A DNA stretch of 64,000 nucleotides, taken from positions 62,001-126,000 of the forward strand of contig JAHDQS010000033.1 of NCBI GenBank assembly GCA_018433675.1, in the 5' to 3' direction. The notes below the pieces were generated by a model that made no database searches, was not told the origin of the DNA, and worked only from the letters and a program-made list of their open reading frames with translations. Positions 1 through 64,000 of the stretch are shown here, in pieces (positions within the stretch are counted from its first letter, which is position 1; every line of letters begins with the position of its first letter). Source of the DNA: Clostridia bacterium. Its GTDB lineage: Bacteria; Bacillota; Peptococcia; DRI-13; SM3-B62. The position numbers and the translations under genes are program-made.

Positions 1-16
1 GGTCACCCTTTAGAAC

Positions 17-35
17 GTGCGCTCACCGGGCGCAC
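17..35. repeat. Small inverted repeat downstream of guaA
   Basis: Six-base arms GTGCGC and GCGCAC enclose a seven-base loop beyond the 3' end of guaA. It could be the hairpin of a terminator or a processing site, but no T-run follows on the guaA strand, so the role is open. Nothing else was recognised in the first 87 bases. Confidence 0.3.
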
Positions 36-87
36 ATAATAAACCCTGTTAATCATATTACATCAGGACTCACAGGATTTTCTTTTT

Positions 88-1626
88 TTACTCCCACTCA
101 ATTGTCCCGGGTGGTTTGGAGGTAATATCGTAAACAACCCGATTGATTTGCTCAACCTCATTTACTAGACGATTCGCAATGATCTCCAACAGGTCATAGG
201 GCAGGCGAACCCAGTCGGCTGTCATTGCGTCTTCACTGGATACGGCTCTTAAAACAATAGGATAAGCATAGGTACGTTCATCACCCATCACACCTACGGT
301 TTTGATGCTGGGAAGCACCGCAAAGGTCTGCCATAATTTCTCGTAGAGGCCGGCCTTTTTCATTTCCTCAATGATTATGGCATCCGCTTCCCGCAGGGTA
401 TCGAGTTTTTCCTCAGTAATATCTCCGATGATACGCACAGCCAAACCGGGACCGGGAAACGGTTGACGGCTTACTATATCTTCCGGCAACCCCAGTTCTC
501 TTCCCACTATACGTACTTCATCCTTAAACAATAGACGGAGCGGCTCTATCAGCTCAAACTCCATGTCCTCCGGCAAGCCTCCCACATTATGATGAGATTT
601 GATAGTAGCCGCCGTACCTGTGCCGCTTTCAATAACATCGGAATAAAGGGTACCTTGGACAAGATAATCTATTTTCCCAAGCTTTTTTGCCTCGTCCTCA
701 AAGACACGAATGAACTCGTTACCGATAATTTTACGTTTTGTTTCCGGCTCGCTCACTCCGGCTATCTTATCCATGAATCTTTCTCTGGCATCAACAAAAT
801 CTAAATTTATCCCGAATTTTCCGTTGAATGTCTCCCTAACCTGCTCGGATTCACCTTTTCTCATAAAGCCATGATCAACATAAACACATGTTAAGCGGTC
901 ACCGACTGCCTTGTGTACCAGTAAAGCGGCGACTGAGGAATCAACCCCTCCGCTCAGAGCACACAAAACCTTTTTCGAGCCTACACGGTTTCGAATCTCC
1001 TCCACTTGCTCTTCGATAAACGAACCCATCGACCACTCACCGCCGCAGCCGCAGACGTCGAACAAAAAGTTGGACAGCAGTTTCATCCCGTTTATGGTGT
1101 GTTTAACTTCGGGATGGAATTGTACTCCATACACTTTCCTCTCCTCATTGGCAACAGCCGCAAAAGGGGTATCTTCAGTATAACCGCAGGATATAAAGCC
1201 CCCGGGGACGGATGAAACATAATCCCCATGGCTCATCCAGCACTGTTCTTTATCTTCAAGACCTGAAAACAAAGGATGAGACGCAGAAATATTCACCATC
1301 GCTTTTCCGTATTCCCTTTTATCGGCCCTTATCACTTCGCCGCCTAACATGTAGATAAGGAGCTGCAGTCCATAGCAGATTCCAAAGATGGGAATTCCCA
1401 TTTCCAGTATTCTTTTGTCCATTGTCGGGGCGTTTTTTGCATATACGCTGGCAGGCCCTCCGGAAAAAATTATTCCCTTTGGTTTCAGGGCAGCAATTTT
1501 TTCTATAGAAGTGTCATAAGGTAACATCTCGGAATAAACGTGCAACTCTCTCACGCGACGAGCAATCAACTGGCTGTATTGTCCGCCAAAATCAAGTACT
1601 AATACTAATTCATGTTCTTGAACCAT
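88..1626 (-). CDS. guaA: GMP synthase (glutamine-hydrolysing)
   Basis: GuaA converts XMP, ATP and glutamine to GMP in the cytosol, the last step of guanine nucleotide synthesis. The 512-residue product has the usual length. The N-terminal class I amidotransferase shows the nucleophile Cys at about residue 84 (GICYGL) and the His/Glu pair at about 171-173 (QFHPEV). The ATP pyrophosphatase P-loop SGGVDSS lies at about 225-231, and the protein ends in the family signature KPPGTIEWE. It lies 27 bases downstream of hpt on the same strand, so synthesis and salvage of GMP are probably co-transcribed. No purine riboswitch was recognised in the window. Identification is secure. Confidence 0.97.
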
Positions 1627-1653
1627 GGGATTCCCCTTTCTCGTTCCTCTTTT

Positions 1654-2190
1654 TCAGGCACTGGCCCTTGTATTCACTACCCCTACATAAGGAAGGTTTC
1701 TAAAATTTTGGTTGTAATCCAGACCATATCCCACCACAAATTCATCAGGAATCACATATCCATTGTAATCGGGTATTAGTTGTACCTTTCTGCGGTCAGG
1801 CTTGTCCAGCATTGTACACACTTTCAAACTGGCAGGCTCCCGCGACAGCAGATTCTCCTTCAAATAACTAAGGGTGAGACCCGTATCGATAATATCCTCA
1901 ATAATCAAAACATCCTTATTGTTTATATCGGTATCCAAGTCTTTCAATATACGCACCACCCCTGATGTATGAGTGGTTGCGCCATAACTTGAAACAGCCA
2001 TGAAATCAATCTCCAGCGGCAGTGATATTTCCCTGATCAGATCCGCTAAAAATATTACCGATCCCTTTAAGATACCGATAACAAAAAGGTCTTTATTTTG
2101 ATAATCATATGTAATCCTTTTTCCCAGTTCTTTTACCTTTTGCCTGATTTCCTCTTCCTTAATCAAAACCCTGCTAATCTCAGCTACCAT
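1654..2190 (-). CDS. hpt: Hypoxanthine phosphoribosyltransferase
   Basis: The enzyme salvages hypoxanthine and guanine with PRPP to IMP and GMP. The PRPP-binding motif VLIIEDIIDTG is at about residues 94-104, and the C-terminal half carries PDEFVVGYGLDY, typical of the family. I chose the ATG at 2190 because a strong GGAGGGAGGG site sits just upstream and the protein then starts in the usual place (178 residues). The open frame extends 33 codons further upstream, but those residues resemble nothing in the family. guaA follows 27 bases downstream, which makes a purine nucleotide operon likely. Confidence 0.95.
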   Translation of the reverse strand: MVAEISRVLIKEEEIRQKVKELGKRITYDYQNKDLFVIGILKGSVIFLADLIREISLPLEIDFMAVSSYGATTHTSGVVRILKDLDTDINNKDVLIIEDIIDTGLTLSYLKENLLSREPASLKVCTMLDKPDRRKVQLIPDYNGYVIPDEFVVGYGLDYNQNFRNLPYVGVVNTRASA

Positions 2191-2285
2191 AATACCCTCC
2201 CTCCTCAGTCCAAACACCCTCAATAGCTTGTCCGGCCACCGTTGGCTACAATCCGTAATGATTATATCAACGGCACAAGGCAGTG

Positions 2286-2999
2286 TCAATCTGCGGCAGG
2301 GGCAACATGTGCGGAAGGGGCAACCGGCGGAGTTATTTCAAATTCTTCATTGTAGTCCCAGAAAAGCACACTTACTTTCAATAGGTATTGAGAATTATCC
2401 CTGTGCTCAGCAACTATTTCAGATTTCCTAATCGCTCCACTCTTTTTGTCTAGCCATAATCTGTATCTGAAATCCTGCCAGTACAACTCCATAAATTTAT
2501 TGACTTCTCTGCCCATTATTTCATAAACACGACAGACCTTTCCCCCGGCTTTTTCTTTACCAGTGTATTTAACATCAAGGTCTCCGGAAAAATCAAAAAC
2601 AGCCAAAGGATTCAACTCGGCAATTAAATTTTCCACGGCCGGATAAGACCTTTCCGGTATGATGAGCCAATCCGCAGTAAATGAATCCCGCCGGTACATG
2701 ACATCCTCATATTTATAGATCTCAACTTCTGAATTTATCAGGGGAATATCCCCTTTCAAATGGACACTCTTGCCGTACTTTTCCCCTTGTATATCCGAAA
2801 TAACCGCTTCCTCCCCCATAAGTGTGCTCGTGGCAAGCGAGCTATAGCGATAACTCTGGGCGTTGACCGTTTTCAGCAGCCCCTGCCGAACTGCTTCGTA
2901 AGGAGGCAACCGTGTCAGTTTTTCATATAAAAACAGATTAGCAAGCAGCAAAAGCACAATCAAGCAGAGGATTGCAGCCCGTTGATAAGTCTTTTTCAT
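2286..2999 (-). CDS. Membrane-anchored protein of unknown function
   Basis: A 237-residue product I cannot assign. Residues about 7-26 form one hydrophobic segment after two lysines, with no lipobox cysteine, so it is most likely an N-terminal anchor with the rest outside the membrane. The remainder is rich in alternating beta-type sequence with repeated Y/W residues (YRYSS, ELYWQDFRYRLWLDKKSG), reminiscent of LolA/RseB-like lipoprotein-binding folds often found as single anchored proteins in Clostridia. That resemblance is only a suggestion. It lies 95 bases upstream of hpt on the same strand and could share its transcript. The short tail is Pro/Ala-rich. Confidence 0.7.
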   Translation of the reverse strand: MKKTYQRAAILCLIVLLLLANLFLYEKLTRLPPYEAVRQGLLKTVNAQSYRYSSLATSTLMGEEAVISDIQGEKYGKSVHLKGDIPLINSEVEIYKYEDVMYRRDSFTADWLIIPERSYPAVENLIAELNPLAVFDFSGDLDVKYTGKEKAGGKVCRVYEIMGREVNKFMELYWQDFRYRLWLDKKSGAIRKSEIVAEHRDNSQYLLKVSVLFWDYNEEFEITPPVAPSAHVAPAAD

Positions 3000-3186
3000 C
3001 TGATCAACTCCAGTTAAACTACTTCTTAATTTCTACTATAGAAACAAGAAAATTATGCCTGCCGCTAACCTGTATTTACTATTTTTTTCTGTACTTTTAG
3101 ATAAATTAATGTCATAATAATTACAAGATTATCGACAATACATCTGTTTTTGGTTTTTCCGACAACTTCTGAAAGGATGGTCAAAT

Positions 3187-5454
3187 ATGGTATTCAGGAA
3201 AAAAACATCACTCAACATCGGAACCCGGATAACCGTTTATATTACATTGTTAAGCCTGATAGTCTGTAGTATTATGGCCTTCGTCTCCTATCAGAATGCT
3301 AAAAGCATTTTGAGCAATCGCATCCAATTATCTTTAGAAACACAAGTATTTGACAATGCCCGTATTATGTCAAAAGACATCAACTCCAAAATGATTAACC
3401 TTGAGACAATTGCCGCTCAACAGCAAATAGCAAGCATGGTTTGGGAAGAACAGGTGCCTATTCTAATCACCGAAACAAGGCGTCTTGAACTTATCTCCCT
3501 TGGAGTAGCGAACATGGACGGTGAGATAGCATATTGCAACGGAGATATCGGAAATATTGCAAATGAATCTTACTTTCAAAAGGCATTGACGGGGGAAAGC
3601 AATTTTTCCGAGCCTCATTACAACAGTTTCCTGGATGCCTTCCAAATCATTATTGCCGTTCCTATCAGGGACGAATACTACCATATCAACGGGGCCTTAA
3701 CGGCTTGTATGGACGCCCAAGCGCTTAGTGACCTAGTATCTGAAATTTCTATCGGTGAAACAGGTTACGGCTTTCTACTGGATAGAAACGGTACTGTAAT
3801 CGCACATCCTGATTATAATATGGTCAGCGCACAGACCAACCTGATAATAAACGAAGCAGAAAACCCTCATTATACAAACCGAATTGAAATAGAGAAAAAA
3901 ATGATTTCGGGAGATGTCGGCACCGGCTCCTTTGTATTTGACGGAGTAGAAAACCTCCTCAGTTATGTCCCGGTCCCCGACACCAATTGGTTCCTTGGCA
4001 TTATTGTCCCAAAGACCGAGTTGTTCCACGAGGTCGATTCACTTTTGATAAAACTCATCTCCGTAACACTCATAGTTATCTTGCTAGGAATAGTACTCGG
4101 TGTGTTCATCTCCAGATTAATCAAAAAGCCTACCCTTAACGTTCTGGAATTCTGCAAACGACTGGCAAGCGGTAATCTCACCTACAGAATAAGTTCCGCA
4201 CGCAACGATGAATTCGGACAGATAAGCGAATCATTGAATGTTGCAGCAAGCAATCTGGAGGACACTATTAACACCATCCAGCAAAACAGCAATGCCTCTG
4301 TCAATCAACTACATACCACCAACCAGCTACTTGAGGAAATAAAGACGGATACTTTTCAGATATCACAATCCACAGAGCAAATTTCCGCCGGTATGGAAGA
4401 ATCCTCAGCAGGTATGGAGCAGATTTCCGCCAACATTAAAACAGTGGAGGATGCCATCAACAACGTAGTCAGCAAAGCAAACGAAGGACTGCAATTATCG
4501 GAGGGTATTAAGGAAAGAGCGGAAAAATTGCGTAGCGACAGCATAATGGCGCAGGAAAACACAGATAATATTTACCAAAAAACTAAAGCTGACCTGGAAA
4601 AAACAATTGAGGATGCGGCAACAGTGAAGGGTATCTCAGAAATGGCTGGTACCATCCTTGATATATCCAGACAAACAAATCTCATCGCCTTGAACGCCGC
4701 AATTGAAGCGGCACGTGCTGGAGAATACGGTCATAGCTTTGCCGTAGTAGCAGAGGAAGTACGAAAGCTTGCCGATGAATCCTCTCAAGCGGCAACAAGA
4801 ATTCAAGATTCAGTCTCCTCTGTCTTAACCTTTATTGAACAATTCATTCAATCAGCTCGTGAAATCATGCATTTCTTGGAAACAGACGTAGTACAAACTT
4901 ACAGCAACTTGGTAAGTGTCGCGGAAAAATACGAGCTTGATTCGGAGACCGTTGCGACTATGATGAAAGACTTCACACAGCATTCGGAAGAAAGTGCAGA
5001 ATCTATCAGCGAGATCTCCAGAGCCACCGAGGAAATAATCCTTTCCATCACCGAGGGAGCAGAAGCTTCCGGAGAAATAGCCGCAGGTTCCAATCAAGTC
5101 TTGACAAGAATCGAAAATATTACTGAAAAATACGCTCTGGTGGCTAACAGCTTCATGATAATGCTGGACAAAATCAATGAGTTGGTCACTTCGGGAAGCG
5201 AAGTAACAGAACAAACAGTTGCACAAGAAAGCAAAACTGTTCTCCGAGAGGACGTAGAAACCGTTAATGAAGAAATCACTGCTCAAGAGCAAGGTGAATT
5301 TGAAAACACTGATATAGAAGCAACTGAACCGGAAGTATTACCTGAAGACACAGTTGAAGAAATAGTTGAAAACATAGTTGAAGAAACAGAAGCAAACCTT
5401 ATTGAGAATGAACCAAGCAATGATGAAGAAGACAATGATTTGTCCAGGTACTAG
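3187..5454 (+). CDS. Methyl-accepting chemotaxis protein, dCache type
   Basis: A 755-residue transmembrane chemoreceptor. Transmembrane helix 1 is at about 15-36, followed by an extracellular sensor that reads as dCache_1 ([16 protein letters not shown] and NWFLGIIVP signatures), TM2 at about 285-311, HAMP at about 311-365, and a long coiled-coil signalling region. The hairpin tip is at about 487-535 with the motif [17 protein letters not shown]. The last 70 residues are an unusual Glu-rich acidic tail ending DLSRY. I see no CheR-tether pentapeptide of the xWxxF kind. The start has an AAAGGATG site eight bases upstream. No che genes are adjacent, so the ligand cannot be inferred. A second receptor of the same architecture lies at about 22.5 kb. 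Confidence 0.93.
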
Positions 5455-5485
5455 TTACCACAAAAGTATAGACACACCCATATGA

Positions 5486-5520
5486 CAATACCCCCTGTTC
5501 GAAACGAACAGGGGGTATTG
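5486..5520. terminator. Perfect hairpin between convergent genes
   Basis: Two 16-base arms pair perfectly around a three-base AAA loop, in the gap between the convergent chemoreceptor and CBS genes. The position and symmetry suit a bidirectional terminator. The outer A/T pairs supply the short T-run on each strand. Confidence 0.85.
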
Positions 5521-5531
5521 TTGCATACATA

Positions 5532-5963
5532 CTACATGCTTGGCTGGCTCGGTGTGGAAATCTGGCCAAGGGCTTCCTCTGTTGCCCTATCGTATCTGGT
5601 ATTTACAGCCATATCCCCTAATGACACGAAACCTGCCAGTCTGCCGTTTTCCACTACCGGCAGCCTCCTAACCTGTAAATCCCCCATTAAGTCGATTGCC
5701 TCTTCCACATCCATTTCTGTTTTCCCTACTGCCAACCTATCAGTCATGATGTCTTGGCACCTCACATTGTGCGCATCCTTGTCGTCACACACAACTCGCA
5801 GCACGATATCACGGTCTGTTACAATCCCTTCCACATTCATATCATCGGTACATATCGGTACTGAACCCACATTCCGATCCCTCATGATACAGGCAGCATC
5901 ATACACCGATGTGTCCAGGGATACCGCCGTTACATCCTTTGTCATAATGTCCCCTAGCTTCAT
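5532..5963 (-). CDS. CBS-domain pair protein
   Basis: A 143-residue protein made almost entirely of two CBS domains, at about 1-60 and 70-130, each opening with an (I)MT(K/D) motif (DIMTKDVTAV, DIMTDRLAVG) and carrying VTDRDI- and SLGDM-type ends. Stand-alone CBS pairs bind adenine nucleotides and act as energy or redox sensors on partner proteins. The partner is not visible here because the flanking genes face other ways. An AGGAGGGATG site precedes the ATG. The last 15 residues are a flexible Ser/Pro/Gln tail. Confidence 0.9.
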   Translation of the reverse strand: MKLGDIMTKDVTAVSLDTSVYDAACIMRDRNVGSVPICTDDMNVEGIVTDRDIVLRVVCDDKDAHNVRCQDIMTDRLAVGKTEMDVEEAIDLMGDLQVRRLPVVENGRLAGFVSLGDMAVNTRYDRATEEALGQISTPSQPSM

Positions 5964-6099
5964 TATTTTTCATCCCTCCTGCTATTTTTCATTATCCGTA
6001 TTATGATACCTCATCTTTTTTTATTTATTCATCGCGAAAATGAATGAAAATAATTGATATGCAAAGGTTTATCAATATATTTTTCCCTAATCATTTTTT

Positions 6100-6152
6100 T
6101 CTGACCTTTGCTGACCATAAGGCATCTTAAACATCTTTGACTATATCTGACC
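6100..6152 (+). promoter_or_regulatory. Two CtsR-like operator boxes upstream of the hsp20 remnant
   Basis: The known CtsR operator is a tandem heptad, which on this strand reads TTTGAC(C/T)-NTN-TTTGAC(C/T). At 6136-6152 the sequence is TTTGACT-ATA-TCTGACC: first heptad perfect, correct spacer, one mismatch in the second. At 6100-6116 a weaker copy reads TCTGACC-TTT-GCTGACC (one and two mismatches). Their position ahead of a small heat-shock reading frame supports class III stress control. This is a consensus match from memory, not a scored search. Confidence 0.55.
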
Positions 6153-6212
6153 TTGATATTAAACTATGAGTAAAGTAAATAATATCAATAAAAAAATAGG
6201 AGGTCGAACAAT

Positions 6213-6449
6213 ATCGACATCAAAGCAGAAAACGGAGTAATCACTATCACAGCCTGCCGTTATGAGGAGGTTAATGAAGAGAAAAATAATTACATCCACA
6301 AGGAAACCTTCTCCGGCAGCATCAGCCGTCAGATTTTTCTAGAGAATATCGTCGAGGATCAAATAGCGGCAAAATATGAAAATGGTGTTCTCTCTCTTCT
6401 TGTTCCCAAGAAGCAAACCGGCAAAGAAAAAAGAATTCTCATCGAATAG
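6213..6449 (+). pseudogene. Hsp20 (small heat shock protein) remnant lacking its N-terminus
   Basis: A 78-codon frame encodes the second half of an alpha-crystallin domain: ENGVITIT, then KNNYIHKETFSGSISRQ, then the KYENGVLSLLVPKK strand and the C-terminal ILIE tail (an IXI-like motif). A normal Hsp20 has about 140-150 residues; here roughly the first 60 are missing. A perfect AGGAGGT site at 6198-6204 lies the right distance upstream, but the frame has no ATG, GTG or TTG; the codon at the expected place is ATC, and an in-frame stop lies just before. An ATG at 6166 opens another frame that a -1 shift on a seven-A run would join to this one, without restoring the lost domain. Most likely a deletion derivative. 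Confidence 0.65.
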
Positions 6450-6452
6450 TAA

Positions 6453-6488
6453 AAAGCCCCTCAGAGCTTGCAAACTCTGAGGGGCTTT
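6453..6488. terminator. Bidirectional terminator hairpin
   Basis: Fourteen-base arms beginning AAAGCCCCTCAGAG pair around an eight-base loop and give T-runs on both strands. It separates the convergent hsp20 remnant and the F420-ligase-like gene. Confidence 0.85.
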
Positions 6489-6498
6489 GTCTATTCCA

Positions 6499-7686
6499 CT
6501 ATTCGGTAGCATAATTATCATAATAACCCTGTATCAGTACTATCGGCGTTCCCTTATCACCGCTGCCGCTGGTCAAATCACAGAGGCTGCCCAGCAAGTC
6601 CGTCAATTGACGAGGCGTAGTACCCTGAGAGGCAAGTTCCCCGACAAGGTTATCATCTTTTCTCCTTATTTGAGATTTCATAGCTTCAGTCAGCTCATTA
6701 CCACACAAGTCTTTCAAATGATGATCGGCAAAATACTTTATCTTCAGCTCATTAGGTGTACCGGAAAGCCCTGTAGTATAAGCAGGAGAAACAACAGGAT
6801 CAGCTAGCTCCCATATCTTACCAACCGGATCTTTAAACGCACCGTCGCCATAAATCATGACTTCGACCTTTCTGCCTGTTAACTCCCCTAATTTCGCTTG
6901 AATTTTTTCTACGTAAATCTGTCCGTCACGTGGAAACAGCTTCAACTTCTCATCGTTGGCCATGTTCGAACCTAATAAGCCGAATTCAGGGTTATAACCT
7001 TTGCCTTTATGGGGCACGTTGCAAACGTCAGTCAAAGTGTAGACTAATTCGGCGCCGGCCTGTTCGAGTAGTTTTTTCGTCCTTTTTCTCGTATGGACAT
7101 CGGCTGTCAGTACCTTTTTAGTGAATTTCAGAATAACCCGCGGGTCATTAGCCAGGTGAATTGAGATATTATCATCTACTGCCAATTCTTTATACATTTG
7201 GACATAGTCAATACCGGTAAAAGGATGCCGAAAGGTTCCAAACATCTTGCAGTATTCCTCTTCGGATAAAACATCCTGAGAGGGTATAATACCTAAATCA
7301 TCCATTTTTTCAATGTCCATAAGATGATTTCCAACCTCGTCGGAAGGATAACTTAATAACAGGTGGACTTTTTTTGCCCCCCGCGCTATTCCTTTCAAAA
7401 TCATTGAAAATCTGTTCCGGCTGAGGATAGGAAAAACAACCCCTATTTCAGCATCGCCAAACTTACTCTTGATATCTGCGGCAACCTCATCCACCGTTAC
7501 ATAATTTCCTTGAGCCCTAGCCACCAGGGATTCGGTTATTCCAATTACATCCCCGTCTTTTAGTTGATACTCTTCTGTTTTTAGGGAAATCATAATCGAA
7601 GTAACGACCGTCTCGACTAAATCGTCCCCTTCTCTAATGATTGGTGCCCTAATTCCACGTATCTGTGTGCCTGTTGTTCTGGACAA
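6499..7686 (-). CDS. Coenzyme F420:glutamate ligase-like protein (CofE/FbiB family)
   Basis: A 395-residue protein whose N-terminal half fits the F420-0:gamma-glutamyl ligase fold (IRGIRAPIIREGDDL, then GDVIGITESLVARAQG at about 45-60). In F420-producing organisms CofE adds glutamates to F420-0 using GTP. Clostridia commonly carry longer homologues without other F420 genes; no cofC, cofD, cofG or cofH is in this window, so the true substrate is uncertain. The start is TTG with AGGAGTGAGG five bases upstream. It is transcribed alone, divergent from the TetR gene. Confidence 0.8.
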   Translation of the reverse strand: MSRTTGTQIRGIRAPIIREGDDLVETVVTSIMISLKTEEYQLKDGDVIGITESLVARAQGNYVTVDEVAADIKSKFGDAEIGVVFPILSRNRFSMILKGIARGAKKVHLLLSYPSDEVGNHLMDIEKMDDLGIIPSQDVLSEEEYCKMFGTFRHPFTGIDYVQMYKELAVDDNISIHLANDPRVILKFTKKVLTADVHTRKRTKKLLEQAGAELVYTLTDVCNVPHKGKGYNPEFGLLGSNMANDEKLKLFPRDGQIYVEKIQAKLGELTGRKVEVMIYGDGAFKDPVGKIWELADPVVSPAYTTGLSGTPNELKIKYFADHHLKDLCGNELTEAMKSQIRRKDDNLVGELASQGTTPRQLTDLLGSLCDLTSGSGDKGTPIVLIQGYYDNYATE

Positions 7687-7816
7687 AAATCCTCACTCCT
7701 AATCAAAGAACCATTTTTAACAATTATAGAGTTCTGCTAAAACCTAAGAAATCCTTCAAATATATAATCATAATAATACTCATAATGATATCTTTACAGC
7801 TAAAATTATTAATGCT

Positions 7817-7838
7817 ATAATGAACTGTAATTCATTAT
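7817..7838. promoter_or_regulatory. Inverted repeat, likely TetR-family operator (site 1)
   Basis: Eight-base arms ATAATGAA and TTCATTAT are separated by six bases, with the core TGAA-N6-TTCA. It lies just upstream of the regulator start, where an autorepressor would bind. The same core and spacing recurs ahead of the efflux gene at 8467-8480. Confidence 0.6.
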
Positions 7839-7858
7839 TGAAAAGAAAGAGGTTTTTT

Positions 7859-8449
7859 ATGGTGCAGATCTTAAAAGAAGAGGTTGCTGATAAAATATAC
7901 CGTTCCGCAATTGATGAATTTTATGCAAAAGGCTTTAAATCAACAACCATCAAAGGCATAGCCAACAGTGCATCCGTCTCTGTAGGGCTTGTTTATACCT
8001 ATTACAAGAACAAAGAAGACTTATTCGAAACTATTGTAACTCCGACATATTCATTAATAAAAACCACTTTAACTGAAATCAACAATTCCGGAAACCTTCC
8101 ATCTGAAAGTTTTATCTTAAAAAAAGAAATGCAATTAATTATCGATCTTCTAAAGCATAGACGCAAGCAATTAGTGATATTACTTGATAAAAGCGATGGA
8201 ACAAGATATGAGAATGCTAAGGAAGAAATCATTAATCTAGCTAAGGTTCATATCCAGAAAAATTTAAGCAAAAAAATCAAAGGCTCACAAGGTACCATTG
8301 ATGAAGAATTTTATCACATCCTAGCCAACAACTTTTTCGAAGGACTCTTCGAAATCGCAAGACATTACAAAAATGAAAAATGGGCTGACAATATGGTGGA
8401 ACTTCTGGCCAAACAATATTTCTATGGCATTAACGCTTTGATTGAATAA
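7859..8449 (+). CDS. TetR/AcrR family transcriptional regulator
   Basis: A 196-residue repressor-type protein. The N-terminal TetR helix-turn-helix is at about residues 12-58 (FYAKGFKSTTIKGIANSASVSVG-type, with VYTYYKNKEDLF after the recognition helix). The all-helical C-terminal ligand domain is unassigned. I chose the ATG at 7859 because AGAAAGAGG lies six bases upstream and the upstream 13 codons would overlap the putative operator. It sits 60 bases ahead of a MATE transporter, the usual arrangement for a drug-responsive repressor and its target. Confidence 0.92.
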   Translation: MVQILKEEVADKIYRSAIDEFYAKGFKSTTIKGIANSASVSVGLVYTYYKNKEDLFETIVTPTYSLIKTTLTEINNSGNLPSESFILKKEMQLIIDLLKHRRKQLVILLDKSDGTRYENAKEEIINLAKVHIQKNLSKKIKGSQGTIDEEFYHILANNFFEGLFEIARHYKNEKWADNMVELLAKQYFYGINALIE

Positions 8450-8466
8450 TTTTTTTTGAACAAAAT

Positions 8467-8480
8467 TGAATATATATTCA
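8467..8480. promoter_or_regulatory. Perfect palindrome, likely TetR-family operator (site 2)
   Basis: The 14-base palindrome TGAATATATATTCA lies between the TetR gene and its MATE neighbour, 16 bases ahead of the ribosome site. It has the same TGAA-N6-TTCA core as the site upstream of the regulator, so both are good candidates for one protein's binding sites. Confidence 0.55.
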
Positions 8481-8509
8481 TTTTTGATATAAATTAAGGA
8501 GGAAAGAAA

Positions 8510-9871
8510 ATGAACAATGAAAGACAAGTAATACTCGAGAAAGAAAGAAGGTTTGAACACACACCTATTCCCAAACTGTTGCTTCAGATGTCACTGCCCA
8601 TGGTTTTTGCCATGATTGTCAATGGGTTATATTATCTCATTGATGCGGTTTTTGTCGGCAAAGCAGTGGGAGGAAATGCCTTAGGTGGTCTGGCAGCGGG
8701 ATTTCCCATCGATATGCTGGTGGTGGCCTTAGGTACGATGCTGGGAATTGGTACATCTTCCATCGTTTCATTTAAACTAGGTTCCCATAAGAAAGATGAG
8801 GCAGCTTCGGCAGTAATAAGTGCCGTACTATTCACAATTATATTGGGGGCATTTTTTTCTGTGATACTCATGATTTTCAAGACAAATATTTTTCATCTTT
8901 TTGGTGCTCAAAAACAATTATTCGAATATGCAAACGATTATTATTCGGTAATTATTCCGGGTAGTGTTTTAGTTTTACTTAGCTTTTTGGGGATCAATAC
9001 GGTACGTGCAGAAGGCAACGCAAAACTGGCAGCTGTTGTAATGTTTTTTGGCGCATTGCTCAATGTTTTCTTAAATGCCCTTTTTATTATGGTTTTTGAT
9101 ATGGGAATAGCGGGAGCCGCATGGGGAACAATCGTTGCCAGATCGATATCGGTAATAATCTTGATAGGTTATTACGGTTTTAATATGAGTGCTATAAACC
9201 TGCGTTCTGCAAACTGGCGTATCAACTTCATTGATGTAAAGAGAATTATATTGATAGGAATAGGATCATTTTTAAATCAGGTGGGATTTTCGATTTTAGC
9301 GGCTACAGTAAATATCCTTTTGAAAAAATATGGAACAGCTGCCGACCTCTCCGTTTACGGAGTGATAAGTCGCATACATATTTTTATCACTATGCCTTTA
9401 TTAGGTTTAGCCCAAGGCTTTCATTCCATTGTAGGGTTCAATTTTGGAGCAAATAATTATAAACGGGTTTCCGAAACTGTTAAATTTTCATTTATCTTTT
9501 CATTCTTTATCGGTCTATTTCTCTCTGCTTTCTTAGTTTTCATGCCTCAAGGGATTTTAGGATTGTTCACTAATGAGCAGGAAGTGATACAAAACGGCGT
9601 TTACGCTCTGCAAATCAGTACATTGATGACTCCTATCATTGGTCTGCAAATCCTGGCAAACTTCTACTTTATGGCTATTCATAAGCCTGTTAAGGCCATG
9701 TTGGTCTCTCTCTTCAGACAGGTAATATTTATTATGCCGCCACTTGTTGTTTTGCCATTGTTTTTAGGTAAGCAGGGAATATGGTTATCCTTTCCGGCAG
9801 CAGATGTTGTTACGGCCACAGTATCCTTTATCCTTCTTTTGAGGTCTGTAAACCTGTTAAAGCAAAACTGA
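8510..9871 (+). CDS. MATE family multidrug/Na+ antiporter
   Basis: A 453-residue inner-membrane protein with about twelve hydrophobic segments in two MatE repeats. It is a cation-driven exporter of drugs or metabolites of the NorM/DinF/MepA class, with the early segment PKLLLQMSLPMVFAMIVNG typical of the MepA-like branch. AAGGAGG precedes the ATG. The TetR regulator directly upstream and the palindrome between them suggest ligand-induced expression. The substrate cannot be read from sequence. Confidence 0.93.
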   Translation: MNNERQVILEKERRFEHTPIPKLLLQMSLPMVFAMIVNGLYYLIDAVFVGKAVGGNALGGLAAGFPIDMLVVALGTMLGIGTSSIVSFKLGSHKKDEAASAVISAVLFTIILGAFFSVILMIFKTNIFHLFGAQKQLFEYANDYYSVIIPGSVLVLLSFLGINTVRAEGNAKLAAVVMFFGALLNVFLNALFIMVFDMGIAGAAWGTIVARSISVIILIGYYGFNMSAINLRSANWRINFIDVKRIILIGIGSFLNQVGFSILAATVNILLKKYGTAADLSVYGVISRIHIFITMPLLGLAQGFHSIVGFNFGANNYKRVSETVKFSFIFSFFIGLFLSAFLVFMPQGILGLFTNEQEVIQNGVYALQISTLMTPIIGLQILANFYFMAIHKPVKAMLVSLFRQVIFIMPPLVVLPLFLGKQGIWLSFPAADVVTATVSFILLLRSVNLLKQN

Positions 9872-9916
9872 TTGACAAAAAAGCATTTTAGACCAAGCAA
9901 AACAAGCGAAAAATAA

Positions 9917-9946
9917 GCGTTTTATCCCTCCTTGTGGGCAAAACGC
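9917..9946. repeat. Hairpin in the region after the MATE gene
   Basis: Arms GCGTTTT and AAAACGC enclose 16 bases in which CCC and GGG can also pair. It is a possible structured 3' end for the efflux transcript, but no T-run follows directly. Confidence 0.35.
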
Positions 9947-9963
9947 GGGAAGCATCAAAAATC

Positions 9964-9999
9964 AAAAGAAGCGCCTAGTCAGTATAGAACACTTCTTTT
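9964..9999 (+). terminator. Possible terminator of the MATE transcript
   Basis: Arms AAAAGAAG and CTTCTTTT enclose a 20-base loop and run into a stretch of eight T. The stem is A/T-rich and the loop long, so the call is tentative. The rest of the roughly 280 bases between the MATE gene and the next small gene shows nothing else I could support. Confidence 0.4.
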
Positions 10000-10167
10000 T
10001 TTTACATCTACATTGGCCATTTCTCCCAGTATTACTGGGCGTTTCGTCTAGATATCAAGCACATTTTTAACTTTTTAGACGTGTTGGCTATTATTTTTTA
10101 ATCCATTTACATTAGACAGTATGTCTATATAATATAGTCATGGGGTGTTTTGCTGAAGAGTGTTGTT

Positions 10168-10308
10168 ATGTTAAAATACAGAAAGAAGAATAATAAGTGT
10201 TTGTATATACAGGCAGACAATAAGGAAATCACTAAATGCCCTCTTGATACGATTGATGACATATATAAGTATTCAGATATATTAAGTGACGTACTGATTG
10301 TATGTTAA
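10168..10308 (+). CDS. Small hypothetical protein, 46 residues
   Basis: A 47-codon frame starting MLKYRKKNNKCLYIQ and ending DILSDVLIVC. It is Lys/Asn-rich at the front with a more hydrophobic end and two late cysteines. A TTG at 10150, preceded by a GGGG run, is an alternative start that would add six residues. It lies 31 bases ahead of a small coiled-coil gene in the same direction, so the two may be co-transcribed. I do not recognise a family; short length keeps confidence moderate. Confidence 0.45.
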   Translation: MLKYRKKNNKCLYIQADNKEITKCPLDTIDDIYKYSDILSDVLIVC

Positions 10309-10339
10309 AAAAGGGTCGAGAGATAGGAGTGTTAACTTA

Positions 10340-10579
10340 ATGGATAATGAAAAACTGTTTGACTTCATGACCAAGATGTACTCTGAAATGCAGAAAGGGT
10401 TCAATAAAGTTGATTCCAGATTAACATCCGTTGAAAACGTAGTTACCCGTATAGAACACGATCACGGTCAAAAGCTTCAAGCATTGTTTGACGGCTATAA
10501 GCAGCATACGGATCAGCTTGAACGTATAGAAAAAGAGGTATCGAAACACGAGGAAGTTATTTTAAGAAGAATAAGATAA
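10340..10579 (+). CDS. Small coiled-coil protein of unknown function
   Basis: A 79-residue protein that reads as a continuous heptad coiled coil (KMYSEMQKGFNKVDSRLTSV, then EKEVSKHEEVILRRI). Proteins of this pattern, ending in SKHEEVILRRIK or similar, are common in Clostridia, but no function is established that I know of. I chose the ATG at 10340 because AGGAG lies ten bases upstream; the open frame runs 14 codons further. A tropomyosin- or phage-like structural role is possible but unsupported. Confidence 0.7.
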   Translation: MDNEKLFDFMTKMYSEMQKGFNKVDSRLTSVENVVTRIEHDHGQKLQALFDGYKQHTDQLERIEKEVSKHEEVILRRIR

Positions 10580-10617
10580 AAAGCTGGCAGGATACCCATT
10601 TAAACAAGCCCAAAAGA

Positions 10618-10643
10618 AAAACCCCTGAAATTTCAGGGGTTTT
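10618..10643. terminator. Bidirectional terminator downstream of groEL
   Basis: A perfect 26-base palindrome, with 13-base arms from AAAACCCCTGAAA, lies between the coiled-coil gene and the groEL stop. It has T-runs on both sides and serves both convergent transcripts. Confidence 0.88.
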
Positions 10644-10652
10644 ATAGTTGTC

Positions 10653-12336
<1,684 letters not shown>

Positions 12337-12355
12337 TAGCTTCTTTTATCACCCG

Positions 12356-12640
12356 TTAAATTACGGCGTGTATATCGCGTTCACTTAATATAAGAACTTC
12401 CTCGCCATCGATCTTGATTTCTGTTCCTGCATACTTGGAATAAATGACCTTGTCCCCTACTTTAACCTCCATAGGCACCTTTTGTCCGTTTTCCAGGATT
12501 CTTCCTGAGCCAACAGCCAACACTTCGCCTTGTTGCGGCTTTTCCTTAGCGGTATCAGGTAGAACGATCCCACTTTTGGTCTTCTCTTCCTGAGCCAATG
12601 GTTTTACAATTACTTTTTCGCCGAGGGGCCTAATATTCAT
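12356..12640 (-). CDS. groES: Co-chaperonin GroES
   Basis: The 94-residue heptameric lid of the GroEL chamber. The start [14 protein letters not shown] and the mobile-loop region ([18 protein letters not shown] at about 16-33) are typical. I placed the start at 12640, where AAGGAG lies about ten bases upstream; the frame stays open 15 codons more but those lie in the leader. It is the first gene of the groESL operon. Confidence 0.97.
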
Positions 12641-12674
12641 TCTGACAAACCTCCTTAATAATTTAGATTTATTG

Positions 12675-12701
12675 TTAGCACTCAACTATATCGAGTGCTA
12701 A
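12675..12701. promoter_or_regulatory. CIRCE element (HrcA operator)
   Basis: TTAGCACTC-N9-GAGTGCTAA matches the CIRCE consensus exactly. It lies between the groESL promoter and the groES start, so HrcA bound here would block transcription until heat stress. hrcA itself is not in this window. Confidence 0.97.
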
Positions 12702-12713
12702 TATTCATTAATA

Positions 12714-12742
12714 ATAATAGTTGAGGCCTTGCAAGTTAGCAA
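12714..12742 (-). promoter_or_regulatory. Sigma-A type promoter of groESL
   Basis: On the minus strand TTGCTA and TATTAT are spaced by 17 bases, near-consensus -35 and -10 boxes. The predicted start point falls at the upstream edge of CIRCE, the classic groE layout. Confidence 0.75.
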
Positions 12743-12990
12743 CACCGGTATTTCCTTTTCATCTTGATATATTATCCATTTTCTTCGTTTTTATCTTTAT
12801 TTCGCTTCTTTTCTTCCGGATACGTTTAAATACGCACAACACCCGCTCCCCACAGCATTTTACACATACTAAGAATATTCCCACCTCATAATTTTTTATA
12901 CATAATATACCATCTACTTTTCTTGCTTTTTTATCCCACTCCGATTATTATAAATTCTAGTTGAACTTATCCTGAGACTAGGAGGTACCA

Positions 12991-13575
12991 ATGTCAAAAA
13001 CAGAAAAAAGTTTTTTACGGCAGCAAATGCTAAAAAAAAGAAGCGCTCTTAACTGGCTGCAGGTACAGGGAAAAAGCCATGAAATGACGCAGTACCTTTT
13101 TTTGCTTCCTCAATTTGTACAAGCCAATACCGTACTTGTTTATTTACCCATTAAGAATGAAGTCGATACTTTTCCTATTATTAAAACAATATGGCAGCAG
13201 AATAAGCAAGTCGTCATTCCGATTTGTCAACCGGATAATAAATTGCTTCTATCGCATTTTAATAATATTGACGATTTGACAGAAGGAACTTTCGGTATCA
13301 TGGAAGTAAAGGAGGATTGCCTTGACCCTGTTCCAAGCAGCTCAGTGGAAATAGTATTGGTACCCGGTCTTGCTTTTGACAAAAGCGGACATCGCCTCGG
13401 ATACGGCAAGGGATACTACGATCGCTTTTTAAAGACCCTGCCTCCCAAAACCCCTAAAGTTGCTTTAGCCTTTGACTTTCAATTCCTTGAAAAACTGCCC
13501 GCCGAAGAACACGATGTACCGTTGGATATTATCGTAACCAACGAAGGCATCCATTATGTGGATAAAGGTAATTAA
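12991..13575 (+). CDS. 5-formyltetrahydrofolate cyclo-ligase
   Basis: A 194-residue enzyme (MTHFS, YgfA/Fau family) that converts 5-formyl-THF and ATP to 5,10-methenyl-THF, returning the stored folate to one-carbon metabolism. The N-terminal basic segment (LRQQMLKKRSAL), VYLPIKNEVDT and the ATP/folate-site motif GYGKGYYDRFL at about 140-150 identify it. AGGAGG precedes the ATG. It is a single-gene unit closed by its own terminator. The window also holds fhs and fchA, so folate one-carbon traffic looks important here. Confidence 0.93.
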   Translation: MSKTEKSFLRQQMLKKRSALNWLQVQGKSHEMTQYLFLLPQFVQANTVLVYLPIKNEVDTFPIIKTIWQQNKQVVIPICQPDNKLLLSHFNNIDDLTEGTFGIMEVKEDCLDPVPSSSVEIVLVPGLAFDKSGHRLGYGKGYYDRFLKTLPPKTPKVALAFDFQFLEKLPAEEHDVPLDIIVTNEGIHYVDKGN

Positions 13576-13603
13576 AAACGCTGTGGCAGCGCCACAGCGT
13601 TTT
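13575..13603. terminator. Terminator after the cyclo-ligase gene
   Basis: Thirteen-base arms from AAAACGCTGTGGC pair around AGC, with A-run and T-run flanks. It lies between convergent genes and can work in both directions. Confidence 0.88.
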
Positions 13604-13624
13604 ATATTCTATTCACCTTTCACC

Positions 13625-14089
13625 TTAAACCTTAACTTTTACAATTAATTCAACCTCACAGGTCGAATCCAAAGGCAACTCATTAACACCGACAGCGCTG
13701 CGGGCATGGGCGCCCTTTTCTCCAAAAAGCTCAGCAAACAATTCCGACGCCCCGTTTGCCACCTTGGGCTGCATGTTGAAACCGGGAGCACTGTTGACAA
13801 ACACTACTACCTTAATTATTTGTTCGACTTTATCTAAATCACCCACAAGTCCTTTGACAACTCCCAGGCAGTTTAATGCACACGCCTTGGCAGCCTCATA
13901 ACCTTCTTCAATCGACATTTCTGCCCCTAACTTGCCCTTGTACTTTAACTCACCACCAACTAAAGGGATTTGCCCGGCAGTATATATCACATCGCCTGTT
14001 AAGACACCTGGGACATAAGCAGCAACCGGACTTGGTGCCTGGGGAATACTCAATCCCATTTCCGAAGCTTTTTTTTCAATTTTTGACAT
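13625..14089 (-). CDS. RidA/YjgF/UK114 family protein
   Basis: A 154-residue member of the Rid superfamily. RidA proper hydrolyses reactive 2-aminoacrylate and other imines/enamines. The ARSAVGVNELPLDSTCEVE stretch carries the Arg and Glu that are conserved in the active cleft. The length and the N-terminal MSKIEKKASEMGLSIPQAP extension resemble the longer YjgH-like subgroup rather than the 127-residue RidA, so exact activity is uncertain. The start at 14089 follows AGGAGGGAGC. Confidence 0.85.
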   Translation of the reverse strand: MSKIEKKASEMGLSIPQAPSPVAAYVPGVLTGDVIYTAGQIPLVGGELKYKGKLGAEMSIEEGYEAAKACALNCLGVVKGLVGDLDKVEQIIKVVVFVNSAPGFNMQPKVANGASELFAELFGEKGAHARSAVGVNELPLDSTCEVELIVKVKV

Positions 14090-14155
14090 AATGCTCCCTC
14101 CTATTACCATAATAAATTTTTATAACCATTCTATCATATAAATTGTTACTTTGTA

Positions 14156-15460
14156 CTATTTAGCAACGTTCGCTGAAATTTTCTCCTTATCCTTGCCCGC
14201 AAAGACTCCCGTTAAACCCATTTTCTCTACTCTGTCCCTTATTTGGTCTATATTTGTTGTATAAAGACTCTTTTCCTTCATCCGCTCAAAATAGACCGAC
14301 CCGGAAAAGGTATATTTATACCGCAAGCCTTCCTCGGTCTTCATTTGTGCACCAACGTACGCAATGGCATCACCAATAGCTAACTCAGCCGGCAGCGTTA
14401 ACAATTCACTTCCCATTGCGTAACGAGCGGCATTATGCCCGGCTAATGTCCCCGTTACAATAGCTTCAGTATGTCCAACCAAAAGTCCGGCCTTTTCTCC
14501 CGCGCAGAAAAGGTTGTCCACTCCATCTACCTTTAATTGGTTATTACGCGGCGACATCGCAAAATAACGCATCGAATTGCCGATACCACCCGCATAGGGG
14601 TCTTCGAAACGCGCGTTTTCAAACCCGGGAATCTGTCTTAGACTTTCCAAAGGATAAAACGGGGTCATCAATTTGGCATGACCGGTATCCAATAGAATCA
14701 CGTTTTCACCGAACTCTTTCAAGGCATACTGCTGACAAGCCTTTTTCTCCAAGACACCCTTTTTCTGCAGATAATCCGGTATCGGTACAACACAAACACC
14801 GGTACTGTCCAGTTCTTCAACGATCTCAGGAGAAAGCGAATCCTTATTGAGCTTACACGAACCGCTCATCGCACCAATGGAATCATCTGCTTTTTTGCCG
14901 ACCATTTCTTTCACTCCTGCTTTACCCGCCAAACTCACACGCGGACCAAAGGTCGGGCAACGGAGAATACACATGGCACACCCGTTTCCATATTTTGTGC
15001 AGTTTCCCTGGGGACCGAATGTTCCCGTCGTATCAAGAAAGACATCCCCCTCCAACACTTGACCATCTGCCGTTTTTACTGCTTTAATTTTTGTGTCTTC
15101 CATTACTGCCTCAGTCACTCTTGCCTGCAACTTTATCTCTATACCGGCATTCTTTAAGACCTTCTTAATTGCCGGCTCAATTTTGCTGACATCATACAAC
15201 CAAGCATGTTTATGACCCGGAAACTCAATATTTTTGTGACGCGCGTTTTCATCTATTGTTGTAAATATTTCCGGTGCCCCTAAAGCAATGCATTCCTCAG
15301 TGGCCGTGAAGCGTCCATTGTTCCTCATTATTCCGCCAACAAGTCCGGTTCCTAAAAGCATATCGGCTCTCTCTAATAATACTACTTCGGCCCCTAATTT
15401 CACTGCGGATACGGCAGCTGCCGTACCTGCCCATCCCCCGCCAACAATAATAACTTTCAT
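14156..15460 (-). CDS. FAD-dependent oxidoreductase
   Basis: A 434-residue flavoprotein with an N-terminal dinucleotide fold (GGGWAGTAAA) and a second FAD-contact motif near the C-terminus (NLFCAGEKAGLLVGHTEA, about residues 315-335). The middle holds a cysteine-rich patch (CTKYGNGCAMCILRCPTFG) that could bind a metal or form a redox disulfide. The general layout is like the GidA/TrmFO-related or fumarate-reductase-like flavoproteins, but I cannot fix a substrate. Either of two ATGs at 15469/15460 may be used; I prefer the second, ten bases after AGGAGG. An unknown 141-residue protein lies 35 bases upstream on the same strand. Confidence 0.8.
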   Translation of the reverse strand: MKVIIVGGGWAGTAAAVSAVKLGAEVVLLERADMLLGTGLVGGIMRNNGRFTATEECIALGAPEIFTTIDENARHKNIEFPGHKHAWLYDVSKIEPAIKKVLKNAGIEIKLQARVTEAVMEDTKIKAVKTADGQVLEGDVFLDTTGTFGPQGNCTKYGNGCAMCILRCPTFGPRVSLAGKAGVKEMVGKKADDSIGAMSGSCKLNKDSLSPEIVEELDSTGVCVVPIPDYLQKKGVLEKKACQQYALKEFGENVILLDTGHAKLMTPFYPLESLRQIPGFENARFEDPYAGGIGNSMRYFAMSPRNNQLKVDGVDNLFCAGEKAGLLVGHTEAIVTGTLAGHNAARYAMGSELLTLPAELAIGDAIAYVGAQMKTEEGLRYKYTFSGSVYFERMKEKSLYTTNIDQIRDRVEKMGLTGVFAGKDKEKISANVAK

Positions 15461-15495
15461 CGCCTTCATTCCTCCTGTCTTTTAAACCTATTATA

Positions 15496-15921
15496 CTATT
15501 TAATTAACACGATTTCCTCCAGTTCAAGCCCCATCTCAACACCCGTCCTTCTCTTTTCTGACTTAATCACAATGTTGAGGTGATTGGGCATATGTGTCTC
15601 ATCAAATCCTGCAATCTTGCCTATGGTAAGCTTTCCGATTTTTATTTCATCCCCCGTTACAATAACGGTGCCCTGCAACACTTCAAAAAAACCCACATAG
15701 GCAATTGCATTAACCTCCCTTCCCGGTCCCGCCGTATCCTCATCCGTAACTATCAGCTCGTGAATATCTCCCACTGACAGGGCTCGCGATATTGGTGTTA
15801 TCAATTGCAACCCTCTGTCTGTAATTTTGCCGTCTAAAACCACTACCAATTTCCCCAGGCAATCCCTTTTTACCGCATAAGGGTTTTGCTTAAACATTCC
15901 TTTTTCATACGGATCGACCAC
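15496..15921 (-). CDS. Conserved-looking protein of unknown function, partner of the FAD enzyme
   Basis: A 141-residue soluble protein I do not recognise. Strings such as GKLVVVLDGKITDRGLQLIT and GTVIVTGDEIKIGKLTIGKI suggest an all-beta barrel. There is no signal peptide or membrane segment. The GTG at 15921 is six bases after GGAGG and is the likely start. Its tight spacing to the flavoprotein suggests they work together. Confidence 0.6.
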   Translation of the reverse strand: MVDPYEKGMFKQNPYAVKRDCLGKLVVVLDGKITDRGLQLITPISRALSVGDIHELIVTDEDTAGPGREVNAIAYVGFFEVLQGTVIVTGDEIKIGKLTIGKIAGFDETHMPNHLNIVIKSEKRRTGVEMGLELEEIVLIK

Positions 15922-16091
15922 TTTCACCCTCCTCCCTCATCAAAGATGAGTAGTTCGTACTTTTATCTATTCTCTATTTTGCTGCAAAACTCCTGCTGCT
16001 TGCAAATATTTTTGTTCTACAATTGCATTTTACTTCATAACATGTAAAAAGAATTTTTTCTTCGGGTTTTGCGATTGGGAACATACGCTCG

Positions 16092-16271
16092 CTATCCACA
16101 TAATCCACATACTTATCCACAGGTCTGGAGCAATTGCTTCCGTAAAATCCGCTTCGTTTTCCACATTACAAACAAAAAGTGTCGATTTTCTGTCATTTTT
16201 TTATCAACACCTAGAAAATCTTTGAAACCTTTAAAAACCTGTTATGCACATAACTGTCCACATTATCCACA
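16092..16271 (+). promoter_or_regulatory. Cluster of DnaA-box sequences
   Basis: In about 180 bases of otherwise non-coding sequence the DnaA box TTATNCACA occurs exactly at 16113 (TTATCCACA), 16242 (TTATGCACA) and 16263 (TTATCCACA). One-mismatch copies are at 16092 (CTATCCACA), 16101 (TAATCCACA), 16157 (TTTTCCACA) and 16201 (TTATCAACA), and a weaker one is at 16254. All are on one strand, several at 9- or 12-base steps. No dnaA, dnaN or rpmH is nearby and gene direction does not switch here, so a DnaA-titration or regulatory cluster is more likely than the main origin. This fills the 410-base gap between the unknown gene and the CNNM gene. Confidence 0.7.
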
Positions 16272-16320
16272 ATTTCCTCATTACCGGAAGCATCAACAGA
16301 ATAAATTCCTATGATTAAAA

Positions 16321-16343
16321 CCTGCCTTAATTCATAAGGCAGG
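16321..16343. terminator. Terminator overlapping the end of the CNNM gene
   Basis: Arms CCTGCCTTA and TAAGGCAGG surround five bases, with T-runs on both strands. The last codons and stop of the CNNM gene form one side of the stem. Confidence 0.8.
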
Positions 16344-17591
16344 CTTTTTTAAACGCAACTTCGCGATGCGGTGGCCCTCCATCAGCTGGACAACCAATTT
16401 AACTCCGTTCACACGTAAACTGTCACCAACCACAGGAACACGTCCCAACTCCGCAAATACCAGTCCCCCGATAGTGTCTGCTTCCTTGCACTCAAGGTTC
16501 AAACCTAACATTTCGTTTAGTTCATCAATTCTGAGACCCGCATCGATTTCATCCGTCTGTTTATCTATTCTTATCAAAGAGGGTTCTTCAACGTCATGCT
16601 CATCCTGAATATCTCCCAGGATTTCCTCGATTAAATCCTCCATGGTAACCAATCCGGCGGTGCTACCATACTCATCAAGAACTACGGCCAAATGTATTTT
16701 TTCCTTTTTCATTTCCTTAAACAATTCATTGACCTTTTTTGTTTCAGGGACAAAAAACGTTTGGCGCAAATAATCACCGGACCTAAAGCCATTCTGTTTT
16801 TCACTATCTATTGCTATCAGATCTTTAATGTGGACAATTCCTAATATGTTATCAATATTTCCCTCATAAACGGGAATGCGGGAGAACTTTTTCGCATTAA
16901 TTATCTTCATGATGTCCGTATAAGAAACATCATTTGCGACGGCTACAATGTCGAGGCGCGGCACCATTAAATCCCTAACAACCCTATCGGAAAAATCAAA
17001 AACGCTGCGAATCATCGTTTCTTCTTCTTGATGAATCACTCCTTCTTCCTGTCCGGCCGCCACCAACCCAATTATTTCTTCCTCGGCAGGATCTCCTACG
17101 ACCGGTGACTCTTTAACGCCTACCAGCTTGGCAACAATCACGGCTACCAGTCTATTTATTTTTACTAGTGGGGACAAGACACATACCAGCACTCGTGCTG
17201 TTTTAACCATAATATAGCTTACATGTTCCGAGTTTCTGGAAACTAATACCTGGGGAATTGTTTTGGCGAAAATTATAACAACGACTGTCATAATCAATAT
17301 TGCCGACAATGCTGACATTCTGCTTTGATTACTGTTTATTATCAGAGAAGATCCCAGCACAATAGCAGACGTTAAAACCAAAGTACTCCCAATCATCAAC
17401 GCATCATAAAGCTTAACGGGTTCCTCTAAAAGCATACAAAGCTGCCTTGCTTTTGGATCCGACCCAGCTGCCAAGTGTCTTAAACGATACCTGTTCAACG
17501 ACGACAACGCTGCCTCCACACCCGCAATTAACGCAGATATGAGTAACAAAATAATAAAAAACAGCATTCGATAACAACCATCAGGGTCCAA
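16332..17591 (-). CDS. CNNM/CorC (HlyC/TlyC) family membrane protein
   Basis: A 419-residue protein with the three-part layout of the family: a DUF21/CNNM membrane domain with about four hydrophobic segments (about 10-160), a CBS pair (about 205-325, with VRDLMVPRLDIVAV and LVTMEDLIEEILGDIQDE) and a C-terminal CorC/HlyC domain. Such proteins are linked to Mg2+ or Na+ export; the older hemolysin name is not supported. The start is TTG, 11 bases after GAGGAG; an in-frame ATG eight codons later has no ribosome site. It is transcribed singly. Confidence 0.9.
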   Translation of the reverse strand: MDPDGCYRMLFFIILLLISALIAGVEAALSSLNRYRLRHLAAGSDPKARQLCMLLEEPVKLYDALMIGSTLVLTSAIVLGSSLIINSNQSRMSALSAILIMTVVVIIFAKTIPQVLVSRNSEHVSYIMVKTARVLVCVLSPLVKINRLVAVIVAKLVGVKESPVVGDPAEEEIIGLVAAGQEEGVIHQEEETMIRSVFDFSDRVVRDLMVPRLDIVAVANDVSYTDIMKIINAKKFSRIPVYEGNIDNILGIVHIKDLIAIDSEKQNGFRSGDYLRQTFFVPETKKVNELFKEMKKEKIHLAVVLDEYGSTAGLVTMEDLIEEILGDIQDEHDVEEPSLIRIDKQTDEIDAGLRIDELNEMLGLNLECKEADTIGGLVFAELGRVPVVGDSLRVNGVKLVVQLMEGHRIAKLRLKKPAL

Positions 17592-17704
17592 TCTAAAACC
17601 AACTCCTCTTTTTCTAATCTACACTTTCATTGTATATGTTTTTAGATTATACCACAATATTAATTTATTTGGTTGGTGTTCATTTTAAGTACGTCTTAGG
17701 TACG

Positions 17705-18988
17705 TCACGATTTCTTTGATAATACTTCGGGTAGATAGGTGATCAATTCCGGAATAAATGTTATCAGCACCAAGATGACTAGACCTACAACAAAGAAAGG
17801 TAAAGCTGCTATAACAGTTCTCTCCATTTTTTCCTTGGCGATATCGTTTCCTATTAGAATACTTGCCCCAACCGGAGGGGTTAGAAGTCCCAAACAGAGA
17901 TTAAAAGTCATCACAACTCCAAATTGTAGAGGTGTCACACCTATTTTCATTACTAGAGGAATGAGTACCGGAGTTAAAATTACAATAGCAGCGTTTGCCT
18001 CCATTAAACAACCAACAACAAGGAGAATTAAGTTTACTAATAACAGGATCCCTACTTTGCTAGTTGTATAGCTTAAAATACCACTAGTAATAATTTCAGG
18101 CAGGTGTGAAGTAACCACAATCCAACTGGAGACTTTTGAAGTTGCTAAAATAATCATGATAACTGCAGTTCCGATAGCCGAATCAATTATTACCCCACAT
18201 AAGTTTGATATTTTTAAATTTTTATAGATCAAGAATCCAACAAGCAAAGCATATACCACAGCAATAACCGATGCTTCAGTAGGTGTAAAAATACCCCCAA
18301 ATATACCACCTAAAATAACCAAAGGCATGACTAAAGCCCAAATTCCGTCCTTGCCCGTTTTTAAGATTTGCGGAAGAGAAGCTTTGCCATGCTTAGGAAA
18401 ATTATTTTTTTTGGAGATGACATAAGCAGTCGCACACATCACAACCCCTAAAATTAGTCCGGGGATTAGCGCTCCGATAAATAAATCACTAATGGACATC
18501 CCCAAAGCCGCACCATAAACAATTAAGGGAATACTGGGTGGTATGATGGGGCCACATACTGCAGCCGAGGATGCCAGTGCCCCGGCAAAAGGCGCACTAT
18601 AACCTTCTTTTTTCATCGATGGAATAGTAAGTCCTCCTACAGCTGAAACCGTGGCAACAGCCGAGCCGGAAATAGCTGCGAAAAACATTGAAGCAACAAC
18701 AGTTACCATAGCCAGACTTCCCGTAATCCACCCTACAATTGAATTAGCAAAATCAATAATTTTTTTATTTAAACCGCCAACGGTCATCAGGTTACCCGCG
18801 AGGATAAAAAATGGGATGGCCAAGATGGGAAAAGAATCAATTCCCGTGAAAATTTTCTGAGGAATAACCAGTAATGGCAAATTACCATTATATAACAAGG
18901 CAAACATAGATGAAATTCCTAATACAAATCCAATGGGAACTCCTAAAAGCGTCAAAACGAGTATTCCTATAATCAAAACTGATGCCAT
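17705..18988 (-). CDS. dctM: TRAP transporter large permease, DctM
   Basis: A 427-residue membrane protein with about twelve hydrophobic segments, the Na+-driven transport subunit of a tripartite ATP-independent periplasmic transporter. The DctM family pattern is clear (GIDSFPILAIPFFILAG, ISGSAVATVSAVG, GIFGGIFTPTEASVIAVVYA). It starts three bases after the DctQ stop. The system takes up organic or keto acids; the actual ligand is set by the DctP protein encoded first. Confidence 0.95.
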   Translation of the reverse strand: MASVLIIGILVLTLLGVPIGFVLGISSMFALLYNGNLPLLVIPQKIFTGIDSFPILAIPFFILAGNLMTVGGLNKKIIDFANSIVGWITGSLAMVTVVASMFFAAISGSAVATVSAVGGLTIPSMKKEGYSAPFAGALASSAAVCGPIIPPSIPLIVYGAALGMSISDLFIGALIPGLILGVVMCATAYVISKKNNFPKHGKASLPQILKTGKDGIWALVMPLVILGGIFGGIFTPTEASVIAVVYALLVGFLIYKNLKISNLCGVIIDSAIGTAVIMIILATSKVSSWIVVTSHLPEIITSGILSYTTSKVGILLLVNLILLVVGCLMEANAAIVILTPVLIPLVMKIGVTPLQFGVVMTFNLCLGLLTPPVGASILIGNDIAKEKMERTVIAALPFFVVGLVILVLITFIPELITYLPEVLSKKS

Positions 18989-18991
18989 TTC

Positions 18992-19480
18992 TTAATCATC
19001 CTCCTTTAACACTACCCTATTGGCCTTTAAGTCTGCAATGAGAGGTTCAAATAAAAATATTAGCATTAGGATACCACCAACCGGAATAGACGCATACGCA
19101 TACGACATTGGTAAGCTTAAACCGGTAGAAAGCTGTCTATGAGCTAATAAAACCAGTCGAACGCCATAATAGGTCAGAACAATAAGGAATAATGCCAAAC
19201 TGAAATTTAACATTGTTTCAATGACTCTTTTCACTCGCAGAGGAAATAAATTTATAAAAAAGTCTATTCTCATATGTCTGCCTCGTCTAACTGCTACAGC
19301 CGCCCCAAGTAATACTAACCAAACGAACGAATATCTCGCTAACTCTTCAGCCCAAGAATTACCCATGTTAAAAACGTACCTAAGAACTACCTGCAAAAAA
19401 ATCGAAAATACCATTACTGAAAACAGTATGATTATTACTGCTAAGGAATATTTCTCAATCATGTCCAATATTTTTTTCAT
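18992..19480 (-). CDS. dctQ: TRAP transporter small permease, DctQ
   Basis: A 162-residue membrane protein with four predicted helices and the family motifs WAEELARYSFVWLVLLGAAVAVRRGRHMRIDFF. It pairs with DctM to form the membrane unit. It follows the DctP gene by 30 bases in the same operon. Confidence 0.93.
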   Translation of the reverse strand: MKKILDMIEKYSLAVIIILFSVMVFSIFLQVVLRYVFNMGNSWAEELARYSFVWLVLLGAAVAVRRGRHMRIDFFINLFPLRVKRVIETMLNFSLALFLIVLTYYGVRLVLLAHRQLSTGLSLPMSYAYASIPVGGILMLIFLFEPLIADLKANRVVLKEDD

Positions 19481-19510
19481 AACAACCTCCCTACAAAATC
19501 AAGTTATTCA

Positions 19511-20503
19511 CTACTGGATAGCTTGTATTTTAGCTACTAAGTCTTTAAGCTCGGGAAAATCATTAATGAATCCTTCTAATTTTGCTGTAAATGTATCGAT
19601 ATCAGGTTCGATCACTGTCACGTTTTTATCTTCAAACATTTTAATATATTCGGCTTCTTTCTCAATGATATAATTCGTTCTCCACTCCGCTGCTTCATTG
19701 GCTGCTTCCGAAACGGCATTTTTAATATCATCAGGCAAATCAGCAAAGTATGTTCTGTCAAAAATGAATACATCAAGGCTAAAGACGTGTTTTGTTTTAA
19801 TTAAATATGGGCACACTTCATAAAATGCTGATGAATAGGATAGCGTAAGTGGGTTTTCTTGCGCCTCAACAGTACCCTGCTGCAAACCTGTATAAACTTC
19901 GGTAAAAGCCATAGGAGTTGCTGTAGCGCCTAGTTTTTCCCATGTTTTCATATAAATCTTAATATTTGGAACTCTAATTTTTAGTCCATTTACATCATCA
20001 GCGGTTTCTATTTTCTTTTTACTTGTTACATACCGGGCACCTCTGTGCATAGGCCCCATTAGTTCAAATTGGCCTTGAGCGCCTACGTCATTCAACAATT
20101 GTTTACCTAAGTCACCATACCAAACTTTTTTAAAATGGTCTTCGTCCCGATACATAAAAGGTACCGCATCAATTGCCGCTAAACTAGTATAGGGTTCCAG
20201 TGTGCCAACACTTTCCAATACTACTTGTACAATACCCGGTTTTAGTCCCTCAATTGTTTCTCTCCAGTCACCAAGAGTTCCTCCGGAAAAAACATCGACC
20301 TTTACCTTCCCATTGGTTTTCTTTTCTACTGCTTCAGCAAATTTCTTGGCAGCCATATCTCTGGGATCACCAACAGGAGAAACGTTAGCCAGTTTTAAAA
20401 CAATAGCTTTATCTCCTTCTTTATCAACCGTTTTTTGCCCACAACCCACTACAATACCAAATATAAATACCAAAATTAAACCTAACACAATTGGTTTTTT
20501 CAT
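19511..20503 (-). CDS. dctP: TRAP transporter solute-binding lipoprotein, DctP
   Basis: A 330-residue extracellular binding protein with a lipoprotein signal peptide (lipobox VVGC at about residue 21), suiting a Gram-positive cell. The DctP family pattern includes KLANVSPVGDPRDMAAKKFA, the Arg of GLKIRVPNIKIYMKTWEKLG that usually salts a ligand carboxylate, and GLQQGTVEAQENPLT. The ATG at 20503 lies nine bases after GGGGG; a TTG two codons earlier is the alternative. The SDR gene directly upstream hints that the ligand is a hydroxy or keto acid. Confidence 0.93.
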   Translation of the reverse strand: MKKPIVLGLILVFIFGIVVGCGQKTVDKEGDKAIVLKLANVSPVGDPRDMAAKKFAEAVEKKTNGKVKVDVFSGGTLGDWRETIEGLKPGIVQVVLESVGTLEPYTSLAAIDAVPFMYRDEDHFKKVWYGDLGKQLLNDVGAQGQFELMGPMHRGARYVTSKKKIETADDVNGLKIRVPNIKIYMKTWEKLGATATPMAFTEVYTGLQQGTVEAQENPLTLSYSSAFYEVCPYLIKTKHVFSLDVFIFDRTYFADLPDDIKNAVSEAANEAAEWRTNYIIEKEAEYIKMFEDKNVTVIEPDIDTFTAKLEGFINDFPELKDLVAKIQAIQ

Positions 20504-20560
20504 TCTCAAAATCCCCCTATCATTTTATTAAGGTCTTTCTCACAAATAATCACAGATTCA

Positions 20561-21307
20561 TTAATCCATCATTAAACCACCGTCTACGTCCATAATCTCG
20601 CCTGTCATGTAATCAGACCAACTGGAGGCTAAGAAACAAACAGCTTGGGCAACGTCTTCCGGACGTCCGGTACGGCCTAGAGGAACTAACTTAACGATTG
20701 TTTCTTTTTTCTCCACATCAATATCCTTGGTCATGTCTGTTTCAGTGAAAGCAGGCGCGATAGCATTAACATTAATACCGTGTTTTCCTCCCTCACGGGC
20801 AATACCTTTGGTAAAAGCAATTACACCGCCTTTTGAAGCAGCATAAGCCGAATTTCCCAGGAGCCCGCCACCTCTTTTGCCTGCTACAGAAGCAATATTA
20901 ATAATTTTCCCGGATTTTTGTTCCATCATCAAAGGGAATACTGCTTTACAACACAGGAAAACACCTTTTAAATTTACTGCCATTACCAAATCCCATTCTT
21001 TGGATGTAATTTCTTTTAAGGGTTTGGTGTGTACGATTCCTGCATTATTCACGATAATATCAACTTTCCCAAAAGTAGCCATGCATGTTTTAACCATATC
21101 ATTTACTTCTTCTTCATTCGTCACGTCTGCTTTGACAAAGAGTGCTTGGATACCCATCTTTTTAACGTCATTCACTGTTTCTAATGCAGACTCCATATTT
21201 ATGTCATTAATAACTATATTTGCTCCTTGTTCCGCCAAGGCAATAGCAATAGCCTTTCCTATTCCTCTTCCCGAACCTGTTACAATAGCCACCTTGCCAG
21301 TTAACAT
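20561..21307 (-). CDS. SDR family NAD(P)-dependent oxidoreductase (FabG-like)
   Basis: A 248-residue classical short-chain dehydrogenase: cofactor motif TGSGRGIGKAIA at about 10-21, NNAG at about 89-92, and the catalytic Ser (about 139), Tyr (about 152) and Lys (about 156, SAYAASK). It ends with the typical MTGEIMDVDGG. FabG reduces 3-oxoacyl-ACP, but this copy is the first gene of a TRAP operon and is not near fatty acid genes, so it more likely oxidises or reduces the imported acid. Confidence 0.88.
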   Translation of the reverse strand: MLTGKVAIVTGSGRGIGKAIAIALAEQGANIVINDINMESALETVNDVKKMGIQALFVKADVTNEEEVNDMVKTCMATFGKVDIIVNNAGIVHTKPLKEITSKEWDLVMAVNLKGVFLCCKAVFPLMMEQKSGKIINIASVAGKRGGGLLGNSAYAASKGGVIAFTKGIAREGGKHGINVNAIAPAFTETDMTKDIDVEKKETIVKLVPLGRTGRPEDVAQAVCFLASSWSDYMTGEIMDVDGGLMMD

Positions 21308-21454
21308 AATTTCCCCCCTTTTTTGTGTTTTGGTATGGTATTAATTGTATATTTTAGTATTGGAGAAAATATGATGCCCTTGTATTTTCGTTGTTATTTT
21401 TACTTTTTGTGATATATTTTGTGATTATTGTTATTTATGGTCTGATGGGAAACC

Positions 21455-21502
21455 AAAAAGCGGGCCGCTACCCCTTATTTATCAAGGAGTTGCGCCCCGT
21501 TT
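21455..21502 (-). terminator. Imperfect terminator hairpin after the second chemoreceptor gene
   Basis: A long stem with small mismatches (minus-strand arms begin AAACGGGGCG and end GGCCCGC) runs into five T on the minus strand. It lies about 60 bases past the receptor stop and upstream of the SDR-TRAP operon promoter region. Confidence 0.65.
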
Positions 21503-21565
21503 CAGGACTTCATTGTATATGTTTTTAAGTTATACCCGAATATTAATTTACTTGGTTACCACGAG

Positions 21566-23539
21566 TTATTTGGTTTTAAACTTGTTAACCTCTTGGTTTA
21601 ATACCTTCGCACTTTCATCAATGTTTTTGCACATCTCAACAACTTCCTCTGTTTTTTCCATGATCGTTACAATGCTTTCGCTGATGTTATTGGCCCCTGA
21701 CGCTCCTTCGTTGACAGCAATGGCAATTTCGCCAATCGCCTTGGTTACCTGATCTACGGTGGCAGTCAATAAATCGGCTGTATTACTAAAATCATTCATA
21801 GTCTCATTAAACATCTTCGCATCATCATCATACTGAATTATCGTTTCAGTAAAGGTTTTGTAATCTTTTTTAACGTCGTTATCGACAAAAGTCAGGAAGT
21901 TTTTCGAGCTGTTGACCAGATTATCCACAGAGGCTATAACATTGCCGATAATATTGTATATGTTGGAAGCCGTTTGAGCAGACTGCTCGGCCAGTTTCCT
22001 TACTTCCTCGGCTACCACGGCAAAACCTCTACCCTCTTCGCCGGCCCTTGCCGCCTCTATCGCTGCATTCAAGGCCAGCAGGTTTGTTTGTTCGGCAATG
22101 TCCATAATACTTCCTGTCATTACTTCAATTTCCTTAACAACCTTGGATTCCTCCATAGCTTTTTCCAATTCTGCTTTTGTATTGTTAAGTATACTCTCTG
22201 TGTTTTCTATAGATTCGTTAGCGCCTCTTCTCAGATTATCCGCCCTCTCTTGTATCAGTGCCGCATTTTTAGCCCCGTCCTCTGCCTTGTGTGCCATAAC
22301 CTCTATCGAAGAGCTAATCTCCTGAGAAGACGCATTGACCTCTTCAACCGCAGAAGAACTCTGCTCCATCCCCGCCGATAGTTCCTCTACTGTGGCTGAA
22401 ATATTCTCTACAGTAGTACACAACTGTTCAACTGAAGATACTGATGCTTGAGCCGCATCTCCTGTTCGATTACTCTCTTCCATTACGTTATTTACAATAT
22501 TCCTCAAATTATTCAGCATGACACCGAATTGTTTACTGAGCTGCCCAATCTCATCATTATTATTGACAATAGTAACAGAAGAAGTCAAATTTCCTGCAGC
22601 CATACTCTTTGCAGCCTCCGTAACATGCTGCAGCGGCTTAAGACTTCTGCCGATTACCAACACCATAGCAATAATGCTTAATACTACAAATACAACAATC
22701 AAGATCAAACTAAAGGTACGGACACTATTGACCTTAGCATTTATTGTTTCCGTATACTCGGTCATAACTACCGTCCACCCCGTAGAACTGATAGGCGAAA
22801 AGGCTATGAACTTTTCTTCTCCTTCATAAACCCACGAGCCTGATCCCTTTTCTCCGGACAGCATTCTTTCCGCCATCTGAACAGTTTCGGGAATTGGCTG
22901 GTCTAAGATATTCTGTTCCATTACTATTTCCTGGTTGGGATGAGCTATCATCAAACCTTCTTTGCTCAGCATAAAGCCATAACCGGTATCTCCCAACTTT
23001 TCTTCATTGATTATCGCCGAAATCTTCTCAAGTTCCACAGCGCCTGCAATTACCCCGACGATCTCTCCTCCATCGTTTTTGATCGGTGTGGCTATGTATA
23101 TATTTGCTTTCCCAGTAGATTTTGAAATAACAGGATCAGGAATACTTGTTCTACCCTTCATCGCTTCTATAAAATATTCTCTGGTGGATACATTGCCGGA
23201 AGCCCCGAGATTTGTGTTGTAATTGCCGTCCACTTCCGCCACCAATACCAAGCTAAACTCATGATATAGTGCTTTATTTTTCTGGAAATATTGATCGATT
23301 TGATTCCAATCCATCGTCTTCATTACATCATTGGCAGCCGTGATTTCAACTATTTCAGCCCATCTTGCAAGTTGATCCTCGATATATACCTGCAACTTGC
23401 CGGTTTTTTCCTCCGCGATAATTGCAATATCCTCTTCTAAATCTGCAATATATATATTTTGCGTGTAAATAAACACTCCTAAAGCTGCCACAATCATTAT
23501 AACTATCGGTATTAATAATTTTGTTTTTAATGATTTCAC
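21566..23539 (-). CDS. Methyl-accepting chemotaxis protein, dCache type
   Basis: A 657-residue receptor: TM1 at about 8-30, an outside dCache sensor ([28 protein letters not shown]), TM2 at about 275-300, HAMP, and a signalling region whose tip includes [19 protein letters not shown] at about 480. I prefer the GTG at 23539, which lies six bases after AAAGGAAG; an ATG six codons upstream has no ribosome site. It lacks the acidic tail of the receptor at 3.2 kb but is otherwise of the same build. It lies downstream of the GNAT-HAD gene and upstream of the SDR-TRAP genes, each with its own spacing. Confidence 0.93.
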
Positions 23540-23642
23540 TATTCTACTTCCTTTCATGTTTATTATTTTTATCTATTAAATTCAATATATAATTAAAATA
23601 ACCTGCTATTAGTCCTTATTTTTTATGCAATTTGTTCTATTA

Positions 23643-24761
23643 TCATACAAGGATATCTCTCAGTGTCTTAACCGATTCGGCTAGATACGTCGGCATGGCC
23701 TTTTTCAATTCGTCGGACGAACCGTACCCGTACAGCACACCTATTGAATCAATACCCCCTTCTTTAGCCCCAATAATATCGTACTTTCTATCCCCCACCA
23801 TTACTATTCTTTTATCAGATGAAACCTTAACTTTATCAAGAACGTATTCTATAACTTCGCTTTTCACTACTCTGCTACCGTCAAGATTGCTTCCGACAAC
23901 CAGTTCAAAATATTCCCGTATTCGGAAATGATTTAATATTCTTTCCGCATATACAGTCGGTTTTGAAGTTGCCACAATCAATGTTTTCTCTCTTTCAGAT
24001 AGTTCAGCAAGAAGATCGGCCATAGCCGGATACACCCTGTTCTCAAAGAGACCCTTTTTAGAGAAATACTCTCTGTATTTTTTTATCGCTGTTTCGCCCT
24101 CCTCGTCATTAAAACCATAGTACTCCCAAAATGACTCCTTCAAGGGCGGCCCGATAAATTTAATAAGACTTTCTAAATTGGGCTCGTTGATACCGAATGA
24201 GGCCAGCGCATATTGTACCGACTTGGTAATACCCTCTTTGGGATCGGTGAGAGTACCGTCCAAATCAAACAGGATGACATCATATGTCCTTTCTCCTTTG
24301 GCACAAAGCATCTTGGCCATTCTGTTGTAACACAAGACCTGCCGTTTGGGTGTAATGATCCTTTCATATTTTATCGGCTCGTAGCCTCTTTTTAAATACA
24401 TATTGTACGCGGGGAAAGAAGAATCAAGCACCGTTGTGGCATAACCCGCCTTTTCCGCCCGTTGTTCGAGCCTATCCAGCAACAAACTGCCGCAACCGCT
24501 GTTTTGGTATTCCGGCAGAACAAAAACCCTCTTGATTTCATTTTTAAAAAGCGAACCTGTTCCGATAGTCTTTTCCCCAAGTTTGGCCAGCAAAACGTAT
24601 TCCCTGCCAACAGCCTTCTCAATGCTATCCGGGGAGTGGTAGTTTAAAAAGAAATTTACCACATCCTCGGGATAATAATTAGGATAAACCTTTGTAACAG
24701 TCACCCGAACAATATCATGTATTGTTTGTACATCCTGCTCTGTTGCTTTAAACAACTTCAA
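23643..24761 (-). CDS. Fused GNAT acetyltransferase and HAD phosphatase
   Basis: A 372-residue two-domain protein. Residues about 1-150 are a GNAT N-acetyltransferase with the acetyl-CoA loop at about 79-93 (PEYQNSGCGSLLLDRLE) and a YLKRGYEP ending. Residues about 160-372 are a HAD hydrolase of the phosphoglycolate phosphatase type: motif I DLDGTLTD at about 166, motif II ATSKPT, motif IV MVGDRKYDIIGA at about 325. Both halves look intact, so each could be active. The start is TTG with GGAGG eight bases upstream. The natural substrates are unknown. It is 32 bases downstream of the flavodoxin-like gene. Confidence 0.88.
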   Translation of the reverse strand: MKLFKATEQDVQTIHDIVRVTVTKVYPNYYPEDVVNFFLNYHSPDSIEKAVGREYVLLAKLGEKTIGTGSLFKNEIKRVFVLPEYQNSGCGSLLLDRLEQRAEKAGYATTVLDSSFPAYNMYLKRGYEPIKYERIITPKRQVLCYNRMAKMLCAKGERTYDVILFDLDGTLTDPKEGITKSVQYALASFGINEPNLESLIKFIGPPLKESFWEYYGFNDEEGETAIKKYREYFSKKGLFENRVYPAMADLLAELSEREKTLIVATSKPTVYAERILNHFRIREYFELVVGSNLDGSRVVKSEVIEYVLDKVKVSSDKRIVMVGDRKYDIIGAKEGGIDSIGVLYGYGSSDELKKAMPTYLAESVKTLRDILV

Positions 24762-24793
24762 CTCTCATACCTCCGTTTTTTCATCCCCCAAAA

Positions 24794-25339
24794 TCAGAGG
24801 CTCATGCTGCCATCACCGACAGACTTGATATATCCAATCAATTCTTCAAGGTTTTCCTTCCTTGTAAAATCCACAGGATTTTCATAAGCGGCAAGCATGC
24901 CTCTATCGTCTGCTGTTAATTCCTTTTTCCTTTTCAAATATATTTTTAATATTATCATCATCATCTTATCTTTAAAACTTAGTTTGCTGTAGTCAAAACC
25001 ACCCCGTAAATAGAAGAAAGGAATCTGCTCTTGTTGTTCCACATAAAAATTTCTATTCCTTATTTCATCAATCACTTCTTTTCTGACCGGAGACGCCCCG
25101 GTCGCAAAGACAATAATCTTTTTACCCTGAAGTTTATCAAGGTCTCTGGTTATCATCTTCACCCCGTTGATTCCACCGGCGTATAAACCTCCACCGTAGA
25201 TTATCATGTCATAGTCTGTTAGCTTTTCAACAGGGCACTTTGAGGCTTCAAAAACATCAGCGGGCAGTTCCTGGGCCAACCATTCGGCATACTTTTTTGT
25301 AAAGCCTGTTTTTGAACGATATACCACTGCAATTCTCAT
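24794..25339 (-). CDS. Flavodoxin-domain protein (HemG-like)
   Basis: A 181-residue protein with an N-terminal flavodoxin fold: FMN phosphate loop RSKTGFTKKYAEWLA at about 8-22, IIYGGGLYAGGINGV at about 46-60, and IIVFATGASP. The overall build resembles the flavodoxin-type protoporphyrinogen oxidase HemG family, often seen in Clostridia outside heme synthesis. A basic region (LKIYLKRKKEL) follows. It is probably the first gene of a two-gene unit with the GNAT-HAD gene, divergent from the phosphohexomutase. Confidence 0.83.
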   Translation of the reverse strand: MRIAVVYRSKTGFTKKYAEWLAQELPADVFEASKCPVEKLTDYDMIIYGGGLYAGGINGVKMITRDLDKLQGKKIIVFATGASPVRKEVIDEIRNRNFYVEQQEQIPFFYLRGGFDYSKLSFKDKMMMIILKIYLKRKKELTADDRGMLAAYENPVDFTRKENLEELIGYIKSVGDGSMSL

Positions 25340-25529
25340 TTTGCATCTCTTCCTTCCGCTATCATACTTACAACTTTTCTCATTATACTATTCAACAAAT
25401 CCTCAAAATTTCCTTGCCTTTCAAGGTAGAAATCATACTTGTCTCATTTGTTATTAGACTGCCCGTATAAATAAAAAGAAAATGCACAAAAAATATAGAT
25501 GTCAAAACAATGTCTATGGAGGGATCTTC

Positions 25530-27281
25530 TTGTACGAGCACGGATACGAAACCATATCTACAAACGAGTATGAACCCATATTTCTAAAATGGAGAGAAAG
25601 GAGCACCATTCCGGATCTCCGAGAAGAGTTGACTGCTATCGAACAAAACCCCGACGAAATCATCGACCGTTTTTACAAAAACTTGGAGTTCGGCACCGGC
25701 GGCATGAGAGGAGTTATCGGGGCAGGCCTTAACCGTATGAATATCTATACCGTCCGTAAAGCCACTCAAGGACTGGCTAATTATATCAATAAAACGACGG
25801 CACCTGCCGAAAGGAAAGTCGTAATAGCCTATGATTCACGCCATAAATCAAAGGATTTCGCCCAAGAGGCCGCTTTGGTATTGGTGAATAACAGCATTAA
25901 AGCCTTCCTGTTTGAAGATATCACCCCTACTCCCCTTTTATCTTTTGCCGTCAGAGAACTTAAGACTTTTTTCGGTATCGTCGTAACCGCCAGCCATAAC
26001 CCAAAAGAATACAATGGTTACAAGGTCTACTGCAGTCACGGCGGCCAAATCACAGACGAACTTGCAACACTTCTGACCGCGGAGATTGAAAGGATCACCG
26101 ATGTATTTGATATTGGAACCGCGGAGATGGACAAAGCCTTAAATGACGGGATGCTGATCTGGCTCAAAGACGAAATCCTCAATAAGTATGTAAACGCCAC
26201 CCAAAAACTTATTCTCAATAAACAACTCATCACCCAAAATTCTTCCGACTTGAAAGTAGTCTATTCCCCCCTGCACGGTACCGGTCTCGTTCCTTTGACC
26301 AAGCTTTTTGCAACCTGCGGCTTTAATAACTTGCATCCGGTTGCGGAACAAGCCAAAGCCGACCCTGATTTTCCCACAGTTGTCTCTCCCAACCCGGAGG
26401 AAGACGCAGCCGCCGCACTCTCTCTCCAAACTGCCGAAAAAATCGATGCCGATCTCATTATGCTCACCGATCCGGACGCCGATCGCCTGGGTGTTATTGT
26501 CAAGGATGAAAAGGGACGTTTCGTCAGACTAACCGGTAATCAAATCGGTGCTTTGCTTATCGATTACCTGCTGCAGACTCGCTCCCGTCTCAACACACTT
26601 CCCGCTAACGGTGTCATAATAAAAACCATCGTTACTTCCGACCTGGGAGTTGAAATTGCCGCCGATTACGGAGTCAAGCATCTGGACGTCTTGACCGGAT
26701 TCAAGTACATTGGCGAACAAATCGCCGATTTCGTTAAACACGCCGAGCACGTCTTCTTGTTTGGCTACGAGGAAAGCTACGGCTTTCTCATCGGCGATTT
26801 TGTACGGGATAAGGATGCCATACAAACCGCACTGTGCACAGCTGAAGCCGCACTCCATCATAAGACCAACGGCTCCGGTCTCTATCAACGCTTACAAGAG
26901 CTCTTCGCACGATACGGCTATTACCTGGAAGACCAAAAAAACATTCACCTGACAGGAATCGCAGGACAGAAAACAATAAAAAATATTATGGAAACCCTTA
27001 GGCAGGCTCTTCCTCAACCGCTGCAGCGTTTAGGGATAATCTCCGTTAAGGACTATCAAAGCGGTGTGGAAACACCTATCAATCTACCGCTTTCCGATGT
27101 GCTCTATTACCGACTGCAGCAGGACAGTTGGTGCTGCGTAAGACCGTCAGGCACGGAACCTAAACTGAAGATATATTTTGGAGTCAGGGAAAAAAACCGC
27201 ACAGCTGCGGAAAAACGTCTCGCCCAACTCAAGGAGGCCTTTTTTACAGTACTGCAACCCTGGTTTGAAGACATTCGCTGA
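25530..27281 (+). CDS. Phosphoglucomutase/phosphomannomutase
   Basis: A 583-residue alpha-D-phosphohexomutase of the long Firmicute type (PgcA-like), which interconverts glucose 6-phosphate and glucose 1-phosphate. The phosphoserine loop TASHNPKEYNGY is at about 150, the Mg2+ loop DPDADRLGV at about 313 and the phosphate-binding loop RPSGTEPKLKIYF at about 537. I chose the TTG at 25530 because GGAGGG ends exactly six bases before it; the frame extends 16 codons upstream with no ribosome site. It converges on the glycogen operon and would supply its glucose 1-phosphate. Confidence 0.93.
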   Translation: MYEHGYETISTNEYEPIFLKWRERSTIPDLREELTAIEQNPDEIIDRFYKNLEFGTGGMRGVIGAGLNRMNIYTVRKATQGLANYINKTTAPAERKVVIAYDSRHKSKDFAQEAALVLVNNSIKAFLFEDITPTPLLSFAVRELKTFFGIVVTASHNPKEYNGYKVYCSHGGQITDELATLLTAEIERITDVFDIGTAEMDKALNDGMLIWLKDEILNKYVNATQKLILNKQLITQNSSDLKVVYSPLHGTGLVPLTKLFATCGFNNLHPVAEQAKADPDFPTVVSPNPEEDAAAALSLQTAEKIDADLIMLTDPDADRLGVIVKDEKGRFVRLTGNQIGALLIDYLLQTRSRLNTLPANGVIIKTIVTSDLGVEIAADYGVKHLDVLTGFKYIGEQIADFVKHAEHVFLFGYEESYGFLIGDFVRDKDAIQTALCTAEAALHHKTNGSGLYQRLQELFARYGYYLEDQKNIHLTGIAGQKTIKNIMETLRQALPQPLQRLGIISVKDYQSGVETPINLPLSDVLYYRLQQDSWCCVRPSGTEPKLKIYFGVREKNRTAAEKRLAQLKEAFFTVLQPWFEDIR

Positions 27282-27324
27282 ACAGCAACATACATCTGTT
27301 GCGCAGATTGAACTCCCTATCCAC

Positions 27325-28815
27325 TCAAGATCTGTCATGCTTTACCGTCAATGCCGCTAATCTTTCCGTCAATTCTGCTGTTAAGCATTCTCTGCCAAAT
27401 CGCCACTCCCAATTGTCGCCCACTGTTCCCGGAGTGTTCATTCTGGCGCTGCTGTCCAGACCTAAATGATCTTGCAGCGGCACAATCGCCATCCGGGCAT
27501 TACTCCGGAAAATGCTTTCGATCAGGCTTTGGCAAATATCCTGGATTTCTTGCCTCTCAAAACGTCTCTTGAGGGTGTCCGTCACCGTTTTCGTGTACCA
27601 TCCCAGCAGGGTATCATTGTCGTGGGTACCCGTATAGTATACATAATTATCTGTCTCAGACTCTTTTACGACCTGCTCTTTGTCAACAAACTGCAGAACC
27701 TTCATTCCCGTATAACGAAAAGCATCCCTGAGCGCGTATACCTCCGGCGTAATATACCCTAAATCCTCGGCCACCACAGGTAATTCCCCCAGATATTTCT
27801 CCAATACAGAGAAAAATTTCTCGCCCGGGCCCTTCACCCACCTTCCGTTAACAGCCGTTTCGGCTCCGCCTTCTACTTCCCAATAAGCCTCAAAGCCCCT
27901 AAAGTGATCTATCCGCACAATATCAACCATCTCCAACAACAGTTTAAACCTTTCTCTCCACCAGTAATAATCGTCTTCTGCCATCACCTCCCACCTGTAA
28001 TGGGGATTTCCCCATAACTGCCCGGTATGGCTGAAGAAATCCGGCGGAACACCGGCCAACTTGGCAGGATAACCTTTTTCATCGAGTTCGAAAAGCCGGG
28101 AATTGACCCAGGCATCACTGCTGTCATAACAGATAAACAGCGGCAAATCACCCATGATTGCCACCCCGTTTTTTACTGCATATTCCTTCAATGACTTCCA
28201 TTGACTGAAAAATTTATATTGTAAAAAAAGATGATACTGCACATTTTCAGCCAGCAGGTTTTCAAAATACCCTCTGGTTTTCTTTTCTCTCCAGGCTATG
28301 TCTTTATCCCATTCGTTCCAAGGCCTATTATCATAGTATTCCTTCAGGGCCATAAACAAAGCAAAATCATGCAGCCAATAGCAGTTTTTTTCTAAAAACG
28401 CAAAGAAACCCTGATCAACAGTACACTGTCTAAACCGACTATAAGCCTTTTTCAACAAACCGTACTTGTACTCTTTAACCTCCCGATAAGCGATTCTGTT
28501 TTCCGGAAAAACCGGGGCATCTTGTATCTCTTCACTTGTCAACAGCCCCTCGTGTCGAAGGTAATCAATGCTAACCAACAGAGGATTGCCCGCAAAGGCC
28601 GAATACGATTGATACGGGGATTCTCCGTAGCCAACCGGATGCAGGGGCAATACCTGCCAGATCTTTTGCTTGCTGTCTTTGAGAAAATCAACAAATCGGT
28701 AGGCTTCTGCACCAAGCTCCCCTATGCCATACCGTGAAGGAAGCGAAATGGGATGCAGCAAAATACCGCTGCTTCTTTTTGTCTGTTCCAAACACCGCAT
28801 TACATCAAGGTTCAA
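27325..28815 (-). CDS. malQ: 4-alpha-glucanotransferase
   Basis: A 496-residue GH77 amylomaltase that moves glucan segments between maltodextrins. It begins SSGILLHPISLPSRYGIGELG and contains the catalytic regions VRIDHFRGFEAYWEV and VVAEDLGYITPEV. The start is TTG and its first two bases and next A form a TTGA overlap with the stop of the preceding GH13 gene, which suggests coupled translation; an ATG five codons in is the alternative. It is the last gene of the glycogen operon and would recycle short dextrins released by phosphorylase and the GH13 enzyme. Confidence 0.95.
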   Translation of the reverse strand: MNLDVMRCLEQTKRSSGILLHPISLPSRYGIGELGAEAYRFVDFLKDSKQKIWQVLPLHPVGYGESPYQSYSAFAGNPLLVSIDYLRHEGLLTSEEIQDAPVFPENRIAYREVKEYKYGLLKKAYSRFRQCTVDQGFFAFLEKNCYWLHDFALFMALKEYYDNRPWNEWDKDIAWREKKTRGYFENLLAENVQYHLFLQYKFFSQWKSLKEYAVKNGVAIMGDLPLFICYDSSDAWVNSRLFELDEKGYPAKLAGVPPDFFSHTGQLWGNPHYRWEVMAEDDYYWWRERFKLLLEMVDIVRIDHFRGFEAYWEVEGGAETAVNGRWVKGPGEKFFSVLEKYLGELPVVAEDLGYITPEVYALRDAFRYTGMKVLQFVDKEQVVKESETDNYVYYTGTHDNDTLLGWYTKTVTDTLKRRFERQEIQDICQSLIESIFRSNARMAIVPLQDHLGLDSSARMNTPGTVGDNWEWRFGRECLTAELTERLAALTVKHDRS

Positions 28816-30749
28816 CCCTTTTCATCTCCCACTTGTCCTTCTTGGTGTAAAAACACTCTGCCTTCCAGCGGGGAGAGCACAAATTCCTCTGCCTCCTCTT
28901 GTATTTGAAGGGGATCCTTTGGCCGTTCGGTCAACAATTCTTGCCATAAGCCCTTACCCCAAAGCCCCAATTTAAGAGTAATAACATGCGCACTCACCGC
29001 GTTTCTGTTAATAACAACCGCAATCGTTTCCTTCCCATATCTTCTGATAAAACCGTAGACATCACCCTCAGCATATAAAAGCTTCCAAACTCCTTTTTTT
29101 AAAGCTTCACTGCCGTTACGCAGCATAATTGTCCTGCTGTACCAATTCACCAACTCCGCTTCCTCCCTACCCCAGGGATACGGCCCCCTGTTGAACGGGT
29201 CCGCATACCCTTCCATTCCTGCCTCATCCCCATAGTAGACACACGGCACCCCCGGAAAAGTCATTTGCCATAACACAGCCAACTTCAAACGGGCGATTCC
29301 CAACTCGCGTTGGGCCTGAGTTAATCTCACTTTTTCCTGTTCGGCCTCATTTAGGACATCCTGTGGTAAACCCTCTCCCAATAGGGTGAGAACACGGGGC
29401 ACATCATGACTTCCCAGCAAATTCATACAGGCATAAAAACAAGGAGCGGGATAATTTTCATAGAGGTTCATCAATTTCCTGTGAGTCAGGAGCGCATCAT
29501 TTTTCCCCAGGAAAAACTCTAACAAGATCCTGCGAAAGGGATAGTTCATCACAGAGTCAAGCTCTTCGCCCCAGACAAAAGCTCTGTTTTTCCCATAGCT
29601 CACCTTGTTTGAAGCGTCTTCCCATACCTCCCCGATCAGCACAGAATGGTTATCTTGCTTTTTCATCACTTGGCGCAGTTCCTTGATGAATTCATCGGGC
29701 AGCTCATCGGCAACATCCAAACGCCATCCCGCAGCCCCCAGCTTCATCCAGTATTTAGCCACGCTGTTCTCGTCATGCATGATAAAGTCTCGGTAGGAAG
29801 GCTCCATTTCCTCAACGTTTGGCATTGTCCCGATACCCCACCAAGATTCATAGGCATCGGGATAGTGACTGAACCTGAACCATTTATAGTAGGGAGATTC
29901 CGGCGACTGGTAAGCACCGATATCAGAGTAATTACCCTCTTTGTTGAAATAAATACTGTCACTCCCCGTATGGCTGAAAACTCCGTCCAGAATAACCCTG
30001 ATACTAAGCTTGGCCGCCTCCTTACACAGCTGCTCAAATGTTTCGTTTCTGCCGTACATCGGGTCGATTTTGAGATAATCACCGGTATCATATTTATGAT
30101 TGCTGGGTGATTCAAAAATCGGATTTAAATAAATAACTCCTATTCCTAATTCCTTTAAATAGGGAAGTTTTTTTATCACTCCCCCTAAGTTACCGCCGAA
30201 AAAATTCCAACGCAAAATACCGTTTGTCTGCGGTTCCCTGATATATATGGGGGTATCGTGCCACTGCCCGTGAATAAGAGAGCCTTTTTTGGGGTTTAGA
30301 ACCCTCCCCTCTTCCTGCCCGTTGGCAAAGCGGTCTACAAATATCTGATACATAACTGTTTCACTGAACCATTGTGGTACAACAAAGCTGCCCTTGTACA
30401 CCGTAATCTGATAAGAAGGGGGCACCAATTCTTGCAGCAGACCCAATCCGCCTAGTCTTTGAGGGTTGTTGCCGTAGTAATAAACGTTGCCTTCCCTAAT
30501 GACAAAAAAGTAGTACCACATCAACCCCGGGTCAGAGGGAGCGGTCAATACCGCCTCATAAATCCTACCCTCCACCGACGCCATCTCGATATTCTGCTCT
30601 TTTCCCCTCTTCCAGACACGTAAATGAACGGAATCAACAGCTTCCTCCGCTAATACCTTTAACCGCAAAATGATTTCAGTATTACAAGCAACCGCGCCGA
30701 AGGGGTTGCGATAAAAACTGTCCTGGGAATCATGAACGAGCCAACTCAA
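28812..30749 (-). CDS. GH13 alpha-glucosidase/neopullulanase-type enzyme
   Basis: A 645-residue alpha-amylase family enzyme with an N-terminal beta-sandwich (about 1-125, CBM34-like), a catalytic barrel and a C-terminal beta domain. The catalytic residues are visible: nucleophile Asp in GWRLDVADE (about 344), acid/base Glu in LIGEVWED (about 372) and Asp in LLGSHDVPR (about 446). It probably cuts alpha-1,4 or alpha-1,6 bonds of glycogen-derived dextrins in the cytosol; no signal peptide is seen. The TTG start is seven bases after GGAGG and overlaps the glgA stop as TTGA. The frame extends 24 codons into glgA but has no ribosome site there. Confidence 0.92.
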   Translation of the reverse strand: MSWLVHDSQDSFYRNPFGAVACNTEIILRLKVLAEEAVDSVHLRVWKRGKEQNIEMASVEGRIYEAVLTAPSDPGLMWYYFFVIREGNVYYYGNNPQRLGGLGLLQELVPPSYQITVYKGSFVVPQWFSETVMYQIFVDRFANGQEEGRVLNPKKGSLIHGQWHDTPIYIREPQTNGILRWNFFGGNLGGVIKKLPYLKELGIGVIYLNPIFESPSNHKYDTGDYLKIDPMYGRNETFEQLCKEAAKLSIRVILDGVFSHTGSDSIYFNKEGNYSDIGAYQSPESPYYKWFRFSHYPDAYESWWGIGTMPNVEEMEPSYRDFIMHDENSVAKYWMKLGAAGWRLDVADELPDEFIKELRQVMKKQDNHSVLIGEVWEDASNKVSYGKNRAFVWGEELDSVMNYPFRRILLEFFLGKNDALLTHRKLMNLYENYPAPCFYACMNLLGSHDVPRVLTLLGEGLPQDVLNEAEQEKVRLTQAQRELGIARLKLAVLWQMTFPGVPCVYYGDEAGMEGYADPFNRGPYPWGREEAELVNWYSRTIMLRNGSEALKKGVWKLLYAEGDVYGFIRRYGKETIAVVINRNAVSAHVITLKLGLWGKGLWQELLTERPKDPLQIQEEAEEFVLSPLEGRVFLHQEGQVGDEKG

Positions 30750-32206
30750 GGCGTTCCCTCCTGCCCTTTCAATTTTCGATACAGCATGTGATAGGCACGT
30801 GCGGAATTTTCCCAACTGCAATCGGTATTAAGCGCATTCCCCACAATCTTAGCCCAGACTTCTTCTTTCCGATATAAACTCAAAGCCCTTCTGATTGTAA
30901 AGAAAAAGTCATCCGCATTATAATTTGTAAAACTAAACCCGTTCCCTTCACCGGTCACCTCGCTATAGGAGAGTACTGTATCCTTCAACCCCCCCGTTTC
31001 CCGCACTACAGGTAAAGACCCATAACGCAGGGCTATCATTTGGCTCAGCCCGCAGGGTTCAAAAAGCGAAGGCATCAAGTAAATGTCGGACGAGGCATAA
31101 ATCCTCCGAGCCAGGCCCTCATCGAAAGAAAGCTTGACCCTCATTCCGACCGGATGTCTCCTTGCCGCATCGGTAAGAATATCTTCGTATTTATCTTCCC
31201 CGGTCCCGAGTATCACCAACTGCAATTCCAGAGAAAGCAGCTCTTCAAGGATGTGGACTAACAAATCCAAACCCTTTTGCGCCGTTAGTCTGCTGACAAT
31301 ACCCAACAGAGGAACCCTTTCATTTATCGGCAGTCCAAGCTCTTTTTGCAGCCGCACTTTGTTCTTTTTCTTCTGCTCCACCACCGCGAGGGGATTGTCG
31401 TTCTCATAGTTTACGGCTATGTAGGGATCTGTTTGAGGATCGTATGCTTCATAGTCCAGACCGTTTAAAATACCTATCAGCTTGCTTTCCTTTTCTCTTA
31501 CCAAACCGTCGAGACCCTCGCCAAAGAAAGGATATTTTATTTCTGCGGCATAAGAGGTGCTAACGGTACTCAGCACGTCAGAATGAATGATTCCGGCCTT
31601 CATCAGGTTAACCTCTCCGTGGTATTCCAACTCGTCTTTGGTAAAGAATTCATCGCCCAAACCCAGGATGTTATGCAAAATCCAGTGGGTGAAAATACCC
31701 TGGTATTTGAGATTGTGAATGGTAAAAACCGTTTTTATTCCTTGTTTGTCCGGGTCTTCCCGATAGCATGTCTGCAAAAGGAGCGGAACAAGTCCGCTTT
31801 GCCAGTCGTGACAATGCAGTATCTCGGGTTCAAAATCTAAATAAGGCAGACCCTCCAAAACAGCCCGGCAAAAATAAACAAAACGTTCCGCTTCATCGTA
31901 ATATCCATAAACCCCGTCCCTCTTGAAGTAGAACTCATTATCAATAAAATAAAAAGGTACCCCTTTGTAGTCCAACCTGAAAATGCCGCAATACTGATTG
32001 CGCCAGGCCACCGCTGTAGTATACGTTTTGAGCAATCTCATTTTTTGTTGTAAAGATGGGTCGATCGACCCGTATTTAGGCATTATTACCCTGACGTCCA
32101 CGCCTTGTTTTCTTAAGTACAAAGGAAGGCTGCCCGCCACCTCGCCCAGGCCTCCTGTTTTGGCGAAGGGCACAGCCTCTGAAGATACAAATAGTACTTT
32201 ATCCAT
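30746..32206 (-). CDS. glgA: Glycogen synthase (ADP-glucose)
   Basis: A 486-residue GT5 enzyme that adds glucose from ADP-glucose to the growing chain. The ADP-glucose-binding KTGGLGEVAGSLP is at about 15-27, and the C-terminal GT-B signature is SLFEPCGLSQMIALRYG. It lies two bases after glgD, so they are one transcript, and its stop overlaps the next start. Confidence 0.97.
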   Translation of the reverse strand: MDKVLFVSSEAVPFAKTGGLGEVAGSLPLYLRKQGVDVRVIMPKYGSIDPSLQQKMRLLKTYTTAVAWRNQYCGIFRLDYKGVPFYFIDNEFYFKRDGVYGYYDEAERFVYFCRAVLEGLPYLDFEPEILHCHDWQSGLVPLLLQTCYREDPDKQGIKTVFTIHNLKYQGIFTHWILHNILGLGDEFFTKDELEYHGEVNLMKAGIIHSDVLSTVSTSYAAEIKYPFFGEGLDGLVREKESKLIGILNGLDYEAYDPQTDPYIAVNYENDNPLAVVEQKKKNKVRLQKELGLPINERVPLLGIVSRLTAQKGLDLLVHILEELLSLELQLVILGTGEDKYEDILTDAARRHPVGMRVKLSFDEGLARRIYASSDIYLMPSLFEPCGLSQMIALRYGSLPVVRETGGLKDTVLSYSEVTGEGNGFSFTNYNADDFFFTIRRALSLYRKEEVWAKIVGNALNTDCSWENSARAYHMLYRKLKGQEGTP

Positions 32207-32208
32207 AA

Positions 32209-33339
32209 CTAAATAAAAGCTCCCTCTTGAAAATAAGTTGCTCCTCTTTCCACCACAACCGGCTGTTCTTTTGGGGCCTCCAAACGTACACCTTTCCCCA
32301 CGGCGACACCCTTGTCAAGAATGACCCCATCTAAATAAGCCTCCACCTGCACCTCTACCTTAGGCATAATAATACTGTTTCGTACGATAGCCCCTTCTTC
32401 GATCTTGACCTTGCGGAAAACCACACTGTTTTCCACAACACCTGCGATCTGGCAGCCGTTGGCAATTAGAGAATTACTGACCCGACAGGTCCGATAATAC
32501 TTACTTGGCGGTCCGTCCTTCCACTTAGTACATATTGGTCCATTGGCAAAAAATAATTCCTGCAGCACTTGCGGCGATAAAAGCTCCATCTGACAGCGAT
32601 AATAACTTACAAGGGAGTTGATTAAAGCAAAATAACCGTCGTAAAAAAAGGCCCGGATATTTAAATCCTCAATTCTTTTCGCCAGCACATCTCGGATCAA
32701 ATCCCACTTGTTGCTGTCGGCACACTCTCGCAAAATATCCACTAACAACTCTTTCTTTAACAAGTACATATCCAAAGAAAGCACCGAACGGATATCCGGT
32801 TTTTTGTTTTCGCCGACTATCAAGCGGCGAATCCTGCCCCCTTCATCCACATCAAAAAATACCTGCCCTTCGTTTTTTCCCCCGGAGCATACCACCGTGA
32901 TGTCGGCCCCCGTGTCTAAATGACGTTGAAATACCTTTTGGTAGTCAATATTGCAAACCACATTGCTGCCGGAAATTATCAGTTCTTCTTCCCCCCGGTT
33001 TTCAAGAAAATCGAGATTATGGTAAAAATCCCGCAGATCAACAATACTCCTTCGTCCTGTTTTGCGTCCGTTTGCTGACGGAAGGAAAACCAAGCCTCCG
33101 TGTTTTTTATCAAGACCCCATCCCCGACCGCTTCCCACATGGTCCATGATAGAACGAGACCCGGCCGGAGTGACCAGTCCAATATTATTGATACCCGCAT
33201 TTACCATATTAGATAGGACAAAATCCACCAGCCTGTACTTACCGCCAAAAGGCACAGCGGCCATACAGCGATGATGGGTTATGCTTTTTAGCAGCCGTTC
33301 GTTTTTCATCTGATGCACTAAACCTAAAACCTTCTTCAT
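32209..33339 (-). CDS. glgD: Glucose-1-phosphate adenylyltransferase regulatory subunit
   Basis: A 376-residue GlgC-related protein lacking the GlgC nucleotide loop (GLVHQMKNERLLKSITHHRC replaces the GGQGSRL type motif). In Bacillus and Clostridia, GlgD pairs with GlgC to tune ADP-glucose synthesis. A left-handed beta-helix region is seen near the end (VVENSVVFRKVKIEEGAIV). The ATG at 33339 follows GGAGG; upstream TTG would lie within the ribosome site. Confidence 0.94.
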   Translation of the reverse strand: MKKVLGLVHQMKNERLLKSITHHRCMAAVPFGGKYRLVDFVLSNMVNAGINNIGLVTPAGSRSIMDHVGSGRGWGLDKKHGGLVFLPSANGRKTGRRSIVDLRDFYHNLDFLENRGEEELIISGSNVVCNIDYQKVFQRHLDTGADITVVCSGGKNEGQVFFDVDEGGRIRRLIVGENKKPDIRSVLSLDMYLLKKELLVDILRECADSNKWDLIRDVLAKRIEDLNIRAFFYDGYFALINSLVSYYRCQMELLSPQVLQELFFANGPICTKWKDGPPSKYYRTCRVSNSLIANGCQIAGVVENSVVFRKVKIEEGAIVRNSIIMPKVEVQVEAYLDGVILDKGVAVGKGVRLEAPKEQPVVVERGATYFQEGAFI

Positions 33340-33366
33340 ATCGACCTCCAACCTGTTACAGGTTCT

Positions 33367-34605
33367 TTACACCCCGGAAATCCCGCTCAGTTGTTCTTCA
33401 TCCTTCTTGACCATTACCAAAACACCGATATGGCTATACGGCGCGATATCACTATTATTCTCGATAACTGTAATATTATGTTCCCTGCTTCCCCTTACTT
33501 TAGCGTATTCTTTGCCGTATTCCCCTCCCACAACGGCACCTTCGCCAACTGTTACTTCTTCACCGATAATGGCCTTATCTATAACTACTCCTGCACAGAT
33601 TTTCACATTTGCCATGACAATAGAATCTTTGACCCTCGCCCCCGGTTCCACTTCCACACCTGAAAAAACAAGAGAGTTCTCTATCTCCCCAAATATCCGA
33701 CAGCCCTCGGCAACCATGGAATTTTTCACATAAGACCCGGCAGCAAAGTACGCAGGAGGAAAGGACGTGCTCTCCGAATACACGCACCAATCGTTATCAA
33801 ACATCTTAAGCCTAGCATCATCATCCAATATTTCCATACTGGCCAGCCAGTAGCTCTCCACTGTTCCCACATCCCGCCAATATCCTTGATAAGGAAAGGC
33901 ATAGATGCTGCGGCCCTCCTTTAGCATGCGGGGAATGACATTCTTGCCGAAATCGTTGTTTGAGGTGCTGTCTAAGGCATCCTTTTTCAAATATGTCTTC
34001 AATACCTCAGTTTTAAAAATATAAATCCCCATAGAGGCCAAATTGTTTTTCGGTTTTCTCGGCTTTTCTTCAAATTCGGTGATCCTCATATTTCCATCGG
34101 CACTCATAATACCAAATCTGCCGGCTTCCTCCCAGGGTACCTCAATCACAGATATCGTTAAATCGGCATCTTTGCTACGATGGTAGACAAGCATTTCCTC
34201 ATAATTCATTTTATAAATGTGGTCCCCCGACAGTATTAAGACGTGCTCAGGTTCAAAGCTATCGATGTAATCAATGTTTTGATATACTGAATGGGCCGTG
34301 CCCTGATACCAGCAGCCGCCCCTGTCTCCCACATAAGGCGGCAACACCGTTACCCCTTTCCCCTTGCCATGCAAATCCCAATTAACACCCATACCAATAT
34401 ATTTATTCAACAGCTGGGGCTTATATTGAGTCAAAACACCCACCGTATCTATCCCGGAATTGGCACAGTTGCTTAGGCTAAAATCTATGATGCGGTATTG
34501 TCCGCCAAAGGGAACCGCCGGTTTAGCTATATTCCTGGTCAACCCCCGCAGGCGGCTTCCCTGACCGCCGGCAAGCAGCATAGCAATGCACTCTTTTTTT
34601 TGCAT
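33367..34605 (-). CDS. glgC: Glucose-1-phosphate adenylyltransferase
   Basis: A 412-residue enzyme that makes ADP-glucose from glucose 1-phosphate and ATP, the committed step of glycogen synthesis. The nucleotide motif [14 protein letters not shown] is at about 10-23, followed by [15 protein letters not shown]. The later [12 protein letters not shown] and [14 protein letters not shown] match the family, as does the C-terminal beta-helix. It starts four bases after the phosphorylase stop. Confidence 0.97.
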
Positions 34606-34608
34606 TTT

Positions 34609-37047
34609 TCATTCTCCTATCTCAGATTCGTCAACAGGTTTGATTTTCCATATTTCCTCTGCATACTCACTTATTGTCCTATCACTGGAAAAATCCCCGG
34701 CATGAGCTATATTGTGGATACACATCCTTCTCCATGCAGACTGTTCCCTGTACTTTTTCCCTAAACGCTCTTGGGCTGCCGCATAATTACTAAAATCATG
34801 CAAGACAAAGAAAGTATCGTTATGAAAAAGCAAATGCTCATAAATAGCTTTAAATTCTCTGTTTTGCCTGAAAAACCCGCGCAACAACTGTTCACAGACG
34901 GTTTTAATTCTTTCGTTTTGGTTGCAAATGGTCAAGGGGCAATACCCTCCGTGACGGCAGAAGTCGCCAGTCTCCTTTGCCGTAGCGCCGAAGACAAAGA
35001 TGTTGCCCTCGCCAACCTTTTCCATAATTTCAATGTTGGCACCGTCTCTCGTTCCGATTGTAACGGCTCCATTCATCATGAATTTCATGTTCCCCGTTCC
35101 CGAAGCTTCTTTACCTGCCGTGGATATCTGCTCACTCACATCGGCAGCCGGATAGGCTTTCTCGGCTAACGACACATTGTAGTTTTCTAAAAACACAACC
35201 TTGAGCTTATCGTTTGTCTTGGCATCATTGTTGACAACATCGGCAACACTGTTGATCAGTTTGATTACCTGTTTGGCCAGGTAATAGGCAGGAGCTGCTT
35301 TTCCCCCAAAAATAAATGTTCGGGGAAAGAATTCTGCCATCGGGCACTCATGTAAGTGATTGTAGATACTCATGATGTGTAAAATGTTTAGCAATTGACG
35401 CTTATAGCCGTGAATCCTTTTAATGTGCATATCAAATATGGATTCCGGCTCCACAATAACGCCCTGAGTCTTTTTGAGATATGAAGCAAGATTTTTTTTG
35501 TTTTCCAGTTTTATTGAAGCAATTTCAGCCTGAAAGGAGGCATCGTCGGCGTAATTCTTTAGATGTATTAGTTGAGCAGGTCTTGCAATCCACTCCCGGC
35601 CTATGGCCTCAATTATCAGGCTGCTCAAACGCGGATTAGCCAACAAGAGCCATCTCCTATGGGTAATACCGTTTGTTTTGTTTGTAAATTTACCCGGGTA
35701 ATACTCATGGAATTTCTTCATTACACTTTGTTTTAATATCTGAGTATGAAGCTTGGCTACCCCATTGACAGTATGACTGCCGATAACGGCAAGGTTACCC
35801 ATTCTGATAAAACCATCCCAGATTATGGCCATCTCTTTTAATTGCTCAGCACCACACGGATACTTACCGATTACTTCCCGGCAAAACCTTTCATTGATCT
35901 CCTCAATAATCATATAAACCCGCGGCAAAAGCTCACGAAAAAAATCCATTGGCCATTTTTCCAAGGCTTCAGGCAGTGTTGTGTGATTCGTGTAGGAAAT
36001 GGTATTCTTGGTGATTTCCCAGGCTTCTTCCCAAGACATACCGTTATCATCAAGCAAAATCCTCATCAGTTCCCCTACTGCCAAGGTGGGATGGGTATCA
36101 TTGATATGCACGGCTACCTGCTCTGGGAGAAAATTAAGGTCCTTATATTCCTCTTTACACTTACGAATAATGCTCTGCAGACCGGCTGAAACGAAAAAAT
36201 ACTCTTGCTTCAGCCTTAGCAATTGTCCTTCATGGGTTGTATCATCAGGATACAAAACCTGTGACACGGCTTCCACGAAACATTTATGTTTTAAAGCACC
36301 CGCATAATTTCCCCGGCAAAAGGTGTGGAAGTCAAAATCAACCTGGGCGGTTTCCGCGCTCCAAAGCCTCATGTAATTGACCATCCCATTTTGATAGCCG
36401 ACTATTGGTATATCATAAGGGACGGCACGCACCGTTTCATAATTTACATGTTCAAAGTTCAAGCTGCCATTCTTCCCGCTGACGATTACAAAACCGCCAT
36501 ACCTTACATGTTCATCTTCTTCAGGCTTCCTGTATTCCCAAATGTTTCCGTCTTTCAACCAATCATCCGGAATCTCGACTTGTTCACCATTGACTATTTT
36601 TTGTTCAAATAACCCATATCTATAGCGAATGCCACAGCCATATCCCTGAAACCCAAGGGAAGCAAGAGAATCCAGGAAACCTGAAGCCAGTCTCCCTAAA
36701 CCGCCGTTACCTAATCCGGGGTCTTCTTCCTGCTCCGCTAATTCATAAAGGTCAACCCCTATTTCTGCCAACCCTTTCTCAACCATATCCTTGATTCCTA
36801 AGTTAAGCAGATTGTTCAGCAAAAAACGTCCGGGCAAAAACTCTATCGATAGGTAATAGATCTTTTTTCTTTTTTGCGCTGAACAGTTTTGCACTGAAGC
36901 ATCCCATGTCCTGCTTATTTCGTCCCTTACCAGCATCGCCAAAGCAGTGTACTTTTCCCGCCTAGTTCCGGTATCAATGTTTTTCCCGTATAGCTCAATG
37001 AATTTTTCCTTCATTTTTTCCTTGAATAATTCTTTATCCTGCAGCAT
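34609..37047 (-). CDS. glgP: Glycogen phosphorylase
   Basis: An 812-residue GT35 enzyme that releases glucose 1-phosphate from glycogen. The PLP-binding Lys is in SGTGNMKFMMNGA at about 655; the N-terminal YYLSIEFLPGRFL and EEDPGLGNGGLGRLA are typical. A GGGGG ribosome site is just upstream. Having glgP between glgB and glgC places synthesis and breakdown on one transcript, so flux is likely controlled at enzyme level. Confidence 0.97.
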   Translation of the reverse strand: MLQDKELFKEKMKEKFIELYGKNIDTGTRREKYTALAMLVRDEISRTWDASVQNCSAQKRKKIYYLSIEFLPGRFLLNNLLNLGIKDMVEKGLAEIGVDLYELAEQEEDPGLGNGGLGRLASGFLDSLASLGFQGYGCGIRYRYGLFEQKIVNGEQVEIPDDWLKDGNIWEYRKPEEDEHVRYGGFVIVSGKNGSLNFEHVNYETVRAVPYDIPIVGYQNGMVNYMRLWSAETAQVDFDFHTFCRGNYAGALKHKCFVEAVSQVLYPDDTTHEGQLLRLKQEYFFVSAGLQSIIRKCKEEYKDLNFLPEQVAVHINDTHPTLAVGELMRILLDDNGMSWEEAWEITKNTISYTNHTTLPEALEKWPMDFFRELLPRVYMIIEEINERFCREVIGKYPCGAEQLKEMAIIWDGFIRMGNLAVIGSHTVNGVAKLHTQILKQSVMKKFHEYYPGKFTNKTNGITHRRWLLLANPRLSSLIIEAIGREWIARPAQLIHLKNYADDASFQAEIASIKLENKKNLASYLKKTQGVIVEPESIFDMHIKRIHGYKRQLLNILHIMSIYNHLHECPMAEFFPRTFIFGGKAAPAYYLAKQVIKLINSVADVVNNDAKTNDKLKVVFLENYNVSLAEKAYPAADVSEQISTAGKEASGTGNMKFMMNGAVTIGTRDGANIEIMEKVGEGNIFVFGATAKETGDFCRHGGYCPLTICNQNERIKTVCEQLLRGFFRQNREFKAIYEHLLFHNDTFFVLHDFSNYAAAQERLGKKYREQSAWRRMCIHNIAHAGDFSSDRTISEYAEEIWKIKPVDESEIGE

Positions 37048-37105
37048 TTAAAACCCCCGCTCAATGTTGGGTGCTAGTTCTTAAGTTTCCCCCAGAAGTC
37101 CTTTT

Positions 37106-38989
37106 TTATTTCTCCGCCTTTTGCTTCAACACCACAAATGCTAAAGGAGGAACAATCATTTCAAGGGAATAAGGTTGATTGTGCCATGGTATTTTCTCCG
37201 TCTCAAGAATACCTTCGTTCTTCTTGTCCGAGCCCCCATAAATTTCTAAGTCACTGTTAAAAATTTCTTCATAACTTCCTTCTTGCGGTATCCCTATCCG
37301 AAATCCGGCAAAATATTGGGGAGTAAAGTTACAAAGAATAAGGAGCCAATCCTGTTTCTCCTTGCTTTTCCTGATAAAAACAATGATGCTTTGCCGATTG
37401 TTATGACAATCGATCCACTCAAAGCCTTCCCAACCATGGTCAAGCTCCCAGAAGGCTTTCTGGTTAAGATAAAAGTGATTCAAGGCCCTCACGTAATTAT
37501 GAAAAGCGGTATGCATAGGGAAATCCAAAAGTTTCCACTCAAGTCCTTCGTAATAGCGCCACTCAATAAACTGCGCAAATTCCCCTCCCATAAACAAGAG
37601 CTTCTTCCCCGGGTGAGACATCATGTACCCCAAAAACACCCGTAAATTAGCAAACTTTTGCCAGTAATCCCCCGGCATTTTCTCAATCAGCGATTTCTTG
37701 CCGTGTACCACCTCGTCATGGGACATGGGAAGTATGAAATTCTCTGAAAAAGCGTAAAGGAAGGAGAAGGTCAGCAGATTATGATGCCATTGTCTGAACA
37801 GAGAATCGGTTTCCATGTACCGCAACACATCATTCATCCAACCCATATTCCACTTGTAATTGAAGCCTAGTCCTCCCATATCCGTAGGTCTTGTTACCAA
37901 TGGCCATTCTGTCGATTCCTCGGCTACCATCAGGGCATGAGGAAAATATGAAAACACCACCTCGTTCATTTGCTTGATCAGGGAGATCGCTTCCAGATTC
38001 CCATTCCCCCCGTACTTGTTCGGGAACCATTCCCCGGCTTTTTTACCGTAATCGAGATAGAGCATACTGGCGACGGCATCCATCCTCAAGCCGTCGATAT
38101 GATAAAGATCAAACCAGAACACCGCGTTGGAAATTAAAAAGCTTTTGACCTCCGGTCTCCCGTAGTCAAATCTCATCGTTCCCCAACCGTAGAGCTCTTC
38201 GACCTCAAACAATTTACTTCCGTCAAAAAAAGCTAAACCATGTCCATCCTTGCAAAAATGGGCGGGCACCCAATCAAGGATAACCCCGATTCCACGACGG
38301 TGACAGCAATCCACAAAATACATGAAATCGTGAGGTGTTCCATATCTACTGGTCACGGCGAAATATCCGGTGACCTGATAACCCCAGGAACCGTCGTAAG
38401 GATGCTCCGTCACAGGCAGCAGCTGCAAATGGGTATAACCCATCTCGGCGGCATATTCGACCAACTCTTCGGCCAGTTCCCTGTACGTATAAAGGCTTCC
38501 ATCCTCTTTTCCTTTCCATGAGCCAAGGTGCACCTCATAAATGTTCAGCGGCTTCTCATAAACAGACTCCCCGGACCTTTTCTCCATCCAATCCGCGTCT
38601 TGCCACTCATATCCTTCTAACTCAAATACCCTGGAAGCCGACTTCGGTCGACACTCCGCATAAAATGCATAAGGATCCGCCTTGGTCAGTTCATAACCGT
38701 CTGGAGTAAGAACCATGAATTTATAGAGATCGCCGTTTTCGACCCCGGTCACAAAAAGCGTCCACAAGCCGGAATTTTCTACCCTCTGCAAGGAATGGCT
38801 CTCTTTGTTCCAGGCGTTAAAATCGCCAACTACACTGACACTTTTGGCTTGGGGCGCCCATACGGTAAAACGCACTCCATGTTTGCCGTCTTCTTCCCGC
38901 AAATGAGCACCCAAAACACGATAGCTTTTGTATAAGGTGCCCTGGTGGAAGAGATAAACATCATCTAAACCGGGAAAGCTTGAACCCAT
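37106..38989 (-). CDS. glgB: 1,4-alpha-glucan branching enzyme
   Basis: A 627-residue GH13 branching enzyme with an N-terminal CBM48 (VRFTVWAPQAKSVSVVGDFNAW) and catalytic residues Asp (about 304, LRMDAVASML), Glu (about 356, MVAEEST) and Asp (about 424, MSHDEVVHGK). It transfers chains to make alpha-1,6 branches. It is the first gene of the seven-gene glycogen operon. The upstream 80 bases must hold the promoter; no clear box was picked. Confidence 0.96.
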   Translation of the reverse strand: MGSSFPGLDDVYLFHQGTLYKSYRVLGAHLREEDGKHGVRFTVWAPQAKSVSVVGDFNAWNKESHSLQRVENSGLWTLFVTGVENGDLYKFMVLTPDGYELTKADPYAFYAECRPKSASRVFELEGYEWQDADWMEKRSGESVYEKPLNIYEVHLGSWKGKEDGSLYTYRELAEELVEYAAEMGYTHLQLLPVTEHPYDGSWGYQVTGYFAVTSRYGTPHDFMYFVDCCHRRGIGVILDWVPAHFCKDGHGLAFFDGSKLFEVEELYGWGTMRFDYGRPEVKSFLISNAVFWFDLYHIDGLRMDAVASMLYLDYGKKAGEWFPNKYGGNGNLEAISLIKQMNEVVFSYFPHALMVAEESTEWPLVTRPTDMGGLGFNYKWNMGWMNDVLRYMETDSLFRQWHHNLLTFSFLYAFSENFILPMSHDEVVHGKKSLIEKMPGDYWQKFANLRVFLGYMMSHPGKKLLFMGGEFAQFIEWRYYEGLEWKLLDFPMHTAFHNYVRALNHFYLNQKAFWELDHGWEGFEWIDCHNNRQSIIVFIRKSKEKQDWLLILCNFTPQYFAGFRIGIPQEGSYEEIFNSDLEIYGGSDKKNEGILETEKIPWHNQPYSLEMIVPPLAFVVLKQKAEK

Positions 38990-39078
38990 ATTTTCCAGTA
39001 CCGTCCTTTTTTAATTTAACTACCTTATAACCATACCCATATATTTTGCCATTTATCAGCTTTGATTAAACAAAAAAA

Positions 39079-39112
39079 AGACCCCTTTTGGTTCGTTAAT
39101 CCATAGGGGTCT
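39079..39112 (-). terminator. Terminator, copy A
   Basis: AGACCCC and GGGGTCT pair around a 20-base loop, followed by eight T on the minus strand. The stem and loop are identical to copy B at 40551-40584. Confidence 0.85.
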
Positions 39113-39127
39113 TTTTGCCTTTAATGA

Positions 39128-39382
39128 TTATTTAGGCACATCATGAGAAGAATCATTAATCCAGTAAAACTTGTACGCGTGTGATTGCAAATCCGGCGAA
39201 ACACTATACTTGAAAACGCACAATTCGATCCTTTTATTCAAGTACTCTCTGACGTGGGACAAAGCATCCTCAGGGTCGCCGTCACCCGAAGATAAAATAA
39301 GGCTGTCATAATTCTCCTGGTAGGCCAGTTTTACGATCAGCATAGCAATCCCAACATCAACGTCTTTTTGCATTTGCTCGCC
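39128..39382 (-). pseudogene. 3' fragment of a NYN-domain gene
   Basis: The frame encodes 84 residues from GEQMQKDVDVGIAMLIVKLA to the stop, matching the C-terminal half of the intact NYN protein at 40603 with 11 differences by my count. The first half, with the first catalytic Asp and the CPYC pair, is absent. The frame runs a little further upstream to 39430, but those residues overlap the YhcG gene end and match nothing. It keeps an open frame to its stop, so it may be a young relic or a translated fragment. Confidence 0.85.
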
Positions 39383-39395
39383 GGCATTCCCTCTT

Positions 39396-40409
39396 TTATT
39401 CGTTTTCTTCATCAGCGGTGCTTTCGGCAAGATCCGTTAACTCACGTAGTTTGTTTTCCAGTATGCGCTTATCCGGCAAGTGCAATTTATAATCCGCAAT
39501 CATGGCGGGCGACAGGCTACGACTTAATGCGTACTCGACCACCGTCGCATCCTTCTTAGTACAGAGAATAAGCCCCACGCTCGGATTCTCATCGGTTTTT
39601 TTGATATCGCGGTCAAGAGCCTCAAGATAGAATTCCACCTTGCCAAGGTGTTCCGGCTCAAACTCACCAATTTTCAGTTCTATCGCCACAAGGCAATGAA
39701 GTCCGCGATTATAAAACAACAGGTCGATAAAGAAATCACGGGTCCCTACCTGAACGCGGTATTCTTCGCCAACGAAGGTAAAGTCTTTACCAAACTCCAA
39801 AATAAATTCTTTCAGGTTTCCGACAATAGCTGTTCGCAAGTCTTTCTCCTTGTGATATTCAGGTAAATCTAAGAATTCAAGCACATAGCTGTCGCGCAGG
39901 GCGGTCAAACCCTCGCTGCGTTCGGTTATTAGTTTGTTTGTGATTTCCGACATCATTGTGCGTTCATACAGGCCGCTATCCATCTGCCGTTTCAATTCAC
40001 GGAAAGAATAGCGGTTTTTGACCGCCAAAGTAAGATAAAACTCCCGCTCCTCATCCGTCTTACACGACAATATTTGAAGATTGTGCGACCACGTCAGTTC
40101 TCGCAACAATGTTGCGAGTTTTTCGTTGCCGTAATAGGTTTCGTAAAATTGCTTCATTCTCCATATATTGGACGCAGAAAAGCCTTTAATGCCAACATAG
40201 CGGCTCTGTATGAATTCCGAAAATTCCTTGACGACAGACTTGCCCCAACCGCCCTCGGAAACGCAGCGGCTTACATACTCGCCGATGTCCCAGTACATAT
40301 TAATGAGTTCCCGGTTGACAGCGCGAAATGCGCTCTCGCGTGCATTGTCAATAATGGAAATAACCTCATCAAAATTATTAGCGTCGTTCGGGATTAAGCT
40401 GTTGGCCAT
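39396..40409 (-). CDS. YhcG-type (DUF1016) PDDEXK nuclease-domain protein
   Basis: A 337-residue protein with the DUF1016 N-terminal domain (RAVNRELINMYWDIGEYVSR, ATLLRELTWSHNLQIL) and a C-terminal PDDEXK nuclease-like domain at about 215-260 (FFIDLLFYNRGLHCLVAIELK, holding the Asp and ExK). YhcG proteins occur in variable genome regions near restriction and mobile genes; a defence or DNA-processing role is suspected but unproven. I chose the ATG at 40409, seven bases after GGAGG. It is embedded between two copies of a NYN gene end, which marks it as acquired DNA. Confidence 0.9.
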   Translation of the reverse strand: MANSLIPNDANNFDEVISIIDNARESAFRAVNRELINMYWDIGEYVSRCVSEGGWGKSVVKEFSEFIQSRYVGIKGFSASNIWRMKQFYETYYGNEKLATLLRELTWSHNLQILSCKTDEEREFYLTLAVKNRYSFRELKRQMDSGLYERTMMSEITNKLITERSEGLTALRDSYVLEFLDLPEYHKEKDLRTAIVGNLKEFILEFGKDFTFVGEEYRVQVGTRDFFIDLLFYNRGLHCLVAIELKIGEFEPEHLGKVEFYLEALDRDIKKTDENPSVGLILCTKKDATVVEYALSRSLSPAMIADYKLHLPDKRILENKLRELTDLAESTADEENE

Positions 40410-40454
40410 AAGTGTTCCTCCAATTGTGCCGATAATGTTGGCACTTTTCAAATT

Positions 40455-40472
40455 CTCGCAACGCGTTGCGAG
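40455..40472. promoter_or_regulatory. 18-base palindrome upstream of the YhcG gene
   Basis: CTCGCAACGCGTTGCGAG is a perfect palindrome. On the minus strand its TTGCGA can act as a -35 box for CATTAT 18 bases on. A near copy (CTCGCAACA-A-TGTTGCGAG) is inside the gene at 40100-40118. It could be an operator for self-control; this is inference. Confidence 0.45.
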
Positions 40473-40546
40473 TTTTACACGCTCGCTTCCTCAGTTGATC
40501 CGTGACGATCGCAATTGTACTGCTTTACGAATTTGATAGCGGTTCA

Positions 40547-40858
40547 AAAAAGACCCCTTTTGGTTCGTTAATCCATAGGGGTCTTTTTGCCTTTTTCTAC
40601 TCTTATTTTAACACGTCATGAGAAAAATCATTAATCCAATAAATCTTATCCGCATATGATTGCAAGTCCGGCGAAACACCGTACCTAAAAACACACAATT
40701 CAATCCTCTTATTCAGGTACTCTCTGACATGTGATAAGGCATCCTCCAGGTCGCCGTCACCTGAGGATAGAATAAGGTTGTCATAATTCTCCTGGTAGGC
40801 CAGTTTTACGATTAGCGTGGCAATACCTACATCAACACCTTTTTGCATCTGCTCGCCA
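40547..40858. repeat. Direct repeat copy B: terminator plus 3' half of the intact NYN gene
   Basis: Partner of the copy at 39071-39382. Here the sequence is continuous with the 5' half of the NYN gene. Confidence 0.9.
40551..40584 (-). terminator. Terminator, copy B
   Basis: AGACCCC and GGGGTCT arms with a 20-base loop and a T-run on the minus strand, just after the NYN stop. It isolates the NYN transcript from the YhcG gene. Confidence 0.85.
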
Positions 40859-41157
40859 ATGGCTTTAGCGCAATATGGACACCTGAATTCCTGTTCCTTC
40901 AATTTGTATAACTTTACAATAAATTGAGGTCCGTCAGGCCAAGCTGTCTTTAGCCAAGTATTAAACGCATTCTGCGCATCCGAGGGCGGGTTCTTGGTTG
41001 AATTCAGATAATACCCTCTGCTTATTGGCCCATCCTTTTCAAGCTCCTTTCTAAGCTTAAGATAGTCAAAATTATACCCGTTGTTAACCGAACGCTGAGC
41101 GTTGAACAAATAGGCTGCATCTATCAGCCACACGGTTTTCCCTGTTCTCAAGGGCAC
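40603..41157 (-). CDS. NYN/PIN-like domain protein (LabA/DUF88 type)
   Basis: A 184-residue protein with the acidic residues of a NYN ribonuclease fold: VWLIDAAYLFNAQ at about 9-21, VDVGIATLIVKLA at about 107-119 and SSGDGDLEDAL at about 129-139. A CPYC pair at about 92-95 in the middle may bind zinc. Such proteins are single-strand RNA nucleases or their relatives. The GTG at 41157 is five bases after AGGAGG. Its 3' half has a diverged duplicate beyond the YhcG gene. Confidence 0.83.
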   Translation of the reverse strand: MPLRTGKTVWLIDAAYLFNAQRSVNNGYNFDYLKLRKELEKDGPISRGYYLNSTKNPPSDAQNAFNTWLKTAWPDGPQFIVKLYKLKEQEFRCPYCAKAIGEQMQKGVDVGIATLIVKLAYQENYDNLILSSGDGDLEDALSHVREYLNKRIELCVFRYGVSPDLQSYADKIYWINDFSHDVLK

Positions 41158-41322
41158 AACCACCTCCTGTTGTTAGTTGCCTTTTCTTCTCTCTCCCTTC
41201 TTTTTGTTGCTGTTTTTATTATTAAACACCTAACATTTGTGTATATTACCAATTCTAGACTGTACCATAATATTCCTGCAAGGTTATCTATATTTTAATA
41301 ATAATTTAAAATAGTACAAGAA

Positions 41323-41374
41323 ATCTCTCGCCTCAAAGCTATCTACCGCGATAGCTAGGTTAAAAACGAGAGAT
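41323..41374. repeat. Nested two-stem element
   Basis: Outer arms ATCTCTCG/CGAGAGAT enclose inner arms AGCTATC/GATAGCT with asymmetric internal loops, just past the flavodoxin stop. It may be a terminator (weak T-run on the minus strand) or a structured RNA. The remaining roughly 150 bases up to the NYN start are A/T-rich with nothing recognised. Confidence 0.5.
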
Positions 41375-41382
41375 GAATTGCA

Positions 41383-41865
41383 TTATTTGTTTATTTTAAT
41401 TTCTTGGAGCCAGTCCAGAACCTTTTTTTGGTTAATCTCTTTGTCTTCTTTTTTCGTACGAAAGCTTATTTCACTAACAATTTGATTCCCAGTCAACTCT
41501 TTCTTCATTGCCTCTAAAGTCGAACCCTCACCGCCCCTATTAGTACAAAACAGAGCTATTTTTTTCCCTGCTATCCTTTCCTTGGTAAGAAATGTCCTGA
41601 TCGCCGGCGTATAAGTCCAGGCCCAAACCGGAGTTCCAATGATAATTAGGTCATAATCGTTAAAATCAACATCATATGCTTGCAGTTTGGGAGTACTCTT
41701 TTTAACCACCTGACTCCCTCCGGTCATATACTTCAAAGCCCCGGGAGAAATGTCTTTTAAGGGCTTGAGTTCCAGCGTCTCCGCCGTAATTTCCTTGGCC
41801 ATGATTTCGGCTATCTCCCTGGTGTGTCCTTCTAAAGAATAATAAACAATAAGTGTTTTACCCAT
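41383..41865 (-). CDS. Flavodoxin
   Basis: A 160-residue FMN protein. The phosphate loop YSLEGHTREIAE is at about 10-21, then GTPVWAWTYTPAIRTF at about 77-92 and FCTNRGGEGSTL, typical of the flavodoxin_4-like group. It probably carries electrons between enzymes. The ATG at 41865 is seven bases after GGGGTGAG. Its start overlaps the end of the GIY-YIG gene by eight bases, so they share a transcript. Confidence 0.9.
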   Translation of the reverse strand: MGKTLIVYYSLEGHTREIAEIMAKEITAETLELKPLKDISPGALKYMTGGSQVVKKSTPKLQAYDVDFNDYDLIIIGTPVWAWTYTPAIRTFLTKERIAGKKIALFCTNRGGEGSTLEAMKKELTGNQIVSEISFRTKKEDKEINQKKVLDWLQEIKINK

Positions 41866-42109
41866 TCTTATTCTCACCCCATAATTCTTTTTTTGCGCTT
41901 CTCGTCAACTGTTTTATCCGGTATTCTCTTTTCATCGCCTCCCTCTTATCGTCGTATTCCTCAAAATATTTCAGTTTTACAGGACTCCTGGTCCGTGTAT
42001 ACTTGGCGCCCTGTCCCTGGTTATGCTTATTAATTCTTTCCTCAAGATTTACCGTCCATCCAGTATAGTAAGTACCGTCACTGCATTCTAATATATATAC
42101 ATAATACAT
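41858..42109 (-). CDS. GIY-YIG domain protein (YhbQ/UPF0213-like)
   Basis: An 83-residue single-domain GIY-YIG protein: YYVYILECSDGTYYTGWT at the start supplies the two catalytic Tyr motifs, with the Arg in NLEERINKHNQG and Glu in REAMKREYRIK. Small proteins of this kind are putative structure-specific nucleases; a DNA repair role is suspected in relatives. It lies between a methyltransferase and a flavodoxin gene. Confidence 0.92.
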   Translation of the reverse strand: MYYVYILECSDGTYYTGWTVNLEERINKHNQGQGAKYTRTRSPVKLKYFEEYDDKREAMKREYRIKQLTRSAKKELWGENKNG

Positions 42110-42140
42110 TCAACGATCCTATCTCCTTTTACCGATCATA

Positions 42141-42160
42141 TTCAATTCAATTCAATTCAA
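42141..42160. repeat. Pentanucleotide tandem repeat TTCAA x4
   Basis: Four perfect TTCAA units cover the last codons and stop of the methyltransferase gene and run a few bases past it. A one-unit change would shift the frame and alter the C-terminus. Confidence 0.9.
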
Positions 42161-42713
42161 AAATATTATAACTCTGCTCCGGCAAAAAGTCACAACTGTT
42201 AACGAGGGTGTAACCGGTATTTTTCATCGTCCTAAGAATAACTTCTTCCTCTACGTAATGCCCCCACAGGGTAATGAAGTTTAACCCAGTACGTCCTTTG
42301 TATTCAATTATTGCAACTTTCCCCTTGGGTCTTAAATATCTTTTCATATTTTCAAAATAACATGTTCTATCTTCTATATGATGGAGGACATTTCTCAAAA
42401 ATATCAAATCGCAGCTTTGATCCGGTAAATTTAATCCGATGCCGTCGACTTTAACAAGCTCGATATTTGTTATTTGCTTTTTGTGAATATATTCTCCTAC
42501 ATAAGCCAAATATTTTTCATTAATATCCACCGCATACACTTTACCGTCTTGACCAACCATCTCGGCAAAACGCATCGTAAAGCAGCCGCCGCCACACCCA
42601 ATATCCGCAATAACTGCTCCTTTTGAAATTGGAAGTTTCTTAAACATCTCATCAATCTTAAATTTTTGCCTATTTGCCCTTTTGTTTAACATCTCTGCTC
42701 TGTTAAAAATCAT
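42147..42713 (-). CDS. Class I SAM-dependent methyltransferase
   Basis: A 188-residue cytosolic methyltransferase with SAM motif I VIADIGCGGGCFTMRFAE at about 34-51, motif II acidic DINEKYL at about 62, and LIFLRNVLHHIED at about 104-116. The N-terminal RANRQKFKIDEMFK resembles UbiE/Coq5-like enzymes acting on small molecules. The substrate is unknown. Its stop codon is inside a pentanucleotide repeat. It lies 49 bases after fchA and may be read-through from that long operon. Confidence 0.85.
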   Translation of the reverse strand: MIFNRAEMLNKRANRQKFKIDEMFKKLPISKGAVIADIGCGGGCFTMRFAEMVGQDGKVYAVDINEKYLAYVGEYIHKKQITNIELVKVDGIGLNLPDQSCDLIFLRNVLHHIEDRTCYFENMKRYLRPKGKVAIIEYKGRTGLNFITLWGHYVEEEVILRTMKNTGYTLVNSCDFLPEQSYNIFELN

Positions 42714-42762
42714 TAACAGTCACTCGCCTTTTTCCGGATTATTTTCGTACCTACTTAGACCA

Positions 42763-43389
42763 TTATAACAAAGATTCTTCTACCCTGTGATAAATTCTAT
42801 CTGCTATGGGTACCGCCTCAAGCAATATTGCTTCCCCCTTTGCCTTATACTCTGCAACAAAAGAGCCATCCTTAATACTGCCCAGGTTGATCAAGACATT
42901 CAACCAGGCACCCTGCAGGGCACTTTTTAAGACTAAAGCGCCGACACCCAAATCACTAACGGCATTGGAATTTGACCTGCCAAGAGATTTTTCTAAGAGT
43001 CTCAAAGCCTCAACTGATTTTTCCATCATGGAAAAAGGCACCTTCGTAGCAAATTTCAAAGCTTCCTGCAAGGCCTCCTTCCTCAAAGCCTTCTCTTCTT
43101 CGCTTGTCTTGGGCAGGGCAAAAACAGCCGCTACTTTATTAAAAGCCTCGGTATCACGATCGATCAATTCCGTAAATTCGTTGGCTATTACTGTAGACTC
43201 CTCAAGAATTTCTTTCATTATCTCTTCGTGATCCTGGTACTTTTCCTTGCCCACAGTAAGATTAGCTACCATACAGCCCAGAGCAGTGCCCACAGCCCCG
43301 CACAAGGCGGCGGCTGAACCTCCTCCGGGGGCTGGTTTTTTTGAAGCCATTATTTCAATAAATTTATCAACCTGCATTTCGCTTAGCAT
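42763..43389 (-). CDS. fchA: Formiminotetrahydrofolate cyclodeaminase
   Basis: A 208-residue FTCD_C-domain protein. It releases ammonia from 5-formimino-THF to give 5,10-methenyl-THF. The start region KPAPGGGSAAALCGAVGTAL is the family signature. It lies 13 bases after fhs and serves the formimino group delivered by FtcD. AGGAGG precedes the ATG. Confidence 0.94.
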   Translation of the reverse strand: MLSEMQVDKFIEIMASKKPAPGGGSAAALCGAVGTALGCMVANLTVGKEKYQDHEEIMKEILEESTVIANEFTELIDRDTEAFNKVAAVFALPKTSEEEKALRKEALQEALKFATKVPFSMMEKSVEALRLLEKSLGRSNSNAVSDLGVGALVLKSALQGAWLNVLINLGSIKDGSFVAEYKAKGEAILLEAVPIADRIYHRVEESLL

Positions 43390-43402
43390 CTTTTTATTCC
43401 TC

Positions 43403-45073
43403 CTAAAAAAGTCCGGTTATGATCCCTTCTTCATTAACATCAATTTTTTCAGCGGCGGGAACCTTGGGTAAACCGGGTAATGTCATAATGTTTCCGGTAA
43501 TAGCCACCACAAATCCTGCCCCTGCCGATAACCTGACCTGCCTGACAGTAAGTTCAAACCCTTTTGGCGCTCCCAGTAATTTGGCATCGTCAGAAAAAGA
43601 GTACTGCGTCTTAGCCAGACAGACCGGTAATTCCTTATAACCTAAGGCTTCATACTCCGCAATGGCTTTTTCAGCCTCTTTGGCAAAAACAACCGAGGCT
43701 GCCCCGTATACATCCCGGGCTATTATACCAATCTTTTCCTTAATACTCAATGACAACGGATAGACGTATTTGAAATCGTTTTTCTGTTCCGTCAGCCTAA
43801 GGACATTCTCCGCTAACATCAGTCCGCCTTCTCCTCCTTGGGTAAAGACCTCGGAAATTGCTGCCGGCACCTTCATTTTCTTACAACTGTCGAAAACAAG
43901 TTCCAATTCCTTCTTTGTATCGGTAGGAAAACGGTTAATAGCCACCACAACGGGCAATCCATACACCTTGGTAATATTGTAAAGGTGTTTTTCAAGGTTT
44001 TCTTTCCCTTTCTCCAAAGAGACCAAATCTTCTTTTCCCAAATCCTCTTTGGCACATCCTCCATGATGCTTCAAGGCCCGTATGCTAGCCACCAGCACCA
44101 CGGCAGCCGGCTTGATTCCTGCCAACCTGCATTTAATATCTATGAATTTCTCGGCACCTAAATCAGCGCCAAAACCGGCTTCCGTCACTACATAGTCGGC
44201 AAGCTTCATAGCCAGCTTAGTGGCAATAACACTATTACAGCCATGAGCAATGTTGGCAAAAGGACCGCCATGGATGAAGGCCGGTGTTTGCTCTAAGGTT
44301 TGTACCAGGTTAGGATTAAAGGCTTCCTTCAAAAGGGCGGTAAGCGCTCCCTGAGCGTTGAGCTCCCCGGCCGTTACCGGTTTCCCTTGATAAGTGTAAG
44401 CCACTACCACCCTGGCCAGGCGTTCTTTTAAGTCCTTTAAATCCTGGGCCAGACAAAACACCGCCATGATTTCAGAGGCTACGGTGATATCAAATCCATC
44501 TTCCCTAGGCACTCCATTGGTTTTGCCTCCCAATCCGTCCACTAAGGCTCTCAGCTGCCTGTCGTTCATATCCAAAGCCCGGCGCCAAGTAATTCTCCTG
44601 GGGTCGATATTCAGCACATTACCCTGGTAAATGTGATTATCCAGCATAGCAGCCAAAAGGTTATTGGCGGCACCAACAGCATGCAAATCCCCGGTAAAAT
44701 GAAGGTTTATATCCTCCATGGGCACTACTTGGGCGTATCCCCCGCCTGCCGCTCCTCCTTTAATACCAAAAACGGGCCCTAATGAGGGCTCTCTTAACGC
44801 AATAATCGTTTTCTTTCCCAGACGGTTCAAGGCATCTCCCAAACCCACTGTGGTGGTTGTTTTCCCTTCTCCTGCGGGAGTAGGAGTGATCGCTGTAACC
44901 AAAATGACCTTAGCATCTTTTTTATCCTGTCTTTCCTTATACAGCCTGTGGTCTATTTTAGCCTTGTATTTACCATAGTACTCTACATCTTTCTCTTGAA
45001 TCTCCAATCTTGCGGCTACTTCCCCAATAGGTATCTTTTTTGCCTCTTGAGCTATTTGAATATCACTTTTCAT
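43403..45073 (-). CDS. fhs: Formate-tetrahydrofolate ligase
   Basis: A 556-residue enzyme of standard length. The P-loop [18 protein letters not shown] is at about 66-83, with [21 protein letters not shown] following. It interconverts formate, ATP and THF with 10-formyl-THF. Next to ftcD and fchA it can run in the ATP-forming direction, turning the histidine formimino carbon into formate. In acetogens it is the Wood-Ljungdahl entry step; no other genes of that route are in the window. Confidence 0.97.
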
Positions 45074-45114
45074 AATCTCTCTCCTACCGTATTTATGTTT
45101 TTTCTTACCCTGCT

Positions 45115-46374
45115 TTAATTGGAAACAACAACTTTCCCCTTTTTGATGACGGTTTTCACCTGATTAATACCGTAATGATAAAAAATATAGTCCAGATCCG
45201 GAGCATCCCAAATGATGATATCAGCTTGTTTTTCGTTTTCGATACTGCCAATAAACCAGTTCCTGTTAAGTGCCGCCGCCGCATTTAAGGTAACTGCCGT
45301 CAATACCTCCTCCGGCGTCATCCGATATTTCAAGCATGCCAGATTCATGGGCAGCTGTAAGGATAGATTAGGACTGGAACCCGGGTTGAAATCGCTTGCC
45401 ACAGCAACGGGGACACCCAGCTCAATCATCTTTTTTGCCCGGGCGTAGCTCTCGTTAAGGTAGAAAGAAGTAGCCGGCAGCAGCACCGCTATTGTACCTG
45501 CCTTTGCCATGGCTTCCAGCCCTTCGTCCGTGGCCTTGATCAAATGGTCCGCCGAAATGGCTTCTACTTCTGCGGCCAGGGCAGCTCCTCCCAGAGGGGT
45601 AATTTCATCAGCATGGATTTTGGGAACAAGACCGTATCTTTTCCCTTCCTCCAGAATTGTACGTGATTCCTCCAAATCAAACACACTGTCTTCGCAAAAG
45701 ACATCACAGAATTCTGCCAGTTTGTACTCCTTTACCTGCGGCAGCATTTCTTCGCAAATAAGCTTTATGTATTCCTTTTTATTGCCTTTATATTCTTGCG
45801 GTACGGCATGAGCCCCCAGAAAAGTGCTGACCAAGTCGACAGGATGTCTTTTTAATTGCAATTCCCTTACTGCTTTCATCTGCTTTATTTCACTGTCTGT
45901 ATCCAGCCCATATCCGCTTTTTGCTTCACAGGTGGTCGTTCCGTGCCTAAGCATCTTATCAAGAATCCCTTCGGCCTTCTTTAGCAACTCTTCGTAGGAA
46001 GCAAGGCGAGTGCTTTGCACTGTACTCAAGATTCCCCCACCCCGGCGCAGTATCTCCAGATAGCTTACTCCTCTTAGCTTCTGGGCTAACTCCTTTTGCC
46101 GCCAGCCTCCAAACACAAGATGGGTATGAGCATCTACCAAACCGGGGGTAACAAGTTTGCCTCCGGCATCTACTATCTCTGTCTTTTCGTCCGTCTCGAC
46201 ATCGGCAAGCTCATTTTTCGTGCCCACCGCACTTATTATGCCGTCTGTTACGGCTATAAAAGCATCATACAAAACGGTCGGCTTTCCCTGCTCCTCACCT
46301 TTTTTCGCCTGATTTCCTGTGGGAGTGACCAGCATCCCAATATTTTTGATTACTACATCCGCCTTTTTTTTCAT
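45115..46374 (-). CDS. hutI: Imidazolonepropionase
   Basis: A 419-residue amidohydrolase that opens 4-imidazolone-5-propionate to N-formimino-L-glutamate. Metal ligands are seen in [11 protein letters not shown] (about 77-87) and [11 protein letters not shown], and in [12 protein letters not shown]. The start is one of two adjacent ATGs at 46377/46374 after GAGGTG; a GTG at 46383 is less likely. It lies in the middle of the hut/folate block. Confidence 0.96.
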
Positions 46375-46429
46375 CATCTTCACCTCGTTACCTTCACCTT
46401 GTTACTGATTCAAATCTACCCGCAAAGGG

Positions 46430-47332
46430 CTACCCCTGCATTAAATGTTTTTCCAGCACCTGCTTTTCGTTGTCAAATCCTTCCATTTGCAGGTAGTATT
46501 TAGCCGTATCAACCAGAGCATCCACCGGTGTTAACCCTATGATCTCGCTGCCGAGCACACCCACTCCGTATCTTTGGGCCTCTATTTTAACGAGTTCAAA
46601 GACCCGATAAAGAGGTGTCCTTTGATAGTTGGTCATGTTGATAGAGACCTGGGCGATATTTTTATCCTCCAGCATTACCCCGATCGACTTGACAAAACTC
46701 AATCCTCCGCCTGATTCCCTGATGATTTTAGCGATGTTATTGGCTATGGTGATATCCGAGGTATTGAGGTTAATGTTATAGGCGACGAGAGGCATCCGGG
46801 CACCTACCGCTACAACACCGGCTGTCGGATGTATTTTTGTTCCGCCAAAATCCGGTTCCCAACCGGGCGTCTTGAGTTTCTCGGGCATACCTTCAAATTG
46901 CCCCCTCCGCACTGCTGCCAGATTTCTTCTTTCCGGTTTAGCAGCTGATTCTTCATAAAGATATACGGGTATACCCAACTCTTTACTTACTCTTTCCGCC
47001 ACCTCTTTGGATAGTTCTACACATTCCTCCATTGTCACTCCCTTGACAGGTACAAAGGGAATAACATCCGTCGCACCCATCCGGGGATGCTCGCCCTGAT
47101 GTTTTGTCATATCTATGGTTTCTTTCGCTTGCTTGGCCGAAAGAAAAGCCGCTTCTTTGACCCCCTCAGGTGTACCAACGAAGGTAAAGACACTTCTGTT
47201 ATGACTTTTATCAGAGGAATAATCCAGGAGTACAACACCGGGTACTCCTTTAATAACTTCTCTTAGTCCCTCTATTACTTCTTTTCTTTGTCCTTCACTA
47301 AAATTAGGAATACATTCTACTAGTTTTGACAT
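46430..47332 (-). CDS. ftcD: Glutamate formimidoyltransferase
   Basis: A 300-residue FTCD_N-type protein that moves the formimino group from formiminoglutamate to THF, leaving glutamate. It begins LVECIPNFSEGQRKEVIEGL and contains HQGEHPRMGATDVIPFVPV, both typical. Unlike the animal enzyme it lacks the cyclodeaminase half, which is the separate fchA gene here. Confidence 0.96.
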   Translation of the reverse strand: MSKLVECIPNFSEGQRKEVIEGLREVIKGVPGVVLLDYSSDKSHNRSVFTFVGTPEGVKEAAFLSAKQAKETIDMTKHQGEHPRMGATDVIPFVPVKGVTMEECVELSKEVAERVSKELGIPVYLYEESAAKPERRNLAAVRRGQFEGMPEKLKTPGWEPDFGGTKIHPTAGVVAVGARMPLVAYNINLNTSDITIANNIAKIIRESGGGLSFVKSIGVMLEDKNIAQVSINMTNYQRTPLYRVFELVKIEAQRYGVGVLGSEIIGLTPVDALVDTAKYYLQMEGFDNEKQVLEKHLMQG

Positions 47333-47356
47333 TATTCACTTTCACCTCTTTGTTTT

Positions 47357-48652
47357 CTATCGCATTACCGGCAGGCAATCGCCTCCCCTGGGAAGTACAC
47401 CTACCCTTCCATTAGGAACCCGCTTTAAGACTTCATCAAGCGCACCTTGTAACGTTTCGGATTTTGCAAACCCTAATATATCTATTTCCTCTTGGGTAAG
47501 TCCGTCGGTGATAATTAATACCTTTTTCACCTTCTCCCTCACCCTTATCCCCTGTATAGCAATGTCTGCAGCTACCAAATCTGCCTCTTCATCACTAAAA
47601 GGTGTTTTCTCTGCCAAAGCCAAGGCCTCAGTCAGAGATAGTCTGGCCCAATCCTTGAGCTTAGGGTGATTATGCTCCATTCCCTCATAGCAGGGTGCAG
47701 CAAAGATTATATATCCACCTTTCTTTACAGCAAAATATGCCGCTATCAACCCTTTATCGGCTTGCCAGTAGTCAATATCACAGGGACAAGAACTCACCAC
47801 TACTATATCGGCAAGCTCCGGGATCTTAACCCCATAAACCTCCCTTGACACCCTGGCTCCCTCTCGATGTGCTCTGATGAAATCTCCGGTAAATATATCC
47901 ACAACTTCATCCTCCGGGTTCATGACCACATTGATGATAAATTTAAGACCAACTTTTTTTGCCACCATCTCTATCCCTTGTCGACAAGGATTTTCCACAT
48001 TACCAAGGGGTATTTCATCTAATAATGCCCCCATGATATGCGTTGCAGAAGTTGTTGTTGCGTAGCAGATACCGGGCTGGACTATCTTAGCGCCTCCGGA
48101 AAAACCAGCATCGGAATGGGGAATAATATTCCCTAGTCCGATGATATAGTCTGCCTCAAGAGCCTTTTTGTTCACCTGTATAGGAATATCCCTTCCGCCG
48201 GCCCTTATTACGCCCAAATCCCTCATGGCGCTTTTATCTGTATAATCGTGCTGGAATATCCTTACTTTTTGATAAATATCTGCCCCTATTTTATCGATTA
48301 CTTCCTCTTCACTCATGGCCCGATGAGTACCGGGGGCTATTAATATCTCTATTTTCGCTGTTGGGATTCCCGCTTCACCCAAATATCCAAGCAATATCGG
48401 TAATATCCTTTTTACCGGCGTATTTCTGGTGTTGTCCTCAACTATTATTAATATCCTCGCCTTGCCCAGTACTTCTTCCTTTAGAGACCTACACCCTATG
48501 GGGTGATCCAACTTTTCGCCGAGTGTTTTTTCGAAATCACACAATGGCTTTCTCGTTTGCATTTTCCCTTCAAAGATAAAGTTATTTTGAGGCATGTACG
48601 CTTCTAACTGTTTTTTCCCATAAGGTATCTCTATTTTTACCCTTTCTGTCAT
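47357..48652 (-). CDS. LarA-family nickel-pincer racemase/epimerase
   Basis: A 431-residue LarA homologue (DUF2088). The residues that bind the nickel-pincer cofactor in lactate racemase are in place: His in APGTHR (about 109), His and Lys in IPHSDAGFSGGAK (about 177-187) and His in TSATHIM (about 204). Family members racemise or epimerise alpha-hydroxyacids. The cofactor genes larB, larC and larE are not in the window. It lies six bases after the AcnX small subunit and ahead of ftcD, next to a D-2-hydroxyacid dehydrogenase, so a 2-hydroxyacid substrate is likely. Confidence 0.9.
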   Translation of the reverse strand: MTERVKIEIPYGKKQLEAYMPQNNFIFEGKMQTRKPLCDFEKTLGEKLDHPIGCRSLKEEVLGKARILIIVEDNTRNTPVKRILPILLGYLGEAGIPTAKIEILIAPGTHRAMSEEEVIDKIGADIYQKVRIFQHDYTDKSAMRDLGVIRAGGRDIPIQVNKKALEADYIIGLGNIIPHSDAGFSGGAKIVQPGICYATTTSATHIMGALLDEIPLGNVENPCRQGIEMVAKKVGLKFIINVVMNPEDEVVDIFTGDFIRAHREGARVSREVYGVKIPELADIVVVSSCPCDIDYWQADKGLIAAYFAVKKGGYIIFAAPCYEGMEHNHPKLKDWARLSLTEALALAEKTPFSDEEADLVAADIAIQGIRVREKVKKVLIITDGLTQEEIDILGFAKSETLQGALDEVLKRVPNGRVGVLPRGGDCLPVMR

Positions 48653-48658
48653 GATGCT

Positions 48659-49075
48659 TTACACCCTTTTTTTCAGAACGATCTTACCCGCATCGGCATC
48701 AAGCGATATTACATCCCCGTCTTTAACCGTTTCATAGAACTCTTCGTCAACACGATCGACCATTGGTGTTTCCATAATAATAGCAGTAGCCACCAAGACC
48801 GTTTCCGGGTATTTAATAATCATGGCTTTAGGTGAATTGTTATTCTTTGCAAGTTGATACATTCCGTCCGCCTGAACGACGGAGCTTCCTTTGCCGCTGG
48901 GGAAGACTAAAATTTTACCGGCTACACTTTTCCCCTCCAGGGAATGACCCTTTTCTATAACAATACCGGTTTTGGGGTCAATGAGATAAAACATGATATC
49001 ATCCTGTGAAATCAACACTTCACCTTCCGTTGCTCCCTCGGAAATCTTGTGACACTTAAATGTTTTCTCGCTCAT
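48659..49075 (-). CDS. Aconitase X small (swivel) subunit, DUF126
   Basis: A 138-residue protein matching the aconitase X swivel domain: FKCHKISEGATEGEVLISQDD at the front, GKILVFPSGKGSS at about 70-82. It completes the large subunit encoded just upstream, with which it overlaps by four bases (ATGA). Two-subunit AcnX enzymes are dehydratases; known ones act on cis-3-hydroxyproline or phosphomevalonate. Confidence 0.92.
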   Translation of the reverse strand: MSEKTFKCHKISEGATEGEVLISQDDIMFYLIDPKTGIVIEKGHSLEGKSVAGKILVFPSGKGSSVVQADGMYQLAKNNNSPKAMIIKYPETVLVATAIIMETPMVDRVDEEFYETVKDGDVISLDADAGKIVLKKRV

Positions 49076-50277
49076 TCTACCTCCCCCTTCAAAGCTGCTT
49101 CAACACACGTCCTCAAGTCTCTGATTACAAAGCTTAGTCCTCTGCGTTTCGGGTAGTACGCACACTTCGGCGACTCCGTGACGCCCAGTTTGCCTTTCAA
49201 ATGGTGCCAACAAGGTTGGTCCGGACAAGTGTCCTCTACGATATGCCCTCCCGCATTATTAATAACCTCCAATAGTCCCATGCGCTCAGCCAGCTCTTTG
49301 GTGTAACTGGATGTCAATATCCACATCTCCGACTTTAGCTTTTTTCCTGCCAGTATTTTTGCTATCTCCTGCACTTGGCTTATGGTAAAATGCGGACAAC
49401 CAAACATAGCAAAATCTATCTTTCTTGCGCCCTCTTCGGATATTTCCTGCAAGATACCTTGTAAATCCTCATCAGTTATAGTCACTCTTCTTTTGGGCTC
49501 TTTTCCGCCAAAGGCTGCTTCTAAGGTCTGGGCTTCGGGTGTCACTCCTACAATGTGATAAAGGCCGTACGCCCCCGAGGTATTTAACTGCGCACCCAGA
49601 TTCATGTGCGCTTCCGGTGTGACATATTTCGGCAACCCTGTAAATACCGGTACTCCGTTGCCAATTTTCTTGCCCATATACCCCAGCAATTGATATTCAA
49701 AATCACTTTTCATCTCAGCCTGAACCTCAACAAGAATATCCCCTTGACGGTTTTCGTCCGTCAATAAGCCGTATTCCGGAACCAACCCCGTTATCGCGGC
49801 ACACAAGGCGCTTTGCGCTGATTCTCTATTGCTCCTGGCCCCCCAGACCGAATTAACGTACGGTGTAGCGCTTGACTCGGAAAAAGCCACAATCTCTCCA
49901 AATCGCGGAATGTTTCCTCCCAAGTACGGGGTGCAACTATACGTAAGTACTGCTCCCAAAGCCTTATAGGCCTCGTGGGTTCTTTGCATTAATGAAGCAT
50001 CCTCTTCAGATATTGTCGTCACCTTTTGAAAGTACGATAAACAGAAGCCGGGATTCACTGTTGGCGGGATCTTACATTTTGCTCCCGCCTTTAATAACTT
50101 TTCTGCAAACCAAAGATCCGCATCCTGATTACTCAACGCAACGTGAGCCCTTGTAATGGGAACCAGGCGTTCGGCTCCAAATGACTCTCCTACAGCAATT
50201 TGAATTTTCAAGGCCGTGGCCGTACCCTCGCTGTATTTTCCGCCAAGCATCTCTTCTTGCTGTTTAGTTAGCTTCAT
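49072..50277 (-). CDS. Aconitase X large (catalytic) subunit, DUF521
   Basis: A 401-residue AcnX catalytic subunit. Family stretches are clear: LVPITRAHVALSNQDADLW, SSATPYVNSVWGARSNRES, CPHFTISQVQEIAKIL, and the C-terminal cysteines (EDTCPDQPCW, SPKCAYYP) that can hold an iron-sulfur cluster. Its own substrate cannot be set by sequence alone; the proline-related genes usually seen with hydroxyproline dehydratase are absent. The ATG has GGAGG six bases upstream. Confidence 0.93.
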   Translation of the reverse strand: MKLTKQQEEMLGGKYSEGTATALKIQIAVGESFGAERLVPITRAHVALSNQDADLWFAEKLLKAGAKCKIPPTVNPGFCLSYFQKVTTISEEDASLMQRTHEAYKALGAVLTYSCTPYLGGNIPRFGEIVAFSESSATPYVNSVWGARSNRESAQSALCAAITGLVPEYGLLTDENRQGDILVEVQAEMKSDFEYQLLGYMGKKIGNGVPVFTGLPKYVTPEAHMNLGAQLNTSGAYGLYHIVGVTPEAQTLEAAFGGKEPKRRVTITDEDLQGILQEISEEGARKIDFAMFGCPHFTISQVQEIAKILAGKKLKSEMWILTSSYTKELAERMGLLEVINNAGGHIVEDTCPDQPCWHHLKGKLGVTESPKCAYYPKRRGLSFVIRDLRTCVEAALKGEVE

Positions 50278-50311
50278 GAACTTACCTCCTCGTCTTCACT
50301 TGGACTCCACT

Positions 50312-51253
50312 TTAATTAACAACATTTATCGGTCTTTTATGAAGATACCTGATTACGTTCTCAATACAGACATCCGTCTTTTTTTCAATGGCCTCTCTGG
50401 TATTAAACCCAATATGCGGCGTGGCAACCACATTGTCCAGTTTCAGCAAATTCTTACCGCTCTCTTGAGAGAAATCAATATCATCCAAGCCGGCACCGTA
50501 AATCCTGCCTCTCTCAAGTACCTCATACAACGAATCCTGCTCAATTATACCTGCACGGGCGGTGTTGATAATAATTGTCGAATCCTTCATTAAGGCTATC
50601 TCCCTGCCTGTAATCAGCTCATTGGTTGCTTTGTTTAAAGGCAAATGTATGGTAGCTATATCGCAATCCCTAAGTACCTCATTTAGTTCAAGATATTTAA
50701 ACCCCAGCTTATTAACCAACTCATCTTTTGGATAACGATCACTTCCTATCAGCTTCATGCCAAAGCACCGGGCGATATTTGCAACCCTTGCCCCTATTGC
50801 TCCGGTTCCAATAACTCCTAAAGTCTTACCCTTAAGCTCCAACCCCTGATAGGGATTCCAATTTATATCCGGCTTCTTCCTCATATCCTTGTCGGCACGG
50901 GTAATTTTCCTAATTACAGATAGCATCAGACCTATGGCTAGTTCTGCTACGGCGTTTTCTGCATAACCGGGAACATTCGAAACGACAATTCCGTTTTGTG
51001 TGGCAGCATTAACATTTATATTGTCATAACCCGTGGCCCACAAGGATATAAACCTTAGATTAGGCAGTTTCTTCAAAACCTGCTCGGTAATTTCCGTCCA
51101 TCCGCACAAGATTATTTCAGCCTCACCGGCCCTTGATACGACTTCTTCCGTGTCAGACGGTACCCCTGAGCATACCCTCAGATCGCCATATTCTCTTAAA
51201 CTTTCGAGTTGTCTGCCATTAATTTCTATGTCATCTAAGATAACTATGTTCAT
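50312..51253 (-). CDS. D-2-hydroxyacid dehydrogenase (NAD-dependent)
   Basis: A 313-residue member of the D-2-hydroxyacid dehydrogenase family: Rossmann motif GVIGTGAIGARVANIA at about 145-160, catalytic Arg in NTARAGIIEQ, Glu in DFSQESG, and His in VATPHIGFN. It reduces 2-oxoacids to D-2-hydroxyacids or the reverse. Substrate is not fixed; a 2-oxoglutarate/2-hydroxyglutarate role is possible since histidine breakdown yields glutamate and the known Acidaminococcus enzyme is from this family. It lies with LarA, which could racemise its product. Confidence 0.92.
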   Translation of the reverse strand: MNIVILDDIEINGRQLESLREYGDLRVCSGVPSDTEEVVSRAGEAEIILCGWTEITEQVLKKLPNLRFISLWATGYDNINVNAATQNGIVVSNVPGYAENAVAELAIGLMLSVIRKITRADKDMRKKPDINWNPYQGLELKGKTLGVIGTGAIGARVANIARCFGMKLIGSDRYPKDELVNKLGFKYLELNEVLRDCDIATIHLPLNKATNELITGREIALMKDSTIIINTARAGIIEQDSLYEVLERGRIYGAGLDDIDFSQESGKNLLKLDNVVATPHIGFNTREAIEKKTDVCIENVIRYLHKRPINVVN

Positions 51254-51285
51254 TTTTAAGCCCCCACATATTAAATTAGTTGACT

Positions 51286-52182
51286 TTATAGAACGTCCCT
51301 CTTCACTTTCTCCAAATTTACATTCCTGAATTCCATGATGATAATGCCAATTATTATCAGCAAACCGCCAAAGTACTGTATGATTTCTATTTGTTCATCC
51401 AAAAATATTTTTGCCATGATAGCAGCCATTACCGGTTCCGTTGTACAAATAATACTGGCACGACTGGGCTCAATATATTTGAAAGAACGGGTAAACAAAC
51501 TATATCCCAACATCGTTGGGAAAATCGCCAACGCCAAAATCCCTCCAAAAGAGTACCAGCTTAAAGAAACATTTACGATAGCTGCCGGGTCTTTTAAAAA
51601 CAGAAAGAGTGCCCCAATACCAAAACCATAAAATACAACCGTCAGCGAATTGTACTTGTTTGTTAAAATTTTACCCAAAATGCTGTAGCAGGCCATGGAT
51701 AATCCGGCCGTAAGACCACAACAAATACCAATAAAATTATATTTAATGAAAGAAGTATTATAAATTTGTATCACCAGCAATAATCCTAAAAAGGTAAGCA
51801 CTAACGCCGAAACCTTGTTTAGTGTGATTTTTTCTTTAAATACAATAGCCGATATTATAACCACCAGAGCCGGATACGTGTACAACAAAACAACGGAAAC
51901 CGTTCCACTGATCCATTTAAAAGCGTACAAGTAGCTTGCATAATTGACGGCAACAGTCAATCCATAGAACAAAAGCAAAAGAAAATCACCGGCTTTGACA
52001 ATTAGTAACGACCTGTCGTAAATAAGCAAAAAACCGCCCATCATAACAAATGCCATTATAGCTCTAATAAAAACAATCGCTAAAGGGTCTATACCTTCTT
52101 TTAAGAGCAATTTGCCAATCACTACTATGGAAGCCAGCAAAAATGCCGCCAGTGTAGCATAGATATGTCCCTTAAATTTCAC
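51286..52182 (-). CDS. EamA/DMT-family transporter
   Basis: A 298-residue inner-membrane protein with ten hydrophobic segments in two EamA repeats. Such proteins export or import small metabolites; direction and ligand are unknown. GTG start, seven bases after AGGAG. Only four bases separate it from the UroD-family gene upstream, so it belongs to the long catabolic operon and may move its substrate or product. Confidence 0.9.
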   Translation of the reverse strand: MKFKGHIYATLAAFLLASIVVIGKLLLKEGIDPLAIVFIRAIMAFVMMGGFLLIYDRSLLIVKAGDFLLLLFYGLTVAVNYASYLYAFKWISGTVSVVLLYTYPALVVIISAIVFKEKITLNKVSALVLTFLGLLLVIQIYNTSFIKYNFIGICCGLTAGLSMACYSILGKILTNKYNSLTVVFYGFGIGALFLFLKDPAAIVNVSLSWYSFGGILALAIFPTMLGYSLFTRSFKYIEPSRASIICTTEPVMAAIMAKIFLDEQIEIIQYFGGLLIIIGIIIMEFRNVNLEKVKRDVL

Positions 52183-52186
52183 CCTG

Positions 52187-53158
52187 CTACTCCTCCCAAC
52201 TCTTTTCTTTGGCTAATTCAAACATCAATTGAATATTATCTAAATCAGCATCCTTCGGAAGGTCACAGCCTGTACTCAAAACAAAATTTTTCTTATCCTT
52301 CATGACCCCTAATAACTCCCTAATATTCTTTTTCACAACATCCTTTTCACCATAAGCTATCATACTGACAGGATCTAGATTTCCCATCAAAATCATATTT
52401 TCAGGAATCATCTCCTTCACCTCGGCAAAGTTCACCATTGAATCAAGGCTTAGCCCGTCTACCTTGGTCAAAACCATGTTGTTAATAATACGTGTCGTAT
52501 TGCCGCAGATATGCAGAATTACCGGAGCCTTGCATTTGTCTGTGATTCTTTTTACATATACACCGGAAAATTCATCAAATTGGGCCGGAGACAAGAGAGT
52601 GGCCGTAGGCTCAAGGATACACAAGGCATCCGCACCCGCATTTATCAGAGCTTGAGCGTACTCTTCAATCACTATCGTTGTGATTTCCAATAGTTCCTTA
52701 AGAAATTCGGGTTTTTTTAAGACGTTTTTTATTACCCTACTCGCACCATTCAGCAGTCCCGCCAGCGTATAAGGTCCAACAATATAAGCAATATTTAAAC
52801 AAGCAAAGCTCTCATGCATCCTCTTGACGACATCGAGAACCATAGGCATCCTCGCATCCTTAGCAGGGTTTGGTATCTTTAACTTCAGAAGATCCGCTTC
52901 CTTCTCGATCGGATGCTCCAAGACGGTATACGAAGCATCCTCCGGTTTTAAGAGTCTTAATCCCAGGGCTTCCGCTTCTAATGTCAAATCCATCATCGTG
53001 AACATGGCGGCCGGAGAATATCTTTCATACAAGCTCTTTAAGCTTTCTACCTGAGTGGCTGCATCCTCGAGGTTTTCTTTTATTGTTGTGCCTGAAAGTT
53101 GTGCACCGGGAAAACCCATTAACGGTGCAACAGGCACTGTATTTTGTTTAAATAGCAT
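52187..53158 (-). CDS. UroD/MtaA-family methyltransferase (second copy)
   Basis: A 323-residue protein of the uroporphyrinogen decarboxylase superfamily. It carries the zinc motif of the methyltransferase branch: HICGNT at about 214 and a Cys in STGCDLP at about 297, as in MtaA, MtbA and related enzymes that move methyl groups to or from a corrinoid protein. True HemE decarboxylases lack this HxC...C set. It sits 41 bases after the corrinoid protein gene. Which partner it methylates (coenzyme M, THF or a substrate) is not known. Confidence 0.88.
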   Translation of the reverse strand: MLFKQNTVPVAPLMGFPGAQLSGTTIKENLEDAATQVESLKSLYERYSPAAMFTMMDLTLEAEALGLRLLKPEDASYTVLEHPIEKEADLLKLKIPNPAKDARMPMVLDVVKRMHESFACLNIAYIVGPYTLAGLLNGASRVIKNVLKKPEFLKELLEITTIVIEEYAQALINAGADALCILEPTATLLSPAQFDEFSGVYVKRITDKCKAPVILHICGNTTRIINNMVLTKVDGLSLDSMVNFAEVKEMIPENMILMGNLDPVSMIAYGEKDVVKKNIRELLGVMKDKKNFVLSTGCDLPKDADLDNIQLMFELAKEKSWEE

Positions 53159-53199
53159 CTTTATTTCACCCTATCCCTTAATTTGTAGCTAACCATAGC

Positions 53200-53823
53200 C
53201 TAAAGCAAGGTTTTTACCAATTTAAAGGCTTTGAACGCATCCTCCGCATAGCCGTCAGCACCGATTTCCTCGGCCCATCTTTCGCTTATGGGAGCCCCGC
53301 CAACAATGACCCTATACTTATGACGTATTTTCTTCTCAACCAAAGCATCGATTACTTTTTTTTGCTGCCCCATCGTTGTCGTCATTAATGATGACATTCC
53401 TATCACACGTGCATTTTTTTCCTCTGCCTTGTTGATAAAATCGTCGGCACTGACACTGGCCCCAAGATCGATAACATTGTAACCATTGGCTTTTAAAACG
53501 ATACCCACAATGTTTTTACCGATTTCATGCACATCTCCCAAAACAGAACCAAGCACTACCGTGACCTGTTCCTGTCTTTTATCAGCCCTCAAATGAGGTT
53601 CCACCACGTCCATAACCGCCATTAATGCATCGGACATGATAAGCAATTCCGGCAAGAATATTTCGCCATCCTCAAATTTGTCGCCCATTTCCCGCATCGT
53701 TTCTGTCAACACATCAATAATCCGAGACGGGTCATGATCCGGCACAATACTCTCAGCTAACGCTGCGGCCTCCTCCTCTTCCCCTTCAATCACCAGCTGA
53801 ACTAACCTATCCATCTCATTCAT
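53200..53823 (-). CDS. Corrinoid (B12-binding) methyl-carrier protein
   Basis: A 207-residue protein of the MtaC/MtbC/MttC type. The N-terminal cap (B12-binding 2 helical domain, about 1-85) is followed by a Rossmann B12 domain with DVHEIGKNI at about 97-105 (the His replaces the cobalt lower ligand), SSLMTTT and VGGAPIS. It carries methyl groups on cobalt between two methyltransferases. The flanking UroD-family genes are the obvious partners. The reactivation ATPase (RACE) is not in the window. I chose the ATG at 53823, ten bases after GGGAGG. Confidence 0.93.
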   Translation of the reverse strand: MNEMDRLVQLVIEGEEEEAAALAESIVPDHDPSRIIDVLTETMREMGDKFEDGEIFLPELLIMSDALMAVMDVVEPHLRADKRQEQVTVVLGSVLGDVHEIGKNIVGIVLKANGYNVIDLGASVSADDFINKAEEKNARVIGMSSLMTTTMGQQKKVIDALVEKKIRHKYRVIVGGAPISERWAEEIGADGYAEDAFKAFKLVKTLL

Positions 53824-53840
53824 TCTACCGCATCCTCCCA

Positions 53841-54869
53841 CTAGTACTTGTGTTCTATGGCTGCTTCAACCATCGCTCTGACATTATTTTTCGGTGTATC
53901 GGGAGACATCAAACAGCCGGAACTTAGTATGAACCTACCATTTTGACCGGCATCCTCAATGCATTTAATACTATCTTCTTTTATTTCCCTCATATTTTTT
54001 GAAACCAAATGTTCCGGTGATACATTCCCCATTAGACAAACACTATCCCCAACAACTTCTCTCGCTGAGGATAAATCAACCTTTTCCTCAATACTTAAAG
54101 CATCAACGCCCAGTGAAGCAAAGGAATCCAACCTGTCCTGCGTGTTTCCGCAGACATGTAAAATTGATTTGGCACCGGCATTGTTTATATAATTTACAAG
54201 CTTATGGGTGTAAGGATACGCAAAGGTTTCCCACTGCCCGCGTGAAATAACATCACCCGAGGATATCGGATCGGATACAAATACTATATCCGCTCCCGCC
54301 TTGATCATAGACTCTGCATAAATTATCTGGCAAATGGTTGTCATTTCTAATAACTGGTATAGTTGCTCCGGCTTTTTTAACATGTCTTTTAGTACCTTGC
54401 CCGTTCCCTTTAACATGGCAGCACAACGTAAGGGGGCTTGTACATAACACATCACCGGTACATCCTGTCCGCCTAAGGATTTTAGTTGCCTAATTATTTC
54501 CAGTATCATTGGGAGCCTGCCATCCTTATAAGGGTCGATAACTCGTAACCCTTTTACATCCTCCTGACTCTTTACGGCATACTCATTAACGATCAATGAC
54601 CACTCACTCTTTACCTCCAGCCTTGTTCCCAAAGCTTCTGCTTCCGCATGTACACCGCTTAAATCATTTAACGAATCATAACCATATTCCCTTAAGCAAC
54701 TGTACTGGGAAAAAACATATTTCTCAGCATTTTGTATAATATCGTCCAGATTATAGCCCAACTGTTTGGCTACCCAATCCCGGTTTTGCAATATCACGGG
54801 GACACGGTCAGGGAGCCTTCCCTCTAAAACCGCCATCACTCTTTCGTAAGAAGTCATTCCTTCAACCAT
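53841..54869 (-). CDS. UroD/MtaA-family methyltransferase (first copy)
   Basis: A 342-residue UroD-superfamily protein with the same methyltransferase zinc set: HVCGNT at about 235 and Cys in SSGCLMSPDTP at about 317. It begins MTSYERVMAVLEGRLPDRVP, the normal opening for this branch. With the corrinoid protein and second copy it makes a likely three-part methyl-transfer system in which one UroD protein demethylates a substrate and the other passes the methyl on. The two UroD proteins are only distantly alike, which favours different roles. Confidence 0.88.
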   Translation of the reverse strand: MVEGMTSYERVMAVLEGRLPDRVPVILQNRDWVAKQLGYNLDDIIQNAEKYVFSQYSCLREYGYDSLNDLSGVHAEAEALGTRLEVKSEWSLIVNEYAVKSQEDVKGLRVIDPYKDGRLPMILEIIRQLKSLGGQDVPVMCYVQAPLRCAAMLKGTGKVLKDMLKKPEQLYQLLEMTTICQIIYAESMIKAGADIVFVSDPISSGDVISRGQWETFAYPYTHKLVNYINNAGAKSILHVCGNTQDRLDSFASLGVDALSIEEKVDLSSAREVVGDSVCLMGNVSPEHLVSKNMREIKEDSIKCIEDAGQNGRFILSSGCLMSPDTPKNNVRAMVEAAIEHKY

Positions 54870-54924
54870 ATCGTATCTATTCCTTTCTGTCTGATGGTCT
54901 CTGAGAACGAGCAGGTGTTTATCT

Positions 54925-56325
54925 TTACAACAGGGAAATTATTTCTTTTATACTTTTTTTACGGTCAAAGTATAGTATTTCATCAGCAAAGCTTTTTGCC
55001 TTTTGAATACCAACAACCGGCACCGAAAGATACCTGTATTTTTGAATAAGTTCTTCCCTTGTAAAGGGTCTATAGGGCGAACCTTTGATCCATTGAACCG
55101 ATTTCTCCAAAACCTTCCCACCCGTCGTAATCTCTGACTTTCCAAATATTTTTTCTTCCTTGTTGAAAATTTCTTGTAACCCGTCATCGGGGAATACCTC
55201 TATCTTGGAAGCAATTGCCTGGTACTCATTCATATTCAGATACTTGTCGAAATCCAGATACCAATCGGGACCGGGCTTATGAGTCAAAAGCTGCATTGCT
55301 GCCAGGTACTTCACACTCGAAGCCGTATCAACCGAAGTACGAGGAGGATAGTAAATGAAATTCTTGGCAAATTCGGTGGGTGCATAAAGTTTTATACTAT
55401 CTATTTCCTCCAACTGCAGGCCGTTTTCTTCAATTAAATCAGTTGTAGCCTGAATACAGGTTTGGTTGAAATAGCAACTGGGAATGGACTTATAAAAGAT
55501 TTTTTCTATGGCGTATTCTTTACCCCATCCTTCAAATAGCAACTCCGGATGATAATGATCGGAACCGGCAATTTTATAATACTTAGCCTGGTCTTCAAGC
55601 AATAAATGTGTGCCTTTAAAATCTGTTTCCGCAAAGAGGCAGGCCATCACTGCCGCAAAATTGGAATGACCCGGCATATCACGATGCCATGAAGCCGGTC
55701 TTTCTCTGAAGCCCCACATGAGTTTGGTTACAGGTAATGGTGCCAGTGTTCCGGCAATTCCCAGCACATTTATCGCTTTATCTTCATCATAATGTAGCAT
55801 TTTAGCACATGCCACTGCCGCCGCCAGCGTGTAATGCGTTGAAAAGCTATATACTTCCTCCCTGCGAGGTTCGATAGAATATGCATATCTGGCCGCCGTT
55901 TCAAATCCCAAAATAACCGCTGTAAAAACATCTTCCAGACTGGAACCCATTTTCTCGCCCAAGGCTAAAACCGCTGGGATAACAGCTTCACCCGGATGAG
56001 AAATGATGTACGATGTTGCCATATAGTTATCACTTAAATCCGGACCCATACAGCATTGTCCGGTTATATATGCCGCCAGAGGAGCAGGCAATTTTGTGCC
56101 AACTCCAATAACGGTGGCTTCCTTGACTCCCCCAAAACCACCTATCACTTCCAGTGCAGTTTTGCCTATCGGGGATTGTGTCCCGGCTATCATACAACCT
56201 ACGGCATCCAGGATAGCTATCTTCGTTTCCTCGATAGTCTTCTTTGAAAAATCATCAATATTAGTGTCCAATACCTGTTTTACGAATTTTTTTGTCACGT
56301 TATCCATTGATATAAACCCCCTCAT
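54925..56325 (-). CDS. MmgE/PrpD family protein (copy A)
   Basis: A 466-residue member of the MmgE/PrpD family, whose known enzymes are 2-methylcitrate dehydratase, cis-aconitate decarboxylase and an iminodisuccinate epimerase. Typical segments are TKIAILDAVGCMIAG and GMPHxxSN-like DMPGHSNFAAVMACL. The ATG at 56325 overlaps the previous stop (ATGA); an ATG six codons later, after GAGGGGG, is an equally good start. Twin of copy B just upstream, but clearly diverged. Confidence 0.88.
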   Translation of the reverse strand: MRGFISMDNVTKKFVKQVLDTNIDDFSKKTIEETKIAILDAVGCMIAGTQSPIGKTALEVIGGFGGVKEATVIGVGTKLPAPLAAYITGQCCMGPDLSDNYMATSYIISHPGEAVIPAVLALGEKMGSSLEDVFTAVILGFETAARYAYSIEPRREEVYSFSTHYTLAAAVACAKMLHYDEDKAINVLGIAGTLAPLPVTKLMWGFRERPASWHRDMPGHSNFAAVMACLFAETDFKGTHLLLEDQAKYYKIAGSDHYHPELLFEGWGKEYAIEKIFYKSIPSCYFNQTCIQATTDLIEENGLQLEEIDSIKLYAPTEFAKNFIYYPPRTSVDTASSVKYLAAMQLLTHKPGPDWYLDFDKYLNMNEYQAIASKIEVFPDDGLQEIFNKEEKIFGKSEITTGGKVLEKSVQWIKGSPYRPFTREELIQKYRYLSVPVVGIQKAKSFADEILYFDRKKSIKEIISLL

Positions 56326-57701
56326 TTTATCTCCAAGTTTTTAATAAGTCCGTTTATCGACCTGTAATCCTCTAATTCCATAAAACTTTTCACCAACCGA
56401 CTCTCCCGGTCGGTCTTGATGTCGGGCAGCATATTGAAAAATTTTTCCTGAAATTCTTTTTCTGTTAACGGTTTATCCGGATGACCCTTTGCGCAGTACT
56501 CCTGTTTTTCATACACGCTGCCATTTTTCATGTAAATCTTAACTTTAGGACTTAATATGCTTTTTTCCGTCCTAAGCTTTTCAATTTCCGCATCCGCTAT
56601 AAGCCTTATCTTTTGAGCTGTTTCCAGAATAGCATCGTTGTTCAAATACTCTTCCTTGTACCAGAGGGAAGAGGGCGGAACTCTTTTTAACACCATAGCG
56701 GCAGCATAGGGCAAACTAAATTGTGCATCGATCATGGAGTACGGCTTGTATACCGAAAAGAACTTTTTCAAAGAAGGTGTTAAATAGACTTCAATCTTCT
56801 CGACATCTTCATTCCTTATCGCATTTTCTCGCAATAATAATTCAAGGGAATCCAGAGAGGACTGCATAAATCTGCAGGTTGGATACGGTTTGAAACTCAT
56901 CTTATTTATTGCAAAGTTTTCGCCCAGACCTTTAATGATTTCTTCTTCATTGTAATCTTCGGAACCACATAATAAATAGTACCCCGTCTCTTTGTCCAAC
57001 GCCTTCTGCGTACTATGAAAGCCTTTCTTTGCCATACAAGCACTCATTACCCCGGTTGATACGGCAAAACCAACACCGTCTTTTATCCAGGATATAGGTC
57101 TTTCCGTTAAGCTCCACATCATATTTGTATTGGGCACCGGGGAACAGGAAACAGCCGTACCAAAAGCGTTTATCATCTCCTCATCATTTAAACCCAGTAA
57201 AATAGCCGTAGCCGTTACCGCCCCTATGATTTGTGTATTGGCAAAGCCCCAGAACTCATCCCGTCTGGGTTCAATGGCTTTGGCAACCCTTACAGCAGCT
57301 TCATACCCAAGTATCACAGCCCTGATCACATCTCGTCCGGAAGATGATTCCTGCTCAGCTACAGTCAACGCTGCCGCGACAACAGCCGGGCCGGGATGGG
57401 ACACAGCCAATGAATTTATCTCATAGGTATCATCGCAATCCAACACCTGTGCAAGACTGGCATTTACTAAACTAGCTTCCATCAACGAGGTTTTTTTGCC
57501 GGTACCCCATACCGAACAACACCCGTTGTCGGATTCATGGGCCAGTGAAACAAATATCGAACCTACGCCCGTGGAAAGAGCTCCTAACGCATTGCCAACA
57601 TTATCCATGATGGCTAACTTCGCCGTTTTTATGTTTGAATCCGAAAAATCTTCGTATTTTATGTTATTTATCTTCTCAATGAACGTCCTCGTAACACTCA
57701 A
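56322..57701 (-). CDS. MmgE/PrpD family protein (copy B)
   Basis: A 459-residue paralogue of copy A with the same layout (KTAKLAIMDNVGNALGALST, then VVAAALTVAEQ). Tandem pairs of this family can form heteromers in which one partner is catalytic. TTG start six bases after GGGAGGAG. It lies 32 bases after the cupin gene. Its chemistry is presumably proton abstraction next to a carboxylate, with dehydration, epimerisation or decarboxylation all possible. Confidence 0.88.
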   Translation of the reverse strand: MSVTRTFIEKINNIKYEDFSDSNIKTAKLAIMDNVGNALGALSTGVGSIFVSLAHESDNGCCSVWGTGKKTSLMEASLVNASLAQVLDCDDTYEINSLAVSHPGPAVVAAALTVAEQESSSGRDVIRAVILGYEAAVRVAKAIEPRRDEFWGFANTQIIGAVTATAILLGLNDEEMINAFGTAVSCSPVPNTNMMWSLTERPISWIKDGVGFAVSTGVMSACMAKKGFHSTQKALDKETGYYLLCGSEDYNEEEIIKGLGENFAINKMSFKPYPTCRFMQSSLDSLELLLRENAIRNEDVEKIEVYLTPSLKKFFSVYKPYSMIDAQFSLPYAAAMVLKRVPPSSLWYKEEYLNNDAILETAQKIRLIADAEIEKLRTEKSILSPKVKIYMKNGSVYEKQEYCAKGHPDKPLTEKEFQEKFFNMLPDIKTDRESRLVKSFMELEDYRSINGLIKNLEIK

Positions 57702-57733
57702 TCATTACTCCTCCCATCTTGAAAATTTCCAAG

Positions 57734-58123
57734 TTACATCTCTGGGGCTAATACAAACAAAACCTCCAGCTTTTTATCAGAGAAATTTAGCCAATAGTGG
57801 TTGGAGCCTGCAGGAAGATAACCGCTTTCGCTTTCAGATATTCTGTAAAATTGCTCGTCTTCGACAGATAATACCCCTTCTCCTTTTAACACATAATAGA
57901 ATTCATCACCCTCATGGGGTGGTGTCCTCTCACCTCGGGAATTTGCCGGTATCGTGAAAATCCCGCAATGCATACGGTCGGTACTGACAAAATACTCCAC
58001 CAATATCTTGTTAACGTCGCCATGAACTACCGATATACTGTCACTTCTTTTTATCACTCTCGTCTTTTTTTCATCAGGCTTGTCCGGATGCTTACCATAA
58101 AACCTTTTTATTAATTCATCCAT
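57734..58123 (-). CDS. Cupin-domain protein
   Basis: A 129-residue single cupin barrel. The metal-binding motif reads PPHEGDEFYYVLKGEGVLSV at about 60-80, followed by YLPAGSNHYWLNFSD. It retains His and Glu ligands but the second-motif His is followed by a Tyr-Trp pair. It could be a sensor, an isomerase or a regulator of the operon it leads. GAGGAG lies nine bases upstream. Confidence 0.85.
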   Translation of the reverse strand: MDELIKRFYGKHPDKPDEKKTRVIKRSDSISVVHGDVNKILVEYFVSTDRMHCGIFTIPANSRGERTPPHEGDEFYYVLKGEGVLSVEDEQFYRISESESGYLPAGSNHYWLNFSDKKLEVLFVLAPEM

Positions 58124-58161
58124 TTGCTATCGCTCCTCAATGAATTGGTAAGTAAAAATAC

Positions 58162-58214
58162 CGTAAGGTATGGGGCTATTACATTTTTAAAATGAATAGC
58201 CCCATACCCTTACG
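58162..58214 (-). terminator. Strong hairpin between the symporter and the cupin-led operon
   Basis: Arms of 19 and 20 bases (CGTAAGG-TATGGGGCTATT against its complement with one bulge) enclose a loop in which CATTTT and AAAATG also pair. On the minus strand five T follow. It looks like a terminator for hutU-symporter transcripts. Only about 40 bases remain before the cupin start, too few for an obvious separate promoter. Confidence 0.85.
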
Positions 58215-58222
58215 ATAATGTA

Positions 58223-59707
58223 CTAAGATTCTTTTCTTTCAATATAAAATGGCGCTATTCTCGATTCCTCCGACTTTTGGGTAAGCAGACTCCCTCCTAT
58301 AAATAGGATCAAGCTTAACGCAAAGCCCACATACAAGGATTCCGGATAACCGGGCCAGGGAACCTGAATGCCCATTCTATGCAAGAAGAAATCGATCAGA
58401 ACAAAAGCAACACCGCCGATAATGCTGATGTTGGCCCCAAATGCCGTGGCCCTTTTCCACCAGAAGGCTCCTACCAGCGGTACCAACATACCACATACCA
58501 AAATATCCGAACCTAAGAAAAGGGCATCAAGTATGGAGGTGAAAGCGAAACAAATAATAAGAACTAAAATACAGAAGATAAATGTCCCGATCCTTGAAAT
58601 TCTGACCATCTTATCCGCATCAACATCACTTTCTTTTGCAAAATGTCCAAAATAGATATCTCTGACCACCGTCATGCTGGCCGAGTTAATGAATGTATCG
58701 GCCGAAGACATGATAGAGGCCATGATTGTTACAAACAAAAATACGCCAAACCCACCTAGGGCATTAGCAGCCGCCCAGAAGACCAATGTTTCAGCATCCG
58801 GTGCCTGTACGGACATTTTTTCAATAACACTAGGCAACCAAACTGCTGCTCCGATCCCGGCTAAAATCGGCATCAAATAAAGGGGAATGTTTATGCCTAA
58901 AGCCCAAAGACCGCCTTTGACTGCCTCATCTTCATCCTTGGCTGACGCAAACCTTTGGAATATTTCCTGCGAAGCAACCCAACCAAGGCTGAAGGCAATA
59001 ATGAGCGGCAAGAACGTCGTAAAATCATGGAACAAGCTCAAATACCCGGGGTTATTTGGTATCATAGCTTCCCGTATGCCTGCAAAGCCTCCTGCTCTGG
59101 TCATGGAGATTATTGCGAATATTACCATACCGACTGCAATCAATATCGTTTGAATAGCATCGCTGATTATAACCGACATGTAACCTCCCATGACGACATA
59201 AGCAATGGTAATAGCTGCGGAACTCAAGAGTGCAATACTCCAGGACATCCCCGTCAAAACGCTGACAGCCTTAGCCAGGCCCACAAACGTGGCCACCGAA
59301 AGAGCAAGCAGATAAGCCAGTACACAAATATACATTAAAACAGATGAAGTATTACCATATCTGAGCTTAAATACTTCTGCCAAGGTGTAAACGTTTTCAG
59401 CCTCGGAAAGCCTTCTCATTTTCCGGGCAAATAACAGTGTTATTAAAAGTATGGCTATCCAGGTAGGACCGGCTATGACCCATACGCTGTTAATTCCTCC
59501 CTGAAAGGCCTTGCCCGTGGAAACAACGGCTCCCGTCGGGCCAAACCAGGAAGCAGTGAAGGTAAGGGCTATCAAGGTTGCCGTAACTTTCCTTCCTCCC
59601 AGAAAATATGTGAGACCGGAATCCTGCTTTTTCGAATAATAATACCCTATTGCCAACATAATTACTGCATAGACGATAAATGCAACAATAAAAATACTAC
59701 TAGACAT
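58223..59707 (-). CDS. Sodium:solute symporter family protein
   Basis: A 494-residue membrane protein with about thirteen helices of the SSSF family (PutP-like); TFTASWFGPTGAVVSTGKAF and the ASIMSSADTFINSASMTVVRDIY Na+-site region are typical. It probably brings in the compound degraded by the neighbouring genes, such as histidine, urocanate or a derivative. The ATG at 59707 is eight bases after GGAG. It lies 124 bases after the long-type urocanase gene and ends just before a terminator hairpin. Confidence 0.9.
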   Translation of the reverse strand: MSSSIFIVAFIVYAVIMLAIGYYYSKKQDSGLTYFLGGRKVTATLIALTFTASWFGPTGAVVSTGKAFQGGINSVWVIAGPTWIAILLITLLFARKMRRLSEAENVYTLAEVFKLRYGNTSSVLMYICVLAYLLALSVATFVGLAKAVSVLTGMSWSIALLSSAAITIAYVVMGGYMSVIISDAIQTILIAVGMVIFAIISMTRAGGFAGIREAMIPNNPGYLSLFHDFTTFLPLIIAFSLGWVASQEIFQRFASAKDEDEAVKGGLWALGINIPLYLMPILAGIGAAVWLPSVIEKMSVQAPDAETLVFWAAANALGGFGVFLFVTIMASIMSSADTFINSASMTVVRDIYFGHFAKESDVDADKMVRISRIGTFIFCILVLIICFAFTSILDALFLGSDILVCGMLVPLVGAFWWKRATAFGANISIIGGVAFVLIDFFLHRMGIQVPWPGYPESLYVGFALSLILFIGGSLLTQKSEESRIAPFYIERKES

Positions 59708-59831
59708 AATCTTCACTCCTTTTATTAATAAGTTACCGGAGTATACTTTCTGTCAATCTATAGAACAATCAATCTACCACCCCCTATCCAAACAGTTTTA
59801 TGACAAAACTCAAAGCCCCTTATCCAACGCC

Positions 59832-61859
59832 TTATCTTTCCAAAGTCTCCCTCACAAGTTTATCAACCATCTCTTCATCCACTATAAACGGAAGAGTTAT
59901 ATGCCCCGCTCCCTGAGATTCCTTATTCCATTCAATACCCGTTTCAATGGAATGCTCGTTTCTCGCCCAGGAACGCCTGGCCACTCCGCCCATTACATCC
60001 CACAGCAGCGCCGACTTGATAGTGTTATCCACCCTCTCGCTGCCATCCAGTACAAGCCCGAAGCCCCCGTTAATGGCTTTACCAATACCGACACCACCAC
60101 CGTTATGAAGGACCGCCATACTCATTCCCCGAGCGGCATTTCCGGCAAAACACTGTATAGCCATATCTGCCATAACATTGCTGCCATCCTTGATATTGGC
60201 TGTTTCCCTGAAGGGTGAATCCGTACCGCTCACATCATGGTGATCCCTACCCATCATAACCGGACCTATTTCTCCCTTTTTGACCATTTCATTAAACTTG
60301 AGGGCAATTTTGATCCGTCCCTGTGCATCTTGGTAAAGTATTCTGGCTTGTGTTCCCACAACAAGGTTATTCTTTTCGGCATCCCTGACCCAGATATAGT
60401 TGTCACGATCCTGCCCGCGCCTGTCGGGATCTATGCATTCCATGGCGGCACGGTCGGTCTTGACCAAATCCTCGTGTTTGCCGCTTAAGCATACCCACCT
60501 GAAAGGTCCATAACCATAGTCAAACAGTTCCGGTCCCATAATATCTTCTACATAAGACGGAAAGATAAAACCGTCTTTGGTATCAACGCCGTTTTTGGCG
60601 ATTTCCTTGACTCCCGCATCATATATGGCTTTCATAAAGGAGTTCCCATAGTCAAAGAAGTATGTCCCTCTTTCTGTCAAGGCTTTAACCAGCTCATAGT
60701 GTCTTTTTAGACTGATATCTACCAGCTTTTTAAATTTAGCCCGCTCCTCGGTAAGCATCCTTGTTCTTTCTTCAAAGCTAAGTCCTTGCGGACAGTAGCC
60801 TCCGTCGTAGGGAGCATGGCAAGAGGTCTGATCAGACAGCAAGTCGACTTTGATGTTGTTTTTTACGATGTATTCCAATAAATCAACTATATTTCCGTGG
60901 TAGGCAATAGAGATTTTTTCTTTCTTTTGCATATATTCATTGGCTGTTTTAAACACTTCTTGCAGGTCATCAGAGGACTTTGAGACCCACCCCTGTTTGA
61001 GCCTCGTCTCGATTCGCGAAGCATCCACCTCGGCAATGACTCCTACCCCGTTGGCTATTTCCACAGATTTCGCCTGTGCGCCGCTCATACCGCCCAAACC
61101 TGAAGAAACGAAAAGATGTCCCCGGAAATCCCCTTCCTGGGGAACACCAAGCTTCATACGAGCTGCATTTAAGATGGTGTTAAAGGTCCCATGCACAATT
61201 CCCTGGGGTCCAATATACATCCAACCTCCCGCGGTCATTTGCCCGTAACTCGCCACACCCATTTGTGCGGCTGTCTCCCAGTCCTCCTGATTGTCAAACA
61301 TGCCAACCATTAATCCGTTTGTGATGACAACGCGAGGAGCCTCGGGCTTCGAAGGGAACAAGCCTACGGGGTGTCCTGACTGCATCACTAAGGTCTGGTG
61401 ATCTGTCATGATTTCCAGGTATTTTTTAATCAAGCGGTACTGCATCCAGTTTTGACATACGCTCCCCGTCTCCCCATAGGTAACCAGTTCATAAGGATAC
61501 AGCGCGACTTCAAAATCAAGGTTATTCTCGATCATCACTTGAAAGGCTTTGGCCTCAATGCAATTCCCCTTGTATTCCTCTATGGGCTTGCCGTAAATCC
61601 TGCCTTCCGGACGGTAACGATACGCATATATTCTGCCTCTTGTTCTTAATTCGTTCATGAATTCAGGAAGCAATTTTTCATGAAGCTTTTCAGGCACATA
61701 ACGCAGTGCGTTTTTCAAGGCCAGCTTTGTCTGAGCCGGTGAGAGTTTAAAACCCCTGTCGGGTGCCCTCCTGATACCCTCAACGAACGCAGGCATCTCC
61801 GGTAGTTCTTCATCCAGCTTAATGGTCATAGCGTTATAAATTTCCTCGTTACTATTCAT
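59832..61859 (-). CDS. hutU: Urocanate hydratase, long type
   Basis: A 675-residue urocanase of the long type also found in animals and many Firmicutes. It adds water to urocanate to form imidazolonepropionate, using tightly bound NAD+. Family stretches: VTYGETGSVCQNWMQYRLIK, YGQMTAGGWMYIGPQGIVHG, SSGLGGMSGAQAKSVEIA (NAD loop), GRDHHDVSGTDSPFRET and NGGGVGIGKAINGG. The start at 61859 follows GGAG. No histidine ammonia-lyase gene is in the window, so urocanate must come from elsewhere in the genome or from outside. Confidence 0.95.
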   Translation of the reverse strand: MNSNEEIYNAMTIKLDEELPEMPAFVEGIRRAPDRGFKLSPAQTKLALKNALRYVPEKLHEKLLPEFMNELRTRGRIYAYRYRPEGRIYGKPIEEYKGNCIEAKAFQVMIENNLDFEVALYPYELVTYGETGSVCQNWMQYRLIKKYLEIMTDHQTLVMQSGHPVGLFPSKPEAPRVVITNGLMVGMFDNQEDWETAAQMGVASYGQMTAGGWMYIGPQGIVHGTFNTILNAARMKLGVPQEGDFRGHLFVSSGLGGMSGAQAKSVEIANGVGVIAEVDASRIETRLKQGWVSKSSDDLQEVFKTANEYMQKKEKISIAYHGNIVDLLEYIVKNNIKVDLLSDQTSCHAPYDGGYCPQGLSFEERTRMLTEERAKFKKLVDISLKRHYELVKALTERGTYFFDYGNSFMKAIYDAGVKEIAKNGVDTKDGFIFPSYVEDIMGPELFDYGYGPFRWVCLSGKHEDLVKTDRAAMECIDPDRRGQDRDNYIWVRDAEKNNLVVGTQARILYQDAQGRIKIALKFNEMVKKGEIGPVMMGRDHHDVSGTDSPFRETANIKDGSNVMADMAIQCFAGNAARGMSMAVLHNGGGVGIGKAINGGFGLVLDGSERVDNTIKSALLWDVMGGVARRSWARNEHSIETGIEWNKESQGAGHITLPFIVDEEMVDKLVRETLER

Positions 61860-61977
61860 ATAAATCAGACTCCTTTGTATTATCACTGTAAACGCTTGTC
61901 ATTTAAATTATCTCACAAGCCCATCTTCAATGTATACCGTTTCAACTAGTATTATATTGCTTTATTGGTCAAAATGT

Positions 61978-62006
61978 TTTATATATTGCTGCATTTGAGA
62001 TATAAT
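61978..62006 (+). promoter_or_regulatory. Possible promoter of the short-type urocanase
   Basis: A perfect TATAAT at 62001-62006 has TTTATA 17 bases upstream as a weak -35. It lies 38 bases ahead of the start codon in the divergent gap of about 185 bases. The opposite promoter for the long-type gene was not identified. Confidence 0.45.
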
Positions 62007-62044
62007 TTATATATGTACTCTATCATTCGGAAGGAGAAGCAACC

Positions 62045-63706
62045 ATGCCGCATAACAATGACAAAATCCGCTGTAAAAGCTGGCAACAGGAAGGCATTCT
62101 GAGATTGCTTGAAAATTGTCTTGATCCGGATATAGCGAAATCACCTGAGGAATTGATCGTCTACGGGGGAACCGGCAAAGTTGCCAGAGACCATGTCTCC
62201 CTTGAAAAAATCAAAGAACACCTCGTCACATTAAACAACGACGACACGCTGCTTATTCAATCGGGGAAACCGGTCGCGGTATTCAAGACCTCCATCCTGG
62301 CTCCCAGAGTACTGATGTCCGGCACCATGCTCGTTCCGAAATGGTGCAACATGAAAACCTTTTCCGAACTAAAGAAAAAGAACTTGACCACCTACGGCCA
62401 ATCCACCGCAGGCTCCTGGTCATATATCGGTGCCCAGGGAATATTACAGGGGACCTGGGAAACCTTTAGACAGGTGGCCAAAGAACACTTTAACGGAAGT
62501 TTAGAGGGCAAGCTGATTTTAACCTCAGGCCTCGGACAGATGGGAAGCGCCCAGCCTGTTGCCGTCACAGGCAACGGCGGGGTAGTGATCGTTGTCGATG
62601 TGAATAAAAACATTATTAAAAAAAGGCTTTTGACAAATGCAATCGACGTCATGGCCAGTTCTTTAGATGAAGCTCTTGAATACGTGAAAGAATATTTAGC
62701 AAAAAAAGAGCCGCTGTCCATCGGCCTAGTCGGTAATGCGGCCGAGGTGTACGAGTCCTTTGTCACCCAGGATATCGTTCCCGATATTGTGACTGATCAG
62801 ACTCCGGCGCACGACCTTTTCAACAGTTATATCCCTATCGGTACCAAACCCGAAGAAGCCAAAAATATCAGAGAAAGCGATCCAAGCTATTATGGTCAAA
62901 TCGTTAACATCAGTATCATCAAACACATTAAAGCCATGCAATCTCTTAAAAAAAAGGGAGCAATAGTCTTCGATTACGGGAACAATATCCGGGGAGCGGC
63001 AAAAATGGCAGGTGCCAAGAATCCCTTCAGTTTTCCGAACTTTATCTCCAGGTACCTGCGCCCGCTTTTTTGCGAAGGCCGGGGACCCTTCCGCTGGGTA
63101 GCCCTTTCTGGTGATCCCGAGGATATTTATAAAACGGATGATCTGGTCTTATCCCTTTTCCCCCATGACACAAACCTCAAAGACTGGATCGATTTTGTCC
63201 AACATCGCTTTGCCTTTCATGGACTACCGGCTAGAGGGTGCTGGTTGAATTTTGAGGAAAGACCTCTTTTTGGAGAAGTGATTAATAATATGGTTAAAAA
63301 AGGCGAATTAAGCGGTCCTATCGCCATTACCCGCGACCATATGGATGCGGCTTCGGTAGCCTCTCCTTATCGGGAAACGGAAAGAATGAAGGACGGCAGT
63401 GACGCTATTGCAGACTGGCCGGTTTTAAACGCGCTGTTAAACACCAGCTGCGGAGCAACCCTGGTGGGACTGTATCAGGGAGGTGGGGTCGGTATCGGCT
63501 ATTCCATTCATTCAGGAATGACCATCATAGCCGACGGAAGTGAATTGACCGGCGAAAAGATCAAAATGGTTTTGAAATACGACCCCGGGCTCGGTGTAAT
63601 CAGATATGCTGATGCCGACTACCAGGCGGCAAAAGACATCGTCCTTAGTAAAAATTTAGGACAAGCTGCATTTGAACCTGTAACTGAGGAAAAAAACGAT
63701 GGATAA
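62045..63706 (+). CDS. Urocanate hydratase paralogue, short type
   Basis: A 553-residue protein of the canonical bacterial urocanase length. It matches HutU throughout (YGQSTAGSWSYIGAQGILQG, FDYGNNIRGAAKMAG, GPFRWVALSGDPEDIYKTD, and GLPARGCW with the Cys of the active-site region). Several places differ from what I recall of standard HutU: the NAD loop is GLGQMGSAQ rather than GLGGMGGAQ, and a His-Gly-Gly-Gly segment reads YQGGGVG. It may be a normal isozyme or act on a modified urocanate. AAGGAG precedes the ATG. It overlaps the start of the next gene. Confidence 0.88.
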   Translation: MPHNNDKIRCKSWQQEGILRLLENCLDPDIAKSPEELIVYGGTGKVARDHVSLEKIKEHLVTLNNDDTLLIQSGKPVAVFKTSILAPRVLMSGTMLVPKWCNMKTFSELKKKNLTTYGQSTAGSWSYIGAQGILQGTWETFRQVAKEHFNGSLEGKLILTSGLGQMGSAQPVAVTGNGGVVIVVDVNKNIIKKRLLTNAIDVMASSLDEALEYVKEYLAKKEPLSIGLVGNAAEVYESFVTQDIVPDIVTDQTPAHDLFNSYIPIGTKPEEAKNIRESDPSYYGQIVNISIIKHIKAMQSLKKKGAIVFDYGNNIRGAAKMAGAKNPFSFPNFISRYLRPLFCEGRGPFRWVALSGDPEDIYKTDDLVLSLFPHDTNLKDWIDFVQHRFAFHGLPARGCWLNFEERPLFGEVINNMVKKGELSGPIAITRDHMDAASVASPYRETERMKDGSDAIADWPVLNALLNTSCGATLVGLYQGGGVGIGYSIHSGMTIIADGSELTGEKIKMVLKYDPGLGVIRYADADYQAAKDIVLSKNLGQAAFEPVTEEKNDG

Positions 63707-64000
63707 ATTACTTTTAAAATACGCACGTGAAAGCTTTTTAAAAAACCTTCTCTATAACAACATCAAAAGCGCTAAAGAGGTTATTTACCTCAAAAAACTC
63801 TTAAATATTGAGTTAAACCTTAATACCGTCTTCGTGCTGACTATCGATAATTATTTTTCCCTTACCCTCAATAAAAGCGAACTGAAGAAACAGGAATTGA
63901 GGCTCACAGTTTTCAGAGCGCTGGAAGAAATAACGGAATATATGGGTATGTACGTTATTAATACTTCCGAATCTGATTACGCTATCTTGCTTAGAACCGA
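63699..64000 (+). CDS. Partial gene: probable transcriptional regulator N-terminus
   Basis: The frame starts with ATG inside the end of the urocanase gene (ATGGATAA overlap) and runs off the window after 100 codons. The visible part (LLLKYARESFLKNLLYNNI, then NTVFVLTIDNYFSLTLNKSE, then AVFRALEEI-like LTVFRALEEITEYMG) resembles the GGDEF-like sensory domain in the N-terminal half of AraC-type (YesN-like) or PucR/CdaR-type regulators. The DNA-binding end is outside the window. It would be a natural regulator of the adjacent urocanase genes. Confidence 0.55.
   Translation, partial: MDKLLLKYARESFLKNLLYNNIKSAKEVIYLKKLLNIELNLNTVFVLTIDNYFSLTLNKSELKKQELRLTVFRALEEITEYMGMYVINTSESDYAILLRT

Follow-up and report, generated by a model that had tools for sequence, protein, structure and literature searches.

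A start-less Hsp20 remnant in a Clostridia bacterium, probably an ordinary pseudogene left by a 179-base deletion

How can a heat-shock gene keep its promoter signals and its ribosome binding site and yet offer no codon at which translation could begin? This question is raised by positions 6100-6449 of the window, the stretch of 64,000 nucleotides from a Clostridia bacterium contig that was analysed here. The original prediction described an Hsp20 stub in which CtsR-like boxes, an AGGAGGT site and the C-terminal half of an alpha-crystallin domain are all present without a usable start codon. A Pfam profile search yielded a PF00011 match at 6201-6446 with 48.7 bits (cut-off 20.8) that spans profile positions 20-101 of 102, confirming the C-terminal part of the alpha-crystallin domain, which is incomplete in the window. 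Positions 6192 to 6449 are open in the Hsp20 frame, and from the upstream stop as far as the TAG at 6447-6449 this frame was found to contain not a single ATG, GTG, TTG or CTG, so the absence of a usable start codon stands as well. The search for Rfam families gave no match in 5900-6600. From the sequence comparisons described below, we consider 6100-6449 to be, with a probability of roughly 0.9, an ordinary pseudogene of a probably CtsR-controlled Hsp20 that lost a block of 179 bases. The features of the locus are given below, where G001 denotes the MAG "Clostridia bacterium SV3-B7.1" (JAHDSQ010000041.1), a sister species and the one other member of the genus that was compared.

6100..6116, + strand: CtsR-type box 1, TCTGACC-N3-GCTGACC; half-sites differ from G001 at 1 of 14 bases
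6136..6152, + strand: CtsR-type box 2, TTTGACT-N3-TCTGACC; half-sites identical in G001
6137..6165, + strand: predicted sigma-A-type promoter, TTGACT-17-TAAACT; same hexamers and spacing in G001
6198..6204, + strand: Shine-Dalgarno AGGAGGT, now without a start codon; from the window letters and the comparison with G001
6206..6207, + strand: deletion junction, 179 G001 bases absent (one-base overlap at the ends); from the comparison with G001
6207..6449, + strand: hsp20 remnant, codons 59-138 and stop (pseudogene); from the PF00011 match and the alignment with G001
6453..6488, no strand assigned: hairpin of 16 pairs after the hsp20 remnant; listed by the terminator scan on the - strand only

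The same locus in the sister species provides the key to the missing start. G001 encodes an intact Hsp20 of 138 amino acids between the CBS-domain and F420-ligase-like genes, and these flanking genes occur in the same order in the window (98.6% and 93.7% protein identity, respectively). The ATG of the intact gene lies downstream of GGAGGTCGA, which is common to both genomes, and begins 13 bases after the first base of a GGAGG that the window likewise contains. A DNA search with window positions 6100-6449 against G001 returned one piece of 83% and one of 92% identity; in the window they adjoin at base 6207, and in G001 178 bases separate them. Compared letter by letter, the block absent from the window comprises 179 bases with a one-base overlap at its ends, and the flanks align on both sides of the gap. 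The block corresponds to codons 1-58 together with the 5 leader bases ahead of them, and the window resumes at codon 59; thus, the clean loss that had been proposed just behind the ribosome site, and put at about 60 codons, amounts to 58 codons and 5 leader bases relative to this one sister species, against which the size of the deletion is measured. What is left in the window are the promoter hexamers, the two CtsR-type boxes, the ribosome site, codons 59-138, the stop codon and the hairpin.

The direction of the change was read from G001 together with more distant homologues. In 16 Hsp20s from 13 genomes of the order and class, 40-69 residues precede the point at which the stub begins, compared with 0 in the stub; these lengths are approximate, as the loci were read in six frames and the starts were set mechanically at the first methionine leaving more than 110 residues. 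Since the corresponding region is present in 16/16 of these sequences, we reject a gain in G001 and read the change as a loss in the window. The alignment covers 16 of the 19 places known besides the window and G001; the three outside it (G029, G033 and one of the two in G031) have open frames of 139-152 amino acids. A second Hsp20 copy in the same genome was likewise rejected: the stub is the sole PF00011 match in this genome, which is 99.94% complete.

In G001 a 9-nt inverted repeat (89% complementary) brackets the 179-base block and could have brought the deletion ends together. However, we discarded it as evidence, because the same 271 bases contain four other inverted pairs of 9-15 nt. 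As a separate observation, a small hairpin (GTCGA, 6 bases, TCGAC) is found at the junction in the window (6203-6218), immediately where the ribosome site ends, and arms similar to it bracket the missing block in G001.

The control region in front of the remnant may be subject to repression by CtsR. The CtsR operator has the consensus TTTGACC-N3-TTTGACC, from which box 1 differs by three mismatches and box 2 by two. At this mismatch level 10 matches were found in the window versus 8.5 expected, that is, chance level. Box 2 overlaps the -35 hexamer, as would be expected for a repressor site. Between the window and G001, 1/28 bases of the four half-sites is changed, compared with 20/73 in the rest of 6060-6160 (p = 0.006), a flank that was the analyst's choice; with the wider flank the significance is gone (23/173 changed in the rest of 5960-6160, p = 0.21), and the conservation of the boxes is therefore no more than suggestive. 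Independently of the boxes, positions 5960-6059, which take in the start of the divergent CBS gene and the bases upstream of it, carry only 3/100 changes and are far more conserved than 6060-6160 outside the half-sites.

The genomic context adds weight to the assignment of the boxes as CtsR-type. The genome harbors a ctsR gene (PF05848, 116 bits); the genes after it have McsA and McsB as their best NCBIfam matches, both below the curated cut-offs, and the McsB gene is cut off at the locus end. A box with three mismatches lies just before the ATG of ctsR, and a mismatch-free box was found 85 bases before a gene that best matches ClpB, its protein being cut by the locus end. The genome-wide box pattern was fitted to the two hsp20 sites, so that only the third hit, the one before clpB, is independent. 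Taken together, of the CtsR-like boxes originally predicted, both are present in a genome that possesses ctsR, but by sequence they are weak and matches of their quality occur at chance level. The odds that we give to the different explanations do not rest on them.

Downstream of the remnant, the terminator scan assigned the hairpin at 6453..6488 to the convergent F420-ligase-like gene, and the hairpin may serve both this gene and the hsp20 remnant. Its stem is mostly kept in G001, where the terminator scan lists none. Farther along the window, the interval between the F420-ligase-like gene and groEL contains a TetR-like regulator and a MATE efflux transporter (7820-9871). In G001 the F420-ligase-like gene and groEL are about 640 bases apart, and within the 20 kb of its locus the TetR-like and MATE genes give weak partial matches only; judged from these sequences, this pair is a gain or loss between the sister species. 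An exact CIRCE element, TTAGCACTC-N9-GAGTGCTAA, is located at 12675-12701 (one match, none expected) and precedes groES-groEL (- strand, 10653-12685). Because of this element, control of GroESL seems to be of the HrcA type, separate from the CtsR-type boxes found at hsp20 and clpB.

What the deletion took from the protein can be judged from an AlphaFold2 model of the intact G001 Hsp20 (mean pLDDT 74), in which block means reach 76-93 at residues 41-130 and are mostly below 50 at residues 1-34. The model places strands at 38-42 and 46-52, within the lost residues 1-58, whereas the next strand, 61-66, is kept. According to the model, the alpha-crystallin domain is thus deprived of its first two strands, and the N-terminal arm is gone as well. 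The accompanying fold alignment comprised 20 sequences, namely the intact gene, the stub and 18 of 22 homologues that had been drawn from 54 other loci. We take the two strands to be beta-2 and beta-3, and beta-2 of the Hsp20 family takes part in dimer contacts. With both strands missing, normal folding or assembly of any product of the stub would probably be precluded.

The codons that remain still look constrained. Within the 80 codons shared with G001 we counted 12 synonymous and 8 nonsynonymous changes (dN/dS 0.14), and no stop or frameshift was found among those of the stub. Eight neighboring genes have dN/dS values of 0-0.16, and the stub does not differ significantly from them when pooled (Fisher p = 0.10); ten genes were tried and eight pooled, since TetR and MATE gave weak partial matches in the G001 locus. 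At the protein level six residues differ. The codon at window position 6351 encodes V in the stub and D in G001, and a charged residue occupies this site in 16/16 other Hsp20s; the other five sites are variable among the homologues. Had the whole branch leading to the window been unconstrained, about 27-33 nonsynonymous changes would be expected versus the 8 seen, which suggests either that the deletion is fairly recent or that constraint on the remnant persists. A rough Poisson model, in which the background ratios were assumed, limits the unconstrained time to at most 25-48% of the window branch (one-sided upper bound, six parameter settings). A young pseudogene is the reading that best suits these sequence data.

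The low dN/dS is, however, also compatible with a remnant that is still in use, as the constrained look of the remaining codons is equally expected of a translated fragment. Either a heat-induced Hsp20 fragment, from about residue 59 on, would be made from a non-standard codon, or the start-less, CtsR-controlled transcript would act as RNA. We regard such continued use as very unlikely; translation of the remnant, should it occur, would be an uncommon instance in which a damaged chaperone is started at a non-standard codon. Among the possible routes, the ATC at 6213 comes with a good ribosome site at the predicted distance, eight bases lying between AGGAGGT and the ATC, and the low dN/dS of the fragment would suit a shortened protein starting there. 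Yet AUC is a very poor start codon, the product would, by the structural model, miss two alpha-crystallin strands, and the ATC is the internal isoleucine codon 61 in G001. As it is not conserved as a start, we rejected this suggestion, which lacks comparative backing and strikes us as highly improbable. Translation from the ATG at 6166, followed by a -1 slip on the seven A at 6190-6196, would enter the Hsp20 frame where it is open (6192-6449), and both the ATG and the A run are present in the window. In G001, however, ATC replaces the ATG, and six A followed by C replace the seven. Moreover, the ATG directly adjoins the predicted -10 hexamer (6160-6165) and is therefore placed at or before the expected transcript start, and no ribosome site was seen before it. 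Neither element being conserved, comparison lends the slippage nothing; it was rejected and is hardly credible.

The main remaining doubt concerns the assembly: the organism might have an intact hsp20 from which 179 bases were dropped by an assembly or consensus error. The genome is a draft of 58 contigs, and a fragment that still looks constrained would be expected in this case. Nevertheless, the ends of the block share one base only, and none of the direct repeats listed around it in G001, which measure 7-10 bases, connects one end with the other, so that an assembler would have had no repeat to collapse. Furthermore, the site is located inside a 150-kb contig with aligned sequence on both sides. 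We consequently consider such an error unlikely, at a few chances in a hundred, and retain the pseudogene as the preferred reading.

For this pseudogene we propose the following course of events. One 179-base deletion, probably young relative to the split of the two species, removed the start codon along with the N-terminal arm and the first two alpha-crystallin strands. Heat shock would still release CtsR from the control region of the remnant, and the resulting short mRNA of about 320 bases would offer ribosomes a good binding site but no codon to start from, so that no Hsp20 would be made from it. The lack of an Hsp20 is unremarkable in the order, since 12/25 genomes searched gave no PF00011 match and 13/25 did, the stub being counted among the latter. 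Among genomes of the order with completeness of 90% or more and contamination of 5% or less, a match was obtained in 11/19, and in the same search 12/14 control genomes matched. An ordinary pseudogene of this kind is of little consequence; it neatly captures Hsp20 loss at a stage where the coding start is gone and the control region still in place.

Compared with its orthologue in G001, the remnant shares the locus, the promoter hexamers, the ribosome site, the stop codon and 93% identity across 80 shared residues; the orthologue differs in retaining the 179-base block, and with it the start codon and residues 1-58. Among known systems, the locus resembles the CtsR-controlled small heat-shock genes of Firmicutes. 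For these, the report on hsp18 of Oenococcus oeni describes the CtsR binding site as a tandem heptanucleotide (PMC6305308), and putative operators of this form precede the gene in the window. The likeness extends to the presence of ctsR with mcsA and mcsB in the genome and to the box before clpB, whereas the gene in the window lacks its start codon and first 58 codons, and its control by CtsR is putative. In kind, the change is that of an ordinary pseudogene formed by deletion of the 5′-end: as is generally the case for such pseudogenes, a single deletion has left the regulatory region and the rest of the frame recognizable, and nothing about it is new in kind.

Follow-up and report, generated by a model that had tools for sequence, protein, structure and literature searches.

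A 180-bp stretch of non-coding DNA in the window (the whole 64,000-nucleotide stretch of a Clostridia genome that was analysed) carries nine DnaA boxes on the plus strand, and alignments and searches identify this array as an ancient conserved element that has kept its spacing and direction behind tsaD across much of the Firmicutes. But what would such an array be doing there? We think it likely that it is a chromosomal DnaA-box cluster (DBC) outside oriC which retains ATP-DnaA and dampens initiation, and that it corresponds in position to the cluster behind gcp in Bacillus subtilis (gcp being tsaD by established gene naming). In other words, the array probably limits the frequency of chromosome replication. 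DnaA binding at this site, its preference for the ATP form and its effect on initiation we infer from B. subtilis. The array lies in the gap 15928-16331, which has a DUF6917 gene on one side and the 3' end of a CNNM/CorC gene on the other; both genes are encoded on the minus strand. Its features are given below in window coordinates, each box being assigned by box match and alignment:

15496..15927, minus strand: DUF6917 gene on the other side of the array, a neighbour that is not constant
16077..16282, plus strand: whole conserved element (sequence model R1, 111.3 bits)
16079..16090, plus strand: left motif GAACATACGCTC, from alignments
16092..16100, plus strand: box A1 CTATCCACA, one mismatch
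16101..16109, plus strand: box A2 TAATCCACA, one mismatch, +9 from A1
16113..16121, plus strand: box A3 TTATCCACA, exact, +12 from A2
16157..16165, plus strand: box B1 TTTTCCACA, one mismatch
16166..16174, plus strand: box B2 TTACAAACA, two mismatches, +9 from B1; TTATCCACA in many relatives
16201..16209, plus strand: box C TTATCAACA, one mismatch, +35 from B2
16242..16250, plus strand: box D1 TTATGCACA, exact
16254..16262, plus strand: box D2 CTGTCCACA, two mismatches, +12 from D1
16263..16271, plus strand: box D3 TTATCCACA, exact, +9 from D2; the best conserved box (0.93)
16321..16343, no strand assigned: stem-loop flanked by an A run and, opposite it, a T run; a terminator that separates the array from the CNNM gene
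16332..17591, minus strand: CNNM/CorC-type gene (CNNM, CBS and CorC_HlyC domains), which stays beside the array throughout the order

Compared with TTATNCACA, three boxes are exact, four have one mismatch and two have two mismatches, and the start-to-start steps along the array run 9, 12, 44, 9, 35, 41, 12, 9. A preliminary description of this DNA had the exact and one-mismatch boxes right, as well as their single direction and the recurrent steps of 9 or 12, and it counted one two-mismatch box where there are two, so the total is nine boxes and not eight. Both of these weaker boxes (starts 16166 and 16254) align with good boxes in relatives. Could the clustering be accidental? When same-strand boxes are scored over any 180 bp, the array is the maximum of the window with a score of 10, against a top score of 4 in 240 simulated 64-kb windows (order-1 and order-3 Markov models). 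The clustering is far above chance, and chance is excluded. Box density in the genome was judged from pattern and model searches: there are 126 exact boxes and 98 matches to a reversed control pattern, so the boxes show no strong overall enrichment, and a search with the array model returned one other cluster only, a weaker one. Similar density in random gaps, named in the preliminary description as grounds for doubt, was found neither in the window nor in the simulations, and in the genome, as far as tested, it came down to that single cluster. A second conserved DnaA-box cluster (G000:C57:92806-92882; L275:1507-1583) is placed after the fliD-fliS flagellar operon and is followed by csp/hpf or an amino-acid transporter. 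Its spacing of about 31, 12 and 9 is much like that of C-D1-D2-D3, and it occurs in most members of the order and in family f9 (L276-L285, L287, L288, L293). Another genome of the same class (G031:C152:96700-99700, L294, about 1424-1625) has ten boxes in ~200 bp, on both strands, between two genes.

Within the order, CNNM orthologues (43-95% identical) are followed in 14 other genomes by the same array with the same spacing, which the alignment resolves into A1-A2-A3 (steps 9 and 12), B1-B2 (9), C and D1-D2-D3 (12 and 9), with an extra box about 15 bp further on in several species. Mean pairwise identity is 0.81 in the box columns vs 0.46 in the spacers (15 genomes; P ~1e-14). The distant CNNM paralogues that were tested, among the contig matches listed in the CNNM-alignment scan, have no array. 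Directly 5' of the first box most members of the order carry the left motif as GAACATAYGYYC, and it is looser in families f62 and f20 (GAACAAACCTTC / AAACACACTTTC; also read as GAACAAACCTTCGG in f62 and AAACACACTTTCGG in f20). The mean column identity of this motif is about 0.71 (columns 16080-16091) against 0.46 for the spacers; it differs between families and is absent in several. In the order, GAACATAYGYYC resembles a Firmicute SOS box. A LexA/SOS reading of the motif was not adopted because the f62 and f20 versions are not palindromic.

How far beyond the order does the array reach? A sequence-only model of it matched over nearly the full length in many further families of the phylum; at E <= 0.001, 302 of 398 sampled genomes gave a match of some kind, many of these being partial. 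TsaD was first recognised in the flanks of these matches, and a TsaD profile search then gave the positions. The array lies less than 700 bp downstream of tsaD in 63 of the 77 genomes checked (31 families; the best-scoring matches outside the order), starting 52-611 bp (median 120) after the TsaD match and with its boxes on the strand opposite to tsaD in all 63; nine further genomes have it within 21 kb on the same side of tsaD. Because the 77 genomes were picked for their best model matches, these figures tell where the array is located, not how frequent it is. When 41 arrays are aligned, the boxes stay in register and little else is kept. Two large genomes of the phylum (family f33) have no array behind tsaD.

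Elsewhere in the order the gene order is tsaD-CNNM-array, with two exceptions: family f7 has only a partial array, and in G005 tsaD is split. In the window's genome and in its relative G001, tsaD is on another contig (in the former at G000:C50:83143-84081, L297, gone from its ancestral place) and is followed directly by glnS, with no box array there; the CNNM gene, the array and the groEL, 5-FCL and RidA genes are still together. The position downstream of tsaD, either direct or with CNNM between, is one that relatives have and that is absent today in the window's genus. Two things tie the window array to the tsaD-linked ones: the match to the sequence model, and the CNNM and groEL/5-FCL genes at its side. 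As the array was kept after the loss of its tsaD partner, the DNA element itself seems to be under selection. On its other side (13625-15927) the DUF6917 gene, a GidA-like FAD oxidoreductase gene and a gene of the RidA family are packed closely together on the minus strand, and similar FAD-oxidoreductase genes with a DUF6917-like partner are found near the array in G011 and G013 (L068, L070).

The preliminary description had suggested DnaA titration, and this reading has good support: the array lies at the place where B. subtilis has a high-affinity DnaA region, downstream of tsaD (gcp). It also described the flanking genes as not being known targets of DnaA, which is true of the present neighbours but not of the ancestral one, as tsaD/gcp adjoins a known DnaA-bound region. 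The B. subtilis gene ywlC presumably corresponds to TsaC/Sua5. Two of the eight high-affinity DnaA regions of B. subtilis adjoin t6A tRNA-modification genes, gcp (TsaD) and ywlC, possibly by coincidence (PMC4447404). The region 'downstream of gcp; downstream of ydiF', one of those eight, has 10 DnaA sites and an apparent Kd of 0.15 uM with ATP and 0.33 uM with ADP, and gives 16-fold more DNA with ATP-DnaA at 55 nM (PMC4447404). Deletion of six DBCs in B. subtilis leads to early initiation (PMC5295017; PMC13220808), which is partly relieved when one cluster is put back (PMC5295017).

How would the array act as a brake? Its nine boxes (ten in some relatives) stand head to tail in four groups, A (9, 12), B (9), C and D (12, 9), and this arrangement would allow DnaA to bind cooperatively in one orientation, with ATP-DnaA preferred. 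DnaA bound to the array would be kept from oriC, braking initiation at a distance. Across 18 genomes with usable coordinates, all of one contig, which are related and whose sizes are partly rounded, the array is found 0.15-0.69 of a replichore from dnaA, with a median of 0.33 (compared with a uniform distribution, KS P = 0.02). Being mostly in the origin half, it would be copied early, so that its capacity would double soon after initiation. The genome encodes YabA, as does B. subtilis.

For simple titration neither the architecture nor the place would have to be fixed, and the conservation of both hints at a more specific role. Is the array a datA- or DARS-like site, where DnaA assembles into a specific complex, possibly with a DNA-bending partner at the left motif, that switches the nucleotide state of DnaA rather than just retaining it? 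We regard this as rather unlikely. The fixed spacing, the strand and a non-box flank motif in many genomes go beyond the demands of titration, the B. subtilis counterpart has a strong preference for ATP-DnaA (PMC4447404), and the origin-half position of most arrays would also fit. However, B. subtilis is reported to be without IHF, Hda, datA and DARS, a 2026 review gives it as unknown whether this organism has regulators that balance DnaA-ADP and DnaA-ATP (PMC13220808), and the left motif is not constant across families. The wider version of the idea, a phylum-wide nucleoprotein device of fixed geometry whose flank motif is read by a partner and which changes the ATP/ADP state of DnaA, is in our view unlikely too. 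If true, it would be a Gram-positive analogue of datA/DARS, of a kind that the same review lists as unknown (PMC13220808).

Control of the transcription of a neighbour gene by DnaA looks improbable. DnaA does act as a transcription factor at some B. subtilis clusters (PMC4447404), and in the window the DUF6917 gene has the array gap on its 5' side. But the gene on this left side varies between families (DUF6917, EtfB, RidA, radical SAM or phage-like genes), and the neighbours that do stay constant, CNNM or tsaD, face the array with their 3' ends; promoter control was rejected on both grounds. Promoter-like sites at the array were not above chance.

The preliminary description had also raised an origin, and a second or true replication origin at the array is very hard to believe. 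The box density is comparable to that of oriC, and, going by the title of a paper cited in PMC4447404, B. subtilis recruits primosome proteins to regions outside the origin that are bound by DnaA. But the gene for full-length DnaA is on another contig (G000:C7:153487-154779), in line with the earlier remark that neither dnaA nor dnaN is nearby. In this genome and in relatives conserved boxes are present in the rpmH-dnaA gap, and in the dnaA-dnaN gap a TTACTATTACTACT-type DnaA-trio-like tract comes after the boxes; judged by these motifs, the two gaps are the normal bipartite Firmicute oriC. In the one-contig relative G002 (3.805 Mb) the sampled GC skew is negative as far as 2659 kb and has turned positive by 2680 kb; dnaA, at 2669 kb, falls within this flip, and a second switch is located between 829 and 1000 kb. 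The array of G002, at 1914 kb, is inside the negative skew arm, 755 kb from dnaA, and no flip is seen there. In the window itself the skew is negative throughout, without a switch, and the array gap has no DnaA-trio-like tract. The array and the oriC of the same genomes share clustered TTATCCACA boxes; the array differs in having no trio tract, no skew switch and boxes on one strand only. With an oriC at dnaA-dnaN, a skew flip at dnaA in G002 and neither a switch nor a trio tract at the array, it was rejected as oriC.

That a structured RNA or a small gene contains the repeats by accident is scarcely credible. An 81-codon TTG-started frame crosses the array, and in some relatives T residues come after a stem-loop around box B2. 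But RNA folding found no pair and no consensus structure in 15 sequences, there was no Rfam match, the spacers diverge with no shared promoter seen, and some steps, 44 and 35 among them, cannot be divided by three, so both the RNA element and the coding frame, with its boxes out of step, were rejected.

A DnaA-box cluster that brakes initiation is a kind of element already known from B. subtilis; the phylum-wide conservation and fixed architecture of this array appear undescribed. In the literature searched, outside of which lay the primary B. subtilis cluster papers (Ishikawa 2007; Okumura 2012), we found no description of a tsaD-linked array beyond B. subtilis or of the fixed architecture, and no priority is claimed. 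The array bears on the question of how initiation is kept in check in Gram-positive bacteria when Hda, datA and DARS are missing. Across at least 31 families it has kept its boxes, spacing and strand while the neighbour genes change, which suggests that one non-oriC cluster matters over very long times, and it pinpoints the precise sequence that could be deleted, rewired or moved in many tractable species.

Among known systems, E. coli datA is likewise an intergenic box cluster off oriC, with high affinity and a negative effect on initiation. It has five boxes and needs IHF, whereas the array has nine to ten boxes on one strand and no known partner. E. coli DARS1 and DARS2 are also non-coding DnaA-box loci outside oriC. 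These sites reactivate ADP-DnaA, an activity of which the array gives no sign. The gcp-ydiF cluster of B. subtilis, to which the array is likened by position and site count, is non-coding, downstream of tsaD and off oriC, with about ten DnaA sites. The window's genus differs from it in having the CNNM gene as neighbour, tsaD having moved away. The gcp-ydiF region lies at 0.30 of a replichore, against the median of 0.33 for the arrays.
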